Under the pieces are notes generated by a model. It was not told where the DNA came from. It was given only the letters and a program-made list of their open reading frames with translations, and searched no databases. From Natronorubrum halalkaliphilum (GTDB lineage: Archaea; Halobacteriota; Halobacteria; Halobacteriales; Natrialbaceae), in the NCBI RefSeq assembly GCF_009834785.1, contig NZ_WUYX01000038.1:2947-66946 (forward strand): a DNA stretch of 64,000 nt, in the 5' to 3' direction. Shown here piece after piece: positions 1 to 64,000 of the stretch (position 1 is its first letter; the number at the start of each line of letters is the position of its first letter). Position numbers and translations under genes: made by a program.

Positions 1-219
1 AGTACAGCCAGAGCGTCCGTGTGGCCGGTAGACGACGAAACAGTACCAGCCGTCCGCTCGCCGGAGCTTTTCGTGATACTCGCGATAGACCTTGAAATTC
101 CCCGGCTGGCCATCACTGTGCTCGAGCATCGTGCTCTTGATTTCGACCGGCGTTCCGTTCTGAAACCGAGCATCGTGCCAGCTGGCCCGCTCGAGCGTGA
201 ACCGGCGTTTCTTGGCCAT
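1..219 (-). CDS. Small basic protein, possible PD-(D/E)XK-type nuclease (3' end outside window)
   Basis: An open frame starts at an ATG at 217-219 and runs off the left edge, giving 73 visible residues. It begins MAKKRRFTLERASWHDARF and contains VEIKST followed by a YCFVVYRP strand. A Glu-x-Lys on one strand followed by a hydrophobic strand is what the core of PD-(D/E)XK nucleases and resolvases looks like, but with the rest missing this stays a suggestion. It lies 37 bases downstream of the membrane-protein operon and probably belongs to it. Its basic N-terminus differs from the usual acidic haloarchaeal proteins and fits nucleic-acid binding. Confidence 0.6.
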   Translation of the reverse strand, partial: MAKKRRFTLERASWHDARFQNGTPVEIKSTMLEHSDGQPGNFKVYREYHEKLRRADGWYCFVVYRPHGRSGCT

Positions 220-256
220 TCGTTTCTCACACGCCGTGCCGAAGTGGTTCGCTCGC

Positions 257-589
257 TTACTCCGGTTCATGAGTCTCCGTTTCGATGGGCTGGGCCTGCG
301 TCCCGATCGGGACGGTCGGTCGGTCCCACTCGCGAAGGCGGTTGATCGTTTCGGGAATGTCGGTTCCTGTGTAGTACAGCAGTTGAGACGCCCACATGAG
401 AGAATTTACGTACCACGTCCACAGCGGAAAGTCGAAGACTCCGGCCAGCGCCAGCGGTATCGCGAACACGTTCAGTTTGATCGCGAGCAGGACCGCCGGT
501 AGTTCCCACAGCCCGCCCGCGACGGTCGCGAGCAGGACGGCGATAACAACGTCTGCTGAGTGCCGAGAGAGCCGACGACGGAGCCTCAC
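257..589 (-). CDS. Small membrane protein of the integrated element
   Basis: This 110-residue protein has a basic N-terminus (MRLRRRLSRHS) and two hydrophobic segments at about residues 13-32 and 33-55. A more amphipathic stretch near 58-75 may also enter the membrane, and the C-terminal tail is polar. I do not recognise the family. Its ATG overlaps the stop codon of the upstream gene by four bases (ATGA), so it is translationally coupled to the preceding genes. Small TM proteins in this position are common in archaeal virus structural cassettes, but nothing in the protein itself proves a structural role. Confidence 0.65.
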   Translation of the reverse strand: MRLRRRLSRHSADVVIAVLLATVAGGLWELPAVLLAIKLNVFAIPLALAGVFDFPLWTWYVNSLMWASQLLYYTGTDIPETINRLREWDRPTVPIGTQAQPIETETHEPE

Positions 590-1026
590 GGGTCCACCCT
601 CCGTTCGTCTCGCCAGCGCCGATCAGCTTGCGCCGGCTGGTAGATGAACAACGCCGCGGTCAACAGACCGATCACGCCGAACGAGTACGCACCCTTCGCG
701 ATCGCGGCGACGGCGACCGTGCTCGAGCCGCCGATGATCGCGAGCATCTGTCGATCGAAGACCCCACGTTCGTAGTCTCGCCGCAGTTCGTGAGCAACAC
801 CGGCAACGTAGCCAATTCCGATAGCTCCAGCAGCAACACAGGGAACACACGCAGCTTGTGCACGTCCAACCGGCGAGAACTGAGGCCCGACTTGCGACCC
901 GCCCGCACCGATCACGGCGAGCCCGCCGACCATCGCCCCGCCCCGCTCGAGGAACCCGCGACGAGTCGGCCCCGTATTTTCGTGGGCCGTGGGCTGTGGC
1001 CCGCCGTCATCTGCAGCCGACATCAT
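586..1026 (-). CDS. Tat-type exported membrane protein of the integrated element
   Basis: The protein has 146 residues. The N-terminus carries TRRGFLERGG followed by a glycine-rich hydrophobic stretch, a typical twin-arginine signal. A Cys-Val-Pro-Cys pair follows near residue 60, then hydrophobic segments at roughly residues 65-80, 95-112 and 114-130, and a basic tail. It is therefore probably a Tat-targeted protein with several membrane segments. The start overlaps the upstream stop by four bases and the stop overlaps the next start by four bases. The family is not recognised. The membrane location is inferred from hydrophobicity only. Confidence 0.65.
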   Translation of the reverse strand: MMSAADDGGPQPTAHENTGPTRRGFLERGGAMVGGLAVIGAGGSQVGPQFSPVGRAQAACVPCVAAGAIGIGYVAGVAHELRRDYERGVFDRQMLAIIGGSSTVAVAAIAKGAYSFGVIGLLTAALFIYQPAQADRRWRDERRVDP

Positions 1027-1583
1027 GCACCTCCCGCTCGAGTGCGAGCGACCAGGCCGGCCGTCGCGATCGCCGCCGCGGCGACGGCGACACCGGCACC
1101 GAAGCCGGGCACGCTGTCAGCGTCCTCGCCGAACATCACGCCGCCAACGGACTCGTCGTCGGCCGCGATGTACCCGCCCGCGATGTGGTCCTCGTTCTCG
1201 ACTTCGATGATCGCGCGATACTCGGTTTCCGGTTCAAGGTCGTCCTCGGCTTCCGTGCCGACAGTGTACTCGTTCCTCACCGTCTCGTTCGGCGAGCCGG
1301 TTACGCTGTCCTCGAGCACGGCCGTCGCGTTCTCGCCAGACTCGTTGTACTCGGTCTCGTCATAGACCGTCAGCGCGAGGGCTTCCGAATCGGTGTTCGT
1401 AAACTCTTCGGCGAACTCGAGATCGAGCTCAACGTAGCTAGTATTCTCGGTGGTTTCGACTGTCGTGTTCTCGAGCTCAGTCAGCTCCGTGTCTTCGGCC
1501 GCGCCGACCGCCGCGAAACCGGCGATCGCGATAGTGATGAGTGAAAGTGCGACGACTGCCGTGGTGAAGTTGGAAAATTGCAT
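1023..1583 (-). CDS. Secreted PGF-CTERM surface protein of the integrated element
   Basis: The protein has 186 residues. Residues 1-28 form a Sec-type signal peptide. A Thr/Glu-rich acidic domain follows that looks beta-rich. The C-terminus has VPGFGAG, then about 18 alanine- and valine-rich hydrophobic residues and a short RTRAGGA tail. That tripartite end is the PGF-CTERM signal recognised by archaeosortase A in haloarchaea, so the protein is expected to be processed and lipid-anchored at the cell surface. It follows the four-TM gene by 18 bases and overlaps the next gene by four. If the element is a pleomorphic virus this is the best spike candidate, but it is much shorter than known spikes. 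Confidence 0.75.
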   Translation of the reverse strand: MQFSNFTTAVVALSLITIAIAGFAAVGAAEDTELTELENTTVETTENTSYVELDLEFAEEFTNTDSEALALTVYDETEYNESGENATAVLEDSVTGSPNETVRNEYTVGTEAEDDLEPETEYRAIIEVENEDHIAGGYIAADDESVGGVMFGEDADSVPGFGAGVAVAAAAIATAGLVARTRAGGA

Positions 1584-1601
1584 TGTGACCCTCTGAAGCG
1601 A

Positions 1602-2033
1602 TTACTTGTAGGCGATAACGTAGAACGCGCCGGCGTTCAGAATGACCGTGAACCAGCCGATGTACCACATCGATCCCATTGCGACGGAGACGGCCGGCAC
1701 GAGTCCGGTCAGGATGTTCAGAATCACGGCCAGGAGGACAACGACGGTCTCGATGTCGGTCCACTCTTCCGGCGTGTTCTCGTTCGTAAGCCAGGCCGTG
1801 ACGAGAATCCCCATCCCGAGGATGAACGCGTACGTGATCTCGGTGCCGTGAGCCGCGTACAGCGCGTCCGTGAGTGAGCGGTTGAACGGAGCGAAGAACT
1901 CGAACGTTCCGACCGCCCCCATCGCGAACGACGCCATCACGAACAACGGCGCGAGAATGCTATCTGTGAGGTCGATGCCGTCTTCCCGGCGAACCGAGCC
2001 GGGAACCATATTCTGCGGTAGGCTAAGTGCCAT
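1602..2033 (-). CDS. Four-TM membrane protein of the integrated element
   Basis: The protein has 143 residues if the ATG at 2031-2033 (MALSLPQN) is used. An upstream TTG at 2090 is also open but would overlap the promoter of the divergent gene. Hydrophobic segments lie at roughly residues 28-48, 68-85, 96-116 and 120-140, separated by short polar loops. It is the first gene of the leftward operon. Position and topology resemble the VP3-type matrix protein of pleolipoviruses. That resemblance comes from layout and topology, not from a sequence match I can verify. Confidence 0.7.
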
Positions 2034-2092
2034 ACGAACGCCCCGTTTCCCCGCCCCGACGAAAAGGTCAGGAAAACCAAGGTTCAACAAAC

Positions 2093-2098
2093 TTTATA
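2093..2098 (+). promoter_or_regulatory. TATA box for the AbrB-like gene
   Basis: TTTATA is centred about 27 bases before the ATG at 2123. That spacing predicts a transcript that starts at or within a few bases of the start codon (leaderless), and it supports choosing 2123 as the start. Confidence 0.6.
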
Positions 2099-2122
2099 CC
2101 AAGGCGGGTTGCTGCCAGTCCC

Positions 2123-2308
2123 ATGGCGTTGAATAAACTCAGACAGTTAGACCAGAACTCAGCCGGGATTACGTTACCGAAGGACGATCTTCGTATTGAG
2201 GGACTGCTCGACGAGAACGGTGATGTTGATGGGGAGCACCAAATTCACGTTCGGCATATTGGAGACGGTGAATGGATGCTTGAACTTGTTGAGGGAATTC
2301 ACAGGTGA
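2123..2308 (+). CDS. AbrB-like small DNA-binding protein
   Basis: The protein has 61 residues and begins MALNKLRQLDQNSAGITLPK. A K-x-x-x-L-x-x-S-x-x-I-T-L-P-K core with a following D/E-rich strand is the layout of haloarchaeal SpoVT/AbrB-type swapped-hairpin proteins, which act as transcription regulators or antitoxins. It is transcribed divergently from the membrane-protein operon (gap 2034-2122), so it may regulate that operon. No partner toxin gene lies next to it. A TATA box at 2093 supports the start. The family assignment is by motif and size only. Confidence 0.65.
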   Translation: MALNKLRQLDQNSAGITLPKDDLRIEGLLDENGDVDGEHQIHVRHIGDGEWMLELVEGIHR

Positions 2309-2415
2309 GCAAAATTGATCAAATAGATCCTATAGGATACATACACGTAGAGTATACATTGGTAAAATAATTATCGTAATTGGATACAGATCCAATTAAT
2401 GGATGTGTATCGTTG

Positions 2416-3060
2416 TTAGTAGTCGAAGTCGGTATCGTCCAAATTATCTGGCAATTCGTGAGTATGATCTCCGACAGTAGTATCACTTGAACTGTGGATA
2501 ATTTGAACGGTTATGTCTTCATGTGCAGGTTCTGGATCGCTATCGTCAGCAAGTTCTGTATCACCTGCATTATCAGCGGATGTACTCATACTGATTTCAA
2601 CTGTAGAGCCGCCATCAAACTCTTCCTCGTCTATTGCATCCCCGCTTTCTCCGTTCACTAAGATTGAGACAGTATCATCACCTGAAAGGTGTCCATCAGA
2701 AACATCAGCCCAGTCACTATCCGAGTCGAATGAAGCTAATTCTTCATTGTTTTCACCTCTAACTACAACCCGCATATTTTCTGCGCTAAAGCTATCCCCT
2801 GTTTGGTGGGAAAGATAGAATAGGCTTTCTTCATTTTCGTCTTCATCAGGGTGCCAGTCGGAATTGGCATTCATGTCCGTCCCAACGTTCGCAGGAATTC
2901 CATCATCTTGGAGATCATCGCCCATGCCCATCACGAACGCAGCAATAACCGCTGCCAGAATGACGGTGACTGCAACCATCAGCACGACACCGATAACCGG
3001 GCTCACTGCCCGTTCTTCTTTACTACCGATCAGCTTCGGTTTGACTTCTTTCAAATCCAT
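2416..3060 (-). CDS. Archaeal type IV pilin-like protein
   Basis: The protein has 214 residues from the ATG at 3058-3060. The N-terminus has ERAVSPVIGVVLMVAVTVIL, the conserved archaeal pilin N-terminal segment (formerly DUF1628), preceded by a short basic leader that a PibD-type peptidase would remove. The rest is an acidic Asp/Glu/Ser-rich, probably beta-rich domain ending in a His/Asp-rich tail. Codon use is unlike that of its neighbours, with many AT-ending codons, and the flanks are AT-rich, which suggests separate acquisition. An in-frame upstream extension to 3270 looks non-coding. Likely role: adhesion pilus subunit or a surface protein of the element. Confidence 0.85.
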   Translation of the reverse strand: MDLKEVKPKLIGSKEERAVSPVIGVVLMVAVTVILAAVIAAFVMGMGDDLQDDGIPANVGTDMNANSDWHPDEDENEESLFYLSHQTGDSFSAENMRVVVRGENNEELASFDSDSDWADVSDGHLSGDDTVSILVNGESGDAIDEEEFDGGSTVEISMSTSADNAGDTELADDSDPEPAHEDITVQIIHSSSDTTVGDHTHELPDNLDDTDFDY

Positions 3061-3390
3061 GTTTATCACGCACCCGTGAACGGTGAGAAAGCTTATCCCC
3101 GGTACTGTGGTAGGCACCCGGTGACGCTCGAGGGGGATTGGAAACCACAACACCTCGGCGTCGCCTTCTCGTTGTTTCCGGTGCTGATAGCATCCAGTGG
3201 ATTCACCGTATATATAATTAGTTGTTAGTGAGAATGTTTGTGTCAAAAGATATGTAATAGTCACTTTCAATCCTGATAATCAAGTGGGTACAGAAACCCT
3301 ACAGCGCGGTCTTGAAGCCGCGTCGTCTTGCGATATCACATGTGAGACCGTAGACGATACCGTTTTGCCAGTTCGAGGCAATCGCCAACT
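3061..3390. other. AT-rich intergenic region with TATA-like element
   Basis: This 330-base gap lies between the divergently transcribed pilin and HTH genes. It contains TATATATAATTA at 3209-3220, a good TATA element readable in either direction. If it drives the pilin, that mRNA would have a leader of roughly 120 bases, which is unusual for a haloarchaeon. I see no ORF with coding character here. Confidence 0.45.
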
Positions 3391-4224
3391 ATGGAGTGGG
3401 ATGAACCGTTGATCGACGAACGCGACCTGGCGCGCACCTACGATCCGCGGTCCTACGAGGACCCGTGGACTGCGGTGCTCGATTACGAGGCAGTCATGCG
3501 ATACGCGAGCGAACATCCGAACAAGGGCTCGCACGCGATCTCGACGGCGCTCGAAATTCCTCGCTCTCGAATCCGCCCGTGGCTCGACGAGGGGAGCAAA
3601 CCGGACCCAGCCCACGCTATCGAGACGGCCCGCGACTACGGCTGGCTCGATGCGACATATCAGGACCCCGAATTCGTCGCCCTGAACACGCTCGTCGCGA
3701 ACGTTTTCTCCGGTGGCTCGATCGACAAGGAACGGTTCCAGCCGTCGTTCGCACTGAACCACCGCGACCACCGCTCTCACGTGATCGACGCCCTCGAGGG
3801 TGCCGGGCTCGAGTACGAGTTCTTCAACGAGGATGACGACGGCCGGGCAACGGAAGTCCGGCCGACCGACGACGCATCCGTACTCGGCCGAACGCTGGCC
3901 GTCCTTGGCGCGCCGATCGGACCGAAAGCTGACCTCGAGGATCTCTCGCTCCCGTGGTATCTCGACGACGCGCCGTTCGAGACTCGCGAAGTATTCGTAC
4001 TCGCGTATCTGGCGAATCGGGCGATCCATCACCGAGACAAGAATACGGTACACATTCAGGAAGAACGATCGACACGCTATCGCGATGAGCTGGCCGCGCT
4101 GGTCGAAGACATCGCGAAGGAACCTGTGACCGCCAGCGATCGAGCGGTGACGATCTCGGCGGCTGCTGCTCAATCGCTTGGACTGCAGCCGCGGTATCGC
4201 ACCCCGAACGAGCCCACCGAGTGA
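3391..4224 (+). CDS. HTH plus degenerate LAGLIDADG-like domain protein
   Basis: The protein has 277 residues. Residues about 28-90 contain a helix-turn-helix-like stretch (ISTALEIPRSRIRPWLDEG). The C-terminal part has GRTLAVLGAPIG and then LPWYLDDAPFETREVFVLAYL. That arrangement resembles the helix of LAGLIDADG endonucleases and of WhiA-type regulators (LP-x-x-L-x-x-A-P-x-x-x-R-x-x-F-x-x-x-x). The acidic catalytic residues normally ending the helix are replaced (YLANRA), so nuclease activity is unlikely and DNA binding or regulation is more plausible. The minus-strand ORF over the same bases (3280-4173) has Arg-rich shadow composition and was not chosen. The fold assignment is inference. Confidence 0.7.
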   Translation: MEWDEPLIDERDLARTYDPRSYEDPWTAVLDYEAVMRYASEHPNKGSHAISTALEIPRSRIRPWLDEGSKPDPAHAIETARDYGWLDATYQDPEFVALNTLVANVFSGGSIDKERFQPSFALNHRDHRSHVIDALEGAGLEYEFFNEDDDGRATEVRPTDDASVLGRTLAVLGAPIGPKADLEDLSLPWYLDDAPFETREVFVLAYLANRAIHHRDKNTVHIQEERSTRYRDELAALVEDIAKEPVTASDRAVTISAAAAQSLGLQPRYRTPNEPTE

Positions 4225-4239
4225 ATCAGTTATCGGAAC

Positions 4240-4503
4240 CTACTCCTCTTTTTCCAGATCCGAAGCCAGGAGGTCACCTTCGAGATACGCGTGACCGTGA
4301 TCGGTGATCCGGTACAGTCCCTCGTCGACGCGATCGACGAGTCCGGCGTCGGCCAGCTTTCCGAGACGTGTACTCAGGTAGTGTCGTGAGTAATCCGTAT
4401 TCACCGAGAGAACGCGCGGAGACAGCGTCAGCCCACTATCTGTGAGAGTCTCGAGGATTCTGTCATCCGCCTGTGTCATCCACGACACCCTCGGTCTTCG
4501 CAT
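4240..4503 (-). CDS. PhiH1 repressor-like winged-helix regulator
   Basis: The protein has 87 residues. It contains WMTQADDRILETL, SPRVLSVNTDYSRHYLSTRL, and GLYRITDHGHAYLEGDL, the hallmarks of the haloarchaeal family related to the repressor of halovirus PhiH1 (winged helix). It lies convergent to the HTH/LAGLIDADG-like gene (15-base gap) and faces away from the integrase operon, so it may repress that operon or its own promoter. TGATAAAA at 4526-4533 (minus strand) sits about 27 bases before the ATG, which supports a leaderless start. Confidence 0.8.
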   Translation of the reverse strand: MRRPRVSWMTQADDRILETLTDSGLTLSPRVLSVNTDYSRHYLSTRLGKLADAGLVDRVDEGLYRITDHGHAYLEGDLLASDLEKEE

Positions 4504-4525
4504 ATGGAAACGTTCTGTACCGGCA

Positions 4526-4533
4526 TTTTATCA
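4526..4533 (-). promoter_or_regulatory. TATA box for PhiH1-like repressor
   Basis: On the minus strand this reads TGATAAAA, centred 27 bases upstream of the ATG at 4503. It predicts a leaderless transcript. Confidence 0.5.
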
Positions 4534-4596
4534 ATACTGATTAGATTCGTCTGGCGAACCATTTGTTACTCTGTAGATTAACGTACGGTCGGTTGA

Positions 4597-4603
4597 TTAT
4601 AAG
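4597..4603 (+). promoter_or_regulatory. Candidate promoter of integrase operon
   Basis: TTATAAG on the plus strand predicts transcription starting near 4626. It lies in the gap between the divergent repressor gene and the integrase operon, so a repressor operator may overlap it. The resulting mRNA would have a leader of more than 350 bases that includes two hairpins. Confidence 0.45.
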
Positions 4604-4684
4604 TAGACGGGATGTTTCAGTGCGGGTGACGGAGGCCAGACGGACCCGCCGGTACCCGGTCGGGTTCTCGTCAGAAATGCGGAC

Positions 4685-4735
4685 CCGATGCTTGGGACAT
4701 CGGCCCGCCTGGCTTCCGTAAACCAGCTACGGAAG
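4685..4735 (+). other. Two adjacent hairpins in the integrase-operon leader
   Basis: CCGATG (4685-4690) pairs with CATCGG (4698-4703). Immediately downstream CTTCCGTA (4713-4720) pairs with TACGGAAG (4728-4735) around a seven-base loop. They could be a transcription-attenuating RNA structure, a recombinase or repressor binding site, or part of a small RNA. The gap 4504-4982 otherwise shows no convincing gene. Confidence 0.4.
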
Positions 4736-4982
4736 CATGTATTCGCGCAACCGCACGGGGCAAAAACCCCCCGATAGACCGCAGTACTCGAGCCTTAGCC
4801 GACAGCCCACGCTCGAGTCGAACCGCCCGCAGACGCTTTTCGGAAATTACGGAAACGACCCGGATAGGACTAAGAGTGCAGCATACAGTCGTTACAACGC
4901 ACCGACGGACAGCAGCCGCGCACGCCCCCGTATCCAAAGCAGTGGCGTGCACGGCTCGTCCGCGGTCCCACAGAGTGAGACC

Positions 4983-5060
4983 ATGAGCAAAATTGCACGC
5001 AACCACGGTAAGCGTACCGGATACTGTAACCAGAGTAACGCTCTCGAGGTGACTCGATGA
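4983..5060 (+). CDS. Possible 25-residue peptide at the start of the integrase operon
   Basis: This short ORF encodes MSKIARNHGKRTGYCNQSNA plus five residues. Its stop overlaps the next ATG in the ATGA arrangement used by the other genes of this operon, which is the main reason to list it. The peptide is basic, with no recognisable family. It could be a leader peptide or chance. The longer ORF in the same frame starting at 4737 crosses the hairpins and does not look coding. Confidence 0.3.
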   Translation: MSKIARNHGKRTGYCNQSNALEVTR

Positions 5061-5365
5061 GCGACGAGTTTCTCGCCCTGGAGCGCCAGGCCGACGCGAT
5101 GGAACGCCAGGCGGAGGCCCTCGAGGCGATCGCGACCGAGATCCGCTATCAGAACGCGGCGCTCGTCGAGACGATCGACGCGATCGACCAGCTGGCCGCG
5201 CACGTCGACGACCACCACGTTTCCGAAACGGAGCCGCGGAACCGGTCGGGAACCGCGCTGCAGACGGCGATCGCCGATCGACTGTTCGAACGCGACGACT
5301 GCGAAGATGGGCCGATGAGCGCGCTGCGGTTCGCCGAGAACTGGCAGGGGCGTGATGACCGATGA
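5057..5365 (+). CDS. Small coiled-coil protein of the integrase operon
   Basis: The protein has 102 residues. Residues 5-50 (LALERQADAMERQAEALEAI and on) have a regular heptad pattern predicting a coiled coil, followed by a charged linker and a short C-terminal helix (SALRFAENWQG). I do not recognise the family. Its stop overlaps the next gene's start (ATGA), as in the rest of the operon. A structural or regulatory accessory of the element, such as a DNA-bridging or copy-control protein, is possible but unproven. Confidence 0.65.
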   Translation: MSDEFLALERQADAMERQAEALEAIATEIRYQNAALVETIDAIDQLAAHVDDHHVSETEPRNRSGTALQTAIADRLFERDDCEDGPMSALRFAENWQGRDDR

Positions 5366-5568
5366 GCCTGTACGGCGTCTGCGACGACTGCGGCGACCAG
5401 GCAACGCTTCGGTACAAGCCGGATCTGGCACTCGATGACCAGCCGCGGCCGTCAGTCTGTAACTGCTGCCGAATGCGCCGGGAGGAACGAATGGTTGACC
5501 AGTTCCGCGAGGAACGTCCCGTCCCGCCACACGTTCCACCCACTCCAGACGAGGGTGAGTGCAAATGA
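5362..5568 (+). CDS. Small zinc-ribbon-like protein of the integrase operon
   Basis: The protein has 68 residues with Cys-Asp-Asp-Cys near residues 7-10 and Cys-Asn-Cys-Cys near residues 32-35, giving a four-Cys zinc-ribbon or zinc-finger arrangement, then a charged, proline-rich tail. Small zinc-ribbon proteins beside integrases in haloarchaeal elements may bind DNA or act as excision factors, but this one has no recognised function. It overlaps the upstream gene by four bases and the integrase by four bases (ATGA), so all three are probably made from one mRNA. Confidence 0.65.
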   Translation: MSLYGVCDDCGDQATLRYKPDLALDDQPRPSVCNCCRMRREERMVDQFREERPVPPHVPPTPDEGECK

Positions 5569-6590
5569 TTACGCCTGAAGAGATGACGCCACGCGAAGCG
5601 TGGCACCGGTATCTCGATGGCCGGCGAACGGAACTAACGGAGGAAACCGCGTCGACGTACCACTACCGGTTGAAATTGTTCGCTGAATGGTGCGAAGACA
5701 ATGCGATTGAGACGGTCTCCGAGTTGGATGGCTGGACACTCGATCAGTACGAATCTCATCGCTCTGGTCAGGATGTGGCTTCGACGACGCTCCACAACGA
5801 GATGGAGACGATTAAAACGTTCATCGAATATCTCGAGCGGATCGAGGCCGTTGAAGAGGGTCTTACTGAGCGGGTGAACGTTCCGCACGTCCCTCGAGAT
5901 GAGCGGTCACGTGAGACGAAGTTATCGACAGAGCAAGCGCTCGAGTTGATTCGACACTATCGTTCGGACGACACCTTACGCGGTTGCAGGCGACACGCGT
6001 TGTTGGAGACAGCGTGGCACACTGGAGCGAGACTCGGCGGACTCCGAGCGCTTGATCTCCGCGACGACGATCGCGACGAGCAGACGATCGAATTCGTTCA
6101 TCGGCCAGAATCGGAGACGGGGCTGAAGAACAAGCACGAAGGCGAACGAGTGGTTGCGCTGAACGAACACGTTTGTAAAACGATCTCGACGTACATCCAG
6201 AGACACCGGTACGATAAGCACGACGAACATGGTCGGCAGCCACTGCTTTCGTCGATGCAGGGTCGTCCACAACCCGACACGGTTCGGATTTGGATGTATC
6301 TCGCGACCTTCCCCTGTGTCAGCGCCGCGTGTCCTCATGGGTACGACCCGGAAGCGTGTGAGTTCAGCAGTTATTCGACGTCGAGTCAGTGTCCGTCGTC
6401 ACGCGCACCGCACCATGTTCGAACTGGTTCGATCACTTGGCACTGCGACCGGGGCGTTCCTCGAGAGGTAACCTCTGAGAGAGTGAACGCATCACAGGAC
6501 GTGATAGACGAGTATTATGACAAGTCTCAGAAACGAGAGCGGATGGAAAAGCGGCGGCGAGCACATATCGACAAGCTCGGAATTAATTAA
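5565..6590 (+). CDS. Tyrosine recombinase/integrase (XerC/D-like, haloarchaeal)
   Basis: The protein has 341 residues from the ATG at 5565; a GTG two codons upstream is possible, but the ATGA overlap favours the ATG. The N-terminal SAM-like core-binding domain covers residues about 8-100. The catalytic domain shows Arg156 in TGARLGGLR, a candidate Lys at 188 or 190, His283-x-x-Arg286, His293 and the tyrosine in DEYYD (317 or 318). A Cys/His-rich insertion (residues 251-276) before the HxxR box is typical of haloarchaeal integrases and may bind zinc. It catalyses site-specific integration and excision of the element. It is the last gene of its operon and probably lies near the attachment site. 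Confidence 0.9.
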   Translation: MITPEEMTPREAWHRYLDGRRTELTEETASTYHYRLKLFAEWCEDNAIETVSELDGWTLDQYESHRSGQDVASTTLHNEMETIKTFIEYLERIEAVEEGLTERVNVPHVPRDERSRETKLSTEQALELIRHYRSDDTLRGCRRHALLETAWHTGARLGGLRALDLRDDDRDEQTIEFVHRPESETGLKNKHEGERVVALNEHVCKTISTYIQRHRYDKHDEHGRQPLLSSMQGRPQPDTVRIWMYLATFPCVSAACPHGYDPEACEFSSYSTSSQCPSSRAPHHVRTGSITWHCDRGVPREVTSERVNASQDVIDEYYDKSQKRERMEKRRRAHIDKLGIN

Positions 6591-6959
6591 ACAATGGAGA
6601 GTAAGAATATTGGTTTGTTAGGCCCCAAGAACCACGCGAACAGCAATAGAGCAACGCCGGGCGATCCCACTAATTTTGCGCCGGACAAATCCGTGAGACG
6701 CGGATTCGTTATATCAACCGATTCGATCCCGGTGTCTATACTCCGCACAGCGGTGCGTGGCGACGCGAAGACGTTACCAACATACGCTGGTCGGTGCGGG
6801 GGTCAGGTCGACGCAGAGCGGTATTCAAATCTGGCGCGTCGGCAGTACGTCGTCTCTACTCGGACGTCGATCGTTTTGAGAACCTCGAGCGCCGTGAGGC
6901 GTTCGAGAACACGCAACTCGAACGAACATGCGATACCCCGCAAGCGATAGTGACCGTCG
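6591..6959. other. Gap after the integrase; no supported gene
   Basis: The 369 bases downstream of the integrase carry only short ORFs without coding character. The likely attachment junction should lie here or just beyond. I looked for a tRNA 3' end and found none. A weak hairpin (AATCCG with CGGATT) occurs near 6690-6710. Confidence 0.4.
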
Positions 6960-7142
6960 TCACTCGTTCGGGTGGATGATGTAACCGCTCGTTTCGAGTT
7001 CCTCGATAACGTCGTCAGGGACGACGGCGTCGGAACCGCTCGAGGCCACAAACTTCAGCACATTATCGCCGACTACTTCGAACGCGTAGTCCGTACCATC
7101 GTAGTCGACGACCACTTGCGCCTGCTCGACCGTGATATCCAT
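6960..7142 (-). CDS. Conserved-looking small hypothetical protein
   Basis: The protein has 60 residues from the ATG at 7140-7142 (MDITVEQAQVVVDYDGTDYA). It is acidic, beta-rich in its first half and ends in a helix followed by SGYIIHPNE. The haloarchaeal acidic composition and GC-rich third positions fit a real chromosomal gene. A longer start at 7202 exists but overlaps sequence that looks non-coding. Function unknown. Confidence 0.6.
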   Translation of the reverse strand: MDITVEQAQVVVDYDGTDYAFEVVGDNVLKFVASSGSDAVVPDDVIEELETSGYIIHPNE

Positions 7143-7548
7143 GAGTGATCCGATCGGCCCTACATCGATGACTGAGGTAAAAGTGAGCCGTGCAGTGGCC
7201 ACTCGAGGTCACGGAGAGAGCGGAACGGGGATCGATAGCGGGGAACTTCCGCTCCACGTTCACCGAGCACGCCCTCGTGACGTCATCGCGTGACCTCGTG
7301 ACAGTTTCCGGTATCGACCGCCTCCACAGAAATCGATCTACGTTCCGAATGTGTGGAGTTACCCCGACAGGAGTGTCTTTGCGGCGTGAACCCACCCCAG
7401 GGTCAAGCCCCGGGGCAGTCGCCTTGTACCGCCTGTACACTGATCCGGCACGCTGGACAGGCTCGGAACGAAACCCGGATTCATCACCTGAAACGACGGT
7501 CCCTGCAAGCCGAACGGTTTCCGGGAATCGTCACATCACTCGAGACTC
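7143..7548. other. Intergenic region, no clear gene
   Basis: There are several overlapping ORFs on both strands but none has convincing composition. Around 7385-7420 there is a GC-rich imperfect hairpin (CCCCAGGG with CCCCGGGG). The region may be a decayed remnant near the element boundary. Confidence 0.35.
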
Positions 7549-8223
7549 ATGGCGGAGTCTCGAGACCGTGACCGTCGCCGCGGCCGGAGACGTATTCGAG
7601 GTCGGTTCAAACGCTGGCTGATTAACGGCGTCGCGATCACGATTCCGTTGGTGATTACGCTGCTCGTGTTCATCATCGTCATCGATTTCGTTCTGGGTGT
7701 GCTCTCACCGATCGTCCAGGGAATTATCTACGTCCTGCCGAACGATCCGCCGACCATCGTCGTCGAGTTTGTCACCCTCGTGTCGCTGGTCACATTCTTT
7801 CTCGTGGTCGGTATCGCCGCCGACTACACGCCCGGCCGGGCCATCTCCAAGCGCGTCCACGCCGCGATGGAGACGATTCCGGGGATCAGCACGGTTTACG
7901 AGAGCGTACGTCGGGCGAGTCGAATGTTGGTCGACGACGACACCGAGCAGTTCCAGGACGTCAAACTCGTCGAGTTCCCCCACCGGGACGCCTACATGCT
8001 CGGCTTTCTCACCGCGAAGACGCCACCCGAAGTCGAGGACCGGGTCGATAACGGAGCAATGGTGACGCTCATGGTTCCGCTCGGCCCGAATCCGACGACC
8101 AACGGGTTCATCATGCACATGCCCGCCGAGCACGTCTACGACGTCGACATCACCGTCGAAGAGGCGATCCGCTCGATCGCAACACTCGGCGTGGCCTCGA
8201 ACGAACTCGGCGAAGACGCGTAA
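7549..8223 (+). CDS. DUF502 family membrane protein
   Basis: The protein has 224 residues. A basic N-terminus (RDRRRGRRRIRGRFKRW) precedes TM segments at about residues 26-50 and 72-92. The conserved segment ADYTPGRAISKRVHAAMETIPGISTVYESVR follows, and then a cytoplasmic beta-rich domain with DVKLVEFPHRDAYMLGFLT and VPLGPNPTTNGFI. This order is diagnostic of the DUF502 (COG2928) family of inner-membrane proteins of unknown function. The gene is monocistronic. It is not part of the mobile element by content. Confidence 0.9.
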   Translation: MAESRDRDRRRGRRRIRGRFKRWLINGVAITIPLVITLLVFIIVIDFVLGVLSPIVQGIIYVLPNDPPTIVVEFVTLVSLVTFFLVVGIAADYTPGRAISKRVHAAMETIPGISTVYESVRRASRMLVDDDTEQFQDVKLVEFPHRDAYMLGFLTAKTPPEVEDRVDNGAMVTLMVPLGPNPTTNGFIMHMPAEHVYDVDITVEEAIRSIATLGVASNELGEDA

Positions 8224-8706
8224 TCTCGAGGGACAGTCTCGATACCGATTCATTCGTCGCGAAGTACCAAAACAGATTGGCCGCACATACATAACCAAAG
8301 AAAACAAATACATAGTGAGGCCACGCATCGAAGGTATACGGGAACGCGGCGTGTGTGTCTCCAGCGTAGGGCCCTGGAGACGGTTTTCGAACGGGCGATT
8401 CGACTGTGGCCCAGAATCAATCCGTTCGGGTTCTCGAGTGGAGAGCAGCGATAGCGTTGGGATAAGCGACGGCCGGGCTACTGGCCCGGCGCTGAGACGG
8501 GCTGCTGTCAGTCGGTTCCGGCGCGGTCACGGCCGGTGTGCGGTCACGCGGGTACGTGTAACAGTCTTCGAAATACCTGTCCGTCCCCGTTTCGAACCGC
8601 CATCGTCCCGACCGGTTTTGGACGGAGCGCACCGCCGACTCGAGCGCGACCAGTTTCGGTCCGCTTTGCCACCATTTATACCCGATGGCATCCCTATCAC
8701 AGTGCA
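8224..8706 (+). other. Intergenic region with two strong hairpins, possible small RNA
   Basis: This 483-base gap upstream of mcm contains an AT-rich stretch at 8282-8320 and then two inverted repeats. GTCTCCAG (8357-8364) pairs with CTGGAGAC (8374-8381), and GCCGGGC (8472-8478) pairs with GCCCGGC (8484-8490). Overlapping ORFs here are compositionally poor. The first hairpin could end the DUF502 transcript. The set could also belong to a small RNA. Confidence 0.35.
8675..8680 (+). promoter_or_regulatory. TATA box of mcm
   Basis: TTTATA is centred about 29 bases before the ATG at 8707 and supports this start, since the transcript would begin within a few bases of it. The longer in-frame ORF from 8536 would start upstream of the promoter. 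Confidence 0.6.
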
Positions 8707-11613
8707 ATGGCGCAAGCGGGAAATACCGAACTCGTCGACTCGTTCGAGCAGTTCTTCCGCAACTACTACGATAACGAGATCAAACAGCTTGCGCAGCAGT
8801 ATCCCAACGAGCAGCGCTCGCTTCACGTCGAGTGGGAGGATCTCTATCGGTTCGATCCCGACCTCGCAGACGACTATCTCAACCAGCCCGAACAGCTCCA
8901 GCGCTACGCCGAAGAGGCGCTGCGACTGTACGATCTTCCGATCGACGTGAGCCTCGGCCAGGCCCACGTCCGAATTCGGAACCTCCCCGAGACCGAATCG
9001 CCCGAAATTCGGGACATTCGCGCTCGGGACATGAACTCCCTCGTTCAGGTCCACGGCATCGTCCGGAAAGCGACCGACGTCCGGCCGAAAATCGAGGAAG
9101 CCGCCTTCGAATGCCAACTCTGTGGGACCCTCACTCGCATTCCACAGTCCAGCGGCGACTTCCAGGAACCACACGAGTGCCAGGGCTGTGAGCGACAGGG
9201 ACCGTTCAAGGTGAACTTCGACCAGTCGGAGTTCGTCGACTCCCAGAAGCTCCGCATGCAGGAGAGTCCCGAAGGGCTTCGGGGCGGGGAAACGCCGCAG
9301 TCGCTCGACGTCCACATCGAAGACGACATCACCGGCGAAGTCACCCCCGGCGACCACGTCTCCGCAACCGGCGTGCTCCGCCTCGAACAACAGGGCAACG
9401 AGCAGGAGAAGTCGCCGGTGTTCGACTTCTACATGGAGGGCATGTCCGTCGACATCGACGAAGAGCAGTTCGAGGACATGGACATCACCGACGAAGACAA
9501 AGAAGAGATCGTCCGCCTCTCCTCGAGCGACGACATCTACGAGCAGATGATCGCCTCCATCGCACCCTCCATCTACGGCTACGATCAGGAGAAACTCGCG
9601 ATGATCCTGCAGCTGTTCTCGGGCGTGACGAAGCAGTTGCCCGACGGTTCGCGGATCCGCGGCGACTTGCACATGCTCCTTATCGGTGATCCGGGTACCG
9701 GGAAATGTGTTCGGGGAGAGACGAACGTTACTCTCGCGGATGGGCGCGACATTCCGATTCGTGAACTCGTCGAGTCGAACCTCGAGGATCCAAAACCGAT
9801 CGACGACGGCTGGTACGACGAGATCGATCTCGAAGTGCCGTCGCTGCAGGACGACGGAACGATCGCTCCACAGCGGGCGACCAAGGTCTGGAAACGAGAC
9901 GCGCCCGAACAGATGTATCGGGTTCAGACCTCGAGCGGCCGGGAACTCGAGGTGACACCGTCACATCCCCTATTCGTACAGGATAGCGGCCAATGTAAAC
10001 CGATTGTTGCAGACGAACTCACTGAAGGGCAGTTTGTTGCAGCACCTCGACGTCTCCCGACGGAAGAAGACGACACACTCGATATTGATTACCGCCAATC
10101 TAAATCACGAAACGCAGTTCAGCTTGATAGTATCCCTAACATTGGTTCAGAGCTCCGGCAGATTCGAGAGTCACTATCGCTTACACAGGCGGATTGTGGA
10201 CTCCCTCGGTCGACGTATCAGCAGTACGAACGAGGGTCGAGAAACCCGAGCCGAGAGAGCCTTCGGAAAGTCGTTGCAGCGTTCAACGACGCTCTACCGC
10301 CGGAAGGTAGCCAAACCGGGGATACTGCTGTAGCTGACGGTGGATCCATAAAAACGAGTATCTCTGGCCTCGAGCAGTTCGTTGACGGAGCGGTCTGCTG
10401 GGACCGCATCGAGAGTATCGATACGGTTGAACCCGACTACGACTGGGTGTATGACCTCGAGATTGAGGGCACTCACAATTACATCTCGAACGGGGTCGTT
10501 TCTCACAACTCCCAGATGCTCGGCTATATCAAAAATATCGCCCCTCGAGCCGTCTACACGTCCGGTAAGGGTTCCTCTTCGGCAGGTCTGACCGCCGCCG
10601 CTGTGAGAGACGATTTCGGCGACGGACAGCAATGGACGCTGGAAGCTGGTGCGTTGGTTCTCGCTGATCAAGGCATCGCAGCGGTCGACGAACTCGATAA
10701 GATGCGCTCGGAAGATCGCAGCGCCATGCACGAGGCCTTAGAGCAACAGAAAATCTCAGTCTCTAAAGCGGGGATCAATGCCACCCTCAAGTCCCGCTGT
10801 TCGCTACTGGGCGCGGCAAACCCCAAATACGGCCGCTTCGATCACTACGAACCGATCAGCGAGCAGATCGACCTCGAGCCGGCGTTGATCTCCCGGTTCG
10901 ATCTGATCTTCACCGTCACGGACGAGCCCGACGAGGAAAAAGACCGGAACCTCGCCGAGCACATCATCACCACCAACTACGCGGGCGAGTTGACGACTCA
11001 ACAAGAGCAGATGACGTCGATGGACGTCTCGAGCGACGAAATCGCGGAGATGACCGAACAGGTCGACCCCGAGATCGACGCCGAACTCCTGCGGAAGTAC
11101 ATCGCCTACTCGAAGCAAAACTGCCACCCGCGGATGACCGAGGCTGCCCGCGAGGCGATCCGTGATTTCTACGTCGATCTGCGCTCGAAGGGGACCGATG
11201 AGGACGCTGCGGTGCCGGTTACCGCACGGAAACTCGAGGCACTGGTTCGGTTGTCGGAAGCCAGCGCTCGCGTTCGCCTCTCCGATACGGTCGAACAATC
11301 CGACGCGGAACGGGTGATCGAGATCGTCCACTCCTGTCTGCAGGATATCGGCGTCGATCCCGAGACGGGCGAGTTCGACGCGGACATCGTCGAGGCGGGC
11401 ACGTCCAAGTCACAGCGCGATCGGATCAAGAACATCAAACAGCTGATCAGCGATATCGAAGAGGAGTACGACGACGGGGCACCCGTCGATATCGTCCTCG
11501 AGCGGGCCGACGAGATCGGGATGGATCAGTCCAAGGCCGAACACGAGATCGAGAAGCTCAAACAGAAAGGCGAGGTGTACGAGCCGAGTACGGATAACCT
11601 GCGGACGACTTGA
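8707..11613 (+). CDS. mcm: Replicative DNA helicase MCM with in-frame intein
   Basis: The precursor has 968 residues, about 700 after intein removal. MCM is the ring helicase that unwinds DNA at the replication fork. Visible motifs are the N-terminal zinc motif CQLCG to CQGC, Walker A GDPGTGK (interrupted by the intein right after the Lys), Walker B IAAVDELDK, sensor 1 (LLGAANPK), the SRFDLIF arginine-finger segment, and a C-terminal winged-helix domain ending YEPSTDNLRTT. The start at 8707 is chosen from the TATA box and from the conserved N-terminus MAQAGNTELVDSFEQF. The TGA stop is part of the TTGACATCC end of an IS200/IS605-type remnant, yet the protein appears full-length. Confidence 0.95.
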   Translation: MAQAGNTELVDSFEQFFRNYYDNEIKQLAQQYPNEQRSLHVEWEDLYRFDPDLADDYLNQPEQLQRYAEEALRLYDLPIDVSLGQAHVRIRNLPETESPEIRDIRARDMNSLVQVHGIVRKATDVRPKIEEAAFECQLCGTLTRIPQSSGDFQEPHECQGCERQGPFKVNFDQSEFVDSQKLRMQESPEGLRGGETPQSLDVHIEDDITGEVTPGDHVSATGVLRLEQQGNEQEKSPVFDFYMEGMSVDIDEEQFEDMDITDEDKEEIVRLSSSDDIYEQMIASIAPSIYGYDQEKLAMILQLFSGVTKQLPDGSRIRGDLHMLLIGDPGTGKCVRGETNVTLADGRDIPIRELVESNLEDPKPIDDGWYDEIDLEVPSLQDDGTIAPQRATKVWKRDAPEQMYRVQTSSGRELEVTPSHPLFVQDSGQCKPIVADELTEGQFVAAPRRLPTEEDDTLDIDYRQSKSRNAVQLDSIPNIGSELRQIRESLSLTQADCGLPRSTYQQYERGSRNPSRESLRKVVAAFNDALPPEGSQTGDTAVADGGSIKTSISGLEQFVDGAVCWDRIESIDTVEPDYDWVYDLEIEGTHNYISNGVVSHNSQMLGYIKNIAPRAVYTSGKGSSSAGLTAAAVRDDFGDGQQWTLEAGALVLADQGIAAVDELDKMRSEDRSAMHEALEQQKISVSKAGINATLKSRCSLLGAANPKYGRFDHYEPISEQIDLEPALISRFDLIFTVTDEPDEEKDRNLAEHIITTNYAGELTTQQEQMTSMDVSSDEIAEMTEQVDPEIDAELLRKYIAYSKQNCHPRMTEAAREAIRDFYVDLRSKGTDEDAAVPVTARKLEALVRLSEASARVRLSDTVEQSDAERVIEIVHSCLQDIGVDPETGEFDADIVEAGTSKSQRDRIKNIKQLISDIEEEYDDGAPVDIVLERADEIGMDQSKAEHEIEKLKQKGEVYEPSTDNLRTT
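9706..10509 (+). other. Intein in the MCM P-loop, HTH in place of an endonuclease
   Basis: The intein has 268 residues. It begins with Cys (codon 9706-9708, splice block A CVRGETNVTLADG), has a block B TPSHPLFV, and ends with block F DWVYDLEIEGTHNYISNG and a terminal His-Asn. The first extein residue is Ser (10510-10512). It sits between GDPGTGK and S of Walker A, a known MCM/CDC21 insertion point. Splicing is required for ATPase activity. No LAGLIDADG pair is visible. Instead residues about 148-195 (RQIRESLSLTQADCGLPRST and on) look like an XRE-type helix-turn-helix. The region 9990-10330 is more AT-rich than the flanks. Confidence 0.9.
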
Positions 11614-11927
11614 CATCCTCCTCGCCGTGAACGACGAGGATTCCTTACGCGTGGCCTCGGACCCGCTGGTTCGAGCCACCGAAGGCAACTTCCCAACCGC
11701 GGTGGTCGGTCCCGGTTTGTGCGTGATACGTCGGGCCTCGAAGAGGCGTGGTGTACTTGGGTATCCGCTTGCACCGCACAGGCCGTGCCATCGACCCGAC
11801 TCGAATTCGCGTTCGAGTCTCGCGTCGGGTAGGCTCGCGTTTTTGATGACGGGGGAACGCCAAACCACCCCCACTTTTCCCGAGCGAGTTACTTCAGAAA
11901 ACGACGCCAGTGGGCCTAACTCTTGCC
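11611..11927 (-). mobile_element. Orphan IS200/IS605-type 3' end (no transposase)
   Basis: On the plus strand the sequence TTGACATCCTCCTCGCCG followed by GTGAACGACGAGGATTCC matches the terminal hairpin style of haloarchaeal IS200/IS605/IS1341 elements, read from their right end inward. The hairpin stem is CCTCG-CG around a TGAA loop (11620-11639). About 290 bases of GC-rich, non-coding sequence with the character of a TnpB 3' region follow (CTTCGGTGGCTCGAACCAGC on the minus strand). No tnpA or tnpB reading frame is present. It is either a solo end or MITE, or a leftover guide (omega) RNA gene. The outermost TGA serves as the mcm stop. Confidence 0.6.
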
Positions 11928-12056
11928 GTTTGTGTAGTCGAGTGACGCGATTCACGCCCGTCCCCAGAACGCGGCGCGTTCCGGTGTGCGAACGAGCCGC
12001 GAAGCGTCTCGTCAACGCCGTGAACGGCGGGCCTCTCTCGCTGATTAAAGGTAGCG
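11928..12056 (+). repeat. Dispersed ~125-bp repeat, copy 1
   Basis: This segment is about 95% identical to 44387-44514, from GTTTGTGTAGTCGAG to GGTAGCG. It holds an inverted repeat CCAGAACGC / GCGTTCCGG (one mismatch in this copy, perfect in copy 2) and CGCCG-TGAA-CGGCG. Differences between the copies do not favour third codon positions, so it behaves like a structural or noncoding repeat rather than a gene piece. The rest of the gap up to 12323 has no supported gene. Confidence 0.7.
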
Positions 12057-12323
12057 CGGGCAGGCCGCTGTCGAGTACGGGTTCCCGTGTGACTACTCTC
12101 ACGGCTGAACTCCGGGATGTGGCCTCGAATCTCTGTAGCCGGTATCGATTCGAGAGGAGCCGCCGATCGTCAATCCATCCCTACTCGCACGACGGCCGTG
12201 CGATCGGCGTGTCAACCGTTTCGGTTAGAACTAGGGCGTCCGATTCGCTGCACCGACCCTGTCATCGGGAGCGTGGCCAGCGAACCCACGCGCTTTTCTC
12301 CCTCCCCACCCTCTCGCCTGACA

Positions 12324-13583
12324 ATGAGTCTCAGCCTCTCCGGTGATCAGCCCGAGGCCCCCGCCGACGCCGACGACGGCGTCTGGCTCGAGTGCATCGA
12401 GTGTGGCGAAACGTTCGCGCCGTTCGACGACGTCCGCTACACCTGCGACGAATGCGACGGGCTGCTCGAGGCCCGCTACGAAGAGCTACCGACGTTCGAC
12501 GAGTTCGAGGGCGAGGGCGTCTGGCGCTACAGCGCCGTCCTGCCGTTCGACGAGGGCGTTTCGATCCGGGAAGGAGCGACGCCGCTGTACGAGGTGCCCG
12601 GCCTCGAGAACGATATCGGCGTCGAAACGCTGCGAATCAAACACGAGGGGATGAACCCGACCGGGTCGTTCAAGGACCGCGGGATGACCGTCGGCGTCAG
12701 AGTCGCGAAGGAACTCGCGGTCGACCGACTCGCCTGCGCCTCCACCGGAAACACCAGCGCCGCGCTGGCCGCCTACGGTTCCCGCGGTGGGATGGAGACG
12801 CTCGTTCTCCTGCCCGCGGGAAAGGTCGCCGCTGGCAAGGTCGCCCAGGCCAGCCTCCACGGCGCGCGCATCCTCGAGGTCGACGGCAACTTCGACGCCT
12901 GTCTGGACATCGTCCAAGACCTGGCCGAAGGCGGGGAAGCCTACCTCCTGAACTCGCTGAACCCGTTCCGACTCGAGGGCCAGAAGACGATCGGGCTCGA
13001 GATTCTCGAGGGCTTCCTCGCGGATTACGACACTGTCCCGGATCGGATCGTGCTGCCGGTCGGCAACGCCGGCAACACGTCGGCGCTGTACAAGGCCTTC
13101 CGCGAACTCGTCCAGGCGGGCGAACTCGCGGAAAGCGACGTTCCCAAGCTAACCGGCGTTCAGGCCGAGGGCGCGGCGCCGATGGTCGAGGCGATCGAGA
13201 ACGGTGCCGACGAAGTGCGACGCTGGGAGGACGTCGAGACGCGCGCGACGGCGATCCGGATCGGTAACCCGGTCAACGCGCCGAAGGCGCTGCCCGGAAT
13301 CCGCGAGACCGGCGGGACGGCGGTCGCCGTTTCCGACGCGGAAATCACCGATGCCCAGCGCGATCTAGCCGGCGAAGGAATCGGCGTCGAACCCGCCTCC
13401 GCGGCCTCCGTCGCCGGACTGCGGAAACTCCGCCGCGAGGGAATCGTCGGCGACGACGAACGCGTCGCCTGCCTGACGACCGGCCACCTGCTCAAGGACC
13501 CCGACGCGGCGGCGGCCGCCGGTGCCGATCCGGAGCCGGTGCCGGCGGATACCGACGGCGTGCTCGAGCACCTGCAGAACTGA
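12324..13583 (+). CDS. thrC: Threonine synthase
   Basis: The protein has 419 residues. It converts O-phosphohomoserine to threonine and phosphate with pyridoxal phosphate, the last step of threonine synthesis, in the cytoplasm. An N-terminal zinc-ribbon-like motif (CIECGETFAP to CDECDG) precedes the PLP domain. HEGMNPTGSFKDRGMTVGV contains the Schiff-base lysine, STGNTSAALAAYGSR the phosphate loop, and LPVGNAGNTSALYKAF a second glycine loop. The ATG at 12324 (MSLSLSGDQP) is preferred over the in-frame ATG at 12117 because the extra N-terminus is Arg-rich shadow sequence. The gene is monocistronic. Confidence 0.95.
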   Translation: MSLSLSGDQPEAPADADDGVWLECIECGETFAPFDDVRYTCDECDGLLEARYEELPTFDEFEGEGVWRYSAVLPFDEGVSIREGATPLYEVPGLENDIGVETLRIKHEGMNPTGSFKDRGMTVGVRVAKELAVDRLACASTGNTSAALAAYGSRGGMETLVLLPAGKVAAGKVAQASLHGARILEVDGNFDACLDIVQDLAEGGEAYLLNSLNPFRLEGQKTIGLEILEGFLADYDTVPDRIVLPVGNAGNTSALYKAFRELVQAGELAESDVPKLTGVQAEGAAPMVEAIENGADEVRRWEDVETRATAIRIGNPVNAPKALPGIRETGGTAVAVSDAEITDAQRDLAGEGIGVEPASAASVAGLRKLRREGIVGDDERVACLTTGHLLKDPDAAAAAGADPEPVPADTDGVLEHLQN

Positions 13584-13680
13584 ACCCCTGGCCGGCGTCT
13601 TTCGAACGTCGGTCCTCCGTCAGACGCGTCTGACGGCTGACTGACTGCGTTTTTTGGCTTCGGACCCCGAACTCGAATTC

Positions 13681-14094
13681 ATGGCCGCCGAACACCGTTA
13701 CACCGATGGACGCCCCGCTACTGACGACCGTCCGCGGAGTCACCGACCGTCTCGTTCGGGTTCGCGTTCCCATTCCCGTTCCCGTTCCCGTTCAGATTCC
13801 GGTATCGCATTCGAGTTCCACTCACCCACCTCGTCGAGCGACGGCTCCGCTGGTGGCTCGAGCGAGACGAGTCCGCTCGAGCCGGCACTTCACTCCCGGA
13901 TCGAACGAACGCGGCTGCGGATGCAGGTCGCCGCGCTCGAACGCGCACTCGAGACGAGCGAACGGCAACGGCAGTCCGTCATCGACCGATACGAACGACT
14001 GCTCGCCGAACGCGACGATTCTCACCGTGACCTATCGACTGGCGAACGTCGGACGGGAAGCTCGCTCCGACGGCTGCTCACGGGCTGGTACTGA
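13681..14094 (+). CDS. Coiled-coil protein with Arg/Ser repeat linker
   Basis: The protein has 137 residues from the ATG at 13681 (MAAEHRYTDG). Residues about 15-45 are an Arg/Ser-rich low-complexity stretch encoded by a hexanucleotide repeat of CCCGTT type (about 13760-13800). Residues about 75-120 (RMQVAALERALETSERQRQS) form a predicted coiled coil. It ends LRRLLTGWY. The family is unknown to me but the coiled-coil part has good haloarchaeal coding character. The hexamer repeat is prone to length change. Confidence 0.6.
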   Translation: MAAEHRYTDGRPATDDRPRSHRPSRSGSRSHSRSRSRSDSGIAFEFHSPTSSSDGSAGGSSETSPLEPALHSRIERTRLRMQVAALERALETSERQRQSVIDRYERLLAERDDSHRDLSTGERRTGSSLRRLLTGWY

Positions 14095-14290
14095 GAACGG
14101 AGTCTCGTCGACGGCGCACTCGACCCTGGGCAGTCGATTAGCTGTCGAATCGCCGGTCGGCAGTCGATCCGGCCGCCGAGCCGATTCTCACAGCCCGGGG
14201 CTCCAACTTACTGCGAACTATATTCGACCGGTATCTCCGTTACCGATTGTTACTCGCTAACCACGCTTAATTTTCAATAGAATCATGTAG

Positions 14291-14296
14291 TTTAAA
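14291..14296 (+). promoter_or_regulatory. Candidate TATA box of tfb
   Basis: TTTAAA lies in an AT-rich stretch about 45 bases before the ATG at 14339, giving a predicted leader of roughly 18 bases. Confidence 0.4.
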
Positions 14297-14338
14297 TGCA
14301 ACCAATGGCATCGATCATATGTCAACGGAAGCAATCTA

Positions 14339-15241
14339 ATGGAAGGAATTGACTCAGCGTCAGACTGTCCTGAATGTGGTGGCAGGTTACGATCCGATAG
14401 TACCGAAACGGTCTGTGAAGAATGCGGTCTCGTCTCCGCCGAAGACGCGATCGATCGCGGCCCGGAATGGCGATCGTTCGACGACGGTAAAACGGATCAA
14501 CGCCGAACCGGCGCGCCGCTTACGCGCTCGAGGCACGATCGCGGTCTCTCGACGGAAATCGGCTACGGCACCGGCTCCAACTCGGGGTACAGCACTCGAC
14601 TAACCGGCCGAAAGCGCCGGCAAATCTCCCGGCTGCGTCGAGAACACAATCGCGCACGGATCTCGACCAAAGCGAAGCGCAATCAGGTCTATGGCTTCAC
14701 CGAAATCCGGCGGCTCAACACGTCGCTCTCGCTTCCGGACTCGAACAGAGACCAGGCCTGTACGCTGTTCAAGTCGGCCCAGTCCGAAGGGCTCTTTCAG
14801 GGCCGATCGCTCGAGGGGTTCGCCGCGGCTGCGGTCTACGCGACCTGCCGGACGTGTTCGAACCCGCGGACGATCGACGAGATCACCGTTGTTGCCCGTG
14901 CAGATAGCGACGAGCTCACCGCCGCATACGGTGCGCTCAACCGCGAACTCGGAATCCCGACGGGACCGATCGATCCGACGCAGTACCTGCCGCGATACGC
15001 CTCGAAACTCGACCTCGAGACGGAAATCGAGCGTCGGGCCCGGGAACACGCCACCGCCTTGCTCGACGAAGGCCTGGTCAGCGGTCGCAACCCGAGCGGT
15101 ATCGCAGCGGCCTGTCTCTACAAAGCGACCGGTGAGCGCGCGGGCTGGCCGACGATTACACAGGCCACTGCGGCTGACGTTGCCAACGTCGCACCGGCGA
15201 CGATCCGCTCGACCGTAACGAACCTCAAGGAACTCTCCTGA
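14339..15241 (+). CDS. tfb: Transcription initiation factor TFB
   Basis: The protein has 300 residues. TFB recruits RNA polymerase to TBP bound at the TATA box. The N-terminal zinc ribbon has CPECGGRL to CEECGLV, followed by the B-reader region (GPEWRSFDDG and GAPLTRSRHDRG). Two cyclin-like repeats follow (about residues 110-195 and 205-295). They include FQGRSLEGFAAAAVYATCR and GRNPSGIAAACLYKATGE, the usual conserved segments of each repeat, and a C-terminal HTH (VANVAPATIRSTVTNLKE). Haloarchaea carry many TFBs, so which regulon this one serves cannot be told from the sequence. Confidence 0.95.
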   Translation: MEGIDSASDCPECGGRLRSDSTETVCEECGLVSAEDAIDRGPEWRSFDDGKTDQRRTGAPLTRSRHDRGLSTEIGYGTGSNSGYSTRLTGRKRRQISRLRREHNRARISTKAKRNQVYGFTEIRRLNTSLSLPDSNRDQACTLFKSAQSEGLFQGRSLEGFAAAAVYATCRTCSNPRTIDEITVVARADSDELTAAYGALNRELGIPTGPIDPTQYLPRYASKLDLETEIERRAREHATALLDEGLVSGRNPSGIAAACLYKATGERAGWPTITQATAADVANVAPATIRSTVTNLKELS

Positions 15242-15264
15242 TACTGTCGGACAGCAGTCAATAC

Positions 15265-15327
15265 GAAGCCGATCGTGAATACGGGGTCGTCGCCGGCGGT
15301 GACGACTCCAGCAGAACGATCGGCTTC
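15265..15327. repeat. 12-bp inverted repeat with nested stem downstream of tfb
   Basis: GAAGCCGATCGT (15265-15276) is perfectly complementary to ACGATCGGCTTC (15316-15327). Between the arms GTCGTC and GACGAC form an inner stem. It lies between the 3' ends of tfb and argF, so a bidirectional terminator is likely. It could also be a small non-autonomous element. Confidence 0.55.
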
Positions 15328-15500
15328 ACGTAGTTCCATCCGTTCGTTGCCGGGACTCGAGCGACAGCGCCGTGTGGATGCTGATTCGATCGCCGGGGGC
15401 TACAGTAGCAAATCGTCGCGGCGGATCGACGATCTCGAACGCCGAATCGCTGCACTCGAAACCGAACGGGATCGGCGACTGCCACGCGTCGCGTTCGGTA

Positions 15501-16436
15501 CTACTCGAGTACCCAACTCAACAGCGCCTTCTGCGCGTGAAGGCGATTCTCCGCCTGGTCGAAGACGACCGAGCGGTCGCTCTCGATGACCTCGTCGGTG
15601 ATCTCCTCGCCGCGGTGGGCGGGCAGACAGTGCATGACCGACGCCTCGGGGGCGTACTCGAGCAGCTCCGAACTGACCTGAAAGCCCTCGAAGGCGTTCA
15701 TGCGGACGTCGCGTTCGTCCTCCTGACCCATGCTGATCCAGACGTCGGTGTAGATGATGTCGGCCTCGGAAACGGCTTCGATCGGGTCGGTCGTGACGGT
15801 CGGGTCGCCGCCGAGGTCTCGAGCGCGTTCGAAGACGGTTTCGTCGATGCCGTACCCCTCGGGCGTGGCGACGGTCAGATCGATCCCGGCGATCGCACAG
15901 CCAAGCGCGAACGACTGGGCGACGTTGTTACCATCGCCGACCCAGGCGGCCGACACGCCCTCAAGCCCGCCCTCCTGCTCGCGGATCGTCAGCAGATCGG
16001 CGAGCGTCTGGCAGGGGTGGGCGTCGTCGGTCAATCCGTTGACGACCGGTACCGAGGAGTACTCCGCGAGCACCTCGATGTTCTCGTGTTTGAACACGCG
16101 GGCCATCACCGCGTCGACGTACCGCGAGAGCGTTCTCGAGGTATCTTTCAGCGGTTCGCCACGCCCCAGTTGGATGTCGTCTTCGCCGAGGAAGACGGCG
16201 TGGCCGCCGAGTTGGGTCATCCCCGTTTCGAAGGAGACGCGGGTCCGCGTACTCGGCTTCTGGAAGATCATTCCCAGTGTCTGGTCCTCGAGGTCGGCGT
16301 GGTCGTCGCCCTGCTGTTGGGCCCGCTTGTACTCGAGGGCCAGATCGAGGACCTCGTCGAGTTCGCTCGGCGAAACGTCGTCGATGTCGAGGAAGTGACG
16401 GGGATCGCTGTCGTCCTCGGTGTCGGCTCCGTTCAT
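15501..16436 (-). CDS. argF: Ornithine carbamoyltransferase
   Basis: The protein has 311 residues. It makes citrulline from ornithine and carbamoyl phosphate. Motifs: STRTR (carbamoyl-phosphate site) in FQKPSTRTRVSFE, HPCQTLADLLT (ornithine side), the SMGQE loop, and the catalytic HCLPAHRG. Length is normal for the family. It is the last gene of the arginine operon; its ATG overlaps the lysK/argE stop by four bases. Carbamoyl-phosphate synthase genes are not in the window. Confidence 0.96.
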   Translation of the reverse strand: MNGADTEDDSDPRHFLDIDDVSPSELDEVLDLALEYKRAQQQGDDHADLEDQTLGMIFQKPSTRTRVSFETGMTQLGGHAVFLGEDDIQLGRGEPLKDTSRTLSRYVDAVMARVFKHENIEVLAEYSSVPVVNGLTDDAHPCQTLADLLTIREQEGGLEGVSAAWVGDGNNVAQSFALGCAIAGIDLTVATPEGYGIDETVFERARDLGGDPTVTTDPIEAVSEADIIYTDVWISMGQEDERDVRMNAFEGFQVSSELLEYAPEASVMHCLPAHRGEEITDEVIESDRSVVFDQAENRLHAQKALLSWVLE

Positions 16437-17593
16437 TTGCCGTCACCTCCGCGCAACGTCGTCGAAACGCGCTCGAGGATTTCGACGGATCGGTCGAACT
16501 CCGCCAGCGAGAGGCGTTCGTCCGGCGCGTGATCGAGTTCCGAGTTCCCGGGTCCGTAGGTGACCATCGGACAGTCCCACGTCCCGGCGTAGAGGTTCAT
16601 GTCGCTGGTCCCGGTCTTGCGCAGGAGTCGGGGATCGCCACCCTCCTTGCGGATCGCCGCCCGGAACGCGCGCGCGACCTCGGTTCGCGGACTCTCCATC
16701 ACCGGGGGAATCGGCTCGTCCCAGGAGACGGTCCCGATCTCGAGGCCGGCTTCGGCCGTTTCGCGGACCGAATCGGCGTCCAATCTCGGTGGAACGCGCA
16801 ACTGAACGTCGAGCGTCGCCTCGACGGAGAGCCCGTCCTCGCTGATCCCGCCGTCGATATCGACGGGTTTGGCGGTCACGCGCTCGAAGACGGGTACTTC
16901 GGCGGCTTCGCCGCCTCCGTCTCGTCGGTCCGGTGGACCGACGCCGTACTCGTCGTTCTCGAAGGCGGCTTCGACGCCGTTCCACCAGTTGGTCGCGTGC
17001 TGGATCGCGTTGGGTTCCGGTCGCGAGGTGTGGCCGGACTCGCTGGTGGCGACGTAGGTCCCCGCCAGGAAGCCGCGGTAACCGAGCGTGATGCCCGTCG
17101 CACCGCTTGGCTCGCCGTTGACGACCGCGTCGGGTTCCTCGCGATCCTCGACGAGGTGCCGTGCGCCTCGGGAACTGGTCTCTTCGCCGACGACGCCGAC
17201 GAAGGAGACGCCCGTGCGGACGGCTGCGGCGGCCATCGCGGCCAGCGGGCCGGTCGCGTCGACGCTTCCGCGGCCCCAGAGGACGTCCTCGCCTTCCGCG
17301 TCGGCGATGTCCGCCTCGACGTCGTCCTCGTCCGCCGGCTGTACCTCCACCGGAATTTCGCCTGGAACGGTGTCGATGTGTGACGTCAACAGGACGGCGT
17401 CGTCCGCGGGTGCGCGAACGTTGCCGATCTCGTCGATCCACGCTTCGCGCCCGTAGCCGTCGAAGAAGTCGACGAGTTCCTCGGCGGCCGCCGCCTCCTC
17501 GCCCGAGGGCGACGGAATCGAGACGAGGTCGATCAGCAGTTGACGTGCGTCCTCGAGCGACACGTCGTTCGTCTCTTCCATCGTCGCGCTCAT
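16433..17593 (-). CDS. lysK: [LysW]-ornithine/lysine hydrolase (ArgE/LysK type)
   Basis: The protein has 386 residues. It is an M20-family metallopeptidase that releases ornithine (and possibly lysine) from the LysW carrier in the last carrier-bound step. Motifs: LLTSHIDTVPGE (metal-binding His-x-Asp), LWGRGSVDATGPLAAM (bridging Asp), GVVGEETSSRGARH (catalytic Glu-Glu), VNGEPSG, and SDMNLYAGTW. The ATG at 17593 (MSATMEETND) is chosen because it overlaps the argD stop by four bases. A long upstream extension of the frame to 18082 is Arg-rich shadow of argD. A histidine near the C-terminus completes the metal site. Confidence 0.93.
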   Translation of the reverse strand: MSATMEETNDVSLEDARQLLIDLVSIPSPSGEEAAAAEELVDFFDGYGREAWIDEIGNVRAPADDAVLLTSHIDTVPGEIPVEVQPADEDDVEADIADAEGEDVLWGRGSVDATGPLAAMAAAAVRTGVSFVGVVGEETSSRGARHLVEDREEPDAVVNGEPSGATGITLGYRGFLAGTYVATSESGHTSRPEPNAIQHATNWWNGVEAAFENDEYGVGPPDRRDGGGEAAEVPVFERVTAKPVDIDGGISEDGLSVEATLDVQLRVPPRLDADSVRETAEAGLEIGTVSWDEPIPPVMESPRTEVARAFRAAIRKEGGDPRLLRKTGTSDMNLYAGTWDCPMVTYGPGNSELDHAPDERLSLAEFDRSVEILERVSTTLRGGDGK

Positions 17594-18744
17594 GAGTCCG
17601 CGCTCACCTCGGGAGCGACGATCTCGGTCAGTGCGTCCACGAGTTGGTCGGCTCCCGATTCGTCGATCACGAGCGGCGGCAGCAGGCGCAACACGGTCCG
17701 ACCCGCGGGCAGCGCCAGGATCTGGTGGTTCATCGCCAGGTCGCGAGCGACGCGGTTCGCACCGCGTTTCAACTCGATCCCGACGAGCAGGCCGTTGCCG
17801 CGAACGTCGCGCACTTCGTCGCCGACTGCGGCCTCGAGTTCGCCGGTGAGATAGTCGCCCATCTCGGCGGCGTGGGCGGGCCACTCTTCTTCGACCAGCG
17901 TCGAAACGGTCGCGTGGACCGCCGCGGAGACGACGGGACCGCCGCTGAACGTGGCGTTGTGGGAGGCCGCGCCGTCGGCGATCCAGTCGCGAACTGCGAC
18001 CGCACCGACGGGCAGGCCGTTGCCGAGCCCCTTCGCCGTCGTGAGTACGTCGGGCGTGACGCCCGCGCGCTGGCAGGCCCACATCTCGCCCGTCCGTCCC
18101 ATGCCGGTCTGGACCTCGTCGAAGACGAGCGCCGCGCCGGTCTCCTCGGTACGTTCGCGGGCCGTCTCGAGGTAGCCCGCGGGCGGGACGTTGATCCCGC
18201 CTTCACCCTGAATCGGCTCGAGAATGACGGCTGCGGTTTCGTCGTCCACGGCGGCTGCGAGCTCCTCGCCGTCGCCGTAGGGGACGAACTCTACGTCCCC
18301 AGCGAGGGGTTCGAACGGCTCCTTGTACTTGTCCTTCCAGGTCGCCGCGAGCGAGCCCATCGTTCGGCCGTGGAACGAGCGGGTCGCCGCGATGATCTTC
18401 GACTCGCCGGTCGCCGAGCGGGCGAACTTCAAGGCGGCCTCGTTGGCCTCGGTCCCGGAGTTACAGAACCAGGCGGACTCGAGTCCGTCGGGCGTCGCCG
18501 CGACGAGCGCGGCGTAGGCGTCCTCCCGGGACTGTACGGGATAGGAGGAGTCGACGAACGTCAGCTTGCCGACCTGCTCCTGGACGGCCTCGACGACCGC
18601 GGGGTGGCTGTGACCCAGCGGCGTGCACGCGAAACTCGCGCCGGCGTCGAGATACGCCGTGTCGTCTGCGGTGTAGAGGTACGGGCCCTCGCCGCGTTCG
18701 ATACCGATCGGCTTGCTGCCGGAGATAAAGTCGTGATCGCTCAT
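17590..18744 (-). CDS. argD: Acetylornithine/[LysW]-glutamate-semialdehyde aminotransferase
   Basis: The protein has 384 residues. It is a class III PLP aminotransferase that transfers an amino group to the carrier-bound glutamate semialdehyde. Visible: GTEANEAALKFAR (PLP phosphate contact), FHGRTMGSLAAT, EPIQGEGG, FDEVQTGMGRTG (PLP-ring Asp), and TTAKGLGNGLPVG with the Schiff-base lysine. Length matches the family. The start overlaps the argB stop by four bases, and the stop overlaps the lysK start. The operon context points to a role on LysW-linked substrates rather than free N-acetylornithine. Confidence 0.94.
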   Translation of the reverse strand: MSDHDFISGSKPIGIERGEGPYLYTADDTAYLDAGASFACTPLGHSHPAVVEAVQEQVGKLTFVDSSYPVQSREDAYAALVAATPDGLESAWFCNSGTEANEAALKFARSATGESKIIAATRSFHGRTMGSLAATWKDKYKEPFEPLAGDVEFVPYGDGEELAAAVDDETAAVILEPIQGEGGINVPPAGYLETARERTEETGAALVFDEVQTGMGRTGEMWACQRAGVTPDVLTTAKGLGNGLPVGAVAVRDWIADGAASHNATFSGGPVVSAAVHATVSTLVEEEWPAHAAEMGDYLTGELEAAVGDEVRDVRGNGLLVGIELKRGANRVARDLAMNHQILALPAGRTVLRLLPPLVIDESGADQLVDALTEIVAPEVSADS

Positions 18745-19607
18745 TTTGCGGCCTCCTGTGTCGCTTCGTTCTCCGCCTCGAGCACGCCGGGTTCGAGGGT
18801 CGTCCCCTCGCCCGCGAGGGCGCTCGTGATCGGCCCCTCGGCGTTGGCAGTCGCGACAATAACGGACGATGCGCCGCCCTCGAGCGCTTCCTCGGCGGCC
18901 ATCACTTTCTTCGTCATGAAGCCTTCGGCGGCAGCCTTGACGCCCTCGAACTCGGCGGGCGTCGCGGCCGAATCGATCTTGGTCGACTCGTCGTCGGGGT
19001 CCTCGTAGATGCCCGAAACGTCCGTGAGGACGACCAGGTCGGCCTCGAGCGCGCCCGCGATCGCAGCCGCCGCGCGGTCGGCATCGGCGTTGACGGCGGT
19101 GTACCCGCCAGATTTCTCCGTCCCCAACATGGGAACGGAGACGACGGGCGTGTACCCCCCCGCCAGGACGGTCTCGAGCAGGTCGGCGTTGACCGACTCG
19201 ATCTTGCCCGAGTGGTCGCCGCGTTTGATCTTCTTCTTGCCGTCTTCCTTGACGCGAACGGCGGACTTGCGCTTGCCGGAGAGCAGTTTTCCGTCGGTAC
19301 CCGAGAGGCCCACGGCGTCGACGCCCTCGTTCTGTAGGCTCTCCACCAGATCGGTGTTGAGCTTACCCGGCATCACCATCTTGAAGACGTCCATCGCGTC
19401 CTCGTCGGTGAACCGGCCGACGACGCCGCCGGGCGTCTCGACGTAGGTCGGTTCCTGGCCGAGTTCCTCGAGCGTTTCGTCGACGGCGGTCGAGCCGCCG
19501 TGCGTGAGGACGACGTCCTCGCCGTCTTCGACGAGGCTCGCGACGTCCGCGAGCGCGCCCTCTGGATCGACGGCGCGGGCGCCGCCGATTTTGACGACTA
19601 CTGTCAT
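18741..19607 (-). CDS. argB: [LysW]-glutamate/aminoadipate kinase (acetylglutamate kinase family)
   Basis: The protein has 288 residues. It phosphorylates the side-chain carboxylate of the glutamate held on LysW. An amino-acid-kinase fold is evident from MTVVVKIGGARA (ATP-site Lys), VLTHGGSTAVDE, the SGTDGKLLSGKRK loop, VNADADRAAAAIAGAL and VLTDVSGIYED. The basic KKKIKRGDHSGKI segment is characteristic of LysZ/ArgB acting on LysW. The argC stop TAG directly abuts this ATG with no spacer, and the gene's stop overlaps argD. Confidence 0.94.
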   Translation of the reverse strand: MTVVVKIGGARAVDPEGALADVASLVEDGEDVVLTHGGSTAVDETLEELGQEPTYVETPGGVVGRFTDEDAMDVFKMVMPGKLNTDLVESLQNEGVDAVGLSGTDGKLLSGKRKSAVRVKEDGKKKIKRGDHSGKIESVNADLLETVLAGGYTPVVSVPMLGTEKSGGYTAVNADADRAAAAIAGALEADLVVLTDVSGIYEDPDDESTKIDSAATPAEFEGVKAAAEGFMTKKVMAAEEALEGGASSVIVATANAEGPITSALAGEGTTLEPGVLEAENEATQEAAK

Positions 19608-20684
19608 CTATGGCGCCCCCACGGGGTGGAGCCCCGTAAACTCGAGCCCGGCCGTCTCCTCTAAGCCCAGCGCGATGTTGGCGGCGTGGACCGCCTGTCC
19701 CGCCGACCCCTTCATCATGTTGTCGATGGCCGAGAAGACGACGATGCGCTTGTTCGACGGGTCGAGTTCGAAGCCGACTTCGGCGAGGTTCGTCCCCGCG
19801 ACCGATTTGGGTTCCGGATACCGATAGACCCCGGAGCCGCCGGCGGCCATCCGGACGAACGGTTCGTCCTCGTAGCACCCTCTGTACGCTTTCCAGAGGT
19901 CGCCCTTCGAGACGGGCCCCGACGGGAAGACGTGGTTCGTCGCGCTCGCGCCGCGGATCATATCCACGGCGTGGCAGGTGAACGCGACCGACGTATCGAG
20001 GAACTGCTCAATTTCGGCCTCGTGGCGGTGGCCCGTCGGCGCGTACGGGCGGACGACGCCCGAGCGCTCGGGGTGACTTGAGGCCTCGCCGCCGCCCGCT
20101 CCCCCTTCGGAGGAGCCGACTTTGACGTCGACGACGATTTGTTCTCCACCGTCGAGAATGCCGTGCTCGAACAGCGGGTAGAGACCCAGAATCGTCGCGG
20201 TTGCGTTACAGCCGCCGCCCGCGATGAGTTCGGCACCCGCGAGGTTCTCCCGATTGATCTCGGGCAGTGCGTATTCGGCCTTCTCGAGGTACTCCGGCGC
20301 GCTGTGGCCGTCGTACCACTCGTCGTACTGTGCTTCGCTCTCGAGGCGGAAGTCCGCCGAGAGATCGACGACGGTGTCCGCGATGTGGAAGAAGTCGTCG
20401 ATCCGCCCCATCGAGACGCCGTGTGGCGTCGCCGCGAACAGGACGTCGACGCTCTCGAGGTCCTCGGGTTCGGTAAACCGCAGGTCCGTCCCCCGCAAGG
20501 GCGGGTGTACGGAACCGACGCTTTTCCCGGCCTTCGAGCGGCTGGTAACCTCCGCGATTTCGACGTTCGGGTGACTGGCGAGGAGTCTGAGGAGTTCGCC
20601 GCCCGTAAACCCGCTCCCGCCGATGACCGTCGCGGTGACGGTCTCGGCGTGTTCGTCCGCACCGGTTTCGGTGCCGACCGCCAT
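19608..20684 (-). CDS. argC: [LysW]-glutamyl-phosphate reductase (ArgC/LysY)
   Basis: The protein has 358 residues. This NADPH-dependent reductase turns the carrier-bound acyl phosphate into a semialdehyde. The Rossmann motif is VIGGSGFTGGELLRLL. The catalytic Cys159 lies in GGGCNATATILGL, and CHAVDMIRG and KGSAGQAVHAANIALG follow at the expected places. The ATG at 20682-20684 (MAVGTETGAD) is taken because it overlaps the argX stop. The longer frame to 21158 is a shadow of argX. Confidence 0.94.
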   Translation of the reverse strand: MAVGTETGADEHAETVTATVIGGSGFTGGELLRLLASHPNVEIAEVTSRSKAGKSVGSVHPPLRGTDLRFTEPEDLESVDVLFAATPHGVSMGRIDDFFHIADTVVDLSADFRLESEAQYDEWYDGHSAPEYLEKAEYALPEINRENLAGAELIAGGGCNATATILGLYPLFEHGILDGGEQIVVDVKVGSSEGGAGGGEASSHPERSGVVRPYAPTGHRHEAEIEQFLDTSVAFTCHAVDMIRGASATNHVFPSGPVSKGDLWKAYRGCYEDEPFVRMAAGGSGVYRYPEPKSVAGTNLAEVGFELDPSNKRIVVFSAIDNMMKGSAGQAVHAANIALGLEETAGLEFTGLHPVGAP

Positions 20685-21568
20685 CAGGCGCTCACCTCGA
20701 GGGGCTCGTCGGCCGCGCTGGCTGCCTTCGTCTCGAGCCAGTCGACGACGGTGCCGGCGATGTCGGTGTCGACGGCGCCGTCGAGCGCCTTGAACTCGAC
20801 CGTGTGGTTGACCTCGTGGACCGTGTACCCCTCGTCGGTCTCCATGAGGTCGATACCCAGCAGGCCGCCGCCGACGGCGTCGCTGGCCTTCTTGACCAAC
20901 TCTTTCGCTTCCGCGTCGGGCTCGAAGACGTTCGTCTCTGCGCCCTTGGCGGCGTTGGTGATCCAGTGGTCGGAGGAACGGACCATGCCGGCGATCGGCT
21001 CGCCGTCGGTCGCGAGCACGCGGATGTCCCGTCCGGGTTTGTCGACGAACTCCTGGACGTAGAACACCTTGTGCTCGTAGTGGCCGAGCGTGGCCTTGTG
21101 CTCCAGAATCGCTTCTGCAGCATCTGGCGAGTCGATCTTGGCCATCAGGCGGCCCCACGAACCCACGACGGGTTTGAGGACGCAGGGGTAGCCAAACTGC
21201 TCGATAGCCTCCATGGCAGTCTCCTTGGTGAAGGCGACTTTCGTCGCCGGAGTCGGGACGCCGGCTTTCTCGAGCGCGAGGCTGTTCTTGACCTTATCGG
21301 CGCAGATGTCCGCGGTCTCGTGGCTGTTGACCACGGGGATGCCGTAGGCCTCGAAGAACTGCGTGGCGTACAGGCTCCGGCTCGTGGCGAGACAGCGGTC
21401 GACGACGATGTCGAGGTCCTGGAACGCTTCGGCGGCCTCGCTGATGTCGAACGTCTGCTTGCGGACGTCAATCTTCTCGATCTCGTGGTCGCGTTCGCGA
21501 AGCTCGTTCAGTAGCAGCTTCTCGTCCTTGCGAATCCGGGAATAGAGTATTCCTATTTGCAAGGTCAC
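20684..21568 (-). CDS. argX: Glutamate--LysW ligase (ArgX/LysX)
   Basis: The protein has 294 residues. It is an ATP-grasp ligase (RimK-like) that attaches the amino group of glutamate to the C-terminal Glu of LysW, the entry step of the pathway. Visible: IGILYSRIRKDEK at the N-terminus, NSHETADICADK, PCVLKPVVGSWGR (ATP-site lysine), and GIDLMETDEGYTVHEVNHTVEFK with the Mg-binding Glu/Asn. The start is a GTG at 21566-21568 that overlaps the lysW stop (GTGA). Whether it also uses 2-aminoadipate for lysine cannot be decided here; a second complete lysine set is not visible. Confidence 0.93.
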   Translation of the reverse strand: MTLQIGILYSRIRKDEKLLLNELRERDHEIEKIDVRKQTFDISEAAEAFQDLDIVVDRCLATSRSLYATQFFEAYGIPVVNSHETADICADKVKNSLALEKAGVPTPATKVAFTKETAMEAIEQFGYPCVLKPVVGSWGRLMAKIDSPDAAEAILEHKATLGHYEHKVFYVQEFVDKPGRDIRVLATDGEPIAGMVRSSDHWITNAAKGAETNVFEPDAEAKELVKKASDAVGGGLLGIDLMETDEGYTVHEVNHTVEFKALDGAVDTDIAGTVVDWLETKAASAADEPLEVSA

Positions 21569-21729
21569 TCACCCCAGTCCTCTTCGAGCTCCGGGGCTCG
21601 CTCGAGGACTGGCGGCTCGGTGTCGACGACTTCTAGCTCTGCTCCACAGGTCGTACAGTCAACGATCTCTCCCACTTCCAGATCGTCGTGCAGGGACACT
21701 TCCGCCCCACACTCGACGCATTCGGTCAT
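21565..21729 (-). CDS. lysW: Amino-group carrier protein LysW/ArgW
   Basis: The protein has 54 residues from the ATG at 21727-21729. It carries a zinc ribbon, CVECG and CTTCG, and ends in the diagnostic EDWGE. The gamma-carboxyl of the last glutamate is where glutamate is attached. It shields the amino group through the argX-argC-argB-argD-lysK steps, replacing N-acetylation. A start 15 codons further upstream is open, but the TATA box at 21756-21762 fits the shorter form. It is the first gene of the seven-gene operon. Confidence 0.95.
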   Translation of the reverse strand: MTECVECGAEVSLHDDLEVGEIVDCTTCGAELEVVDTEPPVLERAPELEEDWGE

Positions 21730-21755
21730 TGTACTCGCAACTGAGAGCCGATCAC

Positions 21756-21762
21756 CCTTAAA
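21756..21762 (-). promoter_or_regulatory. TATA box of the lysW-argF operon
   Basis: On the minus strand GGGTTTAAGGG centres about 30 bases before the ATG at 21729, giving a near-leaderless mRNA for the whole seven-gene operon. Confidence 0.55.
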
Positions 21763-21975
21763 CCCTTCGAACATATCAGAAAGCTTATCAAGCCTATACT
21801 ACGCACTAACGGTGTGAAAAGACTATTTTCCGGCAGTTTTTGTTCGCCATATCATGAATTTGGTAGTTTGTCCCCCGGCGGGGACGGCCGCGGCGGAAGC
21901 GGGGTCCGCACTCGCTCACAGGCGAGAGACGGGCCTACAAGCGGGAACCGCCGAACGATCGACCGAACGAGCAAC

Positions 21976-23484
21976 TTACACATACCCGTTCACCTCCTCG
22001 CGGAGCGCTCCGTGTGCGTCCTCGAGCGCAGCCTCCATTTCCGAGCGAACCGCGCTGTCGGCCGCGAGCGCCTCGCGAGCGGCCTCGAGTTGCTCGGCGA
22101 CGGCCTCGGGGGCTGGGCCGCCCCGTGAATCGCGGCTCGCAACGCTTTCGGCGGGGTCGAGTGCGTCCTCGACGGCACCGGGGTCGACGTACGACTCGAG
22201 CGGTTCGCCGAGGACGTCCTCGGCGGCCGCCTCGAGGGCGTCGTAGTTCGACCCGTTCTCGGCTGCGATTGCGACGACCTCGTGAGCCGTCCGGAACGGA
22301 AGCCCGTTCGCGGCCAGCAGGTCCGCGACGCCGGTTGCCGTCGAAAAGCCCTCCCCCGCTTCGGCGGCGAGGGCCGCCTCGTTCCAGTCGGCGGTCGCCA
22401 CCGCTCCGGCGGCGACCTCGCCCGCTTCCGTCACGGCGTCGACGGTCTCCCAGGCGTGAGTCGTCGCCCGCTGCAGGTCCCGGTTGTACGCGCGGGGCAA
22501 TCCTTTGAGCGTCGTCGTCAGTCCCTGGACGCTGCCGGCCGCGTCGCCCGCGACCGCGCGGACGAGTTCGAGCGTGTCCGGATTCTTCTTCTGGGGCATG
22601 ATCGACGACGTCGAGGCGTAGTCGTCCGCGAGGTCGACGAAGCTGCGGTTGGCGAAGATAATGACGTCCTCCGCCAGCCCCGACAGTGTCGTCGCGTGCG
22701 TCGACAGCGCCTGCGTGGTCTCGAGCAGGAAGTCCCGGCTCGAGGAGGCGTCCATCGAGTTCTCGACAACGCCCTCGAATCCCAGTAGTTCGGCCGCGCG
22801 CTCGCGGTCGATGTCGAACGTCGTGCCCGCGAAGGCGGCGCCACCCAGCGGCGACTGGTTGATCCGCTGGTAGGCCTCGAGCAGCCGTTCCGTATCGCGG
22901 GCCACGGCGCCCTCGTAGGAGCACGCCCAGTGGGCCACGGTGGTCGGCTGGGCGGGCTGGAGGTGGGTGTAGCCGGGCATGATCGTCTCGGTGTGCTCGG
23001 CCGCCACGTCGAGCAGCGCCTCGCGCAGTGCGAGGGTCGTCTCGATGGCCTCGAGAACGTCCTCGCGCAGGCGGTAGCGGATGCAGGTCGCGACCTCGTC
23101 GTTGCGCGAGCGCGCGGTGTGCATCTTGCCGCCGTCCGCGCCGACCTGCTCGATGACGGCCGTCTCGATGGCCTCGTGGACGTCCTCGCCGTCGGGCAAG
23201 GAGTCGTGGCCGTCGACCTCGATAGCGTCGAGGGCGGTCAGCACGTCGCCCGCGACGTCGTCCTCGACGATCCCCTGCTCGGCCAGCATGAGGACGTGTG
23301 CGCGGTCGACCTCGAGGTCGGCCTCGAAGATCCGCCGGTCGGCCTCGAGCGAGGAGAGGAAGCTCCGGGCGGGGCCGCCGCTAAATCGGTCCCGCCGGAC
23401 GACGCCCTCACCGTCGCCGTTTCCGTCGGCTGCGACGGCGGACTCGACCTCGACTGCGTCGTCGTGAGCGCTCTCCTCGGTCAT
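21976..23484 (-). CDS. argH: Argininosuccinate lyase
   Basis: The protein has 502 residues. It splits argininosuccinate into arginine and fumarate. The conserved regions of the fumarase/aspartase superfamily are visible: MHTARSRNDEVATCIRYRLR (region 1), PGYTHLQPAQPTTVAHW (catalytic His), and SSIMPQKKNPDTLELVRA (mobile signature loop with the catalytic serine). The gene follows argG with two bases between stop and start. The N-terminus has an acidic extension typical of haloarchaeal members. Confidence 0.95.
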   Translation of the reverse strand: MTEESAHDDAVEVESAVAADGNGDGEGVVRRDRFSGGPARSFLSSLEADRRIFEADLEVDRAHVLMLAEQGIVEDDVAGDVLTALDAIEVDGHDSLPDGEDVHEAIETAVIEQVGADGGKMHTARSRNDEVATCIRYRLREDVLEAIETTLALREALLDVAAEHTETIMPGYTHLQPAQPTTVAHWACSYEGAVARDTERLLEAYQRINQSPLGGAAFAGTTFDIDRERAAELLGFEGVVENSMDASSSRDFLLETTQALSTHATTLSGLAEDVIIFANRSFVDLADDYASTSSIMPQKKNPDTLELVRAVAGDAAGSVQGLTTTLKGLPRAYNRDLQRATTHAWETVDAVTEAGEVAAGAVATADWNEAALAAEAGEGFSTATGVADLLAANGLPFRTAHEVVAIAAENGSNYDALEAAAEDVLGEPLESYVDPGAVEDALDPAESVASRDSRGGPAPEAVAEQLEAAREALAADSAVRSEMEAALEDAHGALREEVNGYV

Positions 23485-23486
23485 CG

Positions 23487-24725
23487 TTACTCGTCCTCGT
23501 TCTCGCCGCTCCCGTCGGTGGCGAGTTCGACTTCGGTATCTTCGTCTTCGTTCTCGGTCACCGAGTTCGCGAGACGACGCTGGAAGCCGTGGTACTTCGC
23601 GACGCCCGTGGCGTCTTCCTGCTCGATCTTCCCGACCGTCTCCGTGTCGAAGGAGGCGTGTTCGGCCGAGTACGCCGCGTACTCGCTGTCGCGTGCGACG
23701 GCGCGAGCCTGGCCGCCCTCGAAGCGGATCGTGACGGTGCCGGTGACGCGCTGTTGGGTCTCGTCGACGAAGCCCTCGAGGGCGTCGACGAGCGGCGCAT
23801 CGATCAGGCCCTCGTAGCCCTTCTTCGACCAGCGCTGGTCGATCAGCTGTTTGAACTCGCGTTCTTCCTGCGTGAGGACGAGCCCCTCGAGCGCTTCGTG
23901 GGCGTTAAGCAGCGTCGTCGCAGCCGGGTGCTCGTAGTTCTCACGAACTTTCAGACCGAGCATGCGGTCTTCCATCGAATCGGTGCGACCGACGCCGTAG
24001 GCCCCGGCTACGCCGTTTAAGTGCTCGATGAGGTCGACCGGATCGTACTCGACGCCGTCGACGGCGATGGGGTACCCCTTCTCGAAGGCGATCTCGATCT
24101 CCTGGGTCTCCGCGGACGGATCGTTCGTCCACTCGTAGATCTCCTTGGGCGGGACGTAGCTGGGGTCCTCGAGTTCGTCGCCCTCGACCGAGCGACTCCA
24201 GAGGTTGGTGTCGACCGACCAGTCGCCGCCGCTGCCGCCCTCCACGGGCAGCCCCTTCTCGTCGGCGTACTCCTGTTCCCACTCGCGGGTGAGGCCGAGT
24301 TCGCGGACGGGCGCGATGACCTCGAGGTCCGAATCGCGCCAGACGGCTTCGAACCGCAGCTGGTCGTTCCCCTTGCCCGTACAGCCGTGGGCGATGCCGG
24401 TACAGCCCTGCTCCTCCGCGACCTCGAGGATCGCGTTCGCGATCACGGGGCGGGCGAGTGCGGTGCCGAGCGGGTAGCCCTGATACGTCGCGTTCGCGCG
24501 AACGCTGTCGAGACAGAGTTGTGCAAATTCCTCCTTTGCGTCGACGACGTAGTGGTCCAGACCGAGCGCTTCCGCAGTTTCTTCAGCTTCCTCGAACTCG
24601 GAAGCCGGCTGACCGACGTCGACCGTGACGCCGATAACGTCGTCGTATCCGTATTCTTCCTCGAGTAGCGGGACACAGACGGTCGTGTCCAGGCCGCCCG
24701 AGAACGCGAGTGCAACGCGTGTCAT
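23487..24725 (-). CDS. argG: Argininosuccinate synthase
   Basis: The protein has 412 residues. It condenses citrulline and aspartate with ATP. The N-terminal P-loop-type motif ALAFSGGLDTTVCVPLL binds ATP. GIAHGCTGKGNDQLRFE and REWEQEYADEKGLPVE are family signatures, and GRTDSMEDRMLGLKVRENYEHPAA closes the active site. The acidic C-terminal tail (NEDEDTEVELATDGSG) is a haloarchaeal extension. It is first in a two-gene unit with argH, with its own promoter, separate from the lysW operon. Confidence 0.95.
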   Translation of the reverse strand: MTRVALAFSGGLDTTVCVPLLEEEYGYDDVIGVTVDVGQPASEFEEAEETAEALGLDHYVVDAKEEFAQLCLDSVRANATYQGYPLGTALARPVIANAILEVAEEQGCTGIAHGCTGKGNDQLRFEAVWRDSDLEVIAPVRELGLTREWEQEYADEKGLPVEGGSGGDWSVDTNLWSRSVEGDELEDPSYVPPKEIYEWTNDPSAETQEIEIAFEKGYPIAVDGVEYDPVDLIEHLNGVAGAYGVGRTDSMEDRMLGLKVRENYEHPAATTLLNAHEALEGLVLTQEEREFKQLIDQRWSKKGYEGLIDAPLVDALEGFVDETQQRVTGTVTIRFEGGQARAVARDSEYAAYSAEHASFDTETVGKIEQEDATGVAKYHGFQRRLANSVTENEDEDTEVELATDGSGENEDE

Positions 24726-24754
24726 ATCGTACTCGAGGAAAGCAGCAGGACGGA

Positions 24755-24760
24755 CTTAAA
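24755..24760 (-). promoter_or_regulatory. TATA box of argGH
   Basis: On the minus strand this reads GAATTTAAGTCC, centred about 33 bases before the argG ATG. A short leader of about six bases is expected. Confidence 0.5.
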
Positions 24761-24789
24761 TTCGTTGGTTTGAATTTTGGAAAATAAAG

Positions 24790-25001
24790 GTAGAGATGCA
24801 GCTACCCAGAAAAATTAGCCATTCTGGAACGATGGAGCGGTCCGGGGACAAGGGGGGAGAGGGATAGGTCGGGCTCAAAGGCCCGGCCGTCGCCGTCGCG
24901 GTCGCCGCTGAGAAACAATCCCGTCGGTGCCGAGACCGGCAACCGTGGTACCGACGGAGTGGCGCATTACTGGGTCAATGGCTCTCGTCGGTATTAAATC
25001 C
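24790..25001 (-). ncRNA. Candidate structured small RNA upstream of argG
   Basis: On the minus strand a TATA-like GGATTTAATACC (about 24990-25001) is followed by CCGTCGGT / ACCGACGG (24950-24957 with 24921-24928), which encloses a GCCG/CGGC hairpin. Then comes CGGGC-TTTGAG-CCCG (about 24873-24890) and a pyrimidine-rich tail. Promoter, stem and terminator-like hairpin in this order suggest a small RNA transcribed toward argG, or an extended regulatory leader. No protein with good coding character overlaps. Evidence is structural only. Confidence 0.3.
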
Positions 25002-25088
25002 TGCTGAAGCGCAAATATTGCGGCGTCTGGGCCACGGGCGTGTCGTCTGCGGGTATCGGACGAACAGCACAGTAACCGATTGTCGACA

Positions 25089-26234
25089 TTACTCTTCGGC
25101 TTCGTCACCGTCGGGTAACGCAAGCACGTTTTCCCGACCGATCCGGAACACTTCGATTTCGTCGGCTTCCCGTAAGTCGCCGACCACCTGGCTCGTCTTC
25201 GCTTCGGTCCAGTCCAGTTCCGAGACGACCGCCTGCTGTTTGATCCGCCCGCCGCGCTCCTCGAGCAGGCGCAGGACGCGTTCTTCGTTGCTGAGCAATT
25301 CGGGTGGCGGTCCCTTCGAGCGATCGGCGGGAGCGGAGCCGTTCGTCACCGGTGGAGCGACGTCGTCCGCGTGGCTCACGGACCCGCCGTTTCGCTCGCG
25401 TTTGATCCACCAGCCGGCAGCACCGACGGTCGCGAGCAAGGCGAGGGCCGCCAGAACGATAGCCCACGGCATCGACGGACTCTCGGTGGCCTCGACCGAT
25501 TGTTCGTCCCCGTTGCTCTCCTCGATCATGACGATCAGCGGCGGATCGGGGGAGAAACTAACCCCGTCGCTATCCCAGAAGACCGACTGATCGTCCGCGT
25601 CCTCGGACGACGGCTCGACTTCCACGATCGCGTAGTCTTCCGGGGAGAAAACCTGCAACGAGGTGTCGCGGGAGAGCGTAAAGCCCGCGAGCGCCTCGCC
25701 CGCCTCGATCCGGTTCAGTTCGACGTAGGCGAACTTCGACCACTCGAAGGTGACTTCGACGTGCCCGAGGTCCCGCGGCGCGGAACTCGTGTCCGTCGAC
25801 ACGGACACGTTCGAAAGTTCCATGTCCTCTCGCTCCGTCGCGTTCCGCCCCTCGTCGAGAATATCGTTCCAGCTATCCTCCTGGCTGGCCGCGTACGTCT
25901 CCGGGTTTTCCTCGACGTCGTTCCGGAGCGTCTCCCACTCTCCCGAGGAGTTGTTCTCGAACCGGTAATCGACGGCGAACGTCGCCGAGCCGTTCTCGTG
26001 AACGAAGACGTCGATGTGGATCTCGTCTGCATCTTCGAGTCGGCTCGTTTCGTTCGTTTCGTCCGTTTCGTCCGTTTCGTCGGTCTCATCCGTCTCGTCT
26101 TGCTCGTCTTGCAGCGTCGCTCCCGTCGCTCCGACGTCGGCCACTGCGCCGACCGGGGCGACCGTCGCTAACGCGACCGCACAACCGATTCCCACGAGCA
26201 CCCAGAGCAGGGCCCGGAGCCCCTTCGCTTCCAT
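25089..26234 (-). CDS. Membrane-anchored winged-helix regulator
   Basis: The protein has 381 residues from the ATG at 26232-26234. Signal peptide at residues about 7-32, then a low-complexity Asp-Glu-Thr repeat, then a beta-rich extracellular domain to about residue 250. One TM segment follows at about 268-290 (MPWAIVLAALALLATVGAAG). The cytoplasmic end is a winged-helix domain (LLSNEERVLRLLEERGGRIK, VVSELDWTEAKTSQVVGDLR, IEVFRIGRENVLAL). This layout, an outside sensor domain joined directly to an inside HTH, is known in haloarchaeal DUF7343/DUF7345-type proteins. It probably transmits an envelope signal to DNA. Target genes are unknown; the divergent small membrane gene at 26320 is one candidate. 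Confidence 0.85.
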   Translation of the reverse strand: MEAKGLRALLWVLVGIGCAVALATVAPVGAVADVGATGATLQDEQDETDETDETDETDETNETSRLEDADEIHIDVFVHENGSATFAVDYRFENNSSGEWETLRNDVEENPETYAASQEDSWNDILDEGRNATEREDMELSNVSVSTDTSSAPRDLGHVEVTFEWSKFAYVELNRIEAGEALAGFTLSRDTSLQVFSPEDYAIVEVEPSSEDADDQSVFWDSDGVSFSPDPPLIVMIEESNGDEQSVEATESPSMPWAIVLAALALLATVGAAGWWIKRERNGGSVSHADDVAPPVTNGSAPADRSKGPPPELLSNEERVLRLLEERGGRIKQQAVVSELDWTEAKTSQVVGDLREADEIEVFRIGRENVLALPDGDEAEE

Positions 26235-26319
26235 TACAGTCAAATCCTGTGGCCGTCCAAATAGACTTTCCGACGGCGGGAACAGTGTATTTTTCAAACA
26301 GTCAGTCGTACGTGACGGT

Positions 26320-26505
26320 ATGATCGACACCCGCGGCAAGCTCGAGGTCGAAACACTCCTGAAAATCGTCCTCGCACTGGTTGCCGTCTTGCTCGCCCTC
26401 CAGATCGTCGGGATCGTCGTGGGCTGGATCGCTCGGCTGCTGACGCCGATCCTCCTGTTGGTCGTCGGCCTCGTCGTCGCCCTCTGGCTGCTCGACCGGC
26501 TGTAG
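26320..26505 (+). CDS. Small two-TM membrane protein
   Basis: The protein has 61 residues. Residues 14-36 and 41-58 are hydrophobic, joined by a short WIARLL turn, with a polar N-terminus (MIDTRGKLEVET). It looks like the widespread haloarchaeal small hydrophobic DUF7554-type protein. It is divergent from the membrane-bound regulator (85 bases between starts) and could be under its control. Role unknown. Confidence 0.7.
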   Translation: MIDTRGKLEVETLLKIVLALVAVLLALQIVGIVVGWIARLLTPILLLVVGLVVALWLLDRL

Positions 26506-26556
26506 AGCCGCCGGGAACGTCACACTGATACGTCGATCGCCCCTACGATCACTCCA

Positions 26557-27057
26557 GTGTACAGCGTCAACGTTCCGGTCCCCGGCCGCGTCCGCACGCT
26601 CGCCAACGAGCTCTACCCCGACCTCGTCGGCTTCGATACCGTCCGCGAGGACCACTCGTGTCTGCTCAAGCGACTCGGCGACGCCGACCACGTCGCCCAG
26701 CTTCAGCACCGCGCCCACCGCGCGCTCGAGGGCGCTCCCGCCGTCGAGGCCCGAATCGCGGGCATCGACTACTTCGAGGACCCGCCGCTCGGCTCAGCCC
26801 CCGTCGTCTACCTCGCCGTCGAAAGCCCCGGCCTCGAGTCGATCCACGCCGACCTCACCGACGCCTTCGAAACGATCGAGGGGCTCGAGGGTGCCGATTA
26901 CGTCCCCCACGTCACGCTGGCCCGCGGGGGCGACCTCGAGACGGCGAAACGGGTGGCCGACCGCGAGGTCGAGCCGATTCGGTGGACGGTCAGCGAACTC
27001 GAGTTCTGGGACGGCACCTACAAACTGCCGGTAAGCCGCGTCTCCTTGCCCGCCTAA
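26557..27057 (+). CDS. 2'-5' RNA ligase family protein
   Basis: The protein has 166 residues with a GTG start at 26557 (MYSVNVPVPGRV). It belongs to the 2H phosphoesterase superfamily, which acts on 2'-5' or cyclic phosphate ends of RNA. The second motif is intact (HVTLARG). The first is HSCLLKRLG, with Cys where the family has Thr (HxT). That may lower or alter activity. Length is normal for the family. It lies 51 bases after the small membrane gene, on the same strand. Confidence 0.8.
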   Translation: MYSVNVPVPGRVRTLANELYPDLVGFDTVREDHSCLLKRLGDADHVAQLQHRAHRALEGAPAVEARIAGIDYFEDPPLGSAPVVYLAVESPGLESIHADLTDAFETIEGLEGADYVPHVTLARGGDLETAKRVADREVEPIRWTVSELEFWDGTYKLPVSRVSLPA

Positions 27058-27103
27058 CCTGACGGCCGCAAAGTATATTCCGCAGTGATGTTCACCTCAA
27101 CGT

Positions 27104-27448
27104 ATGCACAGACGGGCATTCGTTTCACTTGCGGCTGTCGTTCCATTTGCTGGATGTACCGGACTACTGTCCGGCGGCGTCGACACCACGATCGAACAGG
27201 ACGAGCGCGTCGAATTCAGCGCGGACGAAGGGAGCGAACTGACGGTCAGCGTGGAGGTACAGGAGGTGTTCCAGCCGGATATCGACGTCGAGCGCGAGGG
27301 CATCAGTCTCCGGATCGATCACAGCGAGAACGGCATCATCGACACGTGGACCGTCGAAGACTCCGCGACGTTCGATCTGACGATCGAGGACGGTGGCACG
27401 CACTCCGTGATCGTTACGGGCGGCGTTGCCGACGTTACTATCGACTGA
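27104..27448 (+). CDS. Small secreted lipoprotein
   Basis: The protein has 114 residues. The N-terminus MHRRAFVSLAAVVPFAGCTG has a Tat-like RR and a lipobox (FAGC), so the mature protein starts at Cys18 and is lipid-anchored outside. The rest is about 95 acidic residues predicted to form a beta sandwich (SVEVQEVFQPDIDVEREGIS). The family is not recognised. The A of its TGA stop is the first base of a palindromic repeat. Confidence 0.75.
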   Translation: MHRRAFVSLAAVVPFAGCTGLLSGGVDTTIEQDERVEFSADEGSELTVSVEVQEVFQPDIDVEREGISLRIDHSENGIIDTWTVEDSATFDLTIEDGGTHSVIVTGGVADVTID

Positions 27449-27529
27449 TACGGTTTACTGTAGTCAATTATCACTGATCACTGACCCCGTTCCTGGTGAT
27501 CGGCAGTAGATAGTTACAGCAATCCGTAT
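27448..27529. repeat. Small palindromic repeat (ATACGG...CCGTAT), copy 1
   Basis: The 82-bp element begins ATACGGTTTACTGTAGTCA and ends TAGTTACAGCAATCCGTAT; the ends are imperfect inverted repeats of about 19 bases. A close relative lies at 31681-31760 and a half copy at 30436. It lies between two convergent genes and may be a bidirectional terminator or a MITE. Confidence 0.75.
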
Positions 27530-27590
27530 GACCCCTCTCCGTCTACCTCCGTTCACGAGAGACGCGTGGGGACGAACTGTCGCATCGGGA

Positions 27591-29762
27591 TCACGGCGCG
27601 GGCTGCTCGCCGTCGTAGGCGTCGTGACCGCCGTAAAAATTGAGCATCGCGAACTTCAACTTCTCAGGGGCGATATCGATCAGTTCCTCGCGTTCCTCGT
27701 GTGGAAACGTGCCGTTGACGCTGTATCTGCCGAGATCGGATTTGGCCGACCGCGAGTAGCGCCGGTCTAGCAGCGCGCGGACGCCGACGTCCTCCGGCGA
27801 CCGGATGACTCGCCCGAGGGCCTGTCTGGTCTTCCGAACGGTGGGAATCTCGACCGCGTAGCGCCAGCCCGTCTCGGTTCCCTCGAAGGCCGCGTCGTAG
27901 GCCTCCTGGACCGCCTCGGCTCGATCGTCGAGATGCGGGTATGGAACGCCGACCACGAGCACCGTCTGCGCGTCGTCCCCGTCGAAGCTCACGCCCTCCG
28001 CGAGGGTTCCCCACAGCGAGGTACAGAGGACGGCACCGTCGTCCGCGACGAACCGTTTGCGCAACCCCTCGACGGACTCGCCCGGTTCGTCCCGATACAC
28101 CGTCTTCTCGGATCGGCGCTCGAGTCGATCCGCGTACCGCTCGGCCTCGCCGTAGTTGGGGAAGAAGGCGAGCGTGTTGCCGGGGGTCATCCGGGCGGCG
28201 TCGTGGATCGCGTCGGTCACCGTCTCCTGGACCGCGGGGTCGTCCCGATCCGAGGAGAACAGCGGCGGCGTCTCGACGGCGTATGTGCGCCGCCTGTCCG
28301 CCGGGAACTGCAGCCCGTAGGCCATCGTCACGGGGTCCTCGAGCCCCAGCACGTTCGCGGTCACGTCGAACGGCTGGAGCGTCGCGCTCATGAGGACCGT
28401 CGCAAACACGTCGTCGAACAGCCGGCCGGTCACCTGCCGGGGCAGACAGGAGTACAGTTCCGCGCGGCCGTAGACTTCGTCGGTACCGGCGTCGCGGGTG
28501 ACGGCGACGACCGGATAGAGCCCCTCCGTCGCGCCCTCGTTCATCCACGCGCTGACGAACGCCGCGGCCTGAAGGGTCTGACACTCCGTCCGCGTCGCCG
28601 TCTCGCCCTCGCGGTAGGCCTCCTCGTACTCCTCGTCTAGCTCCTGGCCGAGTTTCATCGCGGCCTCGAGGTCGTCCTCGATTCCCCGACCCGAATACCG
28701 CTGGAGGAACTCGAGCGTGAGGTCGTCCTTGCGATCCTCGTTGGCGATCGAGACGTCCGTCCAGTTCTCGCCGATCCCTTCCCGGTCGCCAAACCCGAAC
28801 GAGTCCTCGTAAGTTTCGACGAGCGCACGGTGGAACGCGGAGAGAACGTTCGAAGCGTCTTCCGACCGCGGGTCGTCGCTGTCGGCCAACTCGTCGAGGG
28901 CCGAGTCGACGGTCCGTTCGGAGCAGGTCCGGGTCGCGTGCTCGCGAGCGGCGTCCTCGACGTTGTGGGCCTCGTCGAAGACGGCGATGACGTCCTCGGG
29001 GTCGCGGCCGAGCCACCGGAAGAACTGCTCGCGAATGGTCGAATCGAGCAGGTGGTGGTAGTTACAGACGACCAGATCGACGCCCTCGATCCCCTCTTTC
29101 AACAGTTCGTAGCCGCAGAACTGCTGGCTCTCGGCGTACTCGTAGATTTCGTCGGGTGTGCGAACGTCTTCGTAGAGCCAGCCGAAGAACTCGTCCGTAT
29201 CCTCGGTCAGGTTGTTCCGGTAGTAGTCACAGACGTTCTGCTCTTCGAGGTCCTCGAGTCGCTCCTCGAGCGTTTCGAGTTCGTCCATGACGGCGCTGCG
29301 GGCGTCGGCCGCGCCGCCGTCGCCGTCCTGACTCTCCGCGAGGAGTTCGCGCTGGCGGCGCTCGAGTTGCCGTTTGTCGCGCTCGGTATCGACGACGGCG
29401 CGGGTGTTGTCCCGCAGCGCCTGACACTCCTCGTAGCCGACGTCGATGTGACACATCGACGATTTACCTTTGAAAACGATCGCGCGGATGTCCTCTTCGC
29501 GAGTGATCGCGCGGGCCTCGGCCACGAACTGGCGCATCTGCTGGTGGACGTTGGTCGTGATGACGACCGTCTTGTCCTGTTCGCGGGCAACCTCGAGGGC
29601 CGGCACGAGCGCGGAGAGCGTCTTGCCGGTTCCGCAGGCACCCTCGAAAAGGACGTCCTGCCCGCGAGTCAGCGAGTTGTGGATACGGTCCATCGCCTCG
29701 CGCTGGTTCTCGTACGGCTGCTCGTACGGGAAAAAGCGCATGTACCCGGCTGTTTCGGACAC
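27591..29762 (-). CDS. XPD/Rad3-type ATP-dependent DNA helicase
   Basis: The protein has 723 residues, or 716 from the second ATG (MRFFPYEQPYENQREAM). It is a superfamily 2 5'-3' helicase for DNA repair. Walker A is FEGACGTGKTLSAL and the DEAH box is VFDEAHNVEDAA. Four Cys of the Fe-S cluster domain are visible: SSMC, YEEC, NVCDYY and QQFCGYE. Motif III is LMSATLQP and motif VI is QALGRVIRSPEDVG. The Arch domain follows the cluster. The haloarchaeal C-terminus (FPHEEREELIDIAPEKLKFA) is typical. It converges with the lipoprotein gene. Confidence 0.93.
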   Translation of the reverse strand: MSETAGYMRFFPYEQPYENQREAMDRIHNSLTRGQDVLFEGACGTGKTLSALVPALEVAREQDKTVVITTNVHQQMRQFVAEARAITREEDIRAIVFKGKSSMCHIDVGYEECQALRDNTRAVVDTERDKRQLERRQRELLAESQDGDGGAADARSAVMDELETLEERLEDLEEQNVCDYYRNNLTEDTDEFFGWLYEDVRTPDEIYEYAESQQFCGYELLKEGIEGVDLVVCNYHHLLDSTIREQFFRWLGRDPEDVIAVFDEAHNVEDAAREHATRTCSERTVDSALDELADSDDPRSEDASNVLSAFHRALVETYEDSFGFGDREGIGENWTDVSIANEDRKDDLTLEFLQRYSGRGIEDDLEAAMKLGQELDEEYEEAYREGETATRTECQTLQAAAFVSAWMNEGATEGLYPVVAVTRDAGTDEVYGRAELYSCLPRQVTGRLFDDVFATVLMSATLQPFDVTANVLGLEDPVTMAYGLQFPADRRRTYAVETPPLFSSDRDDPAVQETVTDAIHDAARMTPGNTLAFFPNYGEAERYADRLERRSEKTVYRDEPGESVEGLRKRFVADDGAVLCTSLWGTLAEGVSFDGDDAQTVLVVGVPYPHLDDRAEAVQEAYDAAFEGTETGWRYAVEIPTVRKTRQALGRVIRSPEDVGVRALLDRRYSRSAKSDLGRYSVNGTFPHEEREELIDIAPEKLKFAMLNFYGGHDAYDGEQPAP

Positions 29763-30016
29763 GGTCTGTGATTGGTTCCCGCTGCGATAAAAGGATTCGT
29801 CTCGGTTCGGTCCGTTCAGGACTGCCGCTTCGTTCTTGCAGGTGCACTATCCGTCATCGAAGCGACCTCGGAACGTCGAGTCGGTCGCTGCGGATCGGTC
29901 GCTGAACTGCACGGCTCGCGACGGGAGACCACCCGACCGGTCGAACTCCCATCGGACACCATCGGCCGGCTATCGCGCGGTACAGCGACAAACGTTTGGC
30001 GTCCCTCGCCTCGAGT

Positions 30017-30436
30017 ATGTCCATCCCCGGGTACGATTCGAGCGATATCGCGGAGTACACACTCGAGCACGCCGGTGCCCGCGTCGACGTCGTCGCGGGC
30101 GTCGTCCCCGACGAGTTCGGCCTCGAGAAGAGCGGCCGCGAGCCACCCGTCGACGCGCTCGCGGATCCGGTCGAACTGACCGGCCTCGGCGGGCTAACGG
30201 CGGTCGAAGCGATCCGCATCGCGCTCGTTTACGACCCCTCGAAACTCCCGCCCGGGGCGAGTCCGACCGACGTCGCGGTCGCCGTCGACAGCGACGACGA
30301 GGGCTGGGAGCCGGTCGAGTCGACCGTCGACTTAGAAGAAACGACGGTAACGACGGTGTTGAACGACAAGCCGGCGAGTTCGACGGTCGTGGCCGGGTAC
30401 GACGATCGATCCGACGACACTACCGGCGTGGCCTGA
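30017..30436 (+). CDS. Hypothetical acidic beta-rich protein
   Basis: The protein has 139 residues from the ATG at 30017 (MSIPGYDSSDIAEYTLEHAG). It contains RIALVYDPSKLPPGASPTDV and TLNDKP-like elements reminiscent of an immunoglobulin-like or ZU5-type fold, without a signal peptide. The ATG at 29996 is a weaker choice. Function unknown. Its stop TGA overlaps the first base of a half copy of the palindromic repeat. Confidence 0.65.
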   Translation: MSIPGYDSSDIAEYTLEHAGARVDVVAGVVPDEFGLEKSGREPPVDALADPVELTGLGGLTAVEAIRIALVYDPSKLPPGASPTDVAVAVDSDDEGWEPVESTVDLEETTVTTVLNDKPASSTVVAGYDDRSDDTTGVA

Positions 30437-30456
30437 TACGGTCTGCTGTAGTCAGT
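30436..30456. repeat. Half copy of the palindromic repeat
   Basis: ATACGGTCTGCTGTAGTCAG matches the left arm of the element at 27448, but the right arm is missing. Like copy 1, it starts in the last base of a TGA stop codon. Confidence 0.6.
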
Positions 30457-30562
30457 GCCGTCCCAACCCCGAACCGTCCTGCGGTTACTCCGGGACATCG
30501 GTACGGCAAACCGTCTGAGTTGCATTCGAAAGGAACCTGGTTCCGACGGCCGAACGACCACC

Positions 30563-31132
30563 ATGATCGCGATTTTCTCGGACACGCACAGTAGTGGCGG
30601 CCACGAGCTCGAGGGAGAGGCGCTGGCGGCGGCCCGCGAGGCCGACACCGTCGTTCACGCCGGCGATTTCACGAGCGTGGCGGCGCTCGAGGCCTTTCAG
30701 GACGAGTGCAACGTGGTGTACGCCGTCCACGGCAACGCCGACAGCGCGGCCGTTCGGGATCGCCTTCCGACGGCCCGCGTCGTCGAGGCCGGCGGCGTTC
30801 GGTTCGCGGTGACCCACCGCCGGGACGGCGGTGAAACGGGACTGTCGATGTTCGGCCGCTCGCGAGGAGCCGACGTCGTCGTCTCGGGCCACACCCACCG
30901 ACCGACGGTGATCGAGACCGAGGACGCCTTGCTGTTGAATCCGGGCAGCCACGCCGATCCGCGCGGGAATCGTCCGGGGTTCGCCGTGCTCGAGGAGCCG
31001 GCGGAGAGCGAGACCGGCGAGGACGAGACCGAGCGGACACTCGAGGGAGAGATCCGCGAACCGAACGGGACGGTCCTCGAGACGTTCGAGGTGTCGGTGA
31101 GAAGAGCGTCGACGGACGACGAACAGGAGTGA
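30563..31132 (+). CDS. YfcE/MJ0936-type metallophosphoesterase
   Basis: The protein has 189 residues from the ATG at 30563 (MIAIFSDTHSSGGHEL). A calcineurin-like fold is shown by the metal ligands in FSDTHS, VVHAGDFTS, YAVHGNAD, VTHRRDGG, and VVSGHTHRPTV, then LLNPGSHADPRGNRPGF. Such enzymes hydrolyse phosphodiesters; the natural substrate is unknown. The C-terminal acidic tail (ETGEDETERTLEGEI) is a haloarchaeal extension. Confidence 0.9.
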   Translation: MIAIFSDTHSSGGHELEGEALAAAREADTVVHAGDFTSVAALEAFQDECNVVYAVHGNADSAAVRDRLPTARVVEAGGVRFAVTHRRDGGETGLSMFGRSRGADVVVSGHTHRPTVIETEDALLLNPGSHADPRGNRPGFAVLEEPAESETGEDETERTLEGEIREPNGTVLETFEVSVRRASTDDEQE

Positions 31133-31181
31133 TCGCCAACGGGGCACATCACGGCGAGACCGTCGTGTCAGCGGGAACGCG

Positions 31182-31205
31182 ACGGGACGGCGTTTGCCGT
31201 CCCGT
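31182..31205 (+). terminator. Terminator-like hairpin behind the phosphoesterase
   Basis: A perfect 10-base stem ACGGGACGGC / GCCGTCCCGT with a GTTT loop, 50 bases after the stop codon. There is no strong T tract, so the termination role is inferred from position. The rest of 31133-31478 shows no gene; TATA-like AT-rich sequence occurs around 31330-31370. Confidence 0.4.
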
Positions 31206-31478
31206 TGATCGTCCGTAGGCCCTGAACGGACCGTGGGAGCGAGTTGGAGGTGGGTGAACCCAGTGGACGAACGGCCTCGATTACGACGTGGAGGGCCGAC
31301 ATCGAGGCGCATCGAAAGCTACGGTGGCACAGACCATATAGTCAGTGTAAGGTGAAAATACGATTTTAGTTACTGTCCGGTCAACGTCCGTCCGGTTTTC
31401 GGGACCCAATTGCGTTTGTCGTCGAATAGGTGGACGAGGTCGAAACGGTTTTGCGCGCTGACACGGTATCGCTCTCAT

Positions 31479-31604
31479 ATGCTGAGCTTCATCCCCGACG
31501 ATCCCGTCATCATTGCGGTCGTGCTGATCTTGCTATCGCTGATCTTTTTCTCGTACCTGCTCATCCGCCGAACGGTCCTCGAGTTCCGAGACGGGATGCG
31601 ATAG
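31479..31604 (+). CDS. Tiny single-TM protein
   Basis: The protein has 41 residues: MLSFIPDDPVIIAVVLILLS, a second hydrophobic stretch to LLIR, then RTVLEFRDGMR. It has one TM helix and a charged C-terminal tail. Such 40-residue membrane proteins are common in haloarchaea and lack known function. The start is the ATG at 31479. Confidence 0.6.
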   Translation: MLSFIPDDPVIIAVVLILLSLIFFSYLLIRRTVLEFRDGMR

Positions 31605-31680
31605 CGATCCCGGACCGACCGGGCCGACGCGAGGCGACAGCACTCTCGCGGTCCAGCCGAAACTGATGCGGCGTCGTCTC

Positions 31681-31761
31681 ATACGGTTTCCTGTAGTCAA
31701 TTACCGCCGGTCACCGACCCCGTCCCTGGTGATCGGCGGTACATAGTTACAGCAATCCGTC
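31681..31761. repeat. Small palindromic repeat, copy 2
   Basis: The element runs ATACGGTTTCCTGTAGTCAATTA to AGTTACAGCAATCCGT, about 88% identical to 27448-27529, again with inverted ends. It ends immediately before the stop codon of the threonine aldolase gene (TGA at 31762-31764, minus strand). Confidence 0.75.
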
Positions 31762-32784
31762 TCAGGCCGTGCCGAACGCCGCGGTGGCAGCGTCCAGTAC
31801 CGCCTCGATGCCGTCCCGCGAAACGTCCCGATTCGTACAGAACCGAAGCGTCGTCGGACCGAACTGCGTCGCCGCCACGTCTCGCTCGCGAAGCCGTTCG
31901 AGGACCGCGTCCGTCTCGAGACCGGTTTCCGTCACGTCCACGAGGACGATGTTCGTCTCGGGTTCTTGCACGTCGAAGCCATCGATACGTGCCAGTCCGT
32001 CGGCCAGCAGGCGAGCGTGCTCGTGATCGGTTTCGAGCTCCGAGACGTTCTCGAGCGCCCGCAGGCCGGGCGCCGCGATGATCCCGGCCTGTCGCATCCC
32101 GCCGCCGAGCAGCTTTCTGGTGCGGCGGGCCCGCTCGATAAACGCCTCGTTCCCCGCGAGCACCGAACCGACCGGCGCGCCCAGCCCCTTCGAGAGACAG
32201 AACATGACCGAATCGACGGGGTCGGTTATCTCGGCTGCCGGCACGTCAAGCGCCGTCGCGGCGTTGAACAGTCGCGCGCCGTCGAGATGCACCGGGACGT
32301 CGCGTTCGTGAGCGGCGTCGGCCGCCGCGGCGATTCGCTCCGGCTCGATCGCCAGTCCGCCGCGGGCGTTGTGCGTGTTCTCGAGACAGAGCAGCCCGGT
32401 TCCGGGCCGGTGGAGGTCTTCCGCGACGTATTCGCCGGCGATCTGCTCCGGGGACGGAACCCCGCGCTCGGCGTCGACCATCCGCAGCTGAAGGTCGGCG
32501 TGCTGTGCGAAGCCGCCGAGTTCGTACTTGACGACGTGGCTCTTGCGGTCCGCGATGGCCTCCTGACCGCGCTCGGTGTGAACGCGGGCCGCGATCTGGT
32601 TGCCCATCGTCCCCGACGGAACGTACAGCGCAGCCTCCGTTCCCACTGCCTCGGCCGCTCGAGCCTCGAGTTCGTTCACCGTCGGATCCTCGCCGTAGAC
32701 GTCGTCGCCGACCGCGGCCGAACCGGCCGCTTCGCGCATCGTTTCGTCGGGTTTCGTTACCGTGTCTGAACGGAGATCGATCAT
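31762..32784 (-). CDS. Threonine aldolase (beta-eliminating lyase family)
   Basis: The protein has 340 residues. It is a PLP enzyme that splits threonine (or allo-threonine) into glycine and acetaldehyde. Visible: MIDLRSDTVTKPDETMREAA at the start, YVPSGTMGNQIA, CLENTHNARGG, VPVHLDGARLFNAA (PLP Asp), and FCLSKGLGAPVGSVLAG with the Schiff-base lysine. Length is normal. The gene stands alone. Confidence 0.92.
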   Translation of the reverse strand: MIDLRSDTVTKPDETMREAAGSAAVGDDVYGEDPTVNELEARAAEAVGTEAALYVPSGTMGNQIAARVHTERGQEAIADRKSHVVKYELGGFAQHADLQLRMVDAERGVPSPEQIAGEYVAEDLHRPGTGLLCLENTHNARGGLAIEPERIAAAADAAHERDVPVHLDGARLFNAATALDVPAAEITDPVDSVMFCLSKGLGAPVGSVLAGNEAFIERARRTRKLLGGGMRQAGIIAAPGLRALENVSELETDHEHARLLADGLARIDGFDVQEPETNIVLVDVTETGLETDAVLERLRERDVAATQFGPTTLRFCTNRDVSRDGIEAVLDAATAAFGTA

Positions 32785-32950
32785 GGCTCGAGGTGTGCAC
32801 CGCGAGGGGAAATAGTCGACGGCAGCCGATCGGTGACCCGCCTCGGAGTCGAGTCACTCTCGTTCGTGCCGGAGTTCCACTGTCCGCCCCGATGGAGTGA
32901 CGAGGTATCGAGCGAAGGTTTCAATTGCCTGTTGTTTGTTGGTAGCGGAT

Positions 32951-33958
32951 ATGGTCCCTGCACCCGATGCCGACGACAACGAGACGGTCGCGGACGGTTC
33001 GGGAGCCCGACGGTCGACCTCCTCAACGTTCGTCCGTCATGTCTCCCGCGTTCTCGACCGGTTCGATGCCCTCCTCCCGTTCGCGCTGGTGCCGTTCGCC
33101 CTCTCGATACTCGAGTTCGAGAACGTTCGGCGAGCGCTCGATCCTGCACCGAGCGGGTCCTCGTTCAATATCGAGTTCGCCTTTCCGACGCCGTTGCTCG
33201 ACCTGTGGTCGTTCGCCGATCCACCGCCGGCGTCCGGCGGCGGCTCCGGGGGCGGGTCTGCCATCGGTCCGGAGAGTGACCCCTTCGAGCAGGGCTCGGC
33301 GACGCAGACGCCGGAACCGACCGGCTCCGGTGGGACCGATGTTACGATCGAGACGCCGTTCGAAACCATCATAGTACCACTCGAGGCGGTCGACGGCGCG
33401 ATGCTGGCGTGGCTCGGCCTCGCGCTGGTAGTGTACGCGGTGATTTCGGCGGTGATCGCCGCGGGCTATCTCGGCGGGATCGACCGCCGTCTTCGCGACG
33501 AACCGGCGTCGATACCCGCGTGTATCATCCGGTACGCACCGCGGCTCGTCCTGTATCACCTGGTCGTGTTCGGGGCGTTCGTGGCGCTTGTTCCAGTCCT
33601 CGTCGCCGCGCCGGCGCTACTCGTCCTCGCGATTCCCGCCGTGATCGTTCTCGGCTACCTCTTCTATGCCGTGCCGTTCCTGTTCATCGTCGACGACGCG
33701 AGATTCCTCGAGGCGTTTCGTCACTCGTACGGCTACGGACTCGAGGGTGGGCCGTACCTTCGGTTCGCGTTCTGGCACGTCGCCGTCGCCGCCGCGACGT
33801 CGCTCGCGCTGTCGATCCTGCTCAATTCGGGCGGCGTCGGGTTCGTGGTCGGCCTGTTGGTCGCGACGCCGCTCGCACTCGTGTTGACGGCCGCGACGAT
33901 TTCGTTCGTCCAGGAACTCGTCGAACCCGACGGGAGGGAGACGGCGACGCTGCGCTGA
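32951..33958 (+). CDS. Polytopic membrane protein of unknown function
   Basis: The protein has 335 residues from the ATG at 32951 (MVPAPDADDN). A TM segment near residues 40-58 is followed by a Gly/Ser/Pro-rich linker. Then come TM segments at about 145-170, 198-220, 225-255, 285-305 and 308-325, with FRHSYGYGLEGG between two of them. It resembles the haloarchaeal DUF7847-like or glycerophosphodiester-type membrane proteins, without enough detail to be certain. An earlier in-frame start at 32897 is likely outside the gene. Confidence 0.75.
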   Translation: MVPAPDADDNETVADGSGARRSTSSTFVRHVSRVLDRFDALLPFALVPFALSILEFENVRRALDPAPSGSSFNIEFAFPTPLLDLWSFADPPPASGGGSGGGSAIGPESDPFEQGSATQTPEPTGSGGTDVTIETPFETIIVPLEAVDGAMLAWLGLALVVYAVISAVIAAGYLGGIDRRLRDEPASIPACIIRYAPRLVLYHLVVFGAFVALVPVLVAAPALLVLAIPAVIVLGYLFYAVPFLFIVDDARFLEAFRHSYGYGLEGGPYLRFAFWHVAVAAATSLALSILLNSGGVGFVVGLLVATPLALVLTAATISFVQELVEPDGRETATLR

Positions 33959-34097
33959 TGGCGTTCGGCCCGTGATCGAACCGGCCGAATCAGCCACCCC
34001 ATCGAACCCGTCGAACCGCCAACTTTTCTACGTGCCCGGACACTACCGAACTCATGTGCATTCCCGACGAACACACGCGGTCGGTCCGGGGGTCGCT

Positions 34098-34328
34098 ATG
34101 ACGGCGGACGACTCCGCGGACGCGGCGACGAACGGCCGTGGCGCGCAGGTCATCTCCGTCCTGCGCCTCGCGGCGGTTTCGCTGCTCGTCGTCGGCTTCA
34201 GCGGGTGGCTGATCGACGACGGCGGCGAGGTCGCCCTCGAGTCCCCGTTTACGATCGCGTTCGGTGCGGGTGTCGTCTGTGCGCTCGCGTCGATCTATCT
34301 CGGCGTTTTTCTGGCGAACAGAGACTGA
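34098..34328 (+). CDS. Small two-TM membrane protein
   Basis: The protein has 76 residues from the ATG at 34098 (MTADDSADAATNGRGA). TM segments lie at about residues 20-36 and 50-72 with a DDGGEVALESPF loop. Function unknown. An upstream in-frame extension to 33972 reads as shadow sequence. Confidence 0.6.
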   Translation: MTADDSADAATNGRGAQVISVLRLAAVSLLVVGFSGWLIDDGGEVALESPFTIAFGAGVVCALASIYLGVFLANRD

Positions 34329-34424
34329 TCAGTCGGCGATGGACGATAGGCGACGGACGATCGATACTCAAAGCGGGGATTTCGATTCGAAAACGGTATC
34401 CCGGCGTCGGGACACGTGTCGCAC

Positions 34425-35567
34425 ATGGACCCGCGTATCCGCGAACACGCCGAAATCATCGCAAACCATTCGGTCGATCTGCAAGCAGGCGACAACGTCG
34501 TCATCGACGCCCACCCCGTCGCCGAGGACCTGGTCGTCGCCCTCCACGAAGTGATCGGGGACGTCGGCGCGAACCCGGTGACGGTGAGCCAGCGAACGGG
34601 CGCTCGCCAGCGACGAGCCTTCCTCCGTGCCGGCGGCGACGAGAGCGAGGCGCGCAGCGCCTCGGAAGATGCGAACGGTGAAACCGTGAGCTTCGACACG
34701 CCCGAGCACGAACTCGCGCTCATTCAGAACACCGACGTCTACATCGCCATCCGCGCCTCGGACAACGTCACCCAGACCAGCGACGTCGACCCCGAGACCA
34801 GCGCGGCCTACCAGCAGGCCCACCGGCCGATTCTCGAGGAACGCCTCTCGACGCGCTGGTGTCTGACCCAGTTCCCCGCGCCGGCAAACGCCCAGCTCGC
34901 CGAGATGAGTACGGAGGCCTACGAAGGGTTCGTCTGGGACGCCGTCAACAAGGACTGGGAGGAACAGCGCGAGCACCAGGCCAACATGGTCGAACTCATG
35001 GATCCCGCCGAGGAGATCCGCATCAAGAGCGGCGACACGACCGACGTCACGATGTCGATCGACGGCAATCCGACGATCAACGACCACGGCGAGCACAACC
35101 TGCCCGGCGGCGAGGTCTTCACCGCGCCCGAACCCGACAGCGTCGAGGGCGAAGTGCTGTTCGACATGCCGCTGTACCACCAGGGTCGGGAAATTACGGA
35201 CGTCTACCTCGAGTTCGAGGGTGGCGAAGTCGTCTCCCACTCGGCGGAGAAAAACGAAGACCTGCTGACCGAGGTCCTGAACACGGACGACGGCGCGCGT
35301 CGACTCGGCGAACTCGGAATCGGCATGAACCGCGACATCGACCGGTTCACCTACAACATGCTGTTCGACGAGAAGATGGGCGATACGGTCCACATGGCCG
35401 TCGGCCGCGCCTACGACGAAACCGTCGGCGAGGACAACGAAGCCAACGACTCCGCGGTGCACGTGGACATGATCGTCGACATGGGCGAGGATTCCGTCAT
35501 TGAGATCGACGGTGAAGTCGTCCAGCGCGACGGCACCTTCAAATTCGAGGACGGGTTCGAAGAGTAA
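34425..35567 (+). CDS. M29 family aminopeptidase
   Basis: The protein has 380 residues from the ATG at 34425 (MDPRIREHAEIIANHSVDLQ); a GTG three codons upstream is possible. It is a thermophilic-type leucyl aminopeptidase (AmpS/PepS) with two metals. Metal-binding signatures: HNLPGGEVFTAPE (Glu), LGELGIGMNRDID, the DEKMGDTVHMAVGRAYDE segment, and VHVDMIVDMG (Asp/His). Length is close to the usual 400 residues. Cytoplasmic peptide turnover is the likely role. Confidence 0.9.
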   Translation: MDPRIREHAEIIANHSVDLQAGDNVVIDAHPVAEDLVVALHEVIGDVGANPVTVSQRTGARQRRAFLRAGGDESEARSASEDANGETVSFDTPEHELALIQNTDVYIAIRASDNVTQTSDVDPETSAAYQQAHRPILEERLSTRWCLTQFPAPANAQLAEMSTEAYEGFVWDAVNKDWEEQREHQANMVELMDPAEEIRIKSGDTTDVTMSIDGNPTINDHGEHNLPGGEVFTAPEPDSVEGEVLFDMPLYHQGREITDVYLEFEGGEVVSHSAEKNEDLLTEVLNTDDGARRLGELGIGMNRDIDRFTYNMLFDEKMGDTVHMAVGRAYDETVGEDNEANDSAVHVDMIVDMGEDSVIEIDGEVVQRDGTFKFEDGFEE

Positions 35568-35728
35568 AACGGGGCGACGAACGAGGACGCCGCGTTCTTA
35601 TCGACGGGATCGATGGTCGTGTGAACGAACCGTTTCGCAGCGATCGCCCCGCTCGCAATCCGTCGAGAACGACGGGCGATCGAGAACCATCGTTCGGATT
35701 TATGACGACGGGACACGGTATCGAACGT

Positions 35729-36145
35729 ATGACAGTACTCGTCGCGTACGACGGTTCGGCACCCGCACAGAAAGCAGTAAAGCGAGCGTTCGACACCTAT
35801 CCGGACGAGGAAATCGTTTTGCTGCGCGTCGTCGAGGTCGGCGACAGTCTGACGAAAGCGAGCCTCAACGCGGTCCAGGAGATGCTGGGGGACCGCCGAG
35901 AGCGGACTGCCGAGGACCTTCGTACAGAAATTGCGGACCTCGTCACGGCCGACACCGTCGATTTTCAGGCGGAAACCGCGACCGGAAACCCGGCCAAGGA
36001 AGTCGTCGAATACGCCGAAGAACACGATATCGATCACATCATCGTCGGCAGCCACGGTCGCAAAGGGGTTTCCCGCGTCTTGCTCGGAAGCGTCGCTGAA
36101 CAGATCGTCCGTCGAGCCCCCGTGACGGTGACCGTCGTCCGGTGA
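35729..36145 (+). CDS. Universal stress protein UspA family
   Basis: The protein has 138 residues from the ATG at 35729 (MTVLVAYDGSAPAQKAVKRA). The ATP-binding signature is complete: GSHGRKGVSRVLLGSVAEQI (G-2x-G-9x-G-S). A TATA-like GGATTTATGACG sits about 27 bases before the start, which supports a leaderless transcript and the short form over the in-frame ATG at 35621. Such proteins bind ATP and respond to stress; the specific role is unknown. Confidence 0.92.
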   Translation: MTVLVAYDGSAPAQKAVKRAFDTYPDEEIVLLRVVEVGDSLTKASLNAVQEMLGDRRERTAEDLRTEIADLVTADTVDFQAETATGNPAKEVVEYAEEHDIDHIIVGSHGRKGVSRVLLGSVAEQIVRRAPVTVTVVR

Positions 36146-36244
36146 TCGGTGATCGGCGGACGGCGGTCGGTAACGCCCGGGAGATGGGAACGCAGAACCG
36201 AGAATCGAGAACCGAAAACCGGAAACGAGGACTGACACCGGTCG

Positions 36245-36751
36245 CTACGCCGCATCGTGGATAAACTCGATATCGCCTTTCTGCCCCGCCTGCTGGTACT
36301 CGCAGCGATACGTTTCCATCTCGGCGGACGCTTCGAACACGAGCGTTTCGCGCTCGCCGACGATATCGTTCCCGTCGGTCGAATAGCCGTCGACGACCTC
36401 TTCGTCGTCGTCCCAGAGCGCGAAATTGTGATGGACGCCGTCCTGATTCTCCCAGGTAAACTCGTACTCTCGGCCCTCGACGAGAACGAGCGTCGGGTTC
36501 TCGACGCGGTCGATCGCTGCAGGCTCAAGGCCGAGCCAGCCCCCGACGTAGCCGTCGAACCGGATTTCCTCGACGTCCCGCCACGCGTCGGGGTCGGTGT
36601 CGCCGTCGACGGCCTCCGCCGCGTCGACGACCGGTTCGGGGCTCGAGTCGCTCTCGCTTTCGTTTCCCAGACAGCCGGCAACGCACGCGGCCGTCAGCGT
36701 CCCAGCTACGCCCGACAGGAACGCCCGTCTGTCCGCGCTGTACGGAGCCAT
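36245..36751 (-). CDS. Cupredoxin-like lipoprotein with incomplete copper site
   Basis: The protein has 168 residues from the ATG at 36749-36751. A Tat-type signal (ADRRAFLSGVAGTLTAACVA) with a lipobox AGC anchors it outside the cell. The cupredoxin fold is suggested by YEFTWENQDGVHHNFALWDD and ETYRCEYQQAGQKGDIEFI. The first His and the Cys ligand are present. The His and Met expected after the Cys (C-x-x-H-x-x-M type) are replaced by Gln and Gly residues. It may bind copper differently or not at all. Confidence 0.8.
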   Translation of the reverse strand: MAPYSADRRAFLSGVAGTLTAACVAGCLGNESESDSSPEPVVDAAEAVDGDTDPDAWRDVEEIRFDGYVGGWLGLEPAAIDRVENPTLVLVEGREYEFTWENQDGVHHNFALWDDDEEVVDGYSTDGNDIVGERETLVFEASAEMETYRCEYQQAGQKGDIEFIHDAA

Positions 36752-36859
36752 TACTGAGTATAGGGGATTGGACGGCATAAGCACCAGCCCGCTCGAGCGC
36801 GCCATGTGCTCGTCGGGACGAACGCTCGTCGCGAAACGCTGTGTAACCCTACGACAGCG

Positions 36860-37513
36860 TCAGTCGACGAGATCCGCAACCATCTCCGAGACGAATTCGA
36901 GTTCGTCGTCGTTGACGCCGTGGCCCATCCCTTCATAGAGCCGCGTGGTCACCTCGGCGTTCATCGACTCGAGCGCGTCGGCCGTCTCGTGGACGCGTTC
37001 TTCGGGAATGTGCGGATCGACGTCGCTACAGCCGAGAAAGGCCGGCGTTCCCTCGAGGTCGCCGGGGTACTCCTCGTCGAGTTCCTCTCCGATAAGGCCG
37101 CCGCTCAGGGCGGCGAGCCCGCCGTAGCGTCGCGGGTTACGGGCGACGAACTCGCTGGCGAGACAGGCACCTTGAGAGAAGCCGACCAGCATGACCCGAT
37201 CGGTCGGAATCCCGGCGTCGGCGGCCGCCTCGATCGCATCGCCGACCGCCCGTAAGCCGGAGGTTCGTCCGGGCTCGTTCCGCTCGACGGGGGCGAGAAA
37301 CGAGTTCGGATACCACGTCTTTCCGGCCGCCTGGGGCGCGAGGAACGCGACGCCCTCGCGGTGGACTTCGGTCGCCAACTGGAGCATCCCCCGCGCGGTC
37401 GCGCCGCGTCCGTGGGTCAGTACGAGCGCGGCGCTCGCGTCCTCGAGGTCCGTCCCACCGGTGACGAGGGGCTGGTCCTGGTGCGGACCGGCCGTATCGT
37501 CACCCGCGCTCAT
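36860..37513 (-). CDS. Phospholipase/carboxylesterase-type alpha/beta hydrolase
   Basis: The protein has 217 residues. The nucleophile elbow is GFSQGACLASEF. The acid is the Asp in GCSDVDPHIPEERV and the catalytic His is in YEGMGHGVNDDEL. N-terminal LTHGRGATARGML forms the oxyanion region. This matches the YpfH/LysoPLA-type esterase family (dienelactone-hydrolase superfamily). The substrate is unknown. Confidence 0.9.
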   Translation of the reverse strand: MSAGDDTAGPHQDQPLVTGGTDLEDASAALVLTHGRGATARGMLQLATEVHREGVAFLAPQAAGKTWYPNSFLAPVERNEPGRTSGLRAVGDAIEAAADAGIPTDRVMLVGFSQGACLASEFVARNPRRYGGLAALSGGLIGEELDEEYPGDLEGTPAFLGCSDVDPHIPEERVHETADALESMNAEVTTRLYEGMGHGVNDDELEFVSEMVADLVD

Positions 37514-37571
37514 TCGTGGTCACCGGTGTTCGCGTTCGTGCTCGTGCTCATATTCGTGTTCGTTTTCGAAC
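37514..37571. repeat. Hexanucleotide-like low-complexity run
   Basis: A GTTCGTGCTCGT-type run separates the VOC stop and the esterase start. In one minus-strand frame it reads as EHEYEHEHERE. It is probably a slippage-prone simple repeat. A coding role is not supported. Confidence 0.5.
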
Positions 37572-38195
37572 TCATTCGACACCACCGGTGCCGGCGCTTG
37601 CCTCGGGCAGGTCGTGTTCGACGACCTCGAGGCCGAGCGCTTCGATCGCCCCGCGGAGGTGTTCGTCCTTGGCGTAGTCGGCGCCGTCGGCCTCGCGGAG
37701 CTCCTGGGCCTTCGCCAGGATCTCGGCCCGCCGGTCGTTCGGGAACTCGTACTTGTCTGTCGAGAGTTCGATGACGAGGCCGTTGTTGTCCGTGGTGTAG
37801 ATCGAGTGGAAGATCCCCCGATCGAAGACGTTGTACTGGTGACCGGCGTCTTCGAGGGCGTCCATCGTATCCTCGTACTCGTCCGGATCGATGCTGAAAC
37901 AGAGGTGGTGGACGGCGCCGACCCCGCCGCGCTGGCCGCGCTGGTTCGACGGGCGGTCATCGCTCACAAAGAAGGTGAGGATGCGCCCGTCACCCGTATC
38001 GAAGAACAGGTGGGTCTGGGACGGGTCGTCGAGGTTCGGCTGTCGCAAGACGAGCGGCATCCCGAGGATATCCTGGTAGAACGCGATCGTGTCTTCCTCG
38101 TTGCTCCCCCAGATGGTGATGTGGTCGGTTCCCGTGGTGTGGACGGGGCTGTCGGGCAGTTCGGGCGTGACCGGAGTCTGAGATTCGTTTGACAT
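37572..38195 (-). CDS. VOC (glyoxalase/dioxygenase) family protein
   Basis: The protein has 207 residues with two paired beta-alpha-beta modules. Possible metal ligands: His in GTDHITIWG, His in VHHLCFSID, and Glu in NNGLVIELSTD. The module layout fits VOC enzymes such as ring-cleaving dioxygenases or glyoxalases. The exact reaction is unknown. It lies in a minus-strand row with the flavoprotein and the esterase (9-base and 58-base gaps), possibly one operon. Confidence 0.88.
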   Translation of the reverse strand: MSNESQTPVTPELPDSPVHTTGTDHITIWGSNEEDTIAFYQDILGMPLVLRQPNLDDPSQTHLFFDTGDGRILTFFVSDDRPSNQRGQRGGVGAVHHLCFSIDPDEYEDTMDALEDAGHQYNVFDRGIFHSIYTTDNNGLVIELSTDKYEFPNDRRAEILAKAQELREADGADYAKDEHLRGAIEALGLEVVEHDLPEASAGTGGVE

Positions 38196-38204
38196 GGTAG
38201 TGGA

Positions 38205-38822
38205 TTATTCCGCGATCTGTTCGCCGAAGACGCGCGCCGCGTCGGCGGGAACGTCGAAATCGTGGTAGTGCTCACCCTTTACGTCCGAGAGGATGTTGAG
38301 TGCTGCGGCGGCGCCGTCGCCGACCGCGATGGCCGCCTGCCACTCCTCCGGTCGAACCATCGCACCCGTCGCGTAGGCACCCGGGACGTTCGTCTCCATC
38401 TCGACGCCGACGTCGACGACGTCACCGGCGAACGCACAGCCGAGATCCTCGGCGAGATCGCGGTTCGCGCCCGTCGCGAGGACGACGTAATCCGCGTCGT
38501 ACTGGCCGTCTTCGGTTTCGACCGCGAAGCCGTCGCCGCTCTCGCTGATTTCGGTCACCGGTTCGCCCTGCCGTCGGTCGGCCCCGAAGTCGTCGACCTG
38601 TTGGCGCGCCGTCGCCATGAACTCGCTGCCGCCGACGGAGCCGATGCCGAGGTAGTTGAACAGGTGGGCTTTGTGCATCCACGTCTCGTCGGTGTCGAAC
38701 ACCGTCGTCTCGAGGCCGTTCTTCGCCGTGAAGAGCGCCGCACTCAGTCCGGCGGGGCCGCCGCCGACGACGATCACCGAAGCGTCTGTTCCGTTGTCGT
38801 CTGCAGTCGTCTCGTCGCTCAT
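38205..38822 (-). CDS. Short FAD-dependent oxidoreductase (thioredoxin reductase-like)
   Basis: The protein has 205 residues. FAD-binding motifs are GGGPAGLSAALFTAK and VLATGANRDLAEDLG near the middle, and GAYATGAMVRPEEWQAAIAVGDG near the end. It is much shorter than thioredoxin reductase (about 310) and lacks both the Cys-x-x-Cys and the NAD(P)-binding domain. It is therefore a compact flavoprotein of the kind seen in haloarchaea. It is probably co-transcribed with the VOC gene. Confidence 0.88.
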   Translation of the reverse strand: MSDETTADDNGTDASVIVVGGGPAGLSAALFTAKNGLETTVFDTDETWMHKAHLFNYLGIGSVGGSEFMATARQQVDDFGADRRQGEPVTEISESGDGFAVETEDGQYDADYVVLATGANRDLAEDLGCAFAGDVVDVGVEMETNVPGAYATGAMVRPEEWQAAIAVGDGAAAALNILSDVKGEHYHDFDVPADAARVFGEQIAE

Positions 38823-39211
38823 GTGTAGTTACACAATGTTACTGCAGGGGTATGAATGCGGTAGCAACCCCGAACCAACCACGTAACACTCGTGTTAGTG
38901 GGTCGGAATCGGAGCCGCTCCGCGATCGGTCACGATGGAGGCCCCTCGGGCGAAAAATCGATTCACAGGACGGGCATTTCGCTCCAGTAACCGGAACCTA
39001 CTGCCGGTTTTATTCCCTGCGTACGCAGGCTCAATGGCTTCACGTCGAAGCGGCTTACCCTGAAATCCACAACACAGGAGAGGGTCACGGACGCCGACCG
39101 CGAACTCGCCCGCCGGTGAGTTCGCGTCGGTATCCATACTCACCCCCACAGTACGGCCCGGTGACGGCTTGCTCGAGGGCCAGACAACAGCGATCCAACG
39201 GAGACATCCAT
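38823..39211. other. Intergenic region, no gene
   Basis: The 389-base gap between the divergent flavoprotein and gshA genes carries only ORFs with poor coding character. It must contain both promoters; GGTTTTATTCC near 39006 is a possible TATA-like site. Confidence 0.4.
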
Positions 39212-40300
39212 ATGAAAACTAGCCTCGAGGTAGAGTACTGGGTCATCGACGATGACGGCGACCTGGTACCGCCTGGAACACTGCTCGATCTCTCGGAACA
39301 GATTGATCCCGAGTTCGTCGAGCCGATGCTCGAGATCAAAACAACCCCGTGTACGTCCATGGCCGAACTTCGCGAGGAGTTCGTCTCGCTTATCGGCCAC
39401 GTCGTCGATGCGGCACGCGAACAAGACAAGCGGCTCGTCCCGCTTGCGACGCCGCTGAACGCCTCGCCGGCCGAAATACCCTACCGGGAGAAAGACGGAA
39501 CGGATCTCCAGCGCCGGACCGTCGGCCCGGCGTTCGACGACGCCCGCGTCTGTGCCGGCACGCACATTCACTTCGAGCAATCGAACGTCGTCGACCAACT
39601 GAACACGCTGACCGCGCTCGATCCCGCCTTCGCGCTCGTCAACAGTTCATCGCACTACCGCGGCGAGAACATCCTCGAGTGTGCCCGTCCGTTCCTCTAC
39701 CGGCGCTCGTGCTACGAGGACTGTCCGGAGCAGGGCCAGCTTTGGCCCTACGTCGACAGCGTCGACGAGTGGGAACAGCGACTCGAGAACGCCTACGACG
39801 GCTTCCGCGAACGCGCACTCGAGCGCGGCGTCGATCCCGACGCCTTCGACGCGGAGTTCGCCCCCTACGACGCGGTCTGGAACCCGGTCCGGCTGCGGAA
39901 AGCGATGCCGACCGTCGAGTGGCGCTCGCCCGACGCGGCCCTGCCGAGTCAGGTGCTCCATCTCACGGAAGCGGTTCGATCGATCGTGACCCACGCCGAC
40001 GCCCGCGGTACCGTCGTCGAGGGATCCGAGTCCGCCGCCGAGCGCGAAGCCAACGGAGCGGTCACCCTCCCCGACTTCGACACCGTCGAGTCGATCACGG
40101 ACGCCGCGATTCACAACGGCATCGAGGACTCGAGCGTTCGAGCCTACCTGCAGAAGCTCGGATTCACGCCGGCGGACTACGACCCGCTCGCGAGTCGCCT
40201 TGCCGATACTCGACTCACGAAACGGCAGGCGAAACGGCTCCGACTCGAGGCTGCACGCGGGCTCGAGGAAGATCTCGCGAAGCGCCGCGTTCGGGCCTGA
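39212..40300 (+). CDS. gshA: Glutamate--cysteine ligase (GCS2 family)
   Basis: The protein has 362 residues from the ATG at 39212 (MKTSLEVEYWVIDDDGDLVP). It forms gamma-glutamylcysteine, which haloarchaea use as their main small thiol in place of glutathione. Family features: FVEPMLEIKTTPCTS, CAGTHIHFEQSN, NSSSHYRGENIL, and VEWRSPDAALPS (active-site Glu/Arg residues). The start is preceded by a short CATATG context. The in-frame ATG at 38852 is unlikely. Confidence 0.92.
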   Translation: MKTSLEVEYWVIDDDGDLVPPGTLLDLSEQIDPEFVEPMLEIKTTPCTSMAELREEFVSLIGHVVDAAREQDKRLVPLATPLNASPAEIPYREKDGTDLQRRTVGPAFDDARVCAGTHIHFEQSNVVDQLNTLTALDPAFALVNSSSHYRGENILECARPFLYRRSCYEDCPEQGQLWPYVDSVDEWEQRLENAYDGFRERALERGVDPDAFDAEFAPYDAVWNPVRLRKAMPTVEWRSPDAALPSQVLHLTEAVRSIVTHADARGTVVEGSESAAEREANGAVTLPDFDTVESITDAAIHNGIEDSSVRAYLQKLGFTPADYDPLASRLADTRLTKRQAKRLRLEAARGLEEDLAKRRVRA

Positions 40301-40405
40301 TTCGGCACTTGATTCGGTTCGCTCGACCTCGTGTTCTTATCGCGCGTTCGGACGGAAGACGAAAATACGACTGGAGACGCAAAAGGAATTCACGGTGAGC
40401 GAGGC

Positions 40406-41617
40406 TCAGCGAAGCCGATCGAGCCACCGCCGTCCCGTTCGGAGATCGGTCGGCACCTCGTCGCCGAACCGACAGCGCGTCCGGCCGGTCTCGCAGGGGT
40501 TGCCCACCGCGATTTCGATTACCGGCGACCCGCCCTCGAAAATGGCCGTACTCGCCGTCGTTAACTGGCCGAACGCGTGCGGTTCGTCCGTCCCGGGCTC
40601 CGGGTGGCGACAGATCGAGTCGTCGCCGGGGCCGTTCGCGTGGTCCTGCGCGAAGGTCCACAGATCCTCCCGGTCGAGTTGCTCGTCCCCCTCGAGCAAC
40701 TCGAGAGCTCGTCGCCGCCGCTTCGTCGAACTCTCCGTCTCGGTCGACTCGGACCGCGCGAAGTGATTCGTTCGCGTCACGATCCGATCGTCGTCGACGG
40801 CAATCCGCTCGGACACGGGATCGATCTCGAGTAAGATCGCGTCAATCTCGTCGGCCAGAAACAGCGTCTGTCCCATCAGGTGGCGAGTCGGGTGTGACTC
40901 GAGCAGTTCCCGAGCCTCGTCTACGGTGGCACACTCCTCCAGAATCATGCGGATGACGGTGCCGTTGCGAAGCTGGTCCTCCGGATCGACGTCGTCGCGC
41001 TTGCTGTCGATGAAGGTGTTCGCCGCGACCAGGCCCTGATCGTTGACTCCCTTGTACGTCGAAATCGTTCCGCAGGTGTCGACCGTCAGGAAGCCGTACA
41101 GATCGTCGATCGGCGGCTGTTCGACGACCGATTTCGGCCGCGTCCCGCGGCCAGCGATATCCCGGTTTTTGAGGACGAGCGGCCCGGTACCCTCGGTGTC
41201 GTCAACTCCGGTATCGAACCCGCCATCCGACTCGACCTTCGACGGGGCTACGAGCGCGTTCGTACACCCCTTCGGGTTCTTTTCGGATCGCCCCTCCCCG
41301 TCGGCCAACTCTTCACAGAGTTCGGCGTACGCGAAGACGTACGCCTCGTAGACGTCCGGATCGACGTCGAACGTCTCGGCCATCGCCTCGTAGGCTCGCA
41401 GATGTCGATCCGGCAGGCTCTCTTTGCTCCGCCGGGCGTACTCGAGCAAGGGTTCGAGATTGACGTTCTGGGACGCGATGAGCGACTCGAGTTCCTCGAT
41501 CGCCCACTCGACGGCCTCGCATTCCGTTTCGGCTCGCCGACGCGCCTGTTCGGCGAACGAGTCCGCTCCGACGATTGCGTCGCTGTACGCGGTGGTGTCG
41601 ACGGCCGTGTCGTCCAT
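40406..41617 (-). CDS. C45-type acyltransferase/peptidase
   Basis: The protein has 403 residues. It belongs to the acyl-CoA:6-aminopenicillanate acyltransferase-like family, Ntn hydrolases that become active after self-cleavage before a cysteine. The likely nucleophile is Cys118 in KNPKGCTNALVA. NRDIAGRG, TVDTCGTISTYKGVND and TRTNHFARSE are typical of the family. An acidic N-terminal part (residues 1-117) would be cut off. The substrate is unknown. Confidence 0.88.
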   Translation of the reverse strand: MDDTAVDTTAYSDAIVGADSFAEQARRRAETECEAVEWAIEELESLIASQNVNLEPLLEYARRSKESLPDRHLRAYEAMAETFDVDPDVYEAYVFAYAELCEELADGEGRSEKNPKGCTNALVAPSKVESDGGFDTGVDDTEGTGPLVLKNRDIAGRGTRPKSVVEQPPIDDLYGFLTVDTCGTISTYKGVNDQGLVAANTFIDSKRDDVDPEDQLRNGTVIRMILEECATVDEARELLESHPTRHLMGQTLFLADEIDAILLEIDPVSERIAVDDDRIVTRTNHFARSESTETESSTKRRRRALELLEGDEQLDREDLWTFAQDHANGPGDDSICRHPEPGTDEPHAFGQLTTASTAIFEGGSPVIEIAVGNPCETGRTRCRFGDEVPTDLRTGRRWLDRLR

Positions 41618-41780
41618 ATCGTGGCCAGGGACTCGGGAAGGTTGGGTCGCGGGCCTGAATTATACTGTTCGACAGAACGTGTGAGCCGGTTTCACAGGCT
41701 CTGTCCACCCCTGTGATTGGCGATGGAGTACTGTGCCACTCGGCTGTCTCTCCTCGCAGAACGATAGCCGCAAAGTCGCT

Positions 41781-41800
41781 GGCACGATGGGATTTGAACC
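41781..41800 (-). repeat. Duplicate of the tRNA-Arg 3' end (att-like scar)
   Basis: The 20-base sequence here is identical to 41871-41890 inside the tRNA-Arg gene (the T-arm and acceptor 3' half). A direct repeat of a tRNA 3' end about 90 bases away is the usual footprint of integration and later loss of an element. The bases between the copies include a further TTCAAATCC-like sequence at 41826. No gene remains between them. Confidence 0.65.
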
Positions 41801-41869
41801 ACGGTCGCAGCACGCTGCTCCCTGATTCAAATCCTGCTGCCGTTGCTGGCCACGTTGGTCGCAGATAAC

Positions 41870-41943
41870 GGGCACGATGGGATTTGAACCCACGACCGTC
41901 GGATTAGAAGTCCGACGCTCTTTCCGGACTGAGCTACGTGCCC
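41870..41943 (-). tRNA. tRNA-Arg (TCT)
   Basis: A 74-base gene. Read on the minus strand it starts GGGCACGTAGCTCAGTCC and ends AAATCCCATCGTGCCC. The seven-base acceptor stem GGGCACG/CGTGCCC pairs perfectly. The anticodon stem CGGAC-TTCTAATCCG gives anticodon TCT (arginine). The T-arm GTGGGTTCAAATCCCAT is canonical. There is no intron, and no encoded CCA. Confidence 0.95.
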
Positions 41944-41996
41944 TCGAGTACGAATCAACGACGGATCGGCATAAGCAATGGGGATTTCGGTCTCCG

Positions 41997-42374
41997 CTAG
42001 CCGTTGAATCGATACAGCGATGTCACGAACGGCAACCGATTGGCCAGCCAGATGGCGATCGGGAGCCCGATGATGGTCACCGCCAGCAGGGCAGCGAGGT
42101 TGGCCCAGAAGAAACTCAGCCACCAGCCGACGAAGACGAAGTACAGCGCGCGAACTGCCAGCGAGTGCTGGCCGCGAGCCAGTTCCGGGTTCGTGAACGA
42201 TCGCGGTTCCTGCAGCGTCAGCACCGTCGGAACGAGGTTGATCAGCTTGATCCCGATCGGAGCGAGGATGACGGTGACGTTCAGGAACCACGCGACGTTG
42301 ACCACGATCGGCGTCGCCCACCAGCCGATGAGCAGAAACCAGATCGCACGCACGAGGAGAGATCGCTGCGTCAT
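41997..42374 (-). CDS. YccF domain membrane protein
   Basis: The protein has 125 residues from the ATG at 42372-42374 (MTQRSLLVRAIWFLLIGWWA). Two repeats of the YccF motif occur (VRAIWFLLIGWW and VRALYFVFVGWW), each followed by hydrophobic segments; four TM segments are likely. PIGIKLINLVPTVLTL and GLPIAIWLANRLPFVTSLY are the conserved second halves. Function unknown. Confidence 0.9.
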   Translation of the reverse strand: MTQRSLLVRAIWFLLIGWWATPIVVNVAWFLNVTVILAPIGIKLINLVPTVLTLQEPRSFTNPELARGQHSLAVRALYFVFVGWWLSFFWANLAALLAVTIIGLPIAIWLANRLPFVTSLYRFNG

Positions 42375-42511
42375 ACTCACCGAACGGTCGGTGCGGACAT
42401 AATCACAGCGATCCCCCGCTGCAGGGCATCTGATCGCGGCCGGCGAGCCGAGTGCTGGCCGGGGCACGTCATCGGAAAAAAGAGGTGCAGAGCCCTCGTC
42501 AGTACTCGCGA

Positions 42512-42832
42512 TCAGGTTTCGGTGTCGGCGTCGTCATCCGAGTCGTCGTCTTCGAAGTCGTCATCGTGTTCCTCGTCGTCATCCCCGGGCGCATCGTCTT
42601 CGTCGCCGTTTTCATCGTCATCGACACCGTTCTCTTCGTCGTCGTCGCCGAATCCATCGTCTCCGTTCTCCTCGCCGTCCTGACCGTCCTCACCATCCTC
42701 GCCGAAATCGTCAGTGCCGTTCTCGAGGCCTTCGTCTTCCTCGCCATCGTCTGTGCAACCGGCGACCGCCGCGATCGTACCGACGCCGAGTAGCTTCGTG
42801 AATCGGCGTCTGTCGAGGTTCGGTGCTGTCAT
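42512..42832 (-). CDS. Very acidic Tat lipoprotein
   Basis: The protein has 106 residues from the ATG at 42830-42832 (MTAPNLDRRRFTKLLGVG). It has a Tat motif RRRFTKLL and lipobox VAGC, so it is exported folded and lipid-anchored. The mature part is almost wholly Asp/Glu/Gly/Asn (EENGDDGFGDDDEENGVDD and similar), with no domain. It may be a cell-surface charge spacer, or arise from repeat expansion in GAC/GAA codons. Confidence 0.7.
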   Translation of the reverse strand: MTAPNLDRRRFTKLLGVGTIAAVAGCTDDGEEDEGLENGTDDFGEDGEDGQDGEENGDDGFGDDDEENGVDDDENGDEDDAPGDDDEEHDDDFEDDDSDDDADTET

Positions 42833-43214
42833 AGCGTGCATCCGTCGCCGATGCCCGCTCGATAAATAAGAGAGATCGTCCGTTGTGATCGATAGTCTTC
42901 GATTCAGACGGATTGTCCGTTTTTAAGCCGATGGAAGGGGTCAGTTGCGAAAATACCAGCTGTTTCGCGTCGTGCAATCGAGCATCGGTCGAGTCCCGCA
43001 CCGACCCGAATCGATCCTCGAACGGATCGCGGCGAAGGGGCGACGGACTGTCTGTACCCGCTCGAGAGCGAGTGTCTACGGGTACCGCAGACACGACCGA
43101 TGTTTCGACAGCTGCAACCGACCGCCATCGGGGCGAACGCGATCACACTCGCGCGGACACTCGCCGCGGCGACGAACACAGCGCTTATGCACGTCTCGCC
43201 GGTACGCTTTCTCG
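42833..43214. other. Intergenic region, no supported gene
   Basis: A 382-base stretch between two divergent genes. ORFs on both strands are compositionally weak. A stretch near 43100-43205 vaguely recalls a decayed universal-stress-protein N-terminus in one frame, too faint to annotate. Confidence 0.35.
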
Positions 43215-43826
43215 ATGCACGTCATCGGAACGGTGGGACTCCCCGGCAGCGGAAAGGGCGAAGCCGCCACCGTCGCACGCGAGAACGGAATCCCGGTAGT
43301 GACGATGGGCGACGTCGTCCGCCAGGAGACGGCCGATCGCGGCCTCGATCCGGCGAAAGACCACGGGAAAGTCGCCCAGGCGCTGCGCGACGAGAACGGG
43401 CCGGCGGCGATCGCCGAGCGCTCGCTCCCGATGATCGAAGACCGCCTCGCGGACCACGAGACGGTGCTGGTCGACGGGATCCGCTCGGACACCGAGGTCG
43501 ACGTCTTCGAGGCGGAGTTCGGGGAGACGTTCACGCTCGTCAGTATCGAGGCGCCGTTCGAGGTCCGGGCGGAGCGAATCGACGCCCGCGGCCGGGACGC
43601 GAGCGAGGCCGACGGCGGCGAAGGGTTGGCCGCTCGTGACGACCGCGAACGCGGGTTCGGAATGGACGACGCGATGGCACAAGCCGACCTCGTCATCGAG
43701 AACACCGACTCGCTGGAGGCGTTTCACGAGCGGATCCGAACGATCATTCAAGAGGGCGAAGAGGCGGACGGGGCGGAATCGGAACCAAAATCGGAATCCG
43801 AATCGAACACCGAGCTACACCAATGA
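43215..43826 (+). CDS. UPF0200 family P-loop nucleotide kinase-like protein
   Basis: The protein has 203 residues from the ATG at 43215 (MHVIGTVGLPGSGKGEAATV). Walker A is GLPGSGKGE. The layout resembles adenylate and dephospho-CoA kinases, with LVDGIRSDTEVDVFE and IDARGRDASEADG. The archaeal UPF0200 family lacks an established substrate. A four-base overlap (ATGA) couples it to the next gene, a pairing seen in many archaea. Confidence 0.9.
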   Translation: MHVIGTVGLPGSGKGEAATVARENGIPVVTMGDVVRQETADRGLDPAKDHGKVAQALRDENGPAAIAERSLPMIEDRLADHETVLVDGIRSDTEVDVFEAEFGETFTLVSIEAPFEVRAERIDARGRDASEADGGEGLAARDDRERGFGMDDAMAQADLVIENTDSLEAFHERIRTIIQEGEEADGAESEPKSESESNTELHQ

Positions 43827-44236
43827 CCGACATATACCGCGTCGACGTCGAAATCACGGCCCCGGTCTACGACACCGAGGTTACCAGCCGCGTCGCCGAT
43901 GCCGTCGCGAACATCTTTCCTAACGCCGACCTCGAGGAGGAGTTCGGCGAGATCCGGGCCGAGGCACACGCGATGGATCACTTCTCGGAACTCCTCCACC
44001 GCCAGGAGATTCTCGACACGGCCCGCGGCGAGTTCTTCGCGAACCGCGAGGGCAACGGGTTCTCCTTTGCGCTCAAGAAACAGGCGGCCTTCGAAGACCG
44101 GGTGAACTTCTCGGTCGGCGAACCCGACGAACTCGGCGAGATCAGCGTTCGCGTACGCGTCGAAGAACCGACCCTCGAGGAGTACGTCGACCACATCGCC
44201 CCACCGACGGAAGACGGACGGCCGGTCGAAGGCTGA
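43823..44236 (+). CDS. UPF0201 (RNA-binding-like) protein
   Basis: The protein has 137 residues. Family features: IYRVDVEITAPVYDTEVTSR, VANIFPNADLEEEFGEI and LDTARGEFFANREGNGFSFAL. UPF0201 is an archaeal family with an RRM-like fold, thought to bind RNA. Gene pairing with UPF0200 (four-base overlap) suggests a shared role, perhaps in RNA or ribosome biology. Confidence 0.92.
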   Translation: MTDIYRVDVEITAPVYDTEVTSRVADAVANIFPNADLEEEFGEIRAEAHAMDHFSELLHRQEILDTARGEFFANREGNGFSFALKKQAAFEDRVNFSVGEPDELGEISVRVRVEEPTLEEYVDHIAPPTEDGRPVEG

Positions 44237-44251
44237 TAGAGCACAAACGTC

Positions 44252-44380
44252 GATCTCACCTACGCAACGCATGGTCGTGTGAAAGACTTTGCCGAAGAAC
44301 GAGATATTACGCTCACTGAGGCATACGAACAACTCTTGAACGCTGGACTTGACGCCATGGAGACTCTGGGTGAGGAGTAA
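44252..44380 (+). pseudogene. Fragment of a small RHH-like ORF (IS-associated)
   Basis: The open frame reads THGRVKDFAEERDITLTEAY and ends AGLDAMETLGEE with a TAA at 44378-44380, but no in-frame ATG precedes it. From GTG at 44279 it would be only 33 residues. A short helix-rich peptide of this kind often precedes tnpB in haloarchaeal IS200/IS605-type elements (from memory of the family). Here no tnpB follows; a dispersed repeat does. The fragment is therefore taken as the relic of a decayed element. Confidence 0.45.
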
Positions 44381-44386
44381 CCGGTG

Positions 44387-44514
44387 GTTCGTGTAGTCGA
44401 GTGACGCGATTCACGCCCGTCCCCAGAACGCGGCGCGTTCTGGTGTGCAAACGAGCCGCGAAGCGTCTCGTCAACGCCGTGAACGGCGGGACTCTCTCGC
44501 TGTATTAGGTAGCG
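44387..44514 (+). repeat. Dispersed ~125-bp repeat, copy 2
   Basis: About 95% identical to 11928-12056. Here the stem CCAGAACGC / GCGTTCTGG is perfect (9 bp) around GGC. A second stem is CGCCG-TGAA-CGGCG. It directly follows the small ORF fragment and ends 47 bases before the CBS-MaoC gene. Confidence 0.7.
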
Positions 44515-44560
44515 ACCGACGGGCGAGCAGTGAAAAGGCAGCGACGCGTAGACGTGTACT

Positions 44561-45505
44561 ATGCACGACACGATCGCCGTTGCCGAGATCATGGTCACCG
44601 ACGTCGTCACCGCCCCGCCGGACGCGAGCGCGAGCCACGCTGCGGCCCTGATGCGCGACGAACACGTCAGTTCGGTCGTCGTCGTTCGCGATGGTAACCC
44701 GATCGGCATCGTGACGGAAGGTGACTTCGCGACTCACCTCTGTGAACGAGCCAACCTCAGCGGCGTCGACCTCGAGGCCGTGATGGCGTCCCCGCTCGAG
44801 ACGATCGCACCCGACACCGCCATCGTCAACGCTGTAGACCGCCTGCGCGGGAACGGACTCGAGCACCTGCCGGTCGTCGAACATGGTGACGGGGAAGACG
44901 CGGACGACGACCTCGTCGGTATCCTTACGACGACGGAACTGTCCTACTACGTTCCCCACCTCGCGCACCGAACCGGCGGCCTCGAGCGCCAGCACCCGCC
45001 GCGACGGGTCCGAACCGACACCCTGTACGAGCGCGACGACTGGGAGTTCGAGTACCGTGGCGAGGACGAATCGACGATCGCCGTCGGTGACGTCGCCCGG
45101 TTTTCGAAGACGATTTCGGAGGACGACGTCGAGGCGTTCGCCGAAATCACCGGCGATACGAATCGCGTTCACGTCGACGACGCCTACGCCGCCGAAACCC
45201 GGTTCGGCGAGCGGATCGTCCACGGCATTTTCGCCAACGGCATCGTGAGTGCCGCACTCGCTCGACTCCCCGGGCTGACGATCTATCTCTCCCAGGAGAG
45301 CAGCTTCCTCGCTCCGATCTCGCTCGGCGATCGAGTGACCGCCGTCTGCGAGATCGTCGACGACCTCGGCGGCGCGAAATACCGGATCGAGACGACCGTC
45401 TACGACGGCGAGGAAACGGCCGTACTCGAGGGCGATGCCGTCGTCCTCATCGACGAGTTGCCGCCGACGGCGGCGCTCGAGGGAACCACAGCGACGACGG
45501 ACTGA
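44561..45505 (+). CDS. CBS domain pair fused to MaoC-like dehydratase
   Basis: The protein has 314 residues. Residues about 8-125 form two CBS motifs (VAEIMVTDVVTAPPDAS and VDLEAVMASPLETIAPDTAI), known sensors of adenine nucleotides. Residues about 165-300 form a MaoC-like hot-dog domain; the (R)-specific hydratase motif is GDTNRVHVDDAYAAE and the next conserved part is RIVHGIFANGIVSAAL. The fusion links nucleotide sensing to hydration of an enoyl-CoA, perhaps for polyhydroxyalkanoate or fatty-acid flux. Each domain is common; the combination is less so. Confidence 0.88.
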   Translation: MHDTIAVAEIMVTDVVTAPPDASASHAAALMRDEHVSSVVVVRDGNPIGIVTEGDFATHLCERANLSGVDLEAVMASPLETIAPDTAIVNAVDRLRGNGLEHLPVVEHGDGEDADDDLVGILTTTELSYYVPHLAHRTGGLERQHPPRRVRTDTLYERDDWEFEYRGEDESTIAVGDVARFSKTISEDDVEAFAEITGDTNRVHVDDAYAAETRFGERIVHGIFANGIVSAALARLPGLTIYLSQESSFLAPISLGDRVTAVCEIVDDLGGAKYRIETTVYDGEETAVLEGDAVVLIDELPPTAALEGTTATTD

Positions 45506-46432
45506 CTACTGCGCGCAATCGTTCGCGGCCGCGAGCGCCCGTTCACCTTCGTTTTGCTGCCCGTCGTCGAAGGCCGTCACCGCGTCGATCAGCTGGTCGC
45601 TCTGACAGATCGCCGTCTCGAAGTAGTCGGTGAGTCCGGCCGGGGTGTCCTCGTCTCCCTCGAGCGTCGCGGCCGCCGTCTCGAAGGCCGACTCGGCGTC
45701 GGCGTACGCCTCGCTTGCCTGTTTGTCCGCTCCGTCCTCGGCGTGCGCTCGGCCGCGTTCGAGGTCGTCGTAGCCGGCGAGCAGCGACTCGAACCCGCTT
45801 CCGAGCGTTTCGAGCGAGTCGAGGACGGTACTCAGCGTCGAGATGCCGGACTCGAGGTCCGTGCGGTCGATTCCCGCCAGCTCCTCGAACCGGTCCTCGA
45901 GCGTCCGAAAGTCGTCGGCCGCCTCGTCGTACTCGGTCCGCGCCTCATCGAGTTTGCTCGTTCGCTCGCCGACGGTATCAGTTGCCGTCGCGATATCGCC
46001 GTCGCCGCCGATCGTCGCGAAAACGGTCTCAGCCTCCGACTCGAGGCCTTCGTCGGCGACCGTATCGGTCACTGCGACCAGTCCCTCGAGGACGTCGGCG
46101 TACGTTCGAAGCGTTTCGACGTCGGGCCGTCGGCCCTCGTCCAGTTCGTCCATCGCGGTCTCGAGATGCGCCCGGGCATCGGCGATCAGGCCGGCGGGTT
46201 CGTCGGGATCAAACTCGAGGGTCTCCGGGTCCTCGATAGCGCCGCCGCCCACGTCCAATGCGAGCGCGGCGTCGTTCAGAGCGCCGGCCGCGCGATCGAG
46301 TTCGCGCTCGCCGGTTCGATCGCCGACCTCGGCGCTCGAGTCGCTGCCAGTGAAATCATCGAGACATCCCGCGAGAAGAGCCAGCGCGCCGACACCGGTG
46401 CCAGCGCGAGTGAGATACTGCCGACGGTTCAT
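45506..46432 (-). CDS. Helical lipoprotein of unknown function
   Basis: The protein has 308 residues. The N-terminus is MNRRQYLTRAGTGVGALALLAG with a lipobox LAGC, giving Tat-like export and lipid anchoring. The mature part is all helical, with many Glu/Asp/Ala heptads (ETVFATIGGDGDIATATDTV and similar), and ends in a short Cys-containing tail (ALAAANDCAQ). The two genes at 45505/45506 converge with no base between their stop codons. Confidence 0.75.
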   Translation of the reverse strand: MNRRQYLTRAGTGVGALALLAGCLDDFTGSDSSAEVGDRTGERELDRAAGALNDAALALDVGGGAIEDPETLEFDPDEPAGLIADARAHLETAMDELDEGRRPDVETLRTYADVLEGLVAVTDTVADEGLESEAETVFATIGGDGDIATATDTVGERTSKLDEARTEYDEAADDFRTLEDRFEELAGIDRTDLESGISTLSTVLDSLETLGSGFESLLAGYDDLERGRAHAEDGADKQASEAYADAESAFETAAATLEGDEDTPAGLTDYFETAICQSDQLIDAVTAFDDGQQNEGERALAAANDCAQ

Positions 46433-46608
46433 TAGTACTCGAGGATAGGTCTAGAGGATTATGAACGTGCTGGCAGGTCCACACACCTGTCAACTCGGCG
46501 TAATTCGGGTGTTGGGACGCCGGGTGCCTGCCTCGAGCGAAGCGGACGAGGGCGGAAACAGGGATGAGAGGTGTAGGGAAACGAAAACCGAACCGAAAAC
46601 GAGTCCGA

Positions 46609-48003
46609 TCAGCCGAACGGCCCCATACCGCCCATTCCGCCGCCACCGCCGCCGCCCTGCTGTTGCATCTGCTTCATCATCCGCTGCATCTCTTGCTCGG
46701 AGCCCATGCCCTGGAACTGCTTGATCGTCTTTTCCATCATCTTGTACTGCTGGAGCAGTTCCCGGACCTTCTCCTCGCTGGTGCCCGACCCGCGTGCGAT
46801 GCGCTCGATCTGGTTTGCGCCGATGGCTTTCGGATACTCCTTTTCGGCGTCGGTCATCGAGTCCATGATGACGCTGAAGGTGCGCATTCGTTCCTGGGTG
46901 ACGTCCATCGCGTCGTCGGGCAGTTGGTCCTTGATCCCGCCGCCGAATCCGGGGATCATGTCCATTACCTGATCGAGCGGCCCCATGTTGTTCATCGCTT
47001 CCATCTGCTTTTGCATGTCGTTGAGGGTGAACTGGCCCTGTAACATGTCCTCAGGGTCCCAGTCGTCTTCCTCCATCTCGGTCTGCTCCATCGCGCGCTC
47101 GACGCGCTCGGTGAGCTGGCCGAGATCGCCCATCCCGAGCAGCCGCGAGATGAAGCCGTCGGGCTCGAAGCGCTCGATGTCCTGTACCTCCTCGCCGGTC
47201 CCGAGGAAGGCGATCGAGGAGTCGGTCTGGTCGACGGCGGTGAGGGCGCCACCACCCTTCGCGGTACCATCGAGCTTCGTGATGACGACGCCGTCGATGC
47301 CGATCGACTCGTCGAACTGCTGGGCCTGCTCCTTCGCGCCCTGTCCGATCGCGGCGTCGAGGACGAGCAGCGAGGTGTCGGGGTCGACGACGCCCTCGAT
47401 CTGCTCGATCTCGTCGATCAGGTCCTCCTCGAGCGCGTGGCGACCCGCCGTGTCCACGATGTGGACGTCGGCCTCGCTGGTCTCCTCGAGACCCTTGCGC
47501 GCGATTTCGACGGGATCCTCGCTGTCGGGGTTTCCGTAGTAGTCGACCTCCGCGCGGCCGGCCATCTCCTGGGCCTGCTCGTAGGCGCCGGGTCGGAAGG
47601 TGTCGGTCTGGATGACCGCCGGACGCAGGCCCTTCGTCGAGAACCACCAGGCCATTTTCGCGGCGGAGGTCGTTTTACCGGATCCCTGTAGGCCCGCGAG
47701 GAGGATGGTTTGTTCCTCGAGGGGGAGTTCGGTCGAGTCGCCGATCAGGTCGACCAGTTCTTCATAGACGATGCGGAGGACGAAGTCCCGCGCCGGCGTG
47801 CCGGCCGGCGGTTCCTCCTCTAAGGATCGCTCTTTGATGTTGTCCGACAGCTCCATCACGAGCGAGACGTCGACGTCGGCCGAAAGCAAGGAGCGTTGAA
47901 TCTCCTTGACGATCTCCTCGATGTCCTCCTCGCTGAGTCGTGACTTTCCGCGGAGTTTGTCCAAGGTGCCCCGCAGAGAACTGCCGAGATCGTCGAGTAC
48001 CAT
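46609..48003 (-). CDS. srp54: Signal recognition particle protein SRP54
   Basis: The protein has 464 residues. It binds signal peptides and SRP RNA and targets ribosomes to the membrane. N domain at residues about 1-90. G domain: [17 protein letters not shown] (G1), [11 protein letters not shown] (G3), [11 protein letters not shown] (G4/G5). The M domain is Met-rich with [37 protein letters not shown] and [13 protein letters not shown], followed by a Gly-rich tail. The start is the ATG at 48003; an AACCTTTAACG element lies about 27 bases before it. Confidence 0.97.
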
Positions 48004-48056
48004 TTGCTCGGTCTACGGGACGACGGCGTTAAAGGTTTTTTCTACGGCGGGAGAAC

Positions 48057-48509
48057 TCACGTGATCTCGTCGTCCCACGCCTGATCGATTCGGTCTTCGA
48101 CGGCAGCCACCACCGTCGAGAGGACGTCGATCGGGTGTCGTGACGGCAACTCGAGATCGACGGTATCGGCTCCGTCCGGTGGCCGATGGAAGTGGAGTCG
48201 CGCGTTGTGTCCGTTCGGGTGACGGTCCCAGCGACACTCCCAGTGGTCGTCAGTGACCGTCGTCTCGACGTAATGAACGGTGAAATCCCCGGTCGTGAAC
48301 CATCGAACGTCGAGCCGAGCGGTATCGATCGAGGGCGGGTATGGTTCGGTATCGACGTGTCCCTCGAGGACGCGCGGTTCATCGCTCCCAGGACGGAACT
48401 CCGTTTGCGAAACGAGCGGATCGTCCGCGAGTCGACGTTCGAGCACCCGGAGCGTCTGGCGATCGGGTGGCCCCGTCGCCCGCGGGCCGTCGTCGGACGA
48501 GCCACCCAT
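48057..48509 (-). CDS. RWDRHPN-motif protein, partner of an HTH regulator
   Basis: The protein has 150 residues. The middle has DTARLDVRWFTTGDFTVHYVE, then CRWDRHPNGHNARLHFHRPPDGAD, a His/Asn/Arg-rich motif that looks like an active-site or metal-binding block, then a helical end (IDVLSTVVAAVEDRIDQAWD). The motif occurs in a haloarchaeal family I know only as uncharacterised. The HTH gene's stop abuts this start with no spacer. The pair looks like a toxin-antitoxin module, but no function has been shown. Confidence 0.8.
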   Translation of the reverse strand: MGGSSDDGPRATGPPDRQTLRVLERRLADDPLVSQTEFRPGSDEPRVLEGHVDTEPYPPSIDTARLDVRWFTTGDFTVHYVETTVTDDHWECRWDRHPNGHNARLHFHRPPDGADTVDLELPSRHPIDVLSTVVAAVEDRIDQAWDDEIT

Positions 48510-49052
48510 CTATGGTGAGGTCGGGACGAGATGGCCGTCGTTCTGTACGATCTGGCGTGCGAGTTCGTAAAGTCGGATATCCCGCTCGAGGGCGTGCCAG
48601 TCGCTCAGCCGAACCATTACGGTGTGAATGTCGTCGTGATCGTTGTGGTCGAAGGCCGAGATCGAGGACGGATCAGTCGTCTCGAATTCGTCGACGTACG
48701 CCTCACGACGGTCCTCCAACGTGGCGACGCGGTCGATAATCTCCTCGACCGTGTGCTCCTCAGCGAGTCGACTCGCTTCCTGCCACTCAAGATAGCCATC
48801 GTTGCGCTCGTAACGGGCCGGTTGGGCGTCCTGATCGGCCCGTACGATCCCCATTTCGGCGAGGCGATCGAGGTGTTTTTTCGCCGCGTTTGGTGAACAG
48901 CCCGCAACTGATGCGATCTCGGTGTACGGGGTGAGTTCCGTCACGCCGAGTGCGCTGTCGTAGACACGATCGAACGTATCGCTGGTCTCGCGCCACCGCT
49001 GTCGCACGTCGTCGACGGCCTCCTGATCCGGGACTGGATCAAACTCGGTCAT
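48510..49052 (-). CDS. HTH transcriptional regulator (DUF7342-like)
   Basis: The protein has 180 residues. A winged-helix region, YTEIASVAGCSPNAAKKHLD then RLAEMGIVRADQD, lies in the first half. The second half is helical and ends with LSDWHALERDIRLYELARQI. Such proteins occur widely in haloarchaea next to the RWDRHPN-type partner. Its promoter has a strong TATA (ACATATATTATTGC on the minus strand) about 27 bases before the ATG. It may repress its own operon. Confidence 0.85.
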   Translation of the reverse strand: MTEFDPVPDQEAVDDVRQRWRETSDTFDRVYDSALGVTELTPYTEIASVAGCSPNAAKKHLDRLAEMGIVRADQDAQPARYERNDGYLEWQEASRLAEEHTVEEIIDRVATLEDRREAYVDEFETTDPSSISAFDHNDHDDIHTVMVRLSDWHALERDIRLYELARQIVQNDGHLVPTSP

Positions 49053-49073
49053 GGTCGTCGTTACGTGTTGAGC

Positions 49074-49083
49074 AATAATATAT
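49074..49083 (-). promoter_or_regulatory. TATA box of the HTH/RWDRHPN pair
   Basis: The minus strand reads ATATATTATT, centred 27 bases before the ATG at 49052, giving a leaderless transcript. It is the strongest TATA match in the neighbourhood. Confidence 0.6.
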
Positions 49084-49188
49084 GTGGGGTCTCACAAATA
49101 TCTGACCCGATCCGGCGTTCGCCGAACGCGAGGTTCCCACTCACTCGTCGTCGATGCGTATTTCAGCCGACCCGGACAACGAACGCCT

Positions 49189-49419
49189 ATGAGCTCCGAT
49201 GCAGACGTCGACCCCTCCGACTACGAGGAGTACGAGGCTCTCGAGGACGCCGACGTGACCATGCGAGTGAACGATCACGGCCTCCACATCGCCGACGACG
49301 AGGTAACCGGCGTCTCGAGTCAGGGACAGACGCCGGAGGCGGCACTCGAGAATCTCGCGGCGGCGGTCGAATCCTACAGGGACGCGACCGACGACGATCC
49401 GGGCGACGACTGGCTCTGA
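49189..49419 (+). CDS. HicB-like small protein (orphan)
   Basis: The protein has 76 residues from the ATG at 49189 (MSSDADVDPSDYEEYEALED). It contains DADVTMRVNDHGLHIADDEV and TGVSSQGQTPEAALENLAAAVESY, the partial RNase H-like fold of HicB antitoxins. No HicA toxin gene is adjacent. In haloarchaea such orphan proteins are common and may have other partners. It is transcribed divergently from the HTH gene. Confidence 0.7.
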   Translation: MSSDADVDPSDYEEYEALEDADVTMRVNDHGLHIADDEVTGVSSQGQTPEAALENLAAAVESYRDATDDDPGDDWL

Positions 49420-49559
49420 GCGGCCGGGGGCCGGGGTCGGGTAGCAAACAATTTGCCATCGGGAAACGGCTGGCTTTGAGCGAGACAGGTGGCCGACTGC
49501 ACCCGAGACCGGCCACAGCACGCTCCCGTTTTACGGTCTCGGTCGTGCTCGAGCAATAC

Positions 49560-51008
49560 ATGGACGAGTACGATATCGTCGTGATCGGCGGCGGATCGGG
49601 AAGCCAGGTCGCGACCGCAGCGGCCGAGGCTGGACTCGAGGCGGCCGTCATCGAACGCGGGCCGCTGGGCGGCGCCTGCATCACGCGGGGCTGTATCCCC
49701 TCGAAGGCGCTGATCCATCGAGCCGACGTCGTCGAAGAGATACGCCGCGCCGAACAGTTCGGCGTCGCGGCCGAGTTGACGGACGTCGACTACGGCGAGA
49801 TCACGTCGTCGATCCGCGAGACGGTCTACGAGAAGGCCGAGGGACAGGAGTCGTCCCTCGAGGACGCCGACAACGTCAGCCTCTACGACGGCGAGGCCCG
49901 GTTCGTCGACGAACGCACGCTCGAGGTCGACCCGGGCGACGGCGACGACGGCGGCGAACGGCTCCGCGGCGAGACCGTCGTCCTCGCGGCCGGCAGCCGA
50001 CCGATGGTGCCGCCGATCGACGGCCTCGAGGACGTCGACTTTCTCACGAGCGACGATGCGCTCTTTCTGGACGATCGGCCCGACGAACTCGTGGTTATCG
50101 GGGGCGGCTACATCGGCGTCGAACTGGGCTACTTCTTCGGTGCGATCGGCGCCGACGTGACGCTCGTCGGACGCAGCGAGACGCTCGTGCCGAAAGAGGA
50201 CGACGCCGTGAGCGAGGTCGTCACCGACTCCCTCGAGTCGTACTGCGAGCTGTACACCGGCTACGAGGCCGCCGCGGTCGAACGGGACGGCGACCGGGTC
50301 GTCGTCACCGCAGCGCCGAGCGACGACACCGACAACACCGACGACGAAACGATCGACCTCGAGGCCGACCAACTGCTAGTTGCGACCGGTCGACGCCCGA
50401 ACACGGATACGCTGAACCTCGAGGCCACGAACGTCGAAACCGACGACAACGACCACGTCGAGGTCGATGCGACGCTCGAGACGACCGCCGACGGGATCTG
50501 GGCGATGGGCGACATCGTCGGCGACCAACCGTTCAAGCACGCGGCCGACTACGAGGCGCAAATCGTTTCGGCGAACGCGCTCGACGACGCGGGCCGCGAA
50601 GTCGACTACGACGCGATGCCCCACGCCATCTTCACCTCGCCGCAGGTCGCGAGCGTGGGACGGACGGAGCACGAACTCGAGGACGCCGGCCGGGAGCACG
50701 AGTCCGCGACGATCCCGTTCGACGCCGCGCCGCTGGGCATGATCCTCGAGGCCGGCGACGGGCTGGTGAAGGTCCTCGCCGCGCCGGACGGCGAGATTCT
50801 GGGCTGTCACATCGTCGGGCCGCAGGCCTCGACGCTGATCCAGGAGGTCGTCGTCGCGATGGACGGCGGAGCGGGGACCGTCGACGACGTCGCCGAGCCG
50901 GTACACGTCCATCCGGCGCTCTCGGAGGTGGTGTACGCGGCATTCGACGAACTCTCTTCACAGCCGTACTCGACGGCCCCGGACTGGCGGGACGTAAGTA
51001 GTGAGTGA
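49560..51008 (+). CDS. Dihydrolipoyl dehydrogenase-type flavoprotein disulfide reductase
   Basis: The protein has 482 residues from the ATG at 49560 (MDEYDIVVIGGGSGSQVATA). Redox-active disulfide: GGACITRGCIPSKALIH. The FAD motif is GGGSGSQ, the NAD(P) motif is VVIGGGYIGVELGYFFGAIG, and the catalytic dyad is VHVHPALSEVVYAAF. The family includes dihydrolipoyl dehydrogenase, mercuric reductase-like and mycothione or gamma-glutamylcystine reductases. No 2-oxo-acid dehydrogenase genes are near, so a role in thiol or disulfide metabolism is also possible. A TTTTACGG element is about 30 bases upstream. Confidence 0.88.
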   Translation: MDEYDIVVIGGGSGSQVATAAAEAGLEAAVIERGPLGGACITRGCIPSKALIHRADVVEEIRRAEQFGVAAELTDVDYGEITSSIRETVYEKAEGQESSLEDADNVSLYDGEARFVDERTLEVDPGDGDDGGERLRGETVVLAAGSRPMVPPIDGLEDVDFLTSDDALFLDDRPDELVVIGGGYIGVELGYFFGAIGADVTLVGRSETLVPKEDDAVSEVVTDSLESYCELYTGYEAAAVERDGDRVVVTAAPSDDTDNTDDETIDLEADQLLVATGRRPNTDTLNLEATNVETDDNDHVEVDATLETTADGIWAMGDIVGDQPFKHAADYEAQIVSANALDDAGREVDYDAMPHAIFTSPQVASVGRTEHELEDAGREHESATIPFDAAPLGMILEAGDGLVKVLAAPDGEILGCHIVGPQASTLIQEVVVAMDGGAGTVDDVAEPVHVHPALSEVVYAAFDELSSQPYSTAPDWRDVSSE

Positions 51009-51039
51009 TTCGCGTGTCAAACGAGACTATCAATAGCTA

Positions 51040-52623
51040 ATGTCCGACGGATCAGATCCCCCCGAACCGACCGAATCCGACGCGGCAGCGGCCGTCTACG
51101 AACGCATTACCGACGCCGTCTTCGCGCTCGACGAGGAGTGGCGGTTCACGTTCTGTAACGAACGAGCCGAACAGATGCTCGAGCGATCCGAATCGGAGTT
51201 ACTCGGAACGGTCATCTGGGAGGCGTTTCCCGACGCGCTCGGGTCGACGTTCGAACGCGAGTACGAGCGGGCGATGGAAACCCAGGAACCGGTCACGTTC
51301 GAAGCGTTCTACGAGCCGCTCGACGCCTGGCTCGAGGTGCGTGCGTACCCATCAGAAACCGGGCTCACGGTCCACTTTCGTGACGCCACCGAGCGCGTGA
51401 GGCGAAAAGAGACACTGCAAAAGCGCGAGCAAGCGCTGCGGGACGCCTACGAAGTCATCGCGGATCCCGAGCGATCGTTCGACGAGCAACTCGACGCGCT
51501 CCTCGGAGTCGTTCGGGACACGATCGGCACGGACTACGCGACGCTGTCGTGCGTGCACGAAGACGCCGACGAGTACATCTTCGACGCCGTCGACGCGCCG
51601 GCCGATGCCGACCTCGAGGCGGGGGATACGACCTCGCTGCGGGCGACGAACTGCGAGCGCGTCGTCAGCACCGAGCAGACGCTGGTTCTCGAGGACGTCG
51701 AGGCGGATGCTCCGGAACTCGCCGACCGGGCCGGTAACGCCGAGTGGGGAATCTCCTGTTATCTCGGAACCCCGATCACCGTCCGCGACGAGGTGTACGG
51801 CACCTTCTGTTTCTACGATATGGAGGCCCGAAGCGAGGAGTTTACCGACTGGGAGATCACGTTCGTCGAGCTACTGGGCAACTGGGTGAGCGCCGAACTC
51901 GAGCGCCAGCGGTCCGAACGGGACCTCGAGGAATCAAACAAACGACTCGAGCAGTTCGCCTACACCGCTTCCCACGACCTTCAGGAGCCGTTACGGATGA
52001 TCTCGAGTTACCTCTCGCTCATCGAGCAACGCTACGGCGATGACCTCGACGAAGACGGGGAGGAGTTCATCGAGTTCGCCGTCGACGGGGCCGAGCGGAT
52101 GCAGGCGATGATCGACGGCCTCCTCGCCTACTCGCGGGTCGAAACGCGGGGCGATCCGTTCGAACCGGTCGACCTGAACGGCGTGCTCGAGGACGCCCGA
52201 ACCGATCTGGCGCTCAGACTCGAGGAGGCCGACGGGGAGCTCACAAGCGAATCGTTGCCTCGCGTCGAGGGCGATGACGACCAGCTACGACAGGTGTTCC
52301 AGAACCTGCTGTCGAACGCGATCCAATACGCGGGCGACGAGCCGCCGCGGATCCACGTGGGGGCCGAACGGGCGGGCGGCGACTGGCGTATCTCGGTCAG
52401 CGACGAGGGGATCGGGATCGATCCGGACGACGTCGAGCGGATCTTCGACGTCTTCGAACGGCTCCACAGCCACGAGGAACACGACGGGACGGGGATCGGA
52501 CTCGCGCTCTGCGAGCGGATCGTCGAACGCCACGGCGGCGAAATCTGGGTTGATACCGACGTCGAACCGGACGACGGGGCGACGTTCCTCTTTACGTTGC
52601 CGGCGGCCGATCCGCCGGAGTGA
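51040..52623 (+). CDS. PAS-GAF sensor histidine kinase
   Basis: The protein has 527 residues. PAS domain at residues about 15-120 (VYERITDAVFALDEEWRFTF), GAF at about 140-290 (with CYLGTPITVRDEVYGTFCFY), and HisKA at about 300-370 with phospho-His312 in YTASHDLQEPLR. HATPase follows at about 410-525: N box VFQNLLSNAIQYAG, G1 VSDEGIGIDPDD, F box FDVFERLHSHEEHDGTGIGLALC. There is no TM segment, so it is a soluble kinase, perhaps sensing light or redox through the GAF. No response regulator is adjacent. It starts 31 bases after the reductase. Confidence 0.92.
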   Translation: MSDGSDPPEPTESDAAAAVYERITDAVFALDEEWRFTFCNERAEQMLERSESELLGTVIWEAFPDALGSTFEREYERAMETQEPVTFEAFYEPLDAWLEVRAYPSETGLTVHFRDATERVRRKETLQKREQALRDAYEVIADPERSFDEQLDALLGVVRDTIGTDYATLSCVHEDADEYIFDAVDAPADADLEAGDTTSLRATNCERVVSTEQTLVLEDVEADAPELADRAGNAEWGISCYLGTPITVRDEVYGTFCFYDMEARSEEFTDWEITFVELLGNWVSAELERQRSERDLEESNKRLEQFAYTASHDLQEPLRMISSYLSLIEQRYGDDLDEDGEEFIEFAVDGAERMQAMIDGLLAYSRVETRGDPFEPVDLNGVLEDARTDLALRLEEADGELTSESLPRVEGDDDQLRQVFQNLLSNAIQYAGDEPPRIHVGAERAGGDWRISVSDEGIGIDPDDVERIFDVFERLHSHEEHDGTGIGLALCERIVERHGGEIWVDTDVEPDDGATFLFTLPAADPPE

Positions 52624-52663
52624 GTCGCTCGAGGGATCGGACGATCGGACGAGTTCGCGTCGG

Positions 52664-53509
52664 TTACCTACTCTCGCCGGTCTCGATATCGCCGTCGGTA
52701 GCCAGCCACTCCGTGAGACTGCCCTCGTAGAAGGCGACGTGCTCGTACCCCAGCGCCCGGAGGACCACGTAGGTGTGGCTGATCCGTCTGGCGGTGTTAC
52801 AGTAGAGGACGATCTCGCGATCGGGCGTAATCCCGTACTCGCTTAGCAACGCCTCGAGTTCGGACTCGGGTTTGAGCCGCCGCGTCTCGTCGTCGACGAC
52901 CTCGCGCCAGTCGAACCGCACCGCACCCGGCAACCTGGCCTCCTCGAACTCGTGCCGTTCGCGCGTGTCGACGAAGACGGCGTCGCGCTCGAGGGCGTCC
53001 TCGACGGTCTCGAGGTCGACCAGCGGGCTTTCCTCGCGGGCGAGCGGATCGGGGGCGTACGTCGTCGGTTCGGTTTCGGGCTCGGCGCTCGTCGTCTCGT
53101 GGTCGCGGTTCCAGGCGCTGAAATCGCCGTCGAGCAGTCGCACGTCGTCGTGGCCGTACTCGAGGGCGGTGAGCACGAACCGGGCGGCGAACACGCCGTG
53201 GGTGTCGTCGTAGGCGACGATCGTGTCGTCGGGGGAGATCCCGGCGTCGCCGAGGAGCGTCGCGAACGCGTCGACGCCGGGCAAGGTCCCGCGGTCGACG
53301 TCGGTTTCGTCGCGGTAGCTGTCGAAGGGGATACTGACGGCCCCCGGAACGTGTCCGATTCCGTCGTACTCCCAGGCGTCGCGAACGTCGACGATGCGTA
53401 CCTGCGGATCCTCGTGTCCGTGTTCATCTGCGTTTTCGTGTTCGTCTTCGTCTTCGTCCTCGAGGTGTGCTGCGAGCCAGTTCGGCGTGACGACGACGGT
53501 CTCGTCCAT
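52664..53509 (-). CDS. tssA: Thiosulfate/3-mercaptopyruvate sulfurtransferase (tandem rhodanese)
   Basis: The protein has 281 residues from the ATG at 53507-53509 (MDETVVVTPNWLAAHLEDED). Two rhodanese domains; the active-site Cys is in the C-terminal one (IVLYCNTARRISHT). The N-terminal domain has VRIVDVRDAWEYDGIGHVPG, and the linker near residues 17-34 is a Glu/Asp/His repeat. A start at 53632 is too far upstream. It probably transfers sulfane sulfur to cyanide or thiols. It is divergent from a second rhodanese gene. Confidence 0.9.
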   Translation of the reverse strand: MDETVVVTPNWLAAHLEDEDEDEHENADEHGHEDPQVRIVDVRDAWEYDGIGHVPGAVSIPFDSYRDETDVDRGTLPGVDAFATLLGDAGISPDDTIVAYDDTHGVFAARFVLTALEYGHDDVRLLDGDFSAWNRDHETTSAEPETEPTTYAPDPLAREESPLVDLETVEDALERDAVFVDTRERHEFEEARLPGAVRFDWREVVDDETRRLKPESELEALLSEYGITPDREIVLYCNTARRISHTYVVLRALGYEHVAFYEGSLTEWLATDGDIETGESR

Positions 53510-53792
53510 CGCTGTCCGTTTCGGATCCGGCCCTCGAGAACGCACCGGTCCCGGCACCACTCCCCTGGGTACCGAGGTCCCGGCAATTACCACCGACTCG
53601 GGCGAACCTGTCGGGTCGGCGAAAGCCGTCACATGTCGGCCGCGGTTCTATTTAGCCTGGAGGCGAGACGGTCGCCGAATCGCACCGATTCCCCACGTTC
53701 GAGGTAGCGGCAACAGTCACCGACACGATAGACCATCGTCCGAATTGTCCGGTTAGGGTGCCACTATGACCCTGCCAGCCCACGTGTCGCGT

Positions 53793-54656
53793 ATGGCAAC
53801 AGACTACGCCAACGACGTACTCGTCACGGCTGACTGGGTCAAAGCGCGCCTCGAAGAGTTCGAGGACGACGACTCCGACCACCGGCTGGTCGAGGTCGAC
53901 GTCGACACGGAAGCCTACGAGGAAGCACACGCTCCCGGCGCGATCGGATTCAACTGGGAGACCCAACTACAGGATCAGACTACCCGCGACATCCTCTCGA
54001 AGGACGACTTCGAGGGCCTGCTCGGCTCCCACGGCATCAGCGAGAACTCCACCGTCGTCCTCTACGGCGACAACTCCAACTGGTTCGCCGCCTACACTTA
54101 CTGGCAGTTTAAGTACTACGGCCACAAGGACGTCTACCTGCTCGACGGCGGCCGCGAGTACTGGCTCGAGAACGACTACCCGACGACCGACGAAGAGCCG
54201 GACTTCTCGGCGGTCGAGTACGACGCCGCGGGCCCGCGCGAGAGCATCCGCGCCTACCGCGAGGACGTCGAGAACGCGATCGACCGCGGCGTTCCGCTGG
54301 TCGACGTTCGCTCGCCCGAGGAGTTCAGCGGCGAGATTCTCGCCCCGCCGGGCCTGCAGGAGACCGCCCAGCGCGGCGGCCACATTCCGGGGGCGAAGAA
54401 CATCTCGTGGGCCGCCGTCACGAACGACGACGGCACGTTCAAGGACCGCGAGGAACTCGAGGAACTCTACGCCGACGAAGACATCGACGGCGACGAGACG
54501 ACCGTCGCCTACTGCCGCATCGGCGAGCGATCGTCCGTCGCGTGGTTCGCCCTGCACGAACTGCTTGGTTACGAGGACACCGTCAACTACGACGGGTCCT
54601 GGACCGAATGGGGTAATTTGGTTAACGCGCCGATAGAGAAAGGCGAAGCTGAGTGA
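53793..54656 (+). CDS. tssB: Thiosulfate sulfurtransferase (tandem rhodanese)
   Basis: The protein has 287 residues from the ATG at 53793 (MATDYANDVLVTADWVKARL). It has two rhodanese domains; the catalytic loop is AYCRIGERSSVAWF (CRIGERSS). The N-terminal domain includes VEVDVDTEAYEEAHAPGA and the middle FKYYGHKDVYLLDGGREYW. The divergent arrangement with 52664-53509 is the haloarchaeal pattern for two thiosulfate sulfurtransferases. The sequence after its stop repeats the stop region. Confidence 0.92.
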   Translation: MATDYANDVLVTADWVKARLEEFEDDDSDHRLVEVDVDTEAYEEAHAPGAIGFNWETQLQDQTTRDILSKDDFEGLLGSHGISENSTVVLYGDNSNWFAAYTYWQFKYYGHKDVYLLDGGREYWLENDYPTTDEEPDFSAVEYDAAGPRESIRAYREDVENAIDRGVPLVDVRSPEEFSGEILAPPGLQETAQRGGHIPGAKNISWAAVTNDDGTFKDREELEELYADEDIDGDETTVAYCRIGERSSVAWFALHELLGYEDTVNYDGSWTEWGNLVNAPIEKGEAE

Positions 54657-54787
54657 GTGGAGCGAACGAAGCTTCGTAGTGGAGCGGGGAACACAGTGAC
54701 CCGCGAAACAGGCGAGGCCGAGTGAAACGAGGCCTCGAGGCGAAGCGAGGAACGATGTGACTCGCGGAGCAGGGCGAAGCGGAGAAC
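54642..54787 (+). repeat. Imperfect tandem repeat of the rhodanese gene's 3' end
   Basis: GGCGAAGCTGAGTGA (the last codons and stop of the rhodanese gene, 54642-54656) recurs as GGCGAGGCCGAGTGA at 54711-54725 and as GGCGAAGCGGAGAAC at 54773-54787, a spacing of 69 and then 62 bases. The intervening units share GTGAC-CGCG-CAGG-type blocks. This looks like repeated duplication of the gene's end, leaving untranslated copies. The gap 54657-55007 has no gene. Confidence 0.55.
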
Positions 54788-55007
54788 GGGAAGTGTAAGC
54801 GATACGTCTGCTGTTTCGTTTTCGCCGACTGCTCGAGAGCAGGGACTCGAGCCGTTCGAATCGATTCTTCGCGTATCGGCTTAATGAGTGACGATGCGTC
54901 CGATACGAGCCGACTCGACAGCGAACCGCACTCCGAAAACTCGAGCTACCGGCTATCGGATCGATAGGCGAAAAAACGGTCCACGCAGCGGCGGTGAACG
55001 GACGCGA

Positions 55008-56222
55008 TCAGTGGAGGTTATCCGACGCGATGTCGTCCGGCGTGACGACCTCGACGTCGACGTCGTTGATCGTCGACAGCGCCGCCTCGAGCGAGTCGAG
55101 CGAGTCGCCGACGTTTCGGTAGGACAGCGTCGTGATCAGACGCTGTTCGGCGGTCCACTCGAGGAGTTGCGCGGCTTCCTCGGGGTCGGGATTGGTCTCA
55201 CGGGGGGCGAGGTGTGGGTTGCTGAGGAAACCGTGGCCCGCGTAGCCGCCCACGAACGCGACGTCGTGGTACTCCTCGACGAGTTCGAGGGCCGACTCGT
55301 CGTAGCGGTTGAGCCCGTACGAGTAGTAGGCGTCCTCGAAGCCGTTGTCGTCGAGCCACTCGGCGGCGCTGCTGAGTTCCGCCTCCTGTCGGTCCGCGTC
55401 GTGTTGGGTGAGGTTGGTGCCGGTCGCACCGCCGCTGGCGATGGTCCAGCCGTCGTCTTGGAGGGACTCGAGGTCGCTCTGTGCGAGGTATCCGTCGCTA
55501 TCCACGTAGTCGGTCGTGACGAAGACCGTCCCGGGAACGTCGTGCTCGGCGAGGAGTGGAGCCGCCTGGCTGGCGACGTCGGGAGTGCTTTCGGGGAACT
55601 GGAGGAGGACTTTCCCGGTGTCGGGTCGTTCGACGAAGTGATAATCGTCACACCACAGGGAGAGCTCGCGCTCGCCGGCCCAGACGGAGATTTTGGTGTG
55701 ATCGATCGAACTCAGATCCGGATCGCCGTCGGTGTCGACGACGCCCAGATCGCGGCGGACGAACGGCCCGTCGGCGCGAACCGAACACTGAAGTAGCAGT
55801 CGGTCGCCGTCGGTGTCCGTGAGCTGGACGACCGGGTTGACATCGTGGTCGCTCGTAAACGCCAGCGCGGGGAATTCGTCCGAAAGGTCGCGCGCGGTGT
55901 CGAATTCCCGCTTGATCATGATACGTTCGGATGAGCCGTCGGACTCCATCCGTGCGGATTGGGATCCAACGTACGTGCGCTCTTCGTCAGCTGTGAGCGA
56001 TCCCTCCATCACCGTCCACTTCGAGAGATCCTCGAACTCGTCGAACGATCCGGGCTTCTCGTCGACCGGGTCGGACGATCCGTTCTCGTCTCCGTTCCCG
56101 TTCCCGGTTTCGTTGTCGTCATCGTCAGCGCCGTTTTCCTCCGCTGTTTCCGAATCACTCAGGGCGGAACAGCCAGCGAGCGTCGCCGCCGCGGCCGTCG
56201 CGAGGTATACTCGTCGTTTCAT
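55008..56222 (-). CDS. Polysaccharide deacetylase-like lipoprotein, probably inactive
   Basis: The protein has 404 residues. Lipoprotein signal MKRRVYLATAAAATLAGCSA, then an acidic Asp/Asn/Gly linker, a beta-rich domain to about residue 190, and a NodB-like domain (VLLQFPESTPDVASQAAPLL, DVPGTVFVTTDYVDSDGY). In active NodB enzymes the motifs TFDDG and H-x-x-x-H bind metal. Here they read QFPEST and ASGGATG, so the Asp and His ligands are absent. It may act as a glycan-binding or structural surface protein. It is oriented away from the rubrerythrin gene. Confidence 0.85.
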   Translation of the reverse strand: MKRRVYLATAAAATLAGCSALSDSETAEENGADDDDNETGNGNGDENGSSDPVDEKPGSFDEFEDLSKWTVMEGSLTADEERTYVGSQSARMESDGSSERIMIKREFDTARDLSDEFPALAFTSDHDVNPVVQLTDTDGDRLLLQCSVRADGPFVRRDLGVVDTDGDPDLSSIDHTKISVWAGERELSLWCDDYHFVERPDTGKVLLQFPESTPDVASQAAPLLAEHDVPGTVFVTTDYVDSDGYLAQSDLESLQDDGWTIASGGATGTNLTQHDADRQEAELSSAAEWLDDNGFEDAYYSYGLNRYDESALELVEEYHDVAFVGGYAGHGFLSNPHLAPRETNPDPEEAAQLLEWTAEQRLITTLSYRNVGDSLDSLEAALSTINDVDVEVVTPDDIASDNLH

Positions 56223-56456
56223 TCCGATCGATGAAAGTCGGTTCGGGATGATTGTTATGCTCTCGTTGTAGTCAAGATCCGGAGGGTAAGCGGTGCCTAT
56301 CGGTCGGAATGGACCGACTACCGACTTCTCGAGGCGAACCGCTCCGCCCTAGACTGCACCGAATCATTCCGGACCGTTCCGATCCGCTCTAGACCGCTCG
56401 AATCCACGAGCGCCTGTCGCAACAGACCTAACTCGAGTCCGGTCGAACGAATGGGC

Positions 56457-57116
56457 ATGACCGATTCCGAATCCGATTCGGGTTCCGAGGCGTTCGCCCG
56501 AGCCGTCCGCGAGGACAATCAAACCGCGCTCTCGCGACTCGGCTCCTCGAAGTCGCTCTACGCCGACACCGGCGGCGACATCGACACCGAGCCCGTCCTT
56601 GAAGCGACCGCCGACGCCGAATACGCGGCCTGGCAGACCTTCCTCGAGTGGGCCGACAGCGAGGCCGACGACGAGGTTCGCGAAGCGTTCGAGGCAACCG
56701 CTGCGGAGGAAAAGGACCACTACGAGACGGTCATCAACCATCTCAGTGCCGACGAGTACGAACCGTCCGAGATCCCCGCCCTGCACGAGTACCTGCGCGG
56801 CCTCGAGGCGACGATCGAACGCGTCGGCGCGTTCGTCGGTCGGATCCTCGCGAGCAAGCGCTCGAAAGAGCAGGTCGTCGGCTACTTCGTCGGCGACGCC
56901 GACCCCCAGGCAGCCGGCGTCTTCCGGGAGTTCGGCGACGACCTGGACGCTCAACTCGAGCGCGCCGAGGACCTGCTCGAGAACGTCTGTGAGGACGAGG
57001 ACGAGGACGATCGCGACCGCGCTCTCGAGGCCGCGAACGGCGCAATTGAGGCCGCCTACGGCGAGTACGTCGAGAACCTCGAGGCGATGGGTGCGAACCC
57101 GAAGCCGGTCTGTTGA
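56457..57116 (+). CDS. Rubrerythrin-family protein
   Basis: The protein has 219 residues from the ATG at 56457; the ATG at 56451 is also open. The ferritin-like diiron fold is suggested by Glu/His motifs such as DAEYAAWQTFLEWAD, FEATAAEEKDHYETVINHL and EATIERVGAFVGRIL. There is no rubredoxin-like C-terminal domain. Such proteins protect against peroxide or store iron. It ends only three bases before the stop of the convergent gene. Confidence 0.85.
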   Translation: MTDSESDSGSEAFARAVREDNQTALSRLGSSKSLYADTGGDIDTEPVLEATADAEYAAWQTFLEWADSEADDEVREAFEATAAEEKDHYETVINHLSADEYEPSEIPALHEYLRGLEATIERVGAFVGRILASKRSKEQVVGYFVGDADPQAAGVFREFGDDLDAQLERAEDLLENVCEDEDEDDRDRALEAANGAIEAAYGEYVENLEAMGANPKPVC

Positions 57117-57119
57117 CGG

Positions 57120-57389
57120 CTATACGCCGTCGACCGTCTCCCGAAACGCCCGGATGGACTCGAGGGCGTCCTCGACGCGATCGGCGACCTCACCCTCGTT
57201 CTCGTCTGCGATTTCAGTCAGGATGTGTTCGTGGCGCGCGAGTTTGCCGTGGTCCGGCCCGCGGTCGGCCTCGGCGAGGGCCGCGAACTGGTTCGACTGC
57301 GTTTCGAGGCGCTCGCGGGTTTCGTCGTCGGCCGCGGCGGCGGCGTCCTGAAGCGTCGCGGCGGCGTCTGCCAGGTTTTCTCGAGTCAT
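57120..57389 (-). CDS. Small helical haloarchaeal protein
   Basis: The protein has 89 residues (MTRENLADAAATLQDAAAAA). It is almost entirely helical, with a heptad pattern, and contains LARHEHILTEIADENEGEV. It matches the DUF7553-type coiled-coil family in haloarchaea by size and composition. Function unknown. It converges with the rubrerythrin gene with a three-base gap. Confidence 0.8.
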   Translation of the reverse strand: MTRENLADAAATLQDAAAAADDETRERLETQSNQFAALAEADRGPDHGKLARHEHILTEIADENEGEVADRVEDALESIRAFRETVDGV

Positions 57390-57478
57390 GTGTTATCGTT
57401 CATCAGAGGCCAGTAAAACAGTTTCAGAAGTGACCGATCGGTGGGAGAATCGATGAATCGGGACGGCGGACGCCACCG

Positions 57479-58318
57479 TCAGGCGACGCGTTCGATCCGA
57501 TCCGCGAGATCGAGAGCCGCGAGATCGTCCGGCGTTAGTCCGGCGACGGTATCGTGGAAGTTCGTCCGGTAGCTCGCCGGGCCGTCGTGATCCAGTTCGG
57601 CGGCGCGCTCGCCGGCGATGCCGAATGCGAGGGCTCCGTGGAGGGCGGCCGCGGTCGACTCCTCGAGTGCGCCGCGGAAGGCCGCGATGGTCGCGCCGAG
57701 CATGCAGCCGGTGCCAACGACTTCGGACAGCCGCTCGTGGCCGGCGGAAAGCCGCACGGCTTCGTCGCCGGTCGCGACGACGTCTTCGACGCCGCTCGCG
57801 ACGACCGTCGCACCGGTTGAGTCCGCGAGCGACCGGGCGGCGTCTTCGATCTCTTCGTACTCGCCGATCGATTCGACGCCTTTCACTTCGGCCTCGACGC
57901 CGGCGAGGGCGCTGATCTCGCCGTAGTTGCCTTTGATAACCGAGAACTCGACGTCCTCGAGCAGCGCCTCGGCAACTGCTTCTCGGGTCGGCGTCGCGCC
58001 GACGCCGACGGGATCGAGCACGACGGGGATGTCGCGCTCGGCCGCGGTCGCAGCGGCCTCGTGCATGGCCTCGACTTTCCCCTCCGGGACCTGCCCCGTG
58101 TTGAGCAGGATCGCGGACGCGCCATTGGCCATCTCGCCGGCGTCGCCCGGCGAGTCGGCCATCACCGGGAGCGCGTCCCAGTGGAGCGTGAGGTTGGCGA
58201 CGTCGTTCATCGTCACTTCGTTGGTCAGGTGCTGGACGAGCGGCGATCCGTCGGCGATCGCCTGCAGGGAGTTCGCGAGGTCGTCGCCGGTGGTATCAGT
58301 GGGTAGTGACTCACTCAT
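57479..58318 (-). CDS. thiM: Hydroxyethylthiazole kinase
   Basis: The protein has 279 residues. It phosphorylates 4-methyl-5-hydroxyethylthiazole to salvage the thiazole half of thiamine. Family segments: PLVQHLTNEVTMNDVANLTL, ADSPGDAGEMANGASAILLN, IPVVLDPVGVGATPTREAV, VIKGNYGEISALAG, and VGTGCMLGATIAAF (ATP/Cys region). Its start lies inside the end of thiE (8-base overlap), so the two make a salvage operon. Confidence 0.95.
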   Translation of the reverse strand: MSESLPTDTTGDDLANSLQAIADGSPLVQHLTNEVTMNDVANLTLHWDALPVMADSPGDAGEMANGASAILLNTGQVPEGKVEAMHEAAATAAERDIPVVLDPVGVGATPTREAVAEALLEDVEFSVIKGNYGEISALAGVEAEVKGVESIGEYEEIEDAARSLADSTGATVVASGVEDVVATGDEAVRLSAGHERLSEVVGTGCMLGATIAAFRGALEESTAAALHGALAFGIAGERAAELDHDGPASYRTNFHDTVAGLTPDDLAALDLADRIERVA

Positions 58319-58979
58319 CGGGTGTCGATCCGTTCGCCACCCCCTTCGCAGTTTCGACGGTTTCCGCGAGCGCAGCAGTCGCAGCCTGCGGATCGTCGGC
58401 CGCGGTGATCTCGGAGATGACGGCCACGCCGACCGCGCCGGCCTCGACGACCGGACCGGCGTTTTTAGCTGTGATGCCGCCGATTCCGACGACCGGGATC
58501 GAGACCGCCTCGGCGATGGCGGCGATTCGCTCGGGGCCGACGCCGTCCTCCTCGGCCGCGACGTCCTTCGAGGACGTGCCGTAGACGGCGCCGATACCGA
58601 GGTAGTCCGCGCCCGCGGCTTCCGCCTCGAGCGCCTCCTCGACCGTCGAGGTCGAACAGCCGACGACCGCGTCGGGTCCGAGCAGTTCGCGCGCGACGGT
58701 CACCGGGAGGTCAGACTGGCCCACGTGGACCCCGTCGGCGTCGATCGCCTGCGCGATATCGACGCGGTCGTTGACGATCAAATCAACGCCAGCCTCGGCG
58801 GTCTGTTCGCGAAGCTCAAGCCCGAGATCGTACCGAAACCGGGCCTCGGTCTCCTTCTCGCGAAGCTGGACGACGTCGACGCCGCCGTCGATCGCCGCGC
58901 GGACGACGTCGATCGTCGACCGACCCTCAGAGATCGACTGCTGGGTGACGAGGTAGGTGCCGTAGTTCGAGGGCTCCAT
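58311..58979 (-). CDS. thiE: Thiamine-phosphate synthase
   Basis: The protein has 222 residues. It joins HMP-pyrophosphate and thiazole phosphate to make thiamine phosphate. Motifs: VVQLREKETEARFRYD, LIVNDRVDIAQAIDADGVHVG (pyrophosphate), GCSTSTVEEALEAEAAGADY and VVGIGGITAKNAGPVVEAGA. Full length. First gene of the thiE-thiM pair; the 8-base overlap suggests translational coupling. Confidence 0.95.
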   Translation of the reverse strand: MEPSNYGTYLVTQQSISEGRSTIDVVRAAIDGGVDVVQLREKETEARFRYDLGLELREQTAEAGVDLIVNDRVDIAQAIDADGVHVGQSDLPVTVARELLGPDAVVGCSTSTVEEALEAEAAGADYLGIGAVYGTSSKDVAAEEDGVGPERIAAIAEAVSIPVVGIGGITAKNAGPVVEAGAVGVAVISEITAADDPQAATAALAETVETAKGVANGSTPDE

Positions 58980-59059
58980 GGACGAACTGCGGGTGCTGAA
59001 CCACTAAGCGACTTCGGTCGAACGGACTGGCTAAAACGGGTGGTTGCACTCGGGAAGCC

Positions 59060-59660
59060 CTACCTGAGCTGGGTCTCACCGCGCCGAACCAGCGACTCCC
59101 AGTTCGGATCGTCGCGGACGTCCGGCAGCGGAGCAATCGGTTCCGGATCAGCCGGCTTCTCGGCGATCGAGTACCGCCACCAGGCAACGTCCTGCCAGTC
59201 GCCCTCGGTGTACCCCATCGCGGGGAAGTCGACGCAGCGCTCGAAGCCGAGCCGGTCGTGAAACCGTTCCGTTTCGGGGTTCGGCACCGTCGTCACGGCG
59301 TAGGCGTCGCGGACGCCCTGGCGCTCGAGGATCGCGAACAGGGACTCGTAGAGCGCGCGACCGACGCCCGCCCCGCGGGCATCGTCGGCGACGTAGACCG
59401 AGAGTTCGACGGTCCACTGGTAGGCTCGGTGCTTGCGAAGCGTCCCCGCGTAGGCGTAGCCGGCGACCCTCCCCCTCGAGTTCGCAGACGAGCCAGGGGT
59501 AGGTCTCGAGGGTCGACTCGATACGGTCGGCCATCTCGGATTCGGTCGGCGGACTCTCTTCGAACGTGACTGCCGACGATTCACAGAAGGGGGCGTAGAT
59601 ATCGCGGACCGCCGCTGCGTCCGCCGGGCGCGCGAGTCGGATACGAGAGTCGGATTCCAT
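59060..59660 (-). pseudogene. GNAT acetyltransferase split by a +1 frameshift
   Basis: The N-terminal half (MESDSRIRLARPADAAAVRD to LVCELEG, from the ATG at 59660) and the C-terminal half (GRVAGYAYAGTLRKHRAYQW to ETQLR) lie in different frames. The halves meet at a five-base G run (minus strand, 59471-59475). One G fewer would restore a continuous 200-residue enzyme of the phosphinothricin-acetyltransferase type, with acetyl-CoA motif GAGVGRALYESLF. It is either a real frameshift mutation or a homopolymer sequencing error. The residues on either side look undecayed, so any mutation is recent. Confidence 0.8.
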
Positions 59661-60030
59661 GGCAGAGGATTTCGGCGATTACTGATAAACGCGCCGAAGG
59701 ACTCGAGGTTCATCGAAGGTCGAATCGTGTAGTTTGGTCTCGAGAGCCGTCAGACGTGACGTTACCGCTTTAGTCCGACCGAACCACTGCAGTGGTGCGC
59801 GCTGAACCGTAGTGAACGAACAGTGAGCTACGGTTCGAAGCCGCGCGAGGGATGAGCGAGCAAAGCGAGCGAATCGGCTGGGGAGGACGTGGCATTCATC
59901 GTCGCCAGCAGTAGCAAAACGCTCGTCTTCGCAGAGTGTGGTACAACGCAGAGAGCGACGACGAGATAACGTCCTCGAGAAACGATGAGTCGGTGAAAAC
60001 GCGAGCGAATCTAGTCGGAGTCGACTTACC
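59661..60030. other. Intergenic region with palindrome and hairpin
   Basis: The region contains ACCACTGCAGTGGT (59783-59796), a 14-base perfect palindrome, and GAACCGTAG / CTACGGTTC (59804-59812 with 59828-59836). Further on are GAGCGAGCAAAGCGAGCG repeats. No gene is supported, though the minus-strand frame is open. Confidence 0.45.
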
Positions 60031-61083
60031 TCACTTCGACGTTTGCGTCCGAATCCACCGACACACCCGACCCGCAACCCGCTGACCGCCGGCATAGCCC
60101 CGTTGCCAGGTCGAAGGTCGAAGCAAGTAGCGAATCCCCAGCGCCGCCATCGTGAGCCAGAATACCAGCGCCGTCCAGACCCTGCTGGCGCGTTCGGAGT
60201 GAGTCAACACGGGAATCGTAATGAACACGGCCAGCGCGAGGCCGAGCGCGCCGCCCGCGACCGGCAGCGAGAAGAGGTGGAAGTACTCGAGGGCGGCCAC
60301 CAGCGGCGCAAAGGCCGCACTTGCGAGCGCGACTCTGAACGCGACCGGCCGGACCGCTTCCGAGGGACGGTCGACCGCGAAGACGTCCTGGCCGAGCCTG
60401 ATGAGTTGCCAGCCGCCGAACGTGCCGAGCGAGGCGCCGAGCAGGAGGACGGCGTCCGGCTCGAGACCGGTTGCGACGAGCGCGAACGTACTCGAGACGA
60501 CCGCGAGCGCGAACGCGACCGTTCCCTGTTCGGTCCGGTAGCGAGCCAGCAGTCGCTCCGCGACGAACAGGAACGTCAGCCCGACGGCGACGCCGGCGAC
60601 GATGTCGACGAGGTAGTGGAGACCCAGCGCGACTCGGGAGAGGCCGACGAGCGCGACGACGGTCGCGGCGCTGGCGAACCGTCGCCGGGGCGTACCGATC
60701 GAGAGCCGGTTGGCGAGACTGAAGTAGACGATGGTCGTCATGAGCGCGTGGCCGCTCGGGAAGCCGTAGCCGCTGGCCATCGCCGTGGCTTCGTACAGCG
60801 GCTGAAGCAAACCGGGCAGCGACTCGATCGCGACCAGTGGCTGGCCCGGACGGGGCAAGCTAAAGACGTGTTTCAGTCCGGTGATCAACGAGAGGCCGGC
60901 TATCGTCAGTCCGATGATGACGGCCGCGTCCTCGCGTTTCTGCCGGTGGAACCAGTAGAGACCACCGACGAGCAAGGCGAGAAACCAGACGTCACCCAAC
61001 TGGGTGACGAGGGCGACCAGGATCGCCGCCCACTCGGGAATGACCTCCTGTATCGGTTCGAACTCGCCGATTCCTCTGGACAT
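60031..61083 (-). CDS. PAP2-superfamily membrane phosphatase
   Basis: The protein has 350 residues with about eight TM segments. The three PAP2 signatures are complete: KHVFSLPRP (K-x6-R-P), YGFPSGHALM (PSGH) and SRVALGLHYLVDIVAG (SR-x5-H-x3-D). They place it among undecaprenyl- or dolichyl-pyrophosphate phosphatases or lipid phosphatases. The C-terminal half adds more TM segments than the minimum fold. The start is the ATG at 61083. Confidence 0.92.
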   Translation of the reverse strand: MSRGIGEFEPIQEVIPEWAAILVALVTQLGDVWFLALLVGGLYWFHRQKREDAAVIIGLTIAGLSLITGLKHVFSLPRPGQPLVAIESLPGLLQPLYEATAMASGYGFPSGHALMTTIVYFSLANRLSIGTPRRRFASAATVVALVGLSRVALGLHYLVDIVAGVAVGLTFLFVAERLLARYRTEQGTVAFALAVVSSTFALVATGLEPDAVLLLGASLGTFGGWQLIRLGQDVFAVDRPSEAVRPVAFRVALASAAFAPLVAALEYFHLFSLPVAGGALGLALAVFITIPVLTHSERASRVWTALVFWLTMAALGIRYLLRPSTWQRGYAGGQRVAGRVCRWIRTQTSK

Positions 61084-61252
61084 ACAGGATCCTATGATGA
61101 CGGGTCACTAATGGATATCGTCTCGAGACGACGAAACGCGCAGCTCGAGCACGAGTTCCGGCCCTCTCGGCCGATTTCCGGACTACGAACACAACCGCGG
61201 CACCGGACGTTCGACTGAAACCATTTTCCTCGTGACAGTTGTATGTCACCGC

Positions 61253-62623
61253 ATGGCGAGTACGGACACCAGTTCGAACCGAGAGCGGGACGTAACACCG
61301 CTTCCACCGGGACCCGGCGGACTCCCTCTCCTCGGGAGCACGCTCGACGTGATGCGGCGACCGATCGCGTTCCTGGACGACCTCGCCGCCTACGGCGACG
61401 TCGTCTCCTACCGCGTGGCCGGCCAGCGGTTCGTCGCGCTCTTCGATCCGGCGGCTATAGAGTGGGTCCTCGTCGACCGCCACGATCGGTTCCGCCGGTG
61501 GTCCGGCGAGGAGTGGGGCGACACGTTCGCCGGCTACGCGTCCGAGGGATTGCTGCTCACCGAGGGCGAGCAGTGGCGGCGCCAACGGCTTCTCCTGCAG
61601 GAAGTCTTCACGCCCGTCCGGATCGAGACCTACACCGACGCGATGATCGCCGAAACCGAGCGGACGATCGGGGCGTGGGACGAGGGGGAAACAATCGACC
61701 TCGCCGCGGCGATGTCGCGACTGACCCTCCGCATCCTCGCGCGGTCGCTGTTCGATATCGATCTCGAAGAGCAGGGTGATACCGTGCGGCGGGCCGCCGA
61801 GGCGCTGAACGGCCGAGCGAACGCCCGGAACCCGTCGGCGTTTCTCCCGGGGTGGATCCCAACACCGACGAACCGCCGACTGCATCGTTCGATGGACGAC
61901 CTCGAGTCGCTCGTCGACGAGCTGATCGAGAACCGGCGGGACGAGGCGGCCGACCGCGACGACATGCTCTCGCTGTTGCTGACCGCCGAGACCGACGACG
62001 GGACCACGCTCTCCGAACGGGAGGTCCGGGATCAACTGATTACGTTCCTGTTCGCCGGCCACGAGACGACCGCGCTGGCGCTCACCTACGCGCTCCACGC
62101 GCTCGGCCGGAACCCGGAGACGCGTCGCCGGCTCCGTGAGGAGGGTCACACCGTGACCGGGGGTGAGCGCCCGACGCTCGCGGCGCTGCCGGAGTTGAGC
62201 TACACCGATCAGGTCGTCTCGGAGACGCTCCGACTCTACCCGCCGGCGTACACGCTCTTCCGCGAGGCGACCGCGGACCTCGAGATCGGCGGCTATCGCG
62301 TGCCCGAAGGGACGAAGATCACGATTCCGCAGATCCGCGTCCACCGCGACGGGCGCTTCTACGACGATCCCGAGCGCTTCCGGCCGGCACGCTGGACCGA
62401 CGAGTTCGAGGAGCACCTCCCCGAGTACGCCTACTTCCCCTTCGGTGGCGGGCCGCGCCACTGCATCGGGATGCGGTTCGCTCGGCTGGAACTCAAGCTC
62501 GTCCTGTCGACGACCGTCGCGGCCGCCGACGTCAATCCGATCGATCGCTCGGAGCCGACGTTCGCACCGAGCGTCACGCTCCAGCCGGCCGATCCGATCG
62601 AGGCCGTCGTCCGGAAGCGATAG
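61253..62623 (+). CDS. Cytochrome P450
   Basis: The protein has 456 residues from the ATG at 61253 (MASTDTSSNRERDVTPLPPG). Motifs: I-helix FLFAGHETTAL (oxygen activation), ExxR in SETLRLYPP, and heme-binding FPFGGGPRHCIGMRFA with Cys404 as thiolate ligand. There is no N-terminal membrane anchor, so it is soluble and needs ferredoxin and a reductase. Haloarchaeal P450s of this type (CYP174-like) have no firmly known substrate. An inverted repeat GTGACA/TGTCAC lies just upstream at 61232-61249. Confidence 0.93.
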   Translation: MASTDTSSNRERDVTPLPPGPGGLPLLGSTLDVMRRPIAFLDDLAAYGDVVSYRVAGQRFVALFDPAAIEWVLVDRHDRFRRWSGEEWGDTFAGYASEGLLLTEGEQWRRQRLLLQEVFTPVRIETYTDAMIAETERTIGAWDEGETIDLAAAMSRLTLRILARSLFDIDLEEQGDTVRRAAEALNGRANARNPSAFLPGWIPTPTNRRLHRSMDDLESLVDELIENRRDEAADRDDMLSLLLTAETDDGTTLSEREVRDQLITFLFAGHETTALALTYALHALGRNPETRRRLREEGHTVTGGERPTLAALPELSYTDQVVSETLRLYPPAYTLFREATADLEIGGYRVPEGTKITIPQIRVHRDGRFYDDPERFRPARWTDEFEEHLPEYAYFPFGGGPRHCIGMRFARLELKLVLSTTVAAADVNPIDRSEPTFAPSVTLQPADPIEAVVRKR

Positions 62624-62898
62624 CGTGCGGGCGGCGACCGGACGCCCGGGCCGAATCGGAGACCGATAGCTGGCGGTGCGAGAAGAGAACGGCGCGAAGA
62701 ACATCCCGAATCGCTGGCCGTCCGAGACGGACGACCTCCCGTCATAGCTCTATCTTGTGACCAGAAGCACTTAAAGAACGACGCGTGGGCGAACGCCGAC
62801 TCGGACCGTCCGAGGAACACGCCAATCCGCGCAGCCGGCCCTCGCAGGAAGCGATACTGACGCCAACCCTTTTCGGTCCGGTCGGTCTGGCGACGGAT

Positions 62899-63342
62899 AT
62901 GGACGATCACCAGCGACTGACCGAACTGGACGAGGCCGAGACGGCCACACTCGCAAGCGAGGCACGACAGTCGGAGTACTACGACCGACTCGAGTCCTAT
63001 CTCGCCGACGAGTACGACGAGACGGTTCCGTCGGAGAACTCGCGGGCGTTCGAGCGGGGCGACGGCGCGCGAGCCGTCTCGTTCGAGTCGACCGCCGGTG
63101 CCGGTGCCAGACCGGCTGTCGCGGTCACGTTCCACTTCGAGGGCGACTCGAACGCGGTCGCACAGGCGACTGCCGAACGTCACGGGGCCGACGTCGACGG
63201 CGACGTCGAACTGCTCTTCCCGACCGAGATCGCGCCGAAACCCGAGGTTGCGGTACGGGACATCCTCCGCCCCGAGGTCGAGGAAGCCGAGGTCACCGTC
63301 GACGAGTCCGGAGAGATCACGAGTTACACGGTCGAGACGTGA
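62899..63342 (+). CDS. Hypothetical acidic protein
   Basis: The protein has 147 residues from the ATG at 62899 (MDDHQRLTELDEAETATLAS). Two parts: a helical N-terminus and a beta-rich C-terminus (VAVTFHFEGDSNAVAQATAE, EVTVDESGEITSYTVET). It has the acidic composition of native haloarchaeal proteins. The family is unknown to me. An in-frame start at 62785 is less likely; an ACTTAAAG element near 62768 is the probable TATA. The gap 62624-62898 has no other gene. Confidence 0.7.
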   Translation: MDDHQRLTELDEAETATLASEARQSEYYDRLESYLADEYDETVPSENSRAFERGDGARAVSFESTAGAGARPAVAVTFHFEGDSNAVAQATAERHGADVDGDVELLFPTEIAPKPEVAVRDILRPEVEEAEVTVDESGEITSYTVET

Positions 63343-63411
63343 GGGAACGGCTCACCGCTCGAGGTGACCGAAATCGGAATCGAGAAGAAAAGCCGGGTAC
63401 TCCGAATCCGT

Positions 63412-64000
63412 TCAGTGCCCCTGATCGTGGGGGTTCAGCGCCGTGCCGTAGTTCTCGGCGTGATCCGTGTAGTCGATAAAGCGGGGCGCGTCGGGGTCGA
63501 ACGGCCGCTCTAAGCTCTCGAAGGCCTTCTTCTTGTCCCAGCCCTGGAGCTTACCGACCGCCGACTTGTCCTCTAAGTCGTGGTAGTCGAGTTTCGGCTC
63601 GGTGAGATCCCACGCCTTCATCCCCTGTTCGGTCCGGATGATGACGCTCGAGTACTCGTCGGAAGAGCCGACGGAGCCGACGGTGATGTCCGAACAGAAG
63701 CCGGTGAAGTCCGCACACTCGTCACAGCCCTTGAGCGCGGCGTCGTGGAAGTTCTCGACGTCTTCCTCGACGATCATCTCGCCGTCGTGGTCGTAGACCA
63801 TCATCTTGCCGTTGAGGACGTCCATCTTGCCGATCCCCTCGGGCGAGATGTCCCGCTTTTCCTCCAACTGCTCGCCCATGAGGCTGTAGTAGTTGAAGTT
63901 CTTCGTACACATCAGCGAGACGGTGTAGTCCACTGCGCGAATGCCCTCGTTCTGAGCCTGATAGTCCCAGTCGAAGTCCTGCAGCGCGCGGATACCCTCG
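63412..64000 (-). CDS. Coenzyme F420 hydrogenase/dehydrogenase beta-subunit-like protein (5' end outside window)
   Basis: The open frame enters from the right edge and ends at 63412, giving 195 visible residues. It has VDYTVSLMCTKNFNYYSLM, LKGCDECADFTGFCSDITVG (Cys cluster) and VIIRTEQGMKAWD, which are C-terminal FrhB features. FrhB-like proteins bind FAD and F420 and an iron-sulfur cluster. In haloarchaea such proteins oxidise or reduce F420-linked substrates or act in tetrapyrrole or carotenoid metabolism. The upstream residues and the start lie outside the window. Confidence 0.85.
   Translation of the reverse strand, partial: EGIRALQDFDWDYQAQNEGIRAVDYTVSLMCTKNFNYYSLMGEQLEEKRDISPEGIGKMDVLNGKMMVYDHDGEMIVEEDVENFHDAALKGCDECADFTGFCSDITVGSVGSSDEYSSVIIRTEQGMKAWDLTEPKLDYHDLEDKSAVGKLQGWDKKKAFESLERPFDPDAPRFIDYTDHAENYGTALNPHDQGH

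Follow-up and report, generated by a model that had tools for sequence, protein, structure and literature searches.

Two abutting genes raise the question of whether they form a toxin-antitoxin (TA) system and, if so, to which known family its effector belongs. In the 64-kb window (the whole stretch of DNA that was analyzed), the upstream gene occupies positions 49052-48510 of the minus strand and encodes an HTH protein of 180 amino acids, and its partner follows on the same strand at 48509-48057 and encodes 150 amino acids, both with ATG starts. The initial annotation had described the stop of the first gene as abutting the start of the second, and this was confirmed: the TAG codon (48512-48510) is followed directly by the ATG at 48509. 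This two-gene arrangement is more than chance, since it recurs at 55 of the 61 places where the partner family was found in 41 haloarchaeal genomes, with the HTH gene directly upstream and on the same strand, and since purifying selection acts on each of the two genes (dN/dS relative to the nearest orthologue of 0.12 for the HTH gene and 0.19 for the partner gene).

The HTH gene and its upstream region

The HTH protein (48510-49052, minus strand) matched Pfam family DUF7342 (PF24033) with 83.1 bits against a curated cut-off of 31.6. This winged-HTH family is without functional assignment; from the Pfam match and the linkage to the partner family, we propose that it serves as antitoxin and autorepressor, in a role like that of TumA. 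PADLOC returned Csa3 for the same protein, but the matches were weak and look like common winged-HTH similarity, and this identity was rejected. In a literature search, no paper naming DUF7342 was found, and DUF6516 (the former name of the Pfam TumE family) combined with 'toxin' led to the TumE paper only (PMC10584680); a keyword search of Makarova 2009 and 2014 gave no mention of the DUF7342/partner pair. The pair is widespread on haloarchaeal plasmids and chromosomes, yet seems to be undescribed.

A TATA-like element, CATATATTATTG, lies at 49084-49073 on the minus strand, centered ~27 nt before the ATG of the HTH gene, and a TATA element occupies the same place in orthologues. Because of this spacing, the HTH gene is likely to have a leaderless archaeal promoter. 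The initial annotation had proposed one strong leaderless promoter for both genes; its leaderless character fits the TATA spacing, but promoter strength is not readable from the sequence, and a sigma-70 promoter scan is inapplicable to archaea. Beside the TATA box, 52 nt before the ATG, we found the inverted repeat CANATATNTG (palindrome CAGATATTTG, 49095-49104, minus strand), which occurs once in the window, where 0.06 occurrences were expected. The same repeat was present in 22 of 88 non-redundant sequences upstream of DUF7342 genes, compared with 0.16 in shuffles, and in nearly all members of the window's subfamily it lies at -51 to -55, usually ~19 bp before the TATA element. Its uniqueness in the window and its recurrence make it the probable operator of the DUF7342 protein, which is likely to repress its own operon. 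A first composite-operator pattern had no match in the window, since the TATA spacing and sequence found there deviate from it; when only the palindrome is used as the pattern, the window matches.

A second recurrent near-palindrome, GGAAACTATTCC, was observed upstream of the HTH genes of other DUF7342 subfamilies (loci L024, L079-L083 and L125), at a place similar to that of CANATATNTG in the window's subfamily. The two elements are possibly subfamily-specific operators.

Divergent from the HTH gene, at 49189-49419 on the plus strand, is a gene for a 76-amino-acid protein of Pfam family DUF7387 (32.5 bits, cut-off 27.9). Throughout the genus this gene remains a neighbor of ffh, including at loci that lack the HTH/partner pair, and it was rejected as a part of the module.

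Linkage, mobility and decay of the pair

Searches of the 41 haloarchaeal genomes at E<=1e-4 placed the partner family at the 61 places mentioned above, in 28 genomes and with zero to five copies per genome, although pair counts depend on the E-value limits. Of the six remaining places, three hold a damaged toxin gene, one has a pair whose members lie ~1.6 kb apart, and two have an intact-looking toxin for which no HTH gene was found nearby. A further 40 DUF7342 loci had no partner visible to BLAST; their inspection yielded 27 pairs with a downstream match to the partner profile, two of the matches being weak (one known by its motif, the other a frame-broken remnant). Solo HTH genes occur and solo intact toxins are rare, an asymmetry that would be expected if the former encode an antidote and the latter a poison. 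The two proteins also diverge together: their distances co-vary with a Mantel r of 0.94 over 67 pairs (permutation maximum 0.14), which speaks for joint inheritance rather than physical contact, since related genomes are not independent samples.

Some loci show the genes in other states. At L103 (1275-1748) and L104 (704-1087), intact-looking toxin ORFs were seen and a DUF7342 gene was not found nearby; these are candidates for orphan or inactive toxins. At L069 (3905-3979) and L115 (2764-2979), the antitoxin gene is cut at its 5' end, so the promoter side is lost, and the downstream toxin reading frame is still there; these toxins are probably silenced.

The family appeared in 139 plasmid records, all of them haloarchaeal among the matches listed, and of the 29 best HTH matches listed, all but one lay within ~50 bases of a partner match. 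On the Haloarcula plasmid pNG200 (33 kb), parA and a gene for replication factor A are located near the pair. In a sample of 120 genomes from the phylum, 19 belong to the family's own order, of which 16 carried it, and it was absent from the remaining ~101; no relatives were detected in phage records or in IMG/VR, the latter scanned with one conserved peptide pattern. Two further pairs were recognized by profile in the host genome itself (contigs C43 and C22), and a fourth pair, near 34.5 kb on C43, is more diverged. Altogether, these results describe a conserved, compact two-gene operon with a mobile and patchy distribution, as is characteristic of type II TA systems.

The pair adjoins ffh (SRP54) both in the window and in a number of relatives, which might suggest a housekeeping function tied to that gene or to the neighboring dihydrolipoyl dehydrogenase gene. 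We consider this extremely improbable, because, among 10 genomes of the genus, four carry the pair at the ffh locus and the other six lack it there with ffh intact, and most relatives are found elsewhere, often on plasmids. Three related genomes have a clean empty site of 122-124 bp at this locus, and Natrinema gelatinilyticum and N. zhouii retain remnants in which a deletion fuses the N-terminus of the HTH protein to the C-terminus of the toxin. The initial annotation had noted that conservation as a housekeeping single gene would speak against a TA module; the linked, patchy and plasmid-borne pairs contradict such a role.

The pair could also be a plain regulatory operon, with the HTH protein as the sensor of a ligand and a nontoxic partner that acts as an accessory or ligand-binding subunit. 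The HTH protein resembles regulators of the ArsR/TrmB type, the conserved palindrome suggests autoregulation, and the His-rich site of the partner could bind a metal. However, a variable copy number, spread on plasmids and clean empty sites are at odds with this explanation, as are the co-variation of the two genes as a mobile unit and the homology of the partner to TumE, and we regard it as quite improbable.

Probable relationship of the partner protein to TumE

The TumE-TumA superfamily (Pfam PF20126, formerly DUF6516) consists of toxins that are mostly encoded downstream of their partner gene; those that were tested arrest E. coli, the antitoxin encoded with each of them neutralizes it, and inhibition of translation was demonstrated for one (Durairaj et al. 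2023, PMC10584680). RNase activity has been proposed for TumE, but is unproven (PMC10584680).

The partner protein contains the His- and Arg-rich string CRWDRHPNGHNARLHFHRPP at residues 92-111, just as the initial annotation had reported. Its conserved residues are H79-Y80, R93-W94-D95-x-H97 and H106-x-H108; in alignment A3, R93, W94, D95, H97, H106 and H108 were invariant or nearly so, and in alignment A2, R71, D73, H84 and H87 were invariant, which reproduces the R-[YW]-D...H-x-H core of the TumE superfamily. The initial annotation had likened the string to a nuclease or metal site; such a role is putative, the string being aligned with the conserved core of TumE, for which RNase activity is itself unproven.

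The window's partner itself did not match Pfam TumE at E<=1 and falls short of the curated cut-off; searches of Pfam, NCBIfam, PADLOC and PHROGs were uninformative for it, and a PDB sequence search with the toxin profile gave nothing. Its relatives are more informative: 19 of 46 aligned family members matched Pfam TumE, the next best family matching three, and the protein of locus L073, which is encoded directly downstream of a DUF7342 gene, passed the curated TumE cut-off with 24.0 versus 23.4 bits and so links the family to TumE as an intermediate. When the profile of the window's subfamily was compared with that of 20 haloarchaeal TumE proteins, YP…FTVHY…RWD…HFH aligned with YP…KYSxQY…RYD…HHxH; the score of 26.0 was higher than that of any of 150 column shuffles, which reached at most 22.1, and the hhalign probability of the direct comparison was 22%.

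The structure prediction suggested in the initial annotation pointed in the same direction. With a mean pLDDT of 91.8, the AlphaFold2 model of the partner is confident; it starts with a helix, continues through seven strands and closes with another helix, and R93-W94-D95-x-H97 sits where one strand ends, with H106-x-H108 on the following strand. The published TumE layout also has two helices and seven strands, without a confident PDB match (Durairaj et al. 2023, PMC10584680). The two helices on a seven-stranded antiparallel sheet that define the TumE fold were recognized here by the order of elements and not by superposition, and a haloarchaeal TumE model, likewise compared by the order of its secondary structure, has a matching core of five strands plus a helix. 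Foldseek searches of the PDB and BFVD found no relative of the partner model with an E-value <0.1, and the best VIA-align Z-scores were ~7 (CapZ, Atg10, Mediator), within the range that its notes call uninformative.

Since the protein has no Pfam TumE match and the hhalign probability is 22%, the case for its membership in the superfamily comes from intermediates, from the register of the motif and from topology, and because it does not pass the strict Pfam test, we call it TumE-like. It is probably a TumE relative, as a divergent member at the superfamily level. Alternatively, the operon might encode a toxin that is no TumE relative, with an H-x-H/RWD likeness that arose by convergence and with another target, such as DNA, a metabolite or a protein. 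The low direct profile probability and the lack of a confident structural relative in the PDB or BFVD would agree with this, and so would certain family members (class III, below) without the R and D of the motif. We nonetheless hold it to be unlikely, given the members that match TumE, one of them over the curated cut-off, a register and strand order shared with TumE, and a profile score above that of every shuffle. Of the possible 'uncharacterised' TA module of the initial annotation, the TA character is supported by comparison, whereas the effector, as a probable TumE relative, is not unrelated to everything known.

Like TumE-TumA systems, the pair is a two-gene operon with the toxin gene downstream, as in most TumE clusters; its effector has two helices, seven strands and an R-aromatic-D...H-x-H core, and distant members of the partner family score as TumE. 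It differs from them in that the toxins of the partner family are ~145-160 amino acids long with an N-terminal helix, compared with ~100 for TumE, in that the window's protein lies below Pfam's detection, and in that the partner gene is a DUF7342 winged HTH and not the RelB-like antitoxin of TumE cluster 1. Classical haloarchaeal TumE genes (L036, L042, L043, L044, L047, L048, L052, L055) are followed by a recurrent HTH-like protein, which is probably an antitoxin of another family. These loci share with the window pair the toxin superfamily, the hosts and an HTH-like neighbor, but their putative antitoxin is encoded downstream and has another sequence, whereas DUF7342 is encoded upstream. For this reason, the DUF7342 pairing stands apart both in its type of antitoxin and in the order of its genes.

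Downstream of high-scoring DUF7342 genes, L131-L156 encode a diverged class of partners with GWHxDExHxDLGxxHFQ in place of CRWDRHPNxHNxRxHFH; no Pfam family scored over its cut-off for this class, to which many of the 27 profile-found pairs belong. The partners may fall into at least three toxin classes, marked by RWDRHP...HFH, by RWDxHP...HFHPPP with a C-terminal extension, and by GWHxDExHxDLGxxHFQ. With GWHxD...HFQ instead of RWDxH...HFH, class III partners may have a different activity, and catalysis may consequently not be common to the whole superfamily.

Proposed mechanism and significance

The two-gene linkage, patchy multi-copy occurrence, presence on plasmids, co-variation, losses and distant TumE homology provide good comparative evidence for the TA layout at which the initial annotation had guessed. 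We consider it highly probable that the pair is a TA operon of an autoregulating DUF7342 antitoxin and a divergent TumE-type toxin (48057-48509, minus strand), the latter predicted from intermediates, profile comparison and model topology. The TumE-like label is used because relatives match Pfam TumE, the model has the α–7β–α layout, and RWDRHP…HFH aligns with RYDN…HHxH.

According to our model, the DUF7342 protein encoded by the upstream gene would bind and neutralize the downstream product and, alone or in the complex, would repress its own promoter through the CANATATNTG palindrome, perhaps also binding the similar TATA region ~19 bp further on. By analogy with TumE, the 150-amino-acid toxin would inhibit translation, probably through RNase activity, and thereby halt growth. 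R93-W94-D95-x-H97 and H106-x-H108, which cluster in the model at the strand end and on the next strand, are likely to form its active site. If the operon were lost or the antitoxin level dropped, free toxin would arrest the cell, which might stabilize plasmids or serve a role in stress or defense.

More broadly, all DUF7342 proteins could constitute a haloarchaeal antitoxin family, paired with very diverse TumE-like toxins of at least three classes, the third of which, without the RWD core, would have a new activity, and ranking among the commonest TA families of haloarchaea; this extension is tentative, and we would place it slightly below an even chance.

These findings give a testable function to a widespread haloarchaeal pair, found on chromosomes and plasmids and annotated as 'HTH' and 'hypothetical protein', and name a candidate operator for it. 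With them, the TumE superfamily would gain a divergent archaeal branch whose antitoxin type and gene order are both new. If the proposal is true, it would provide a native archaeal TA family for studies of plasmid stability, persistence or virus defense in halophiles.
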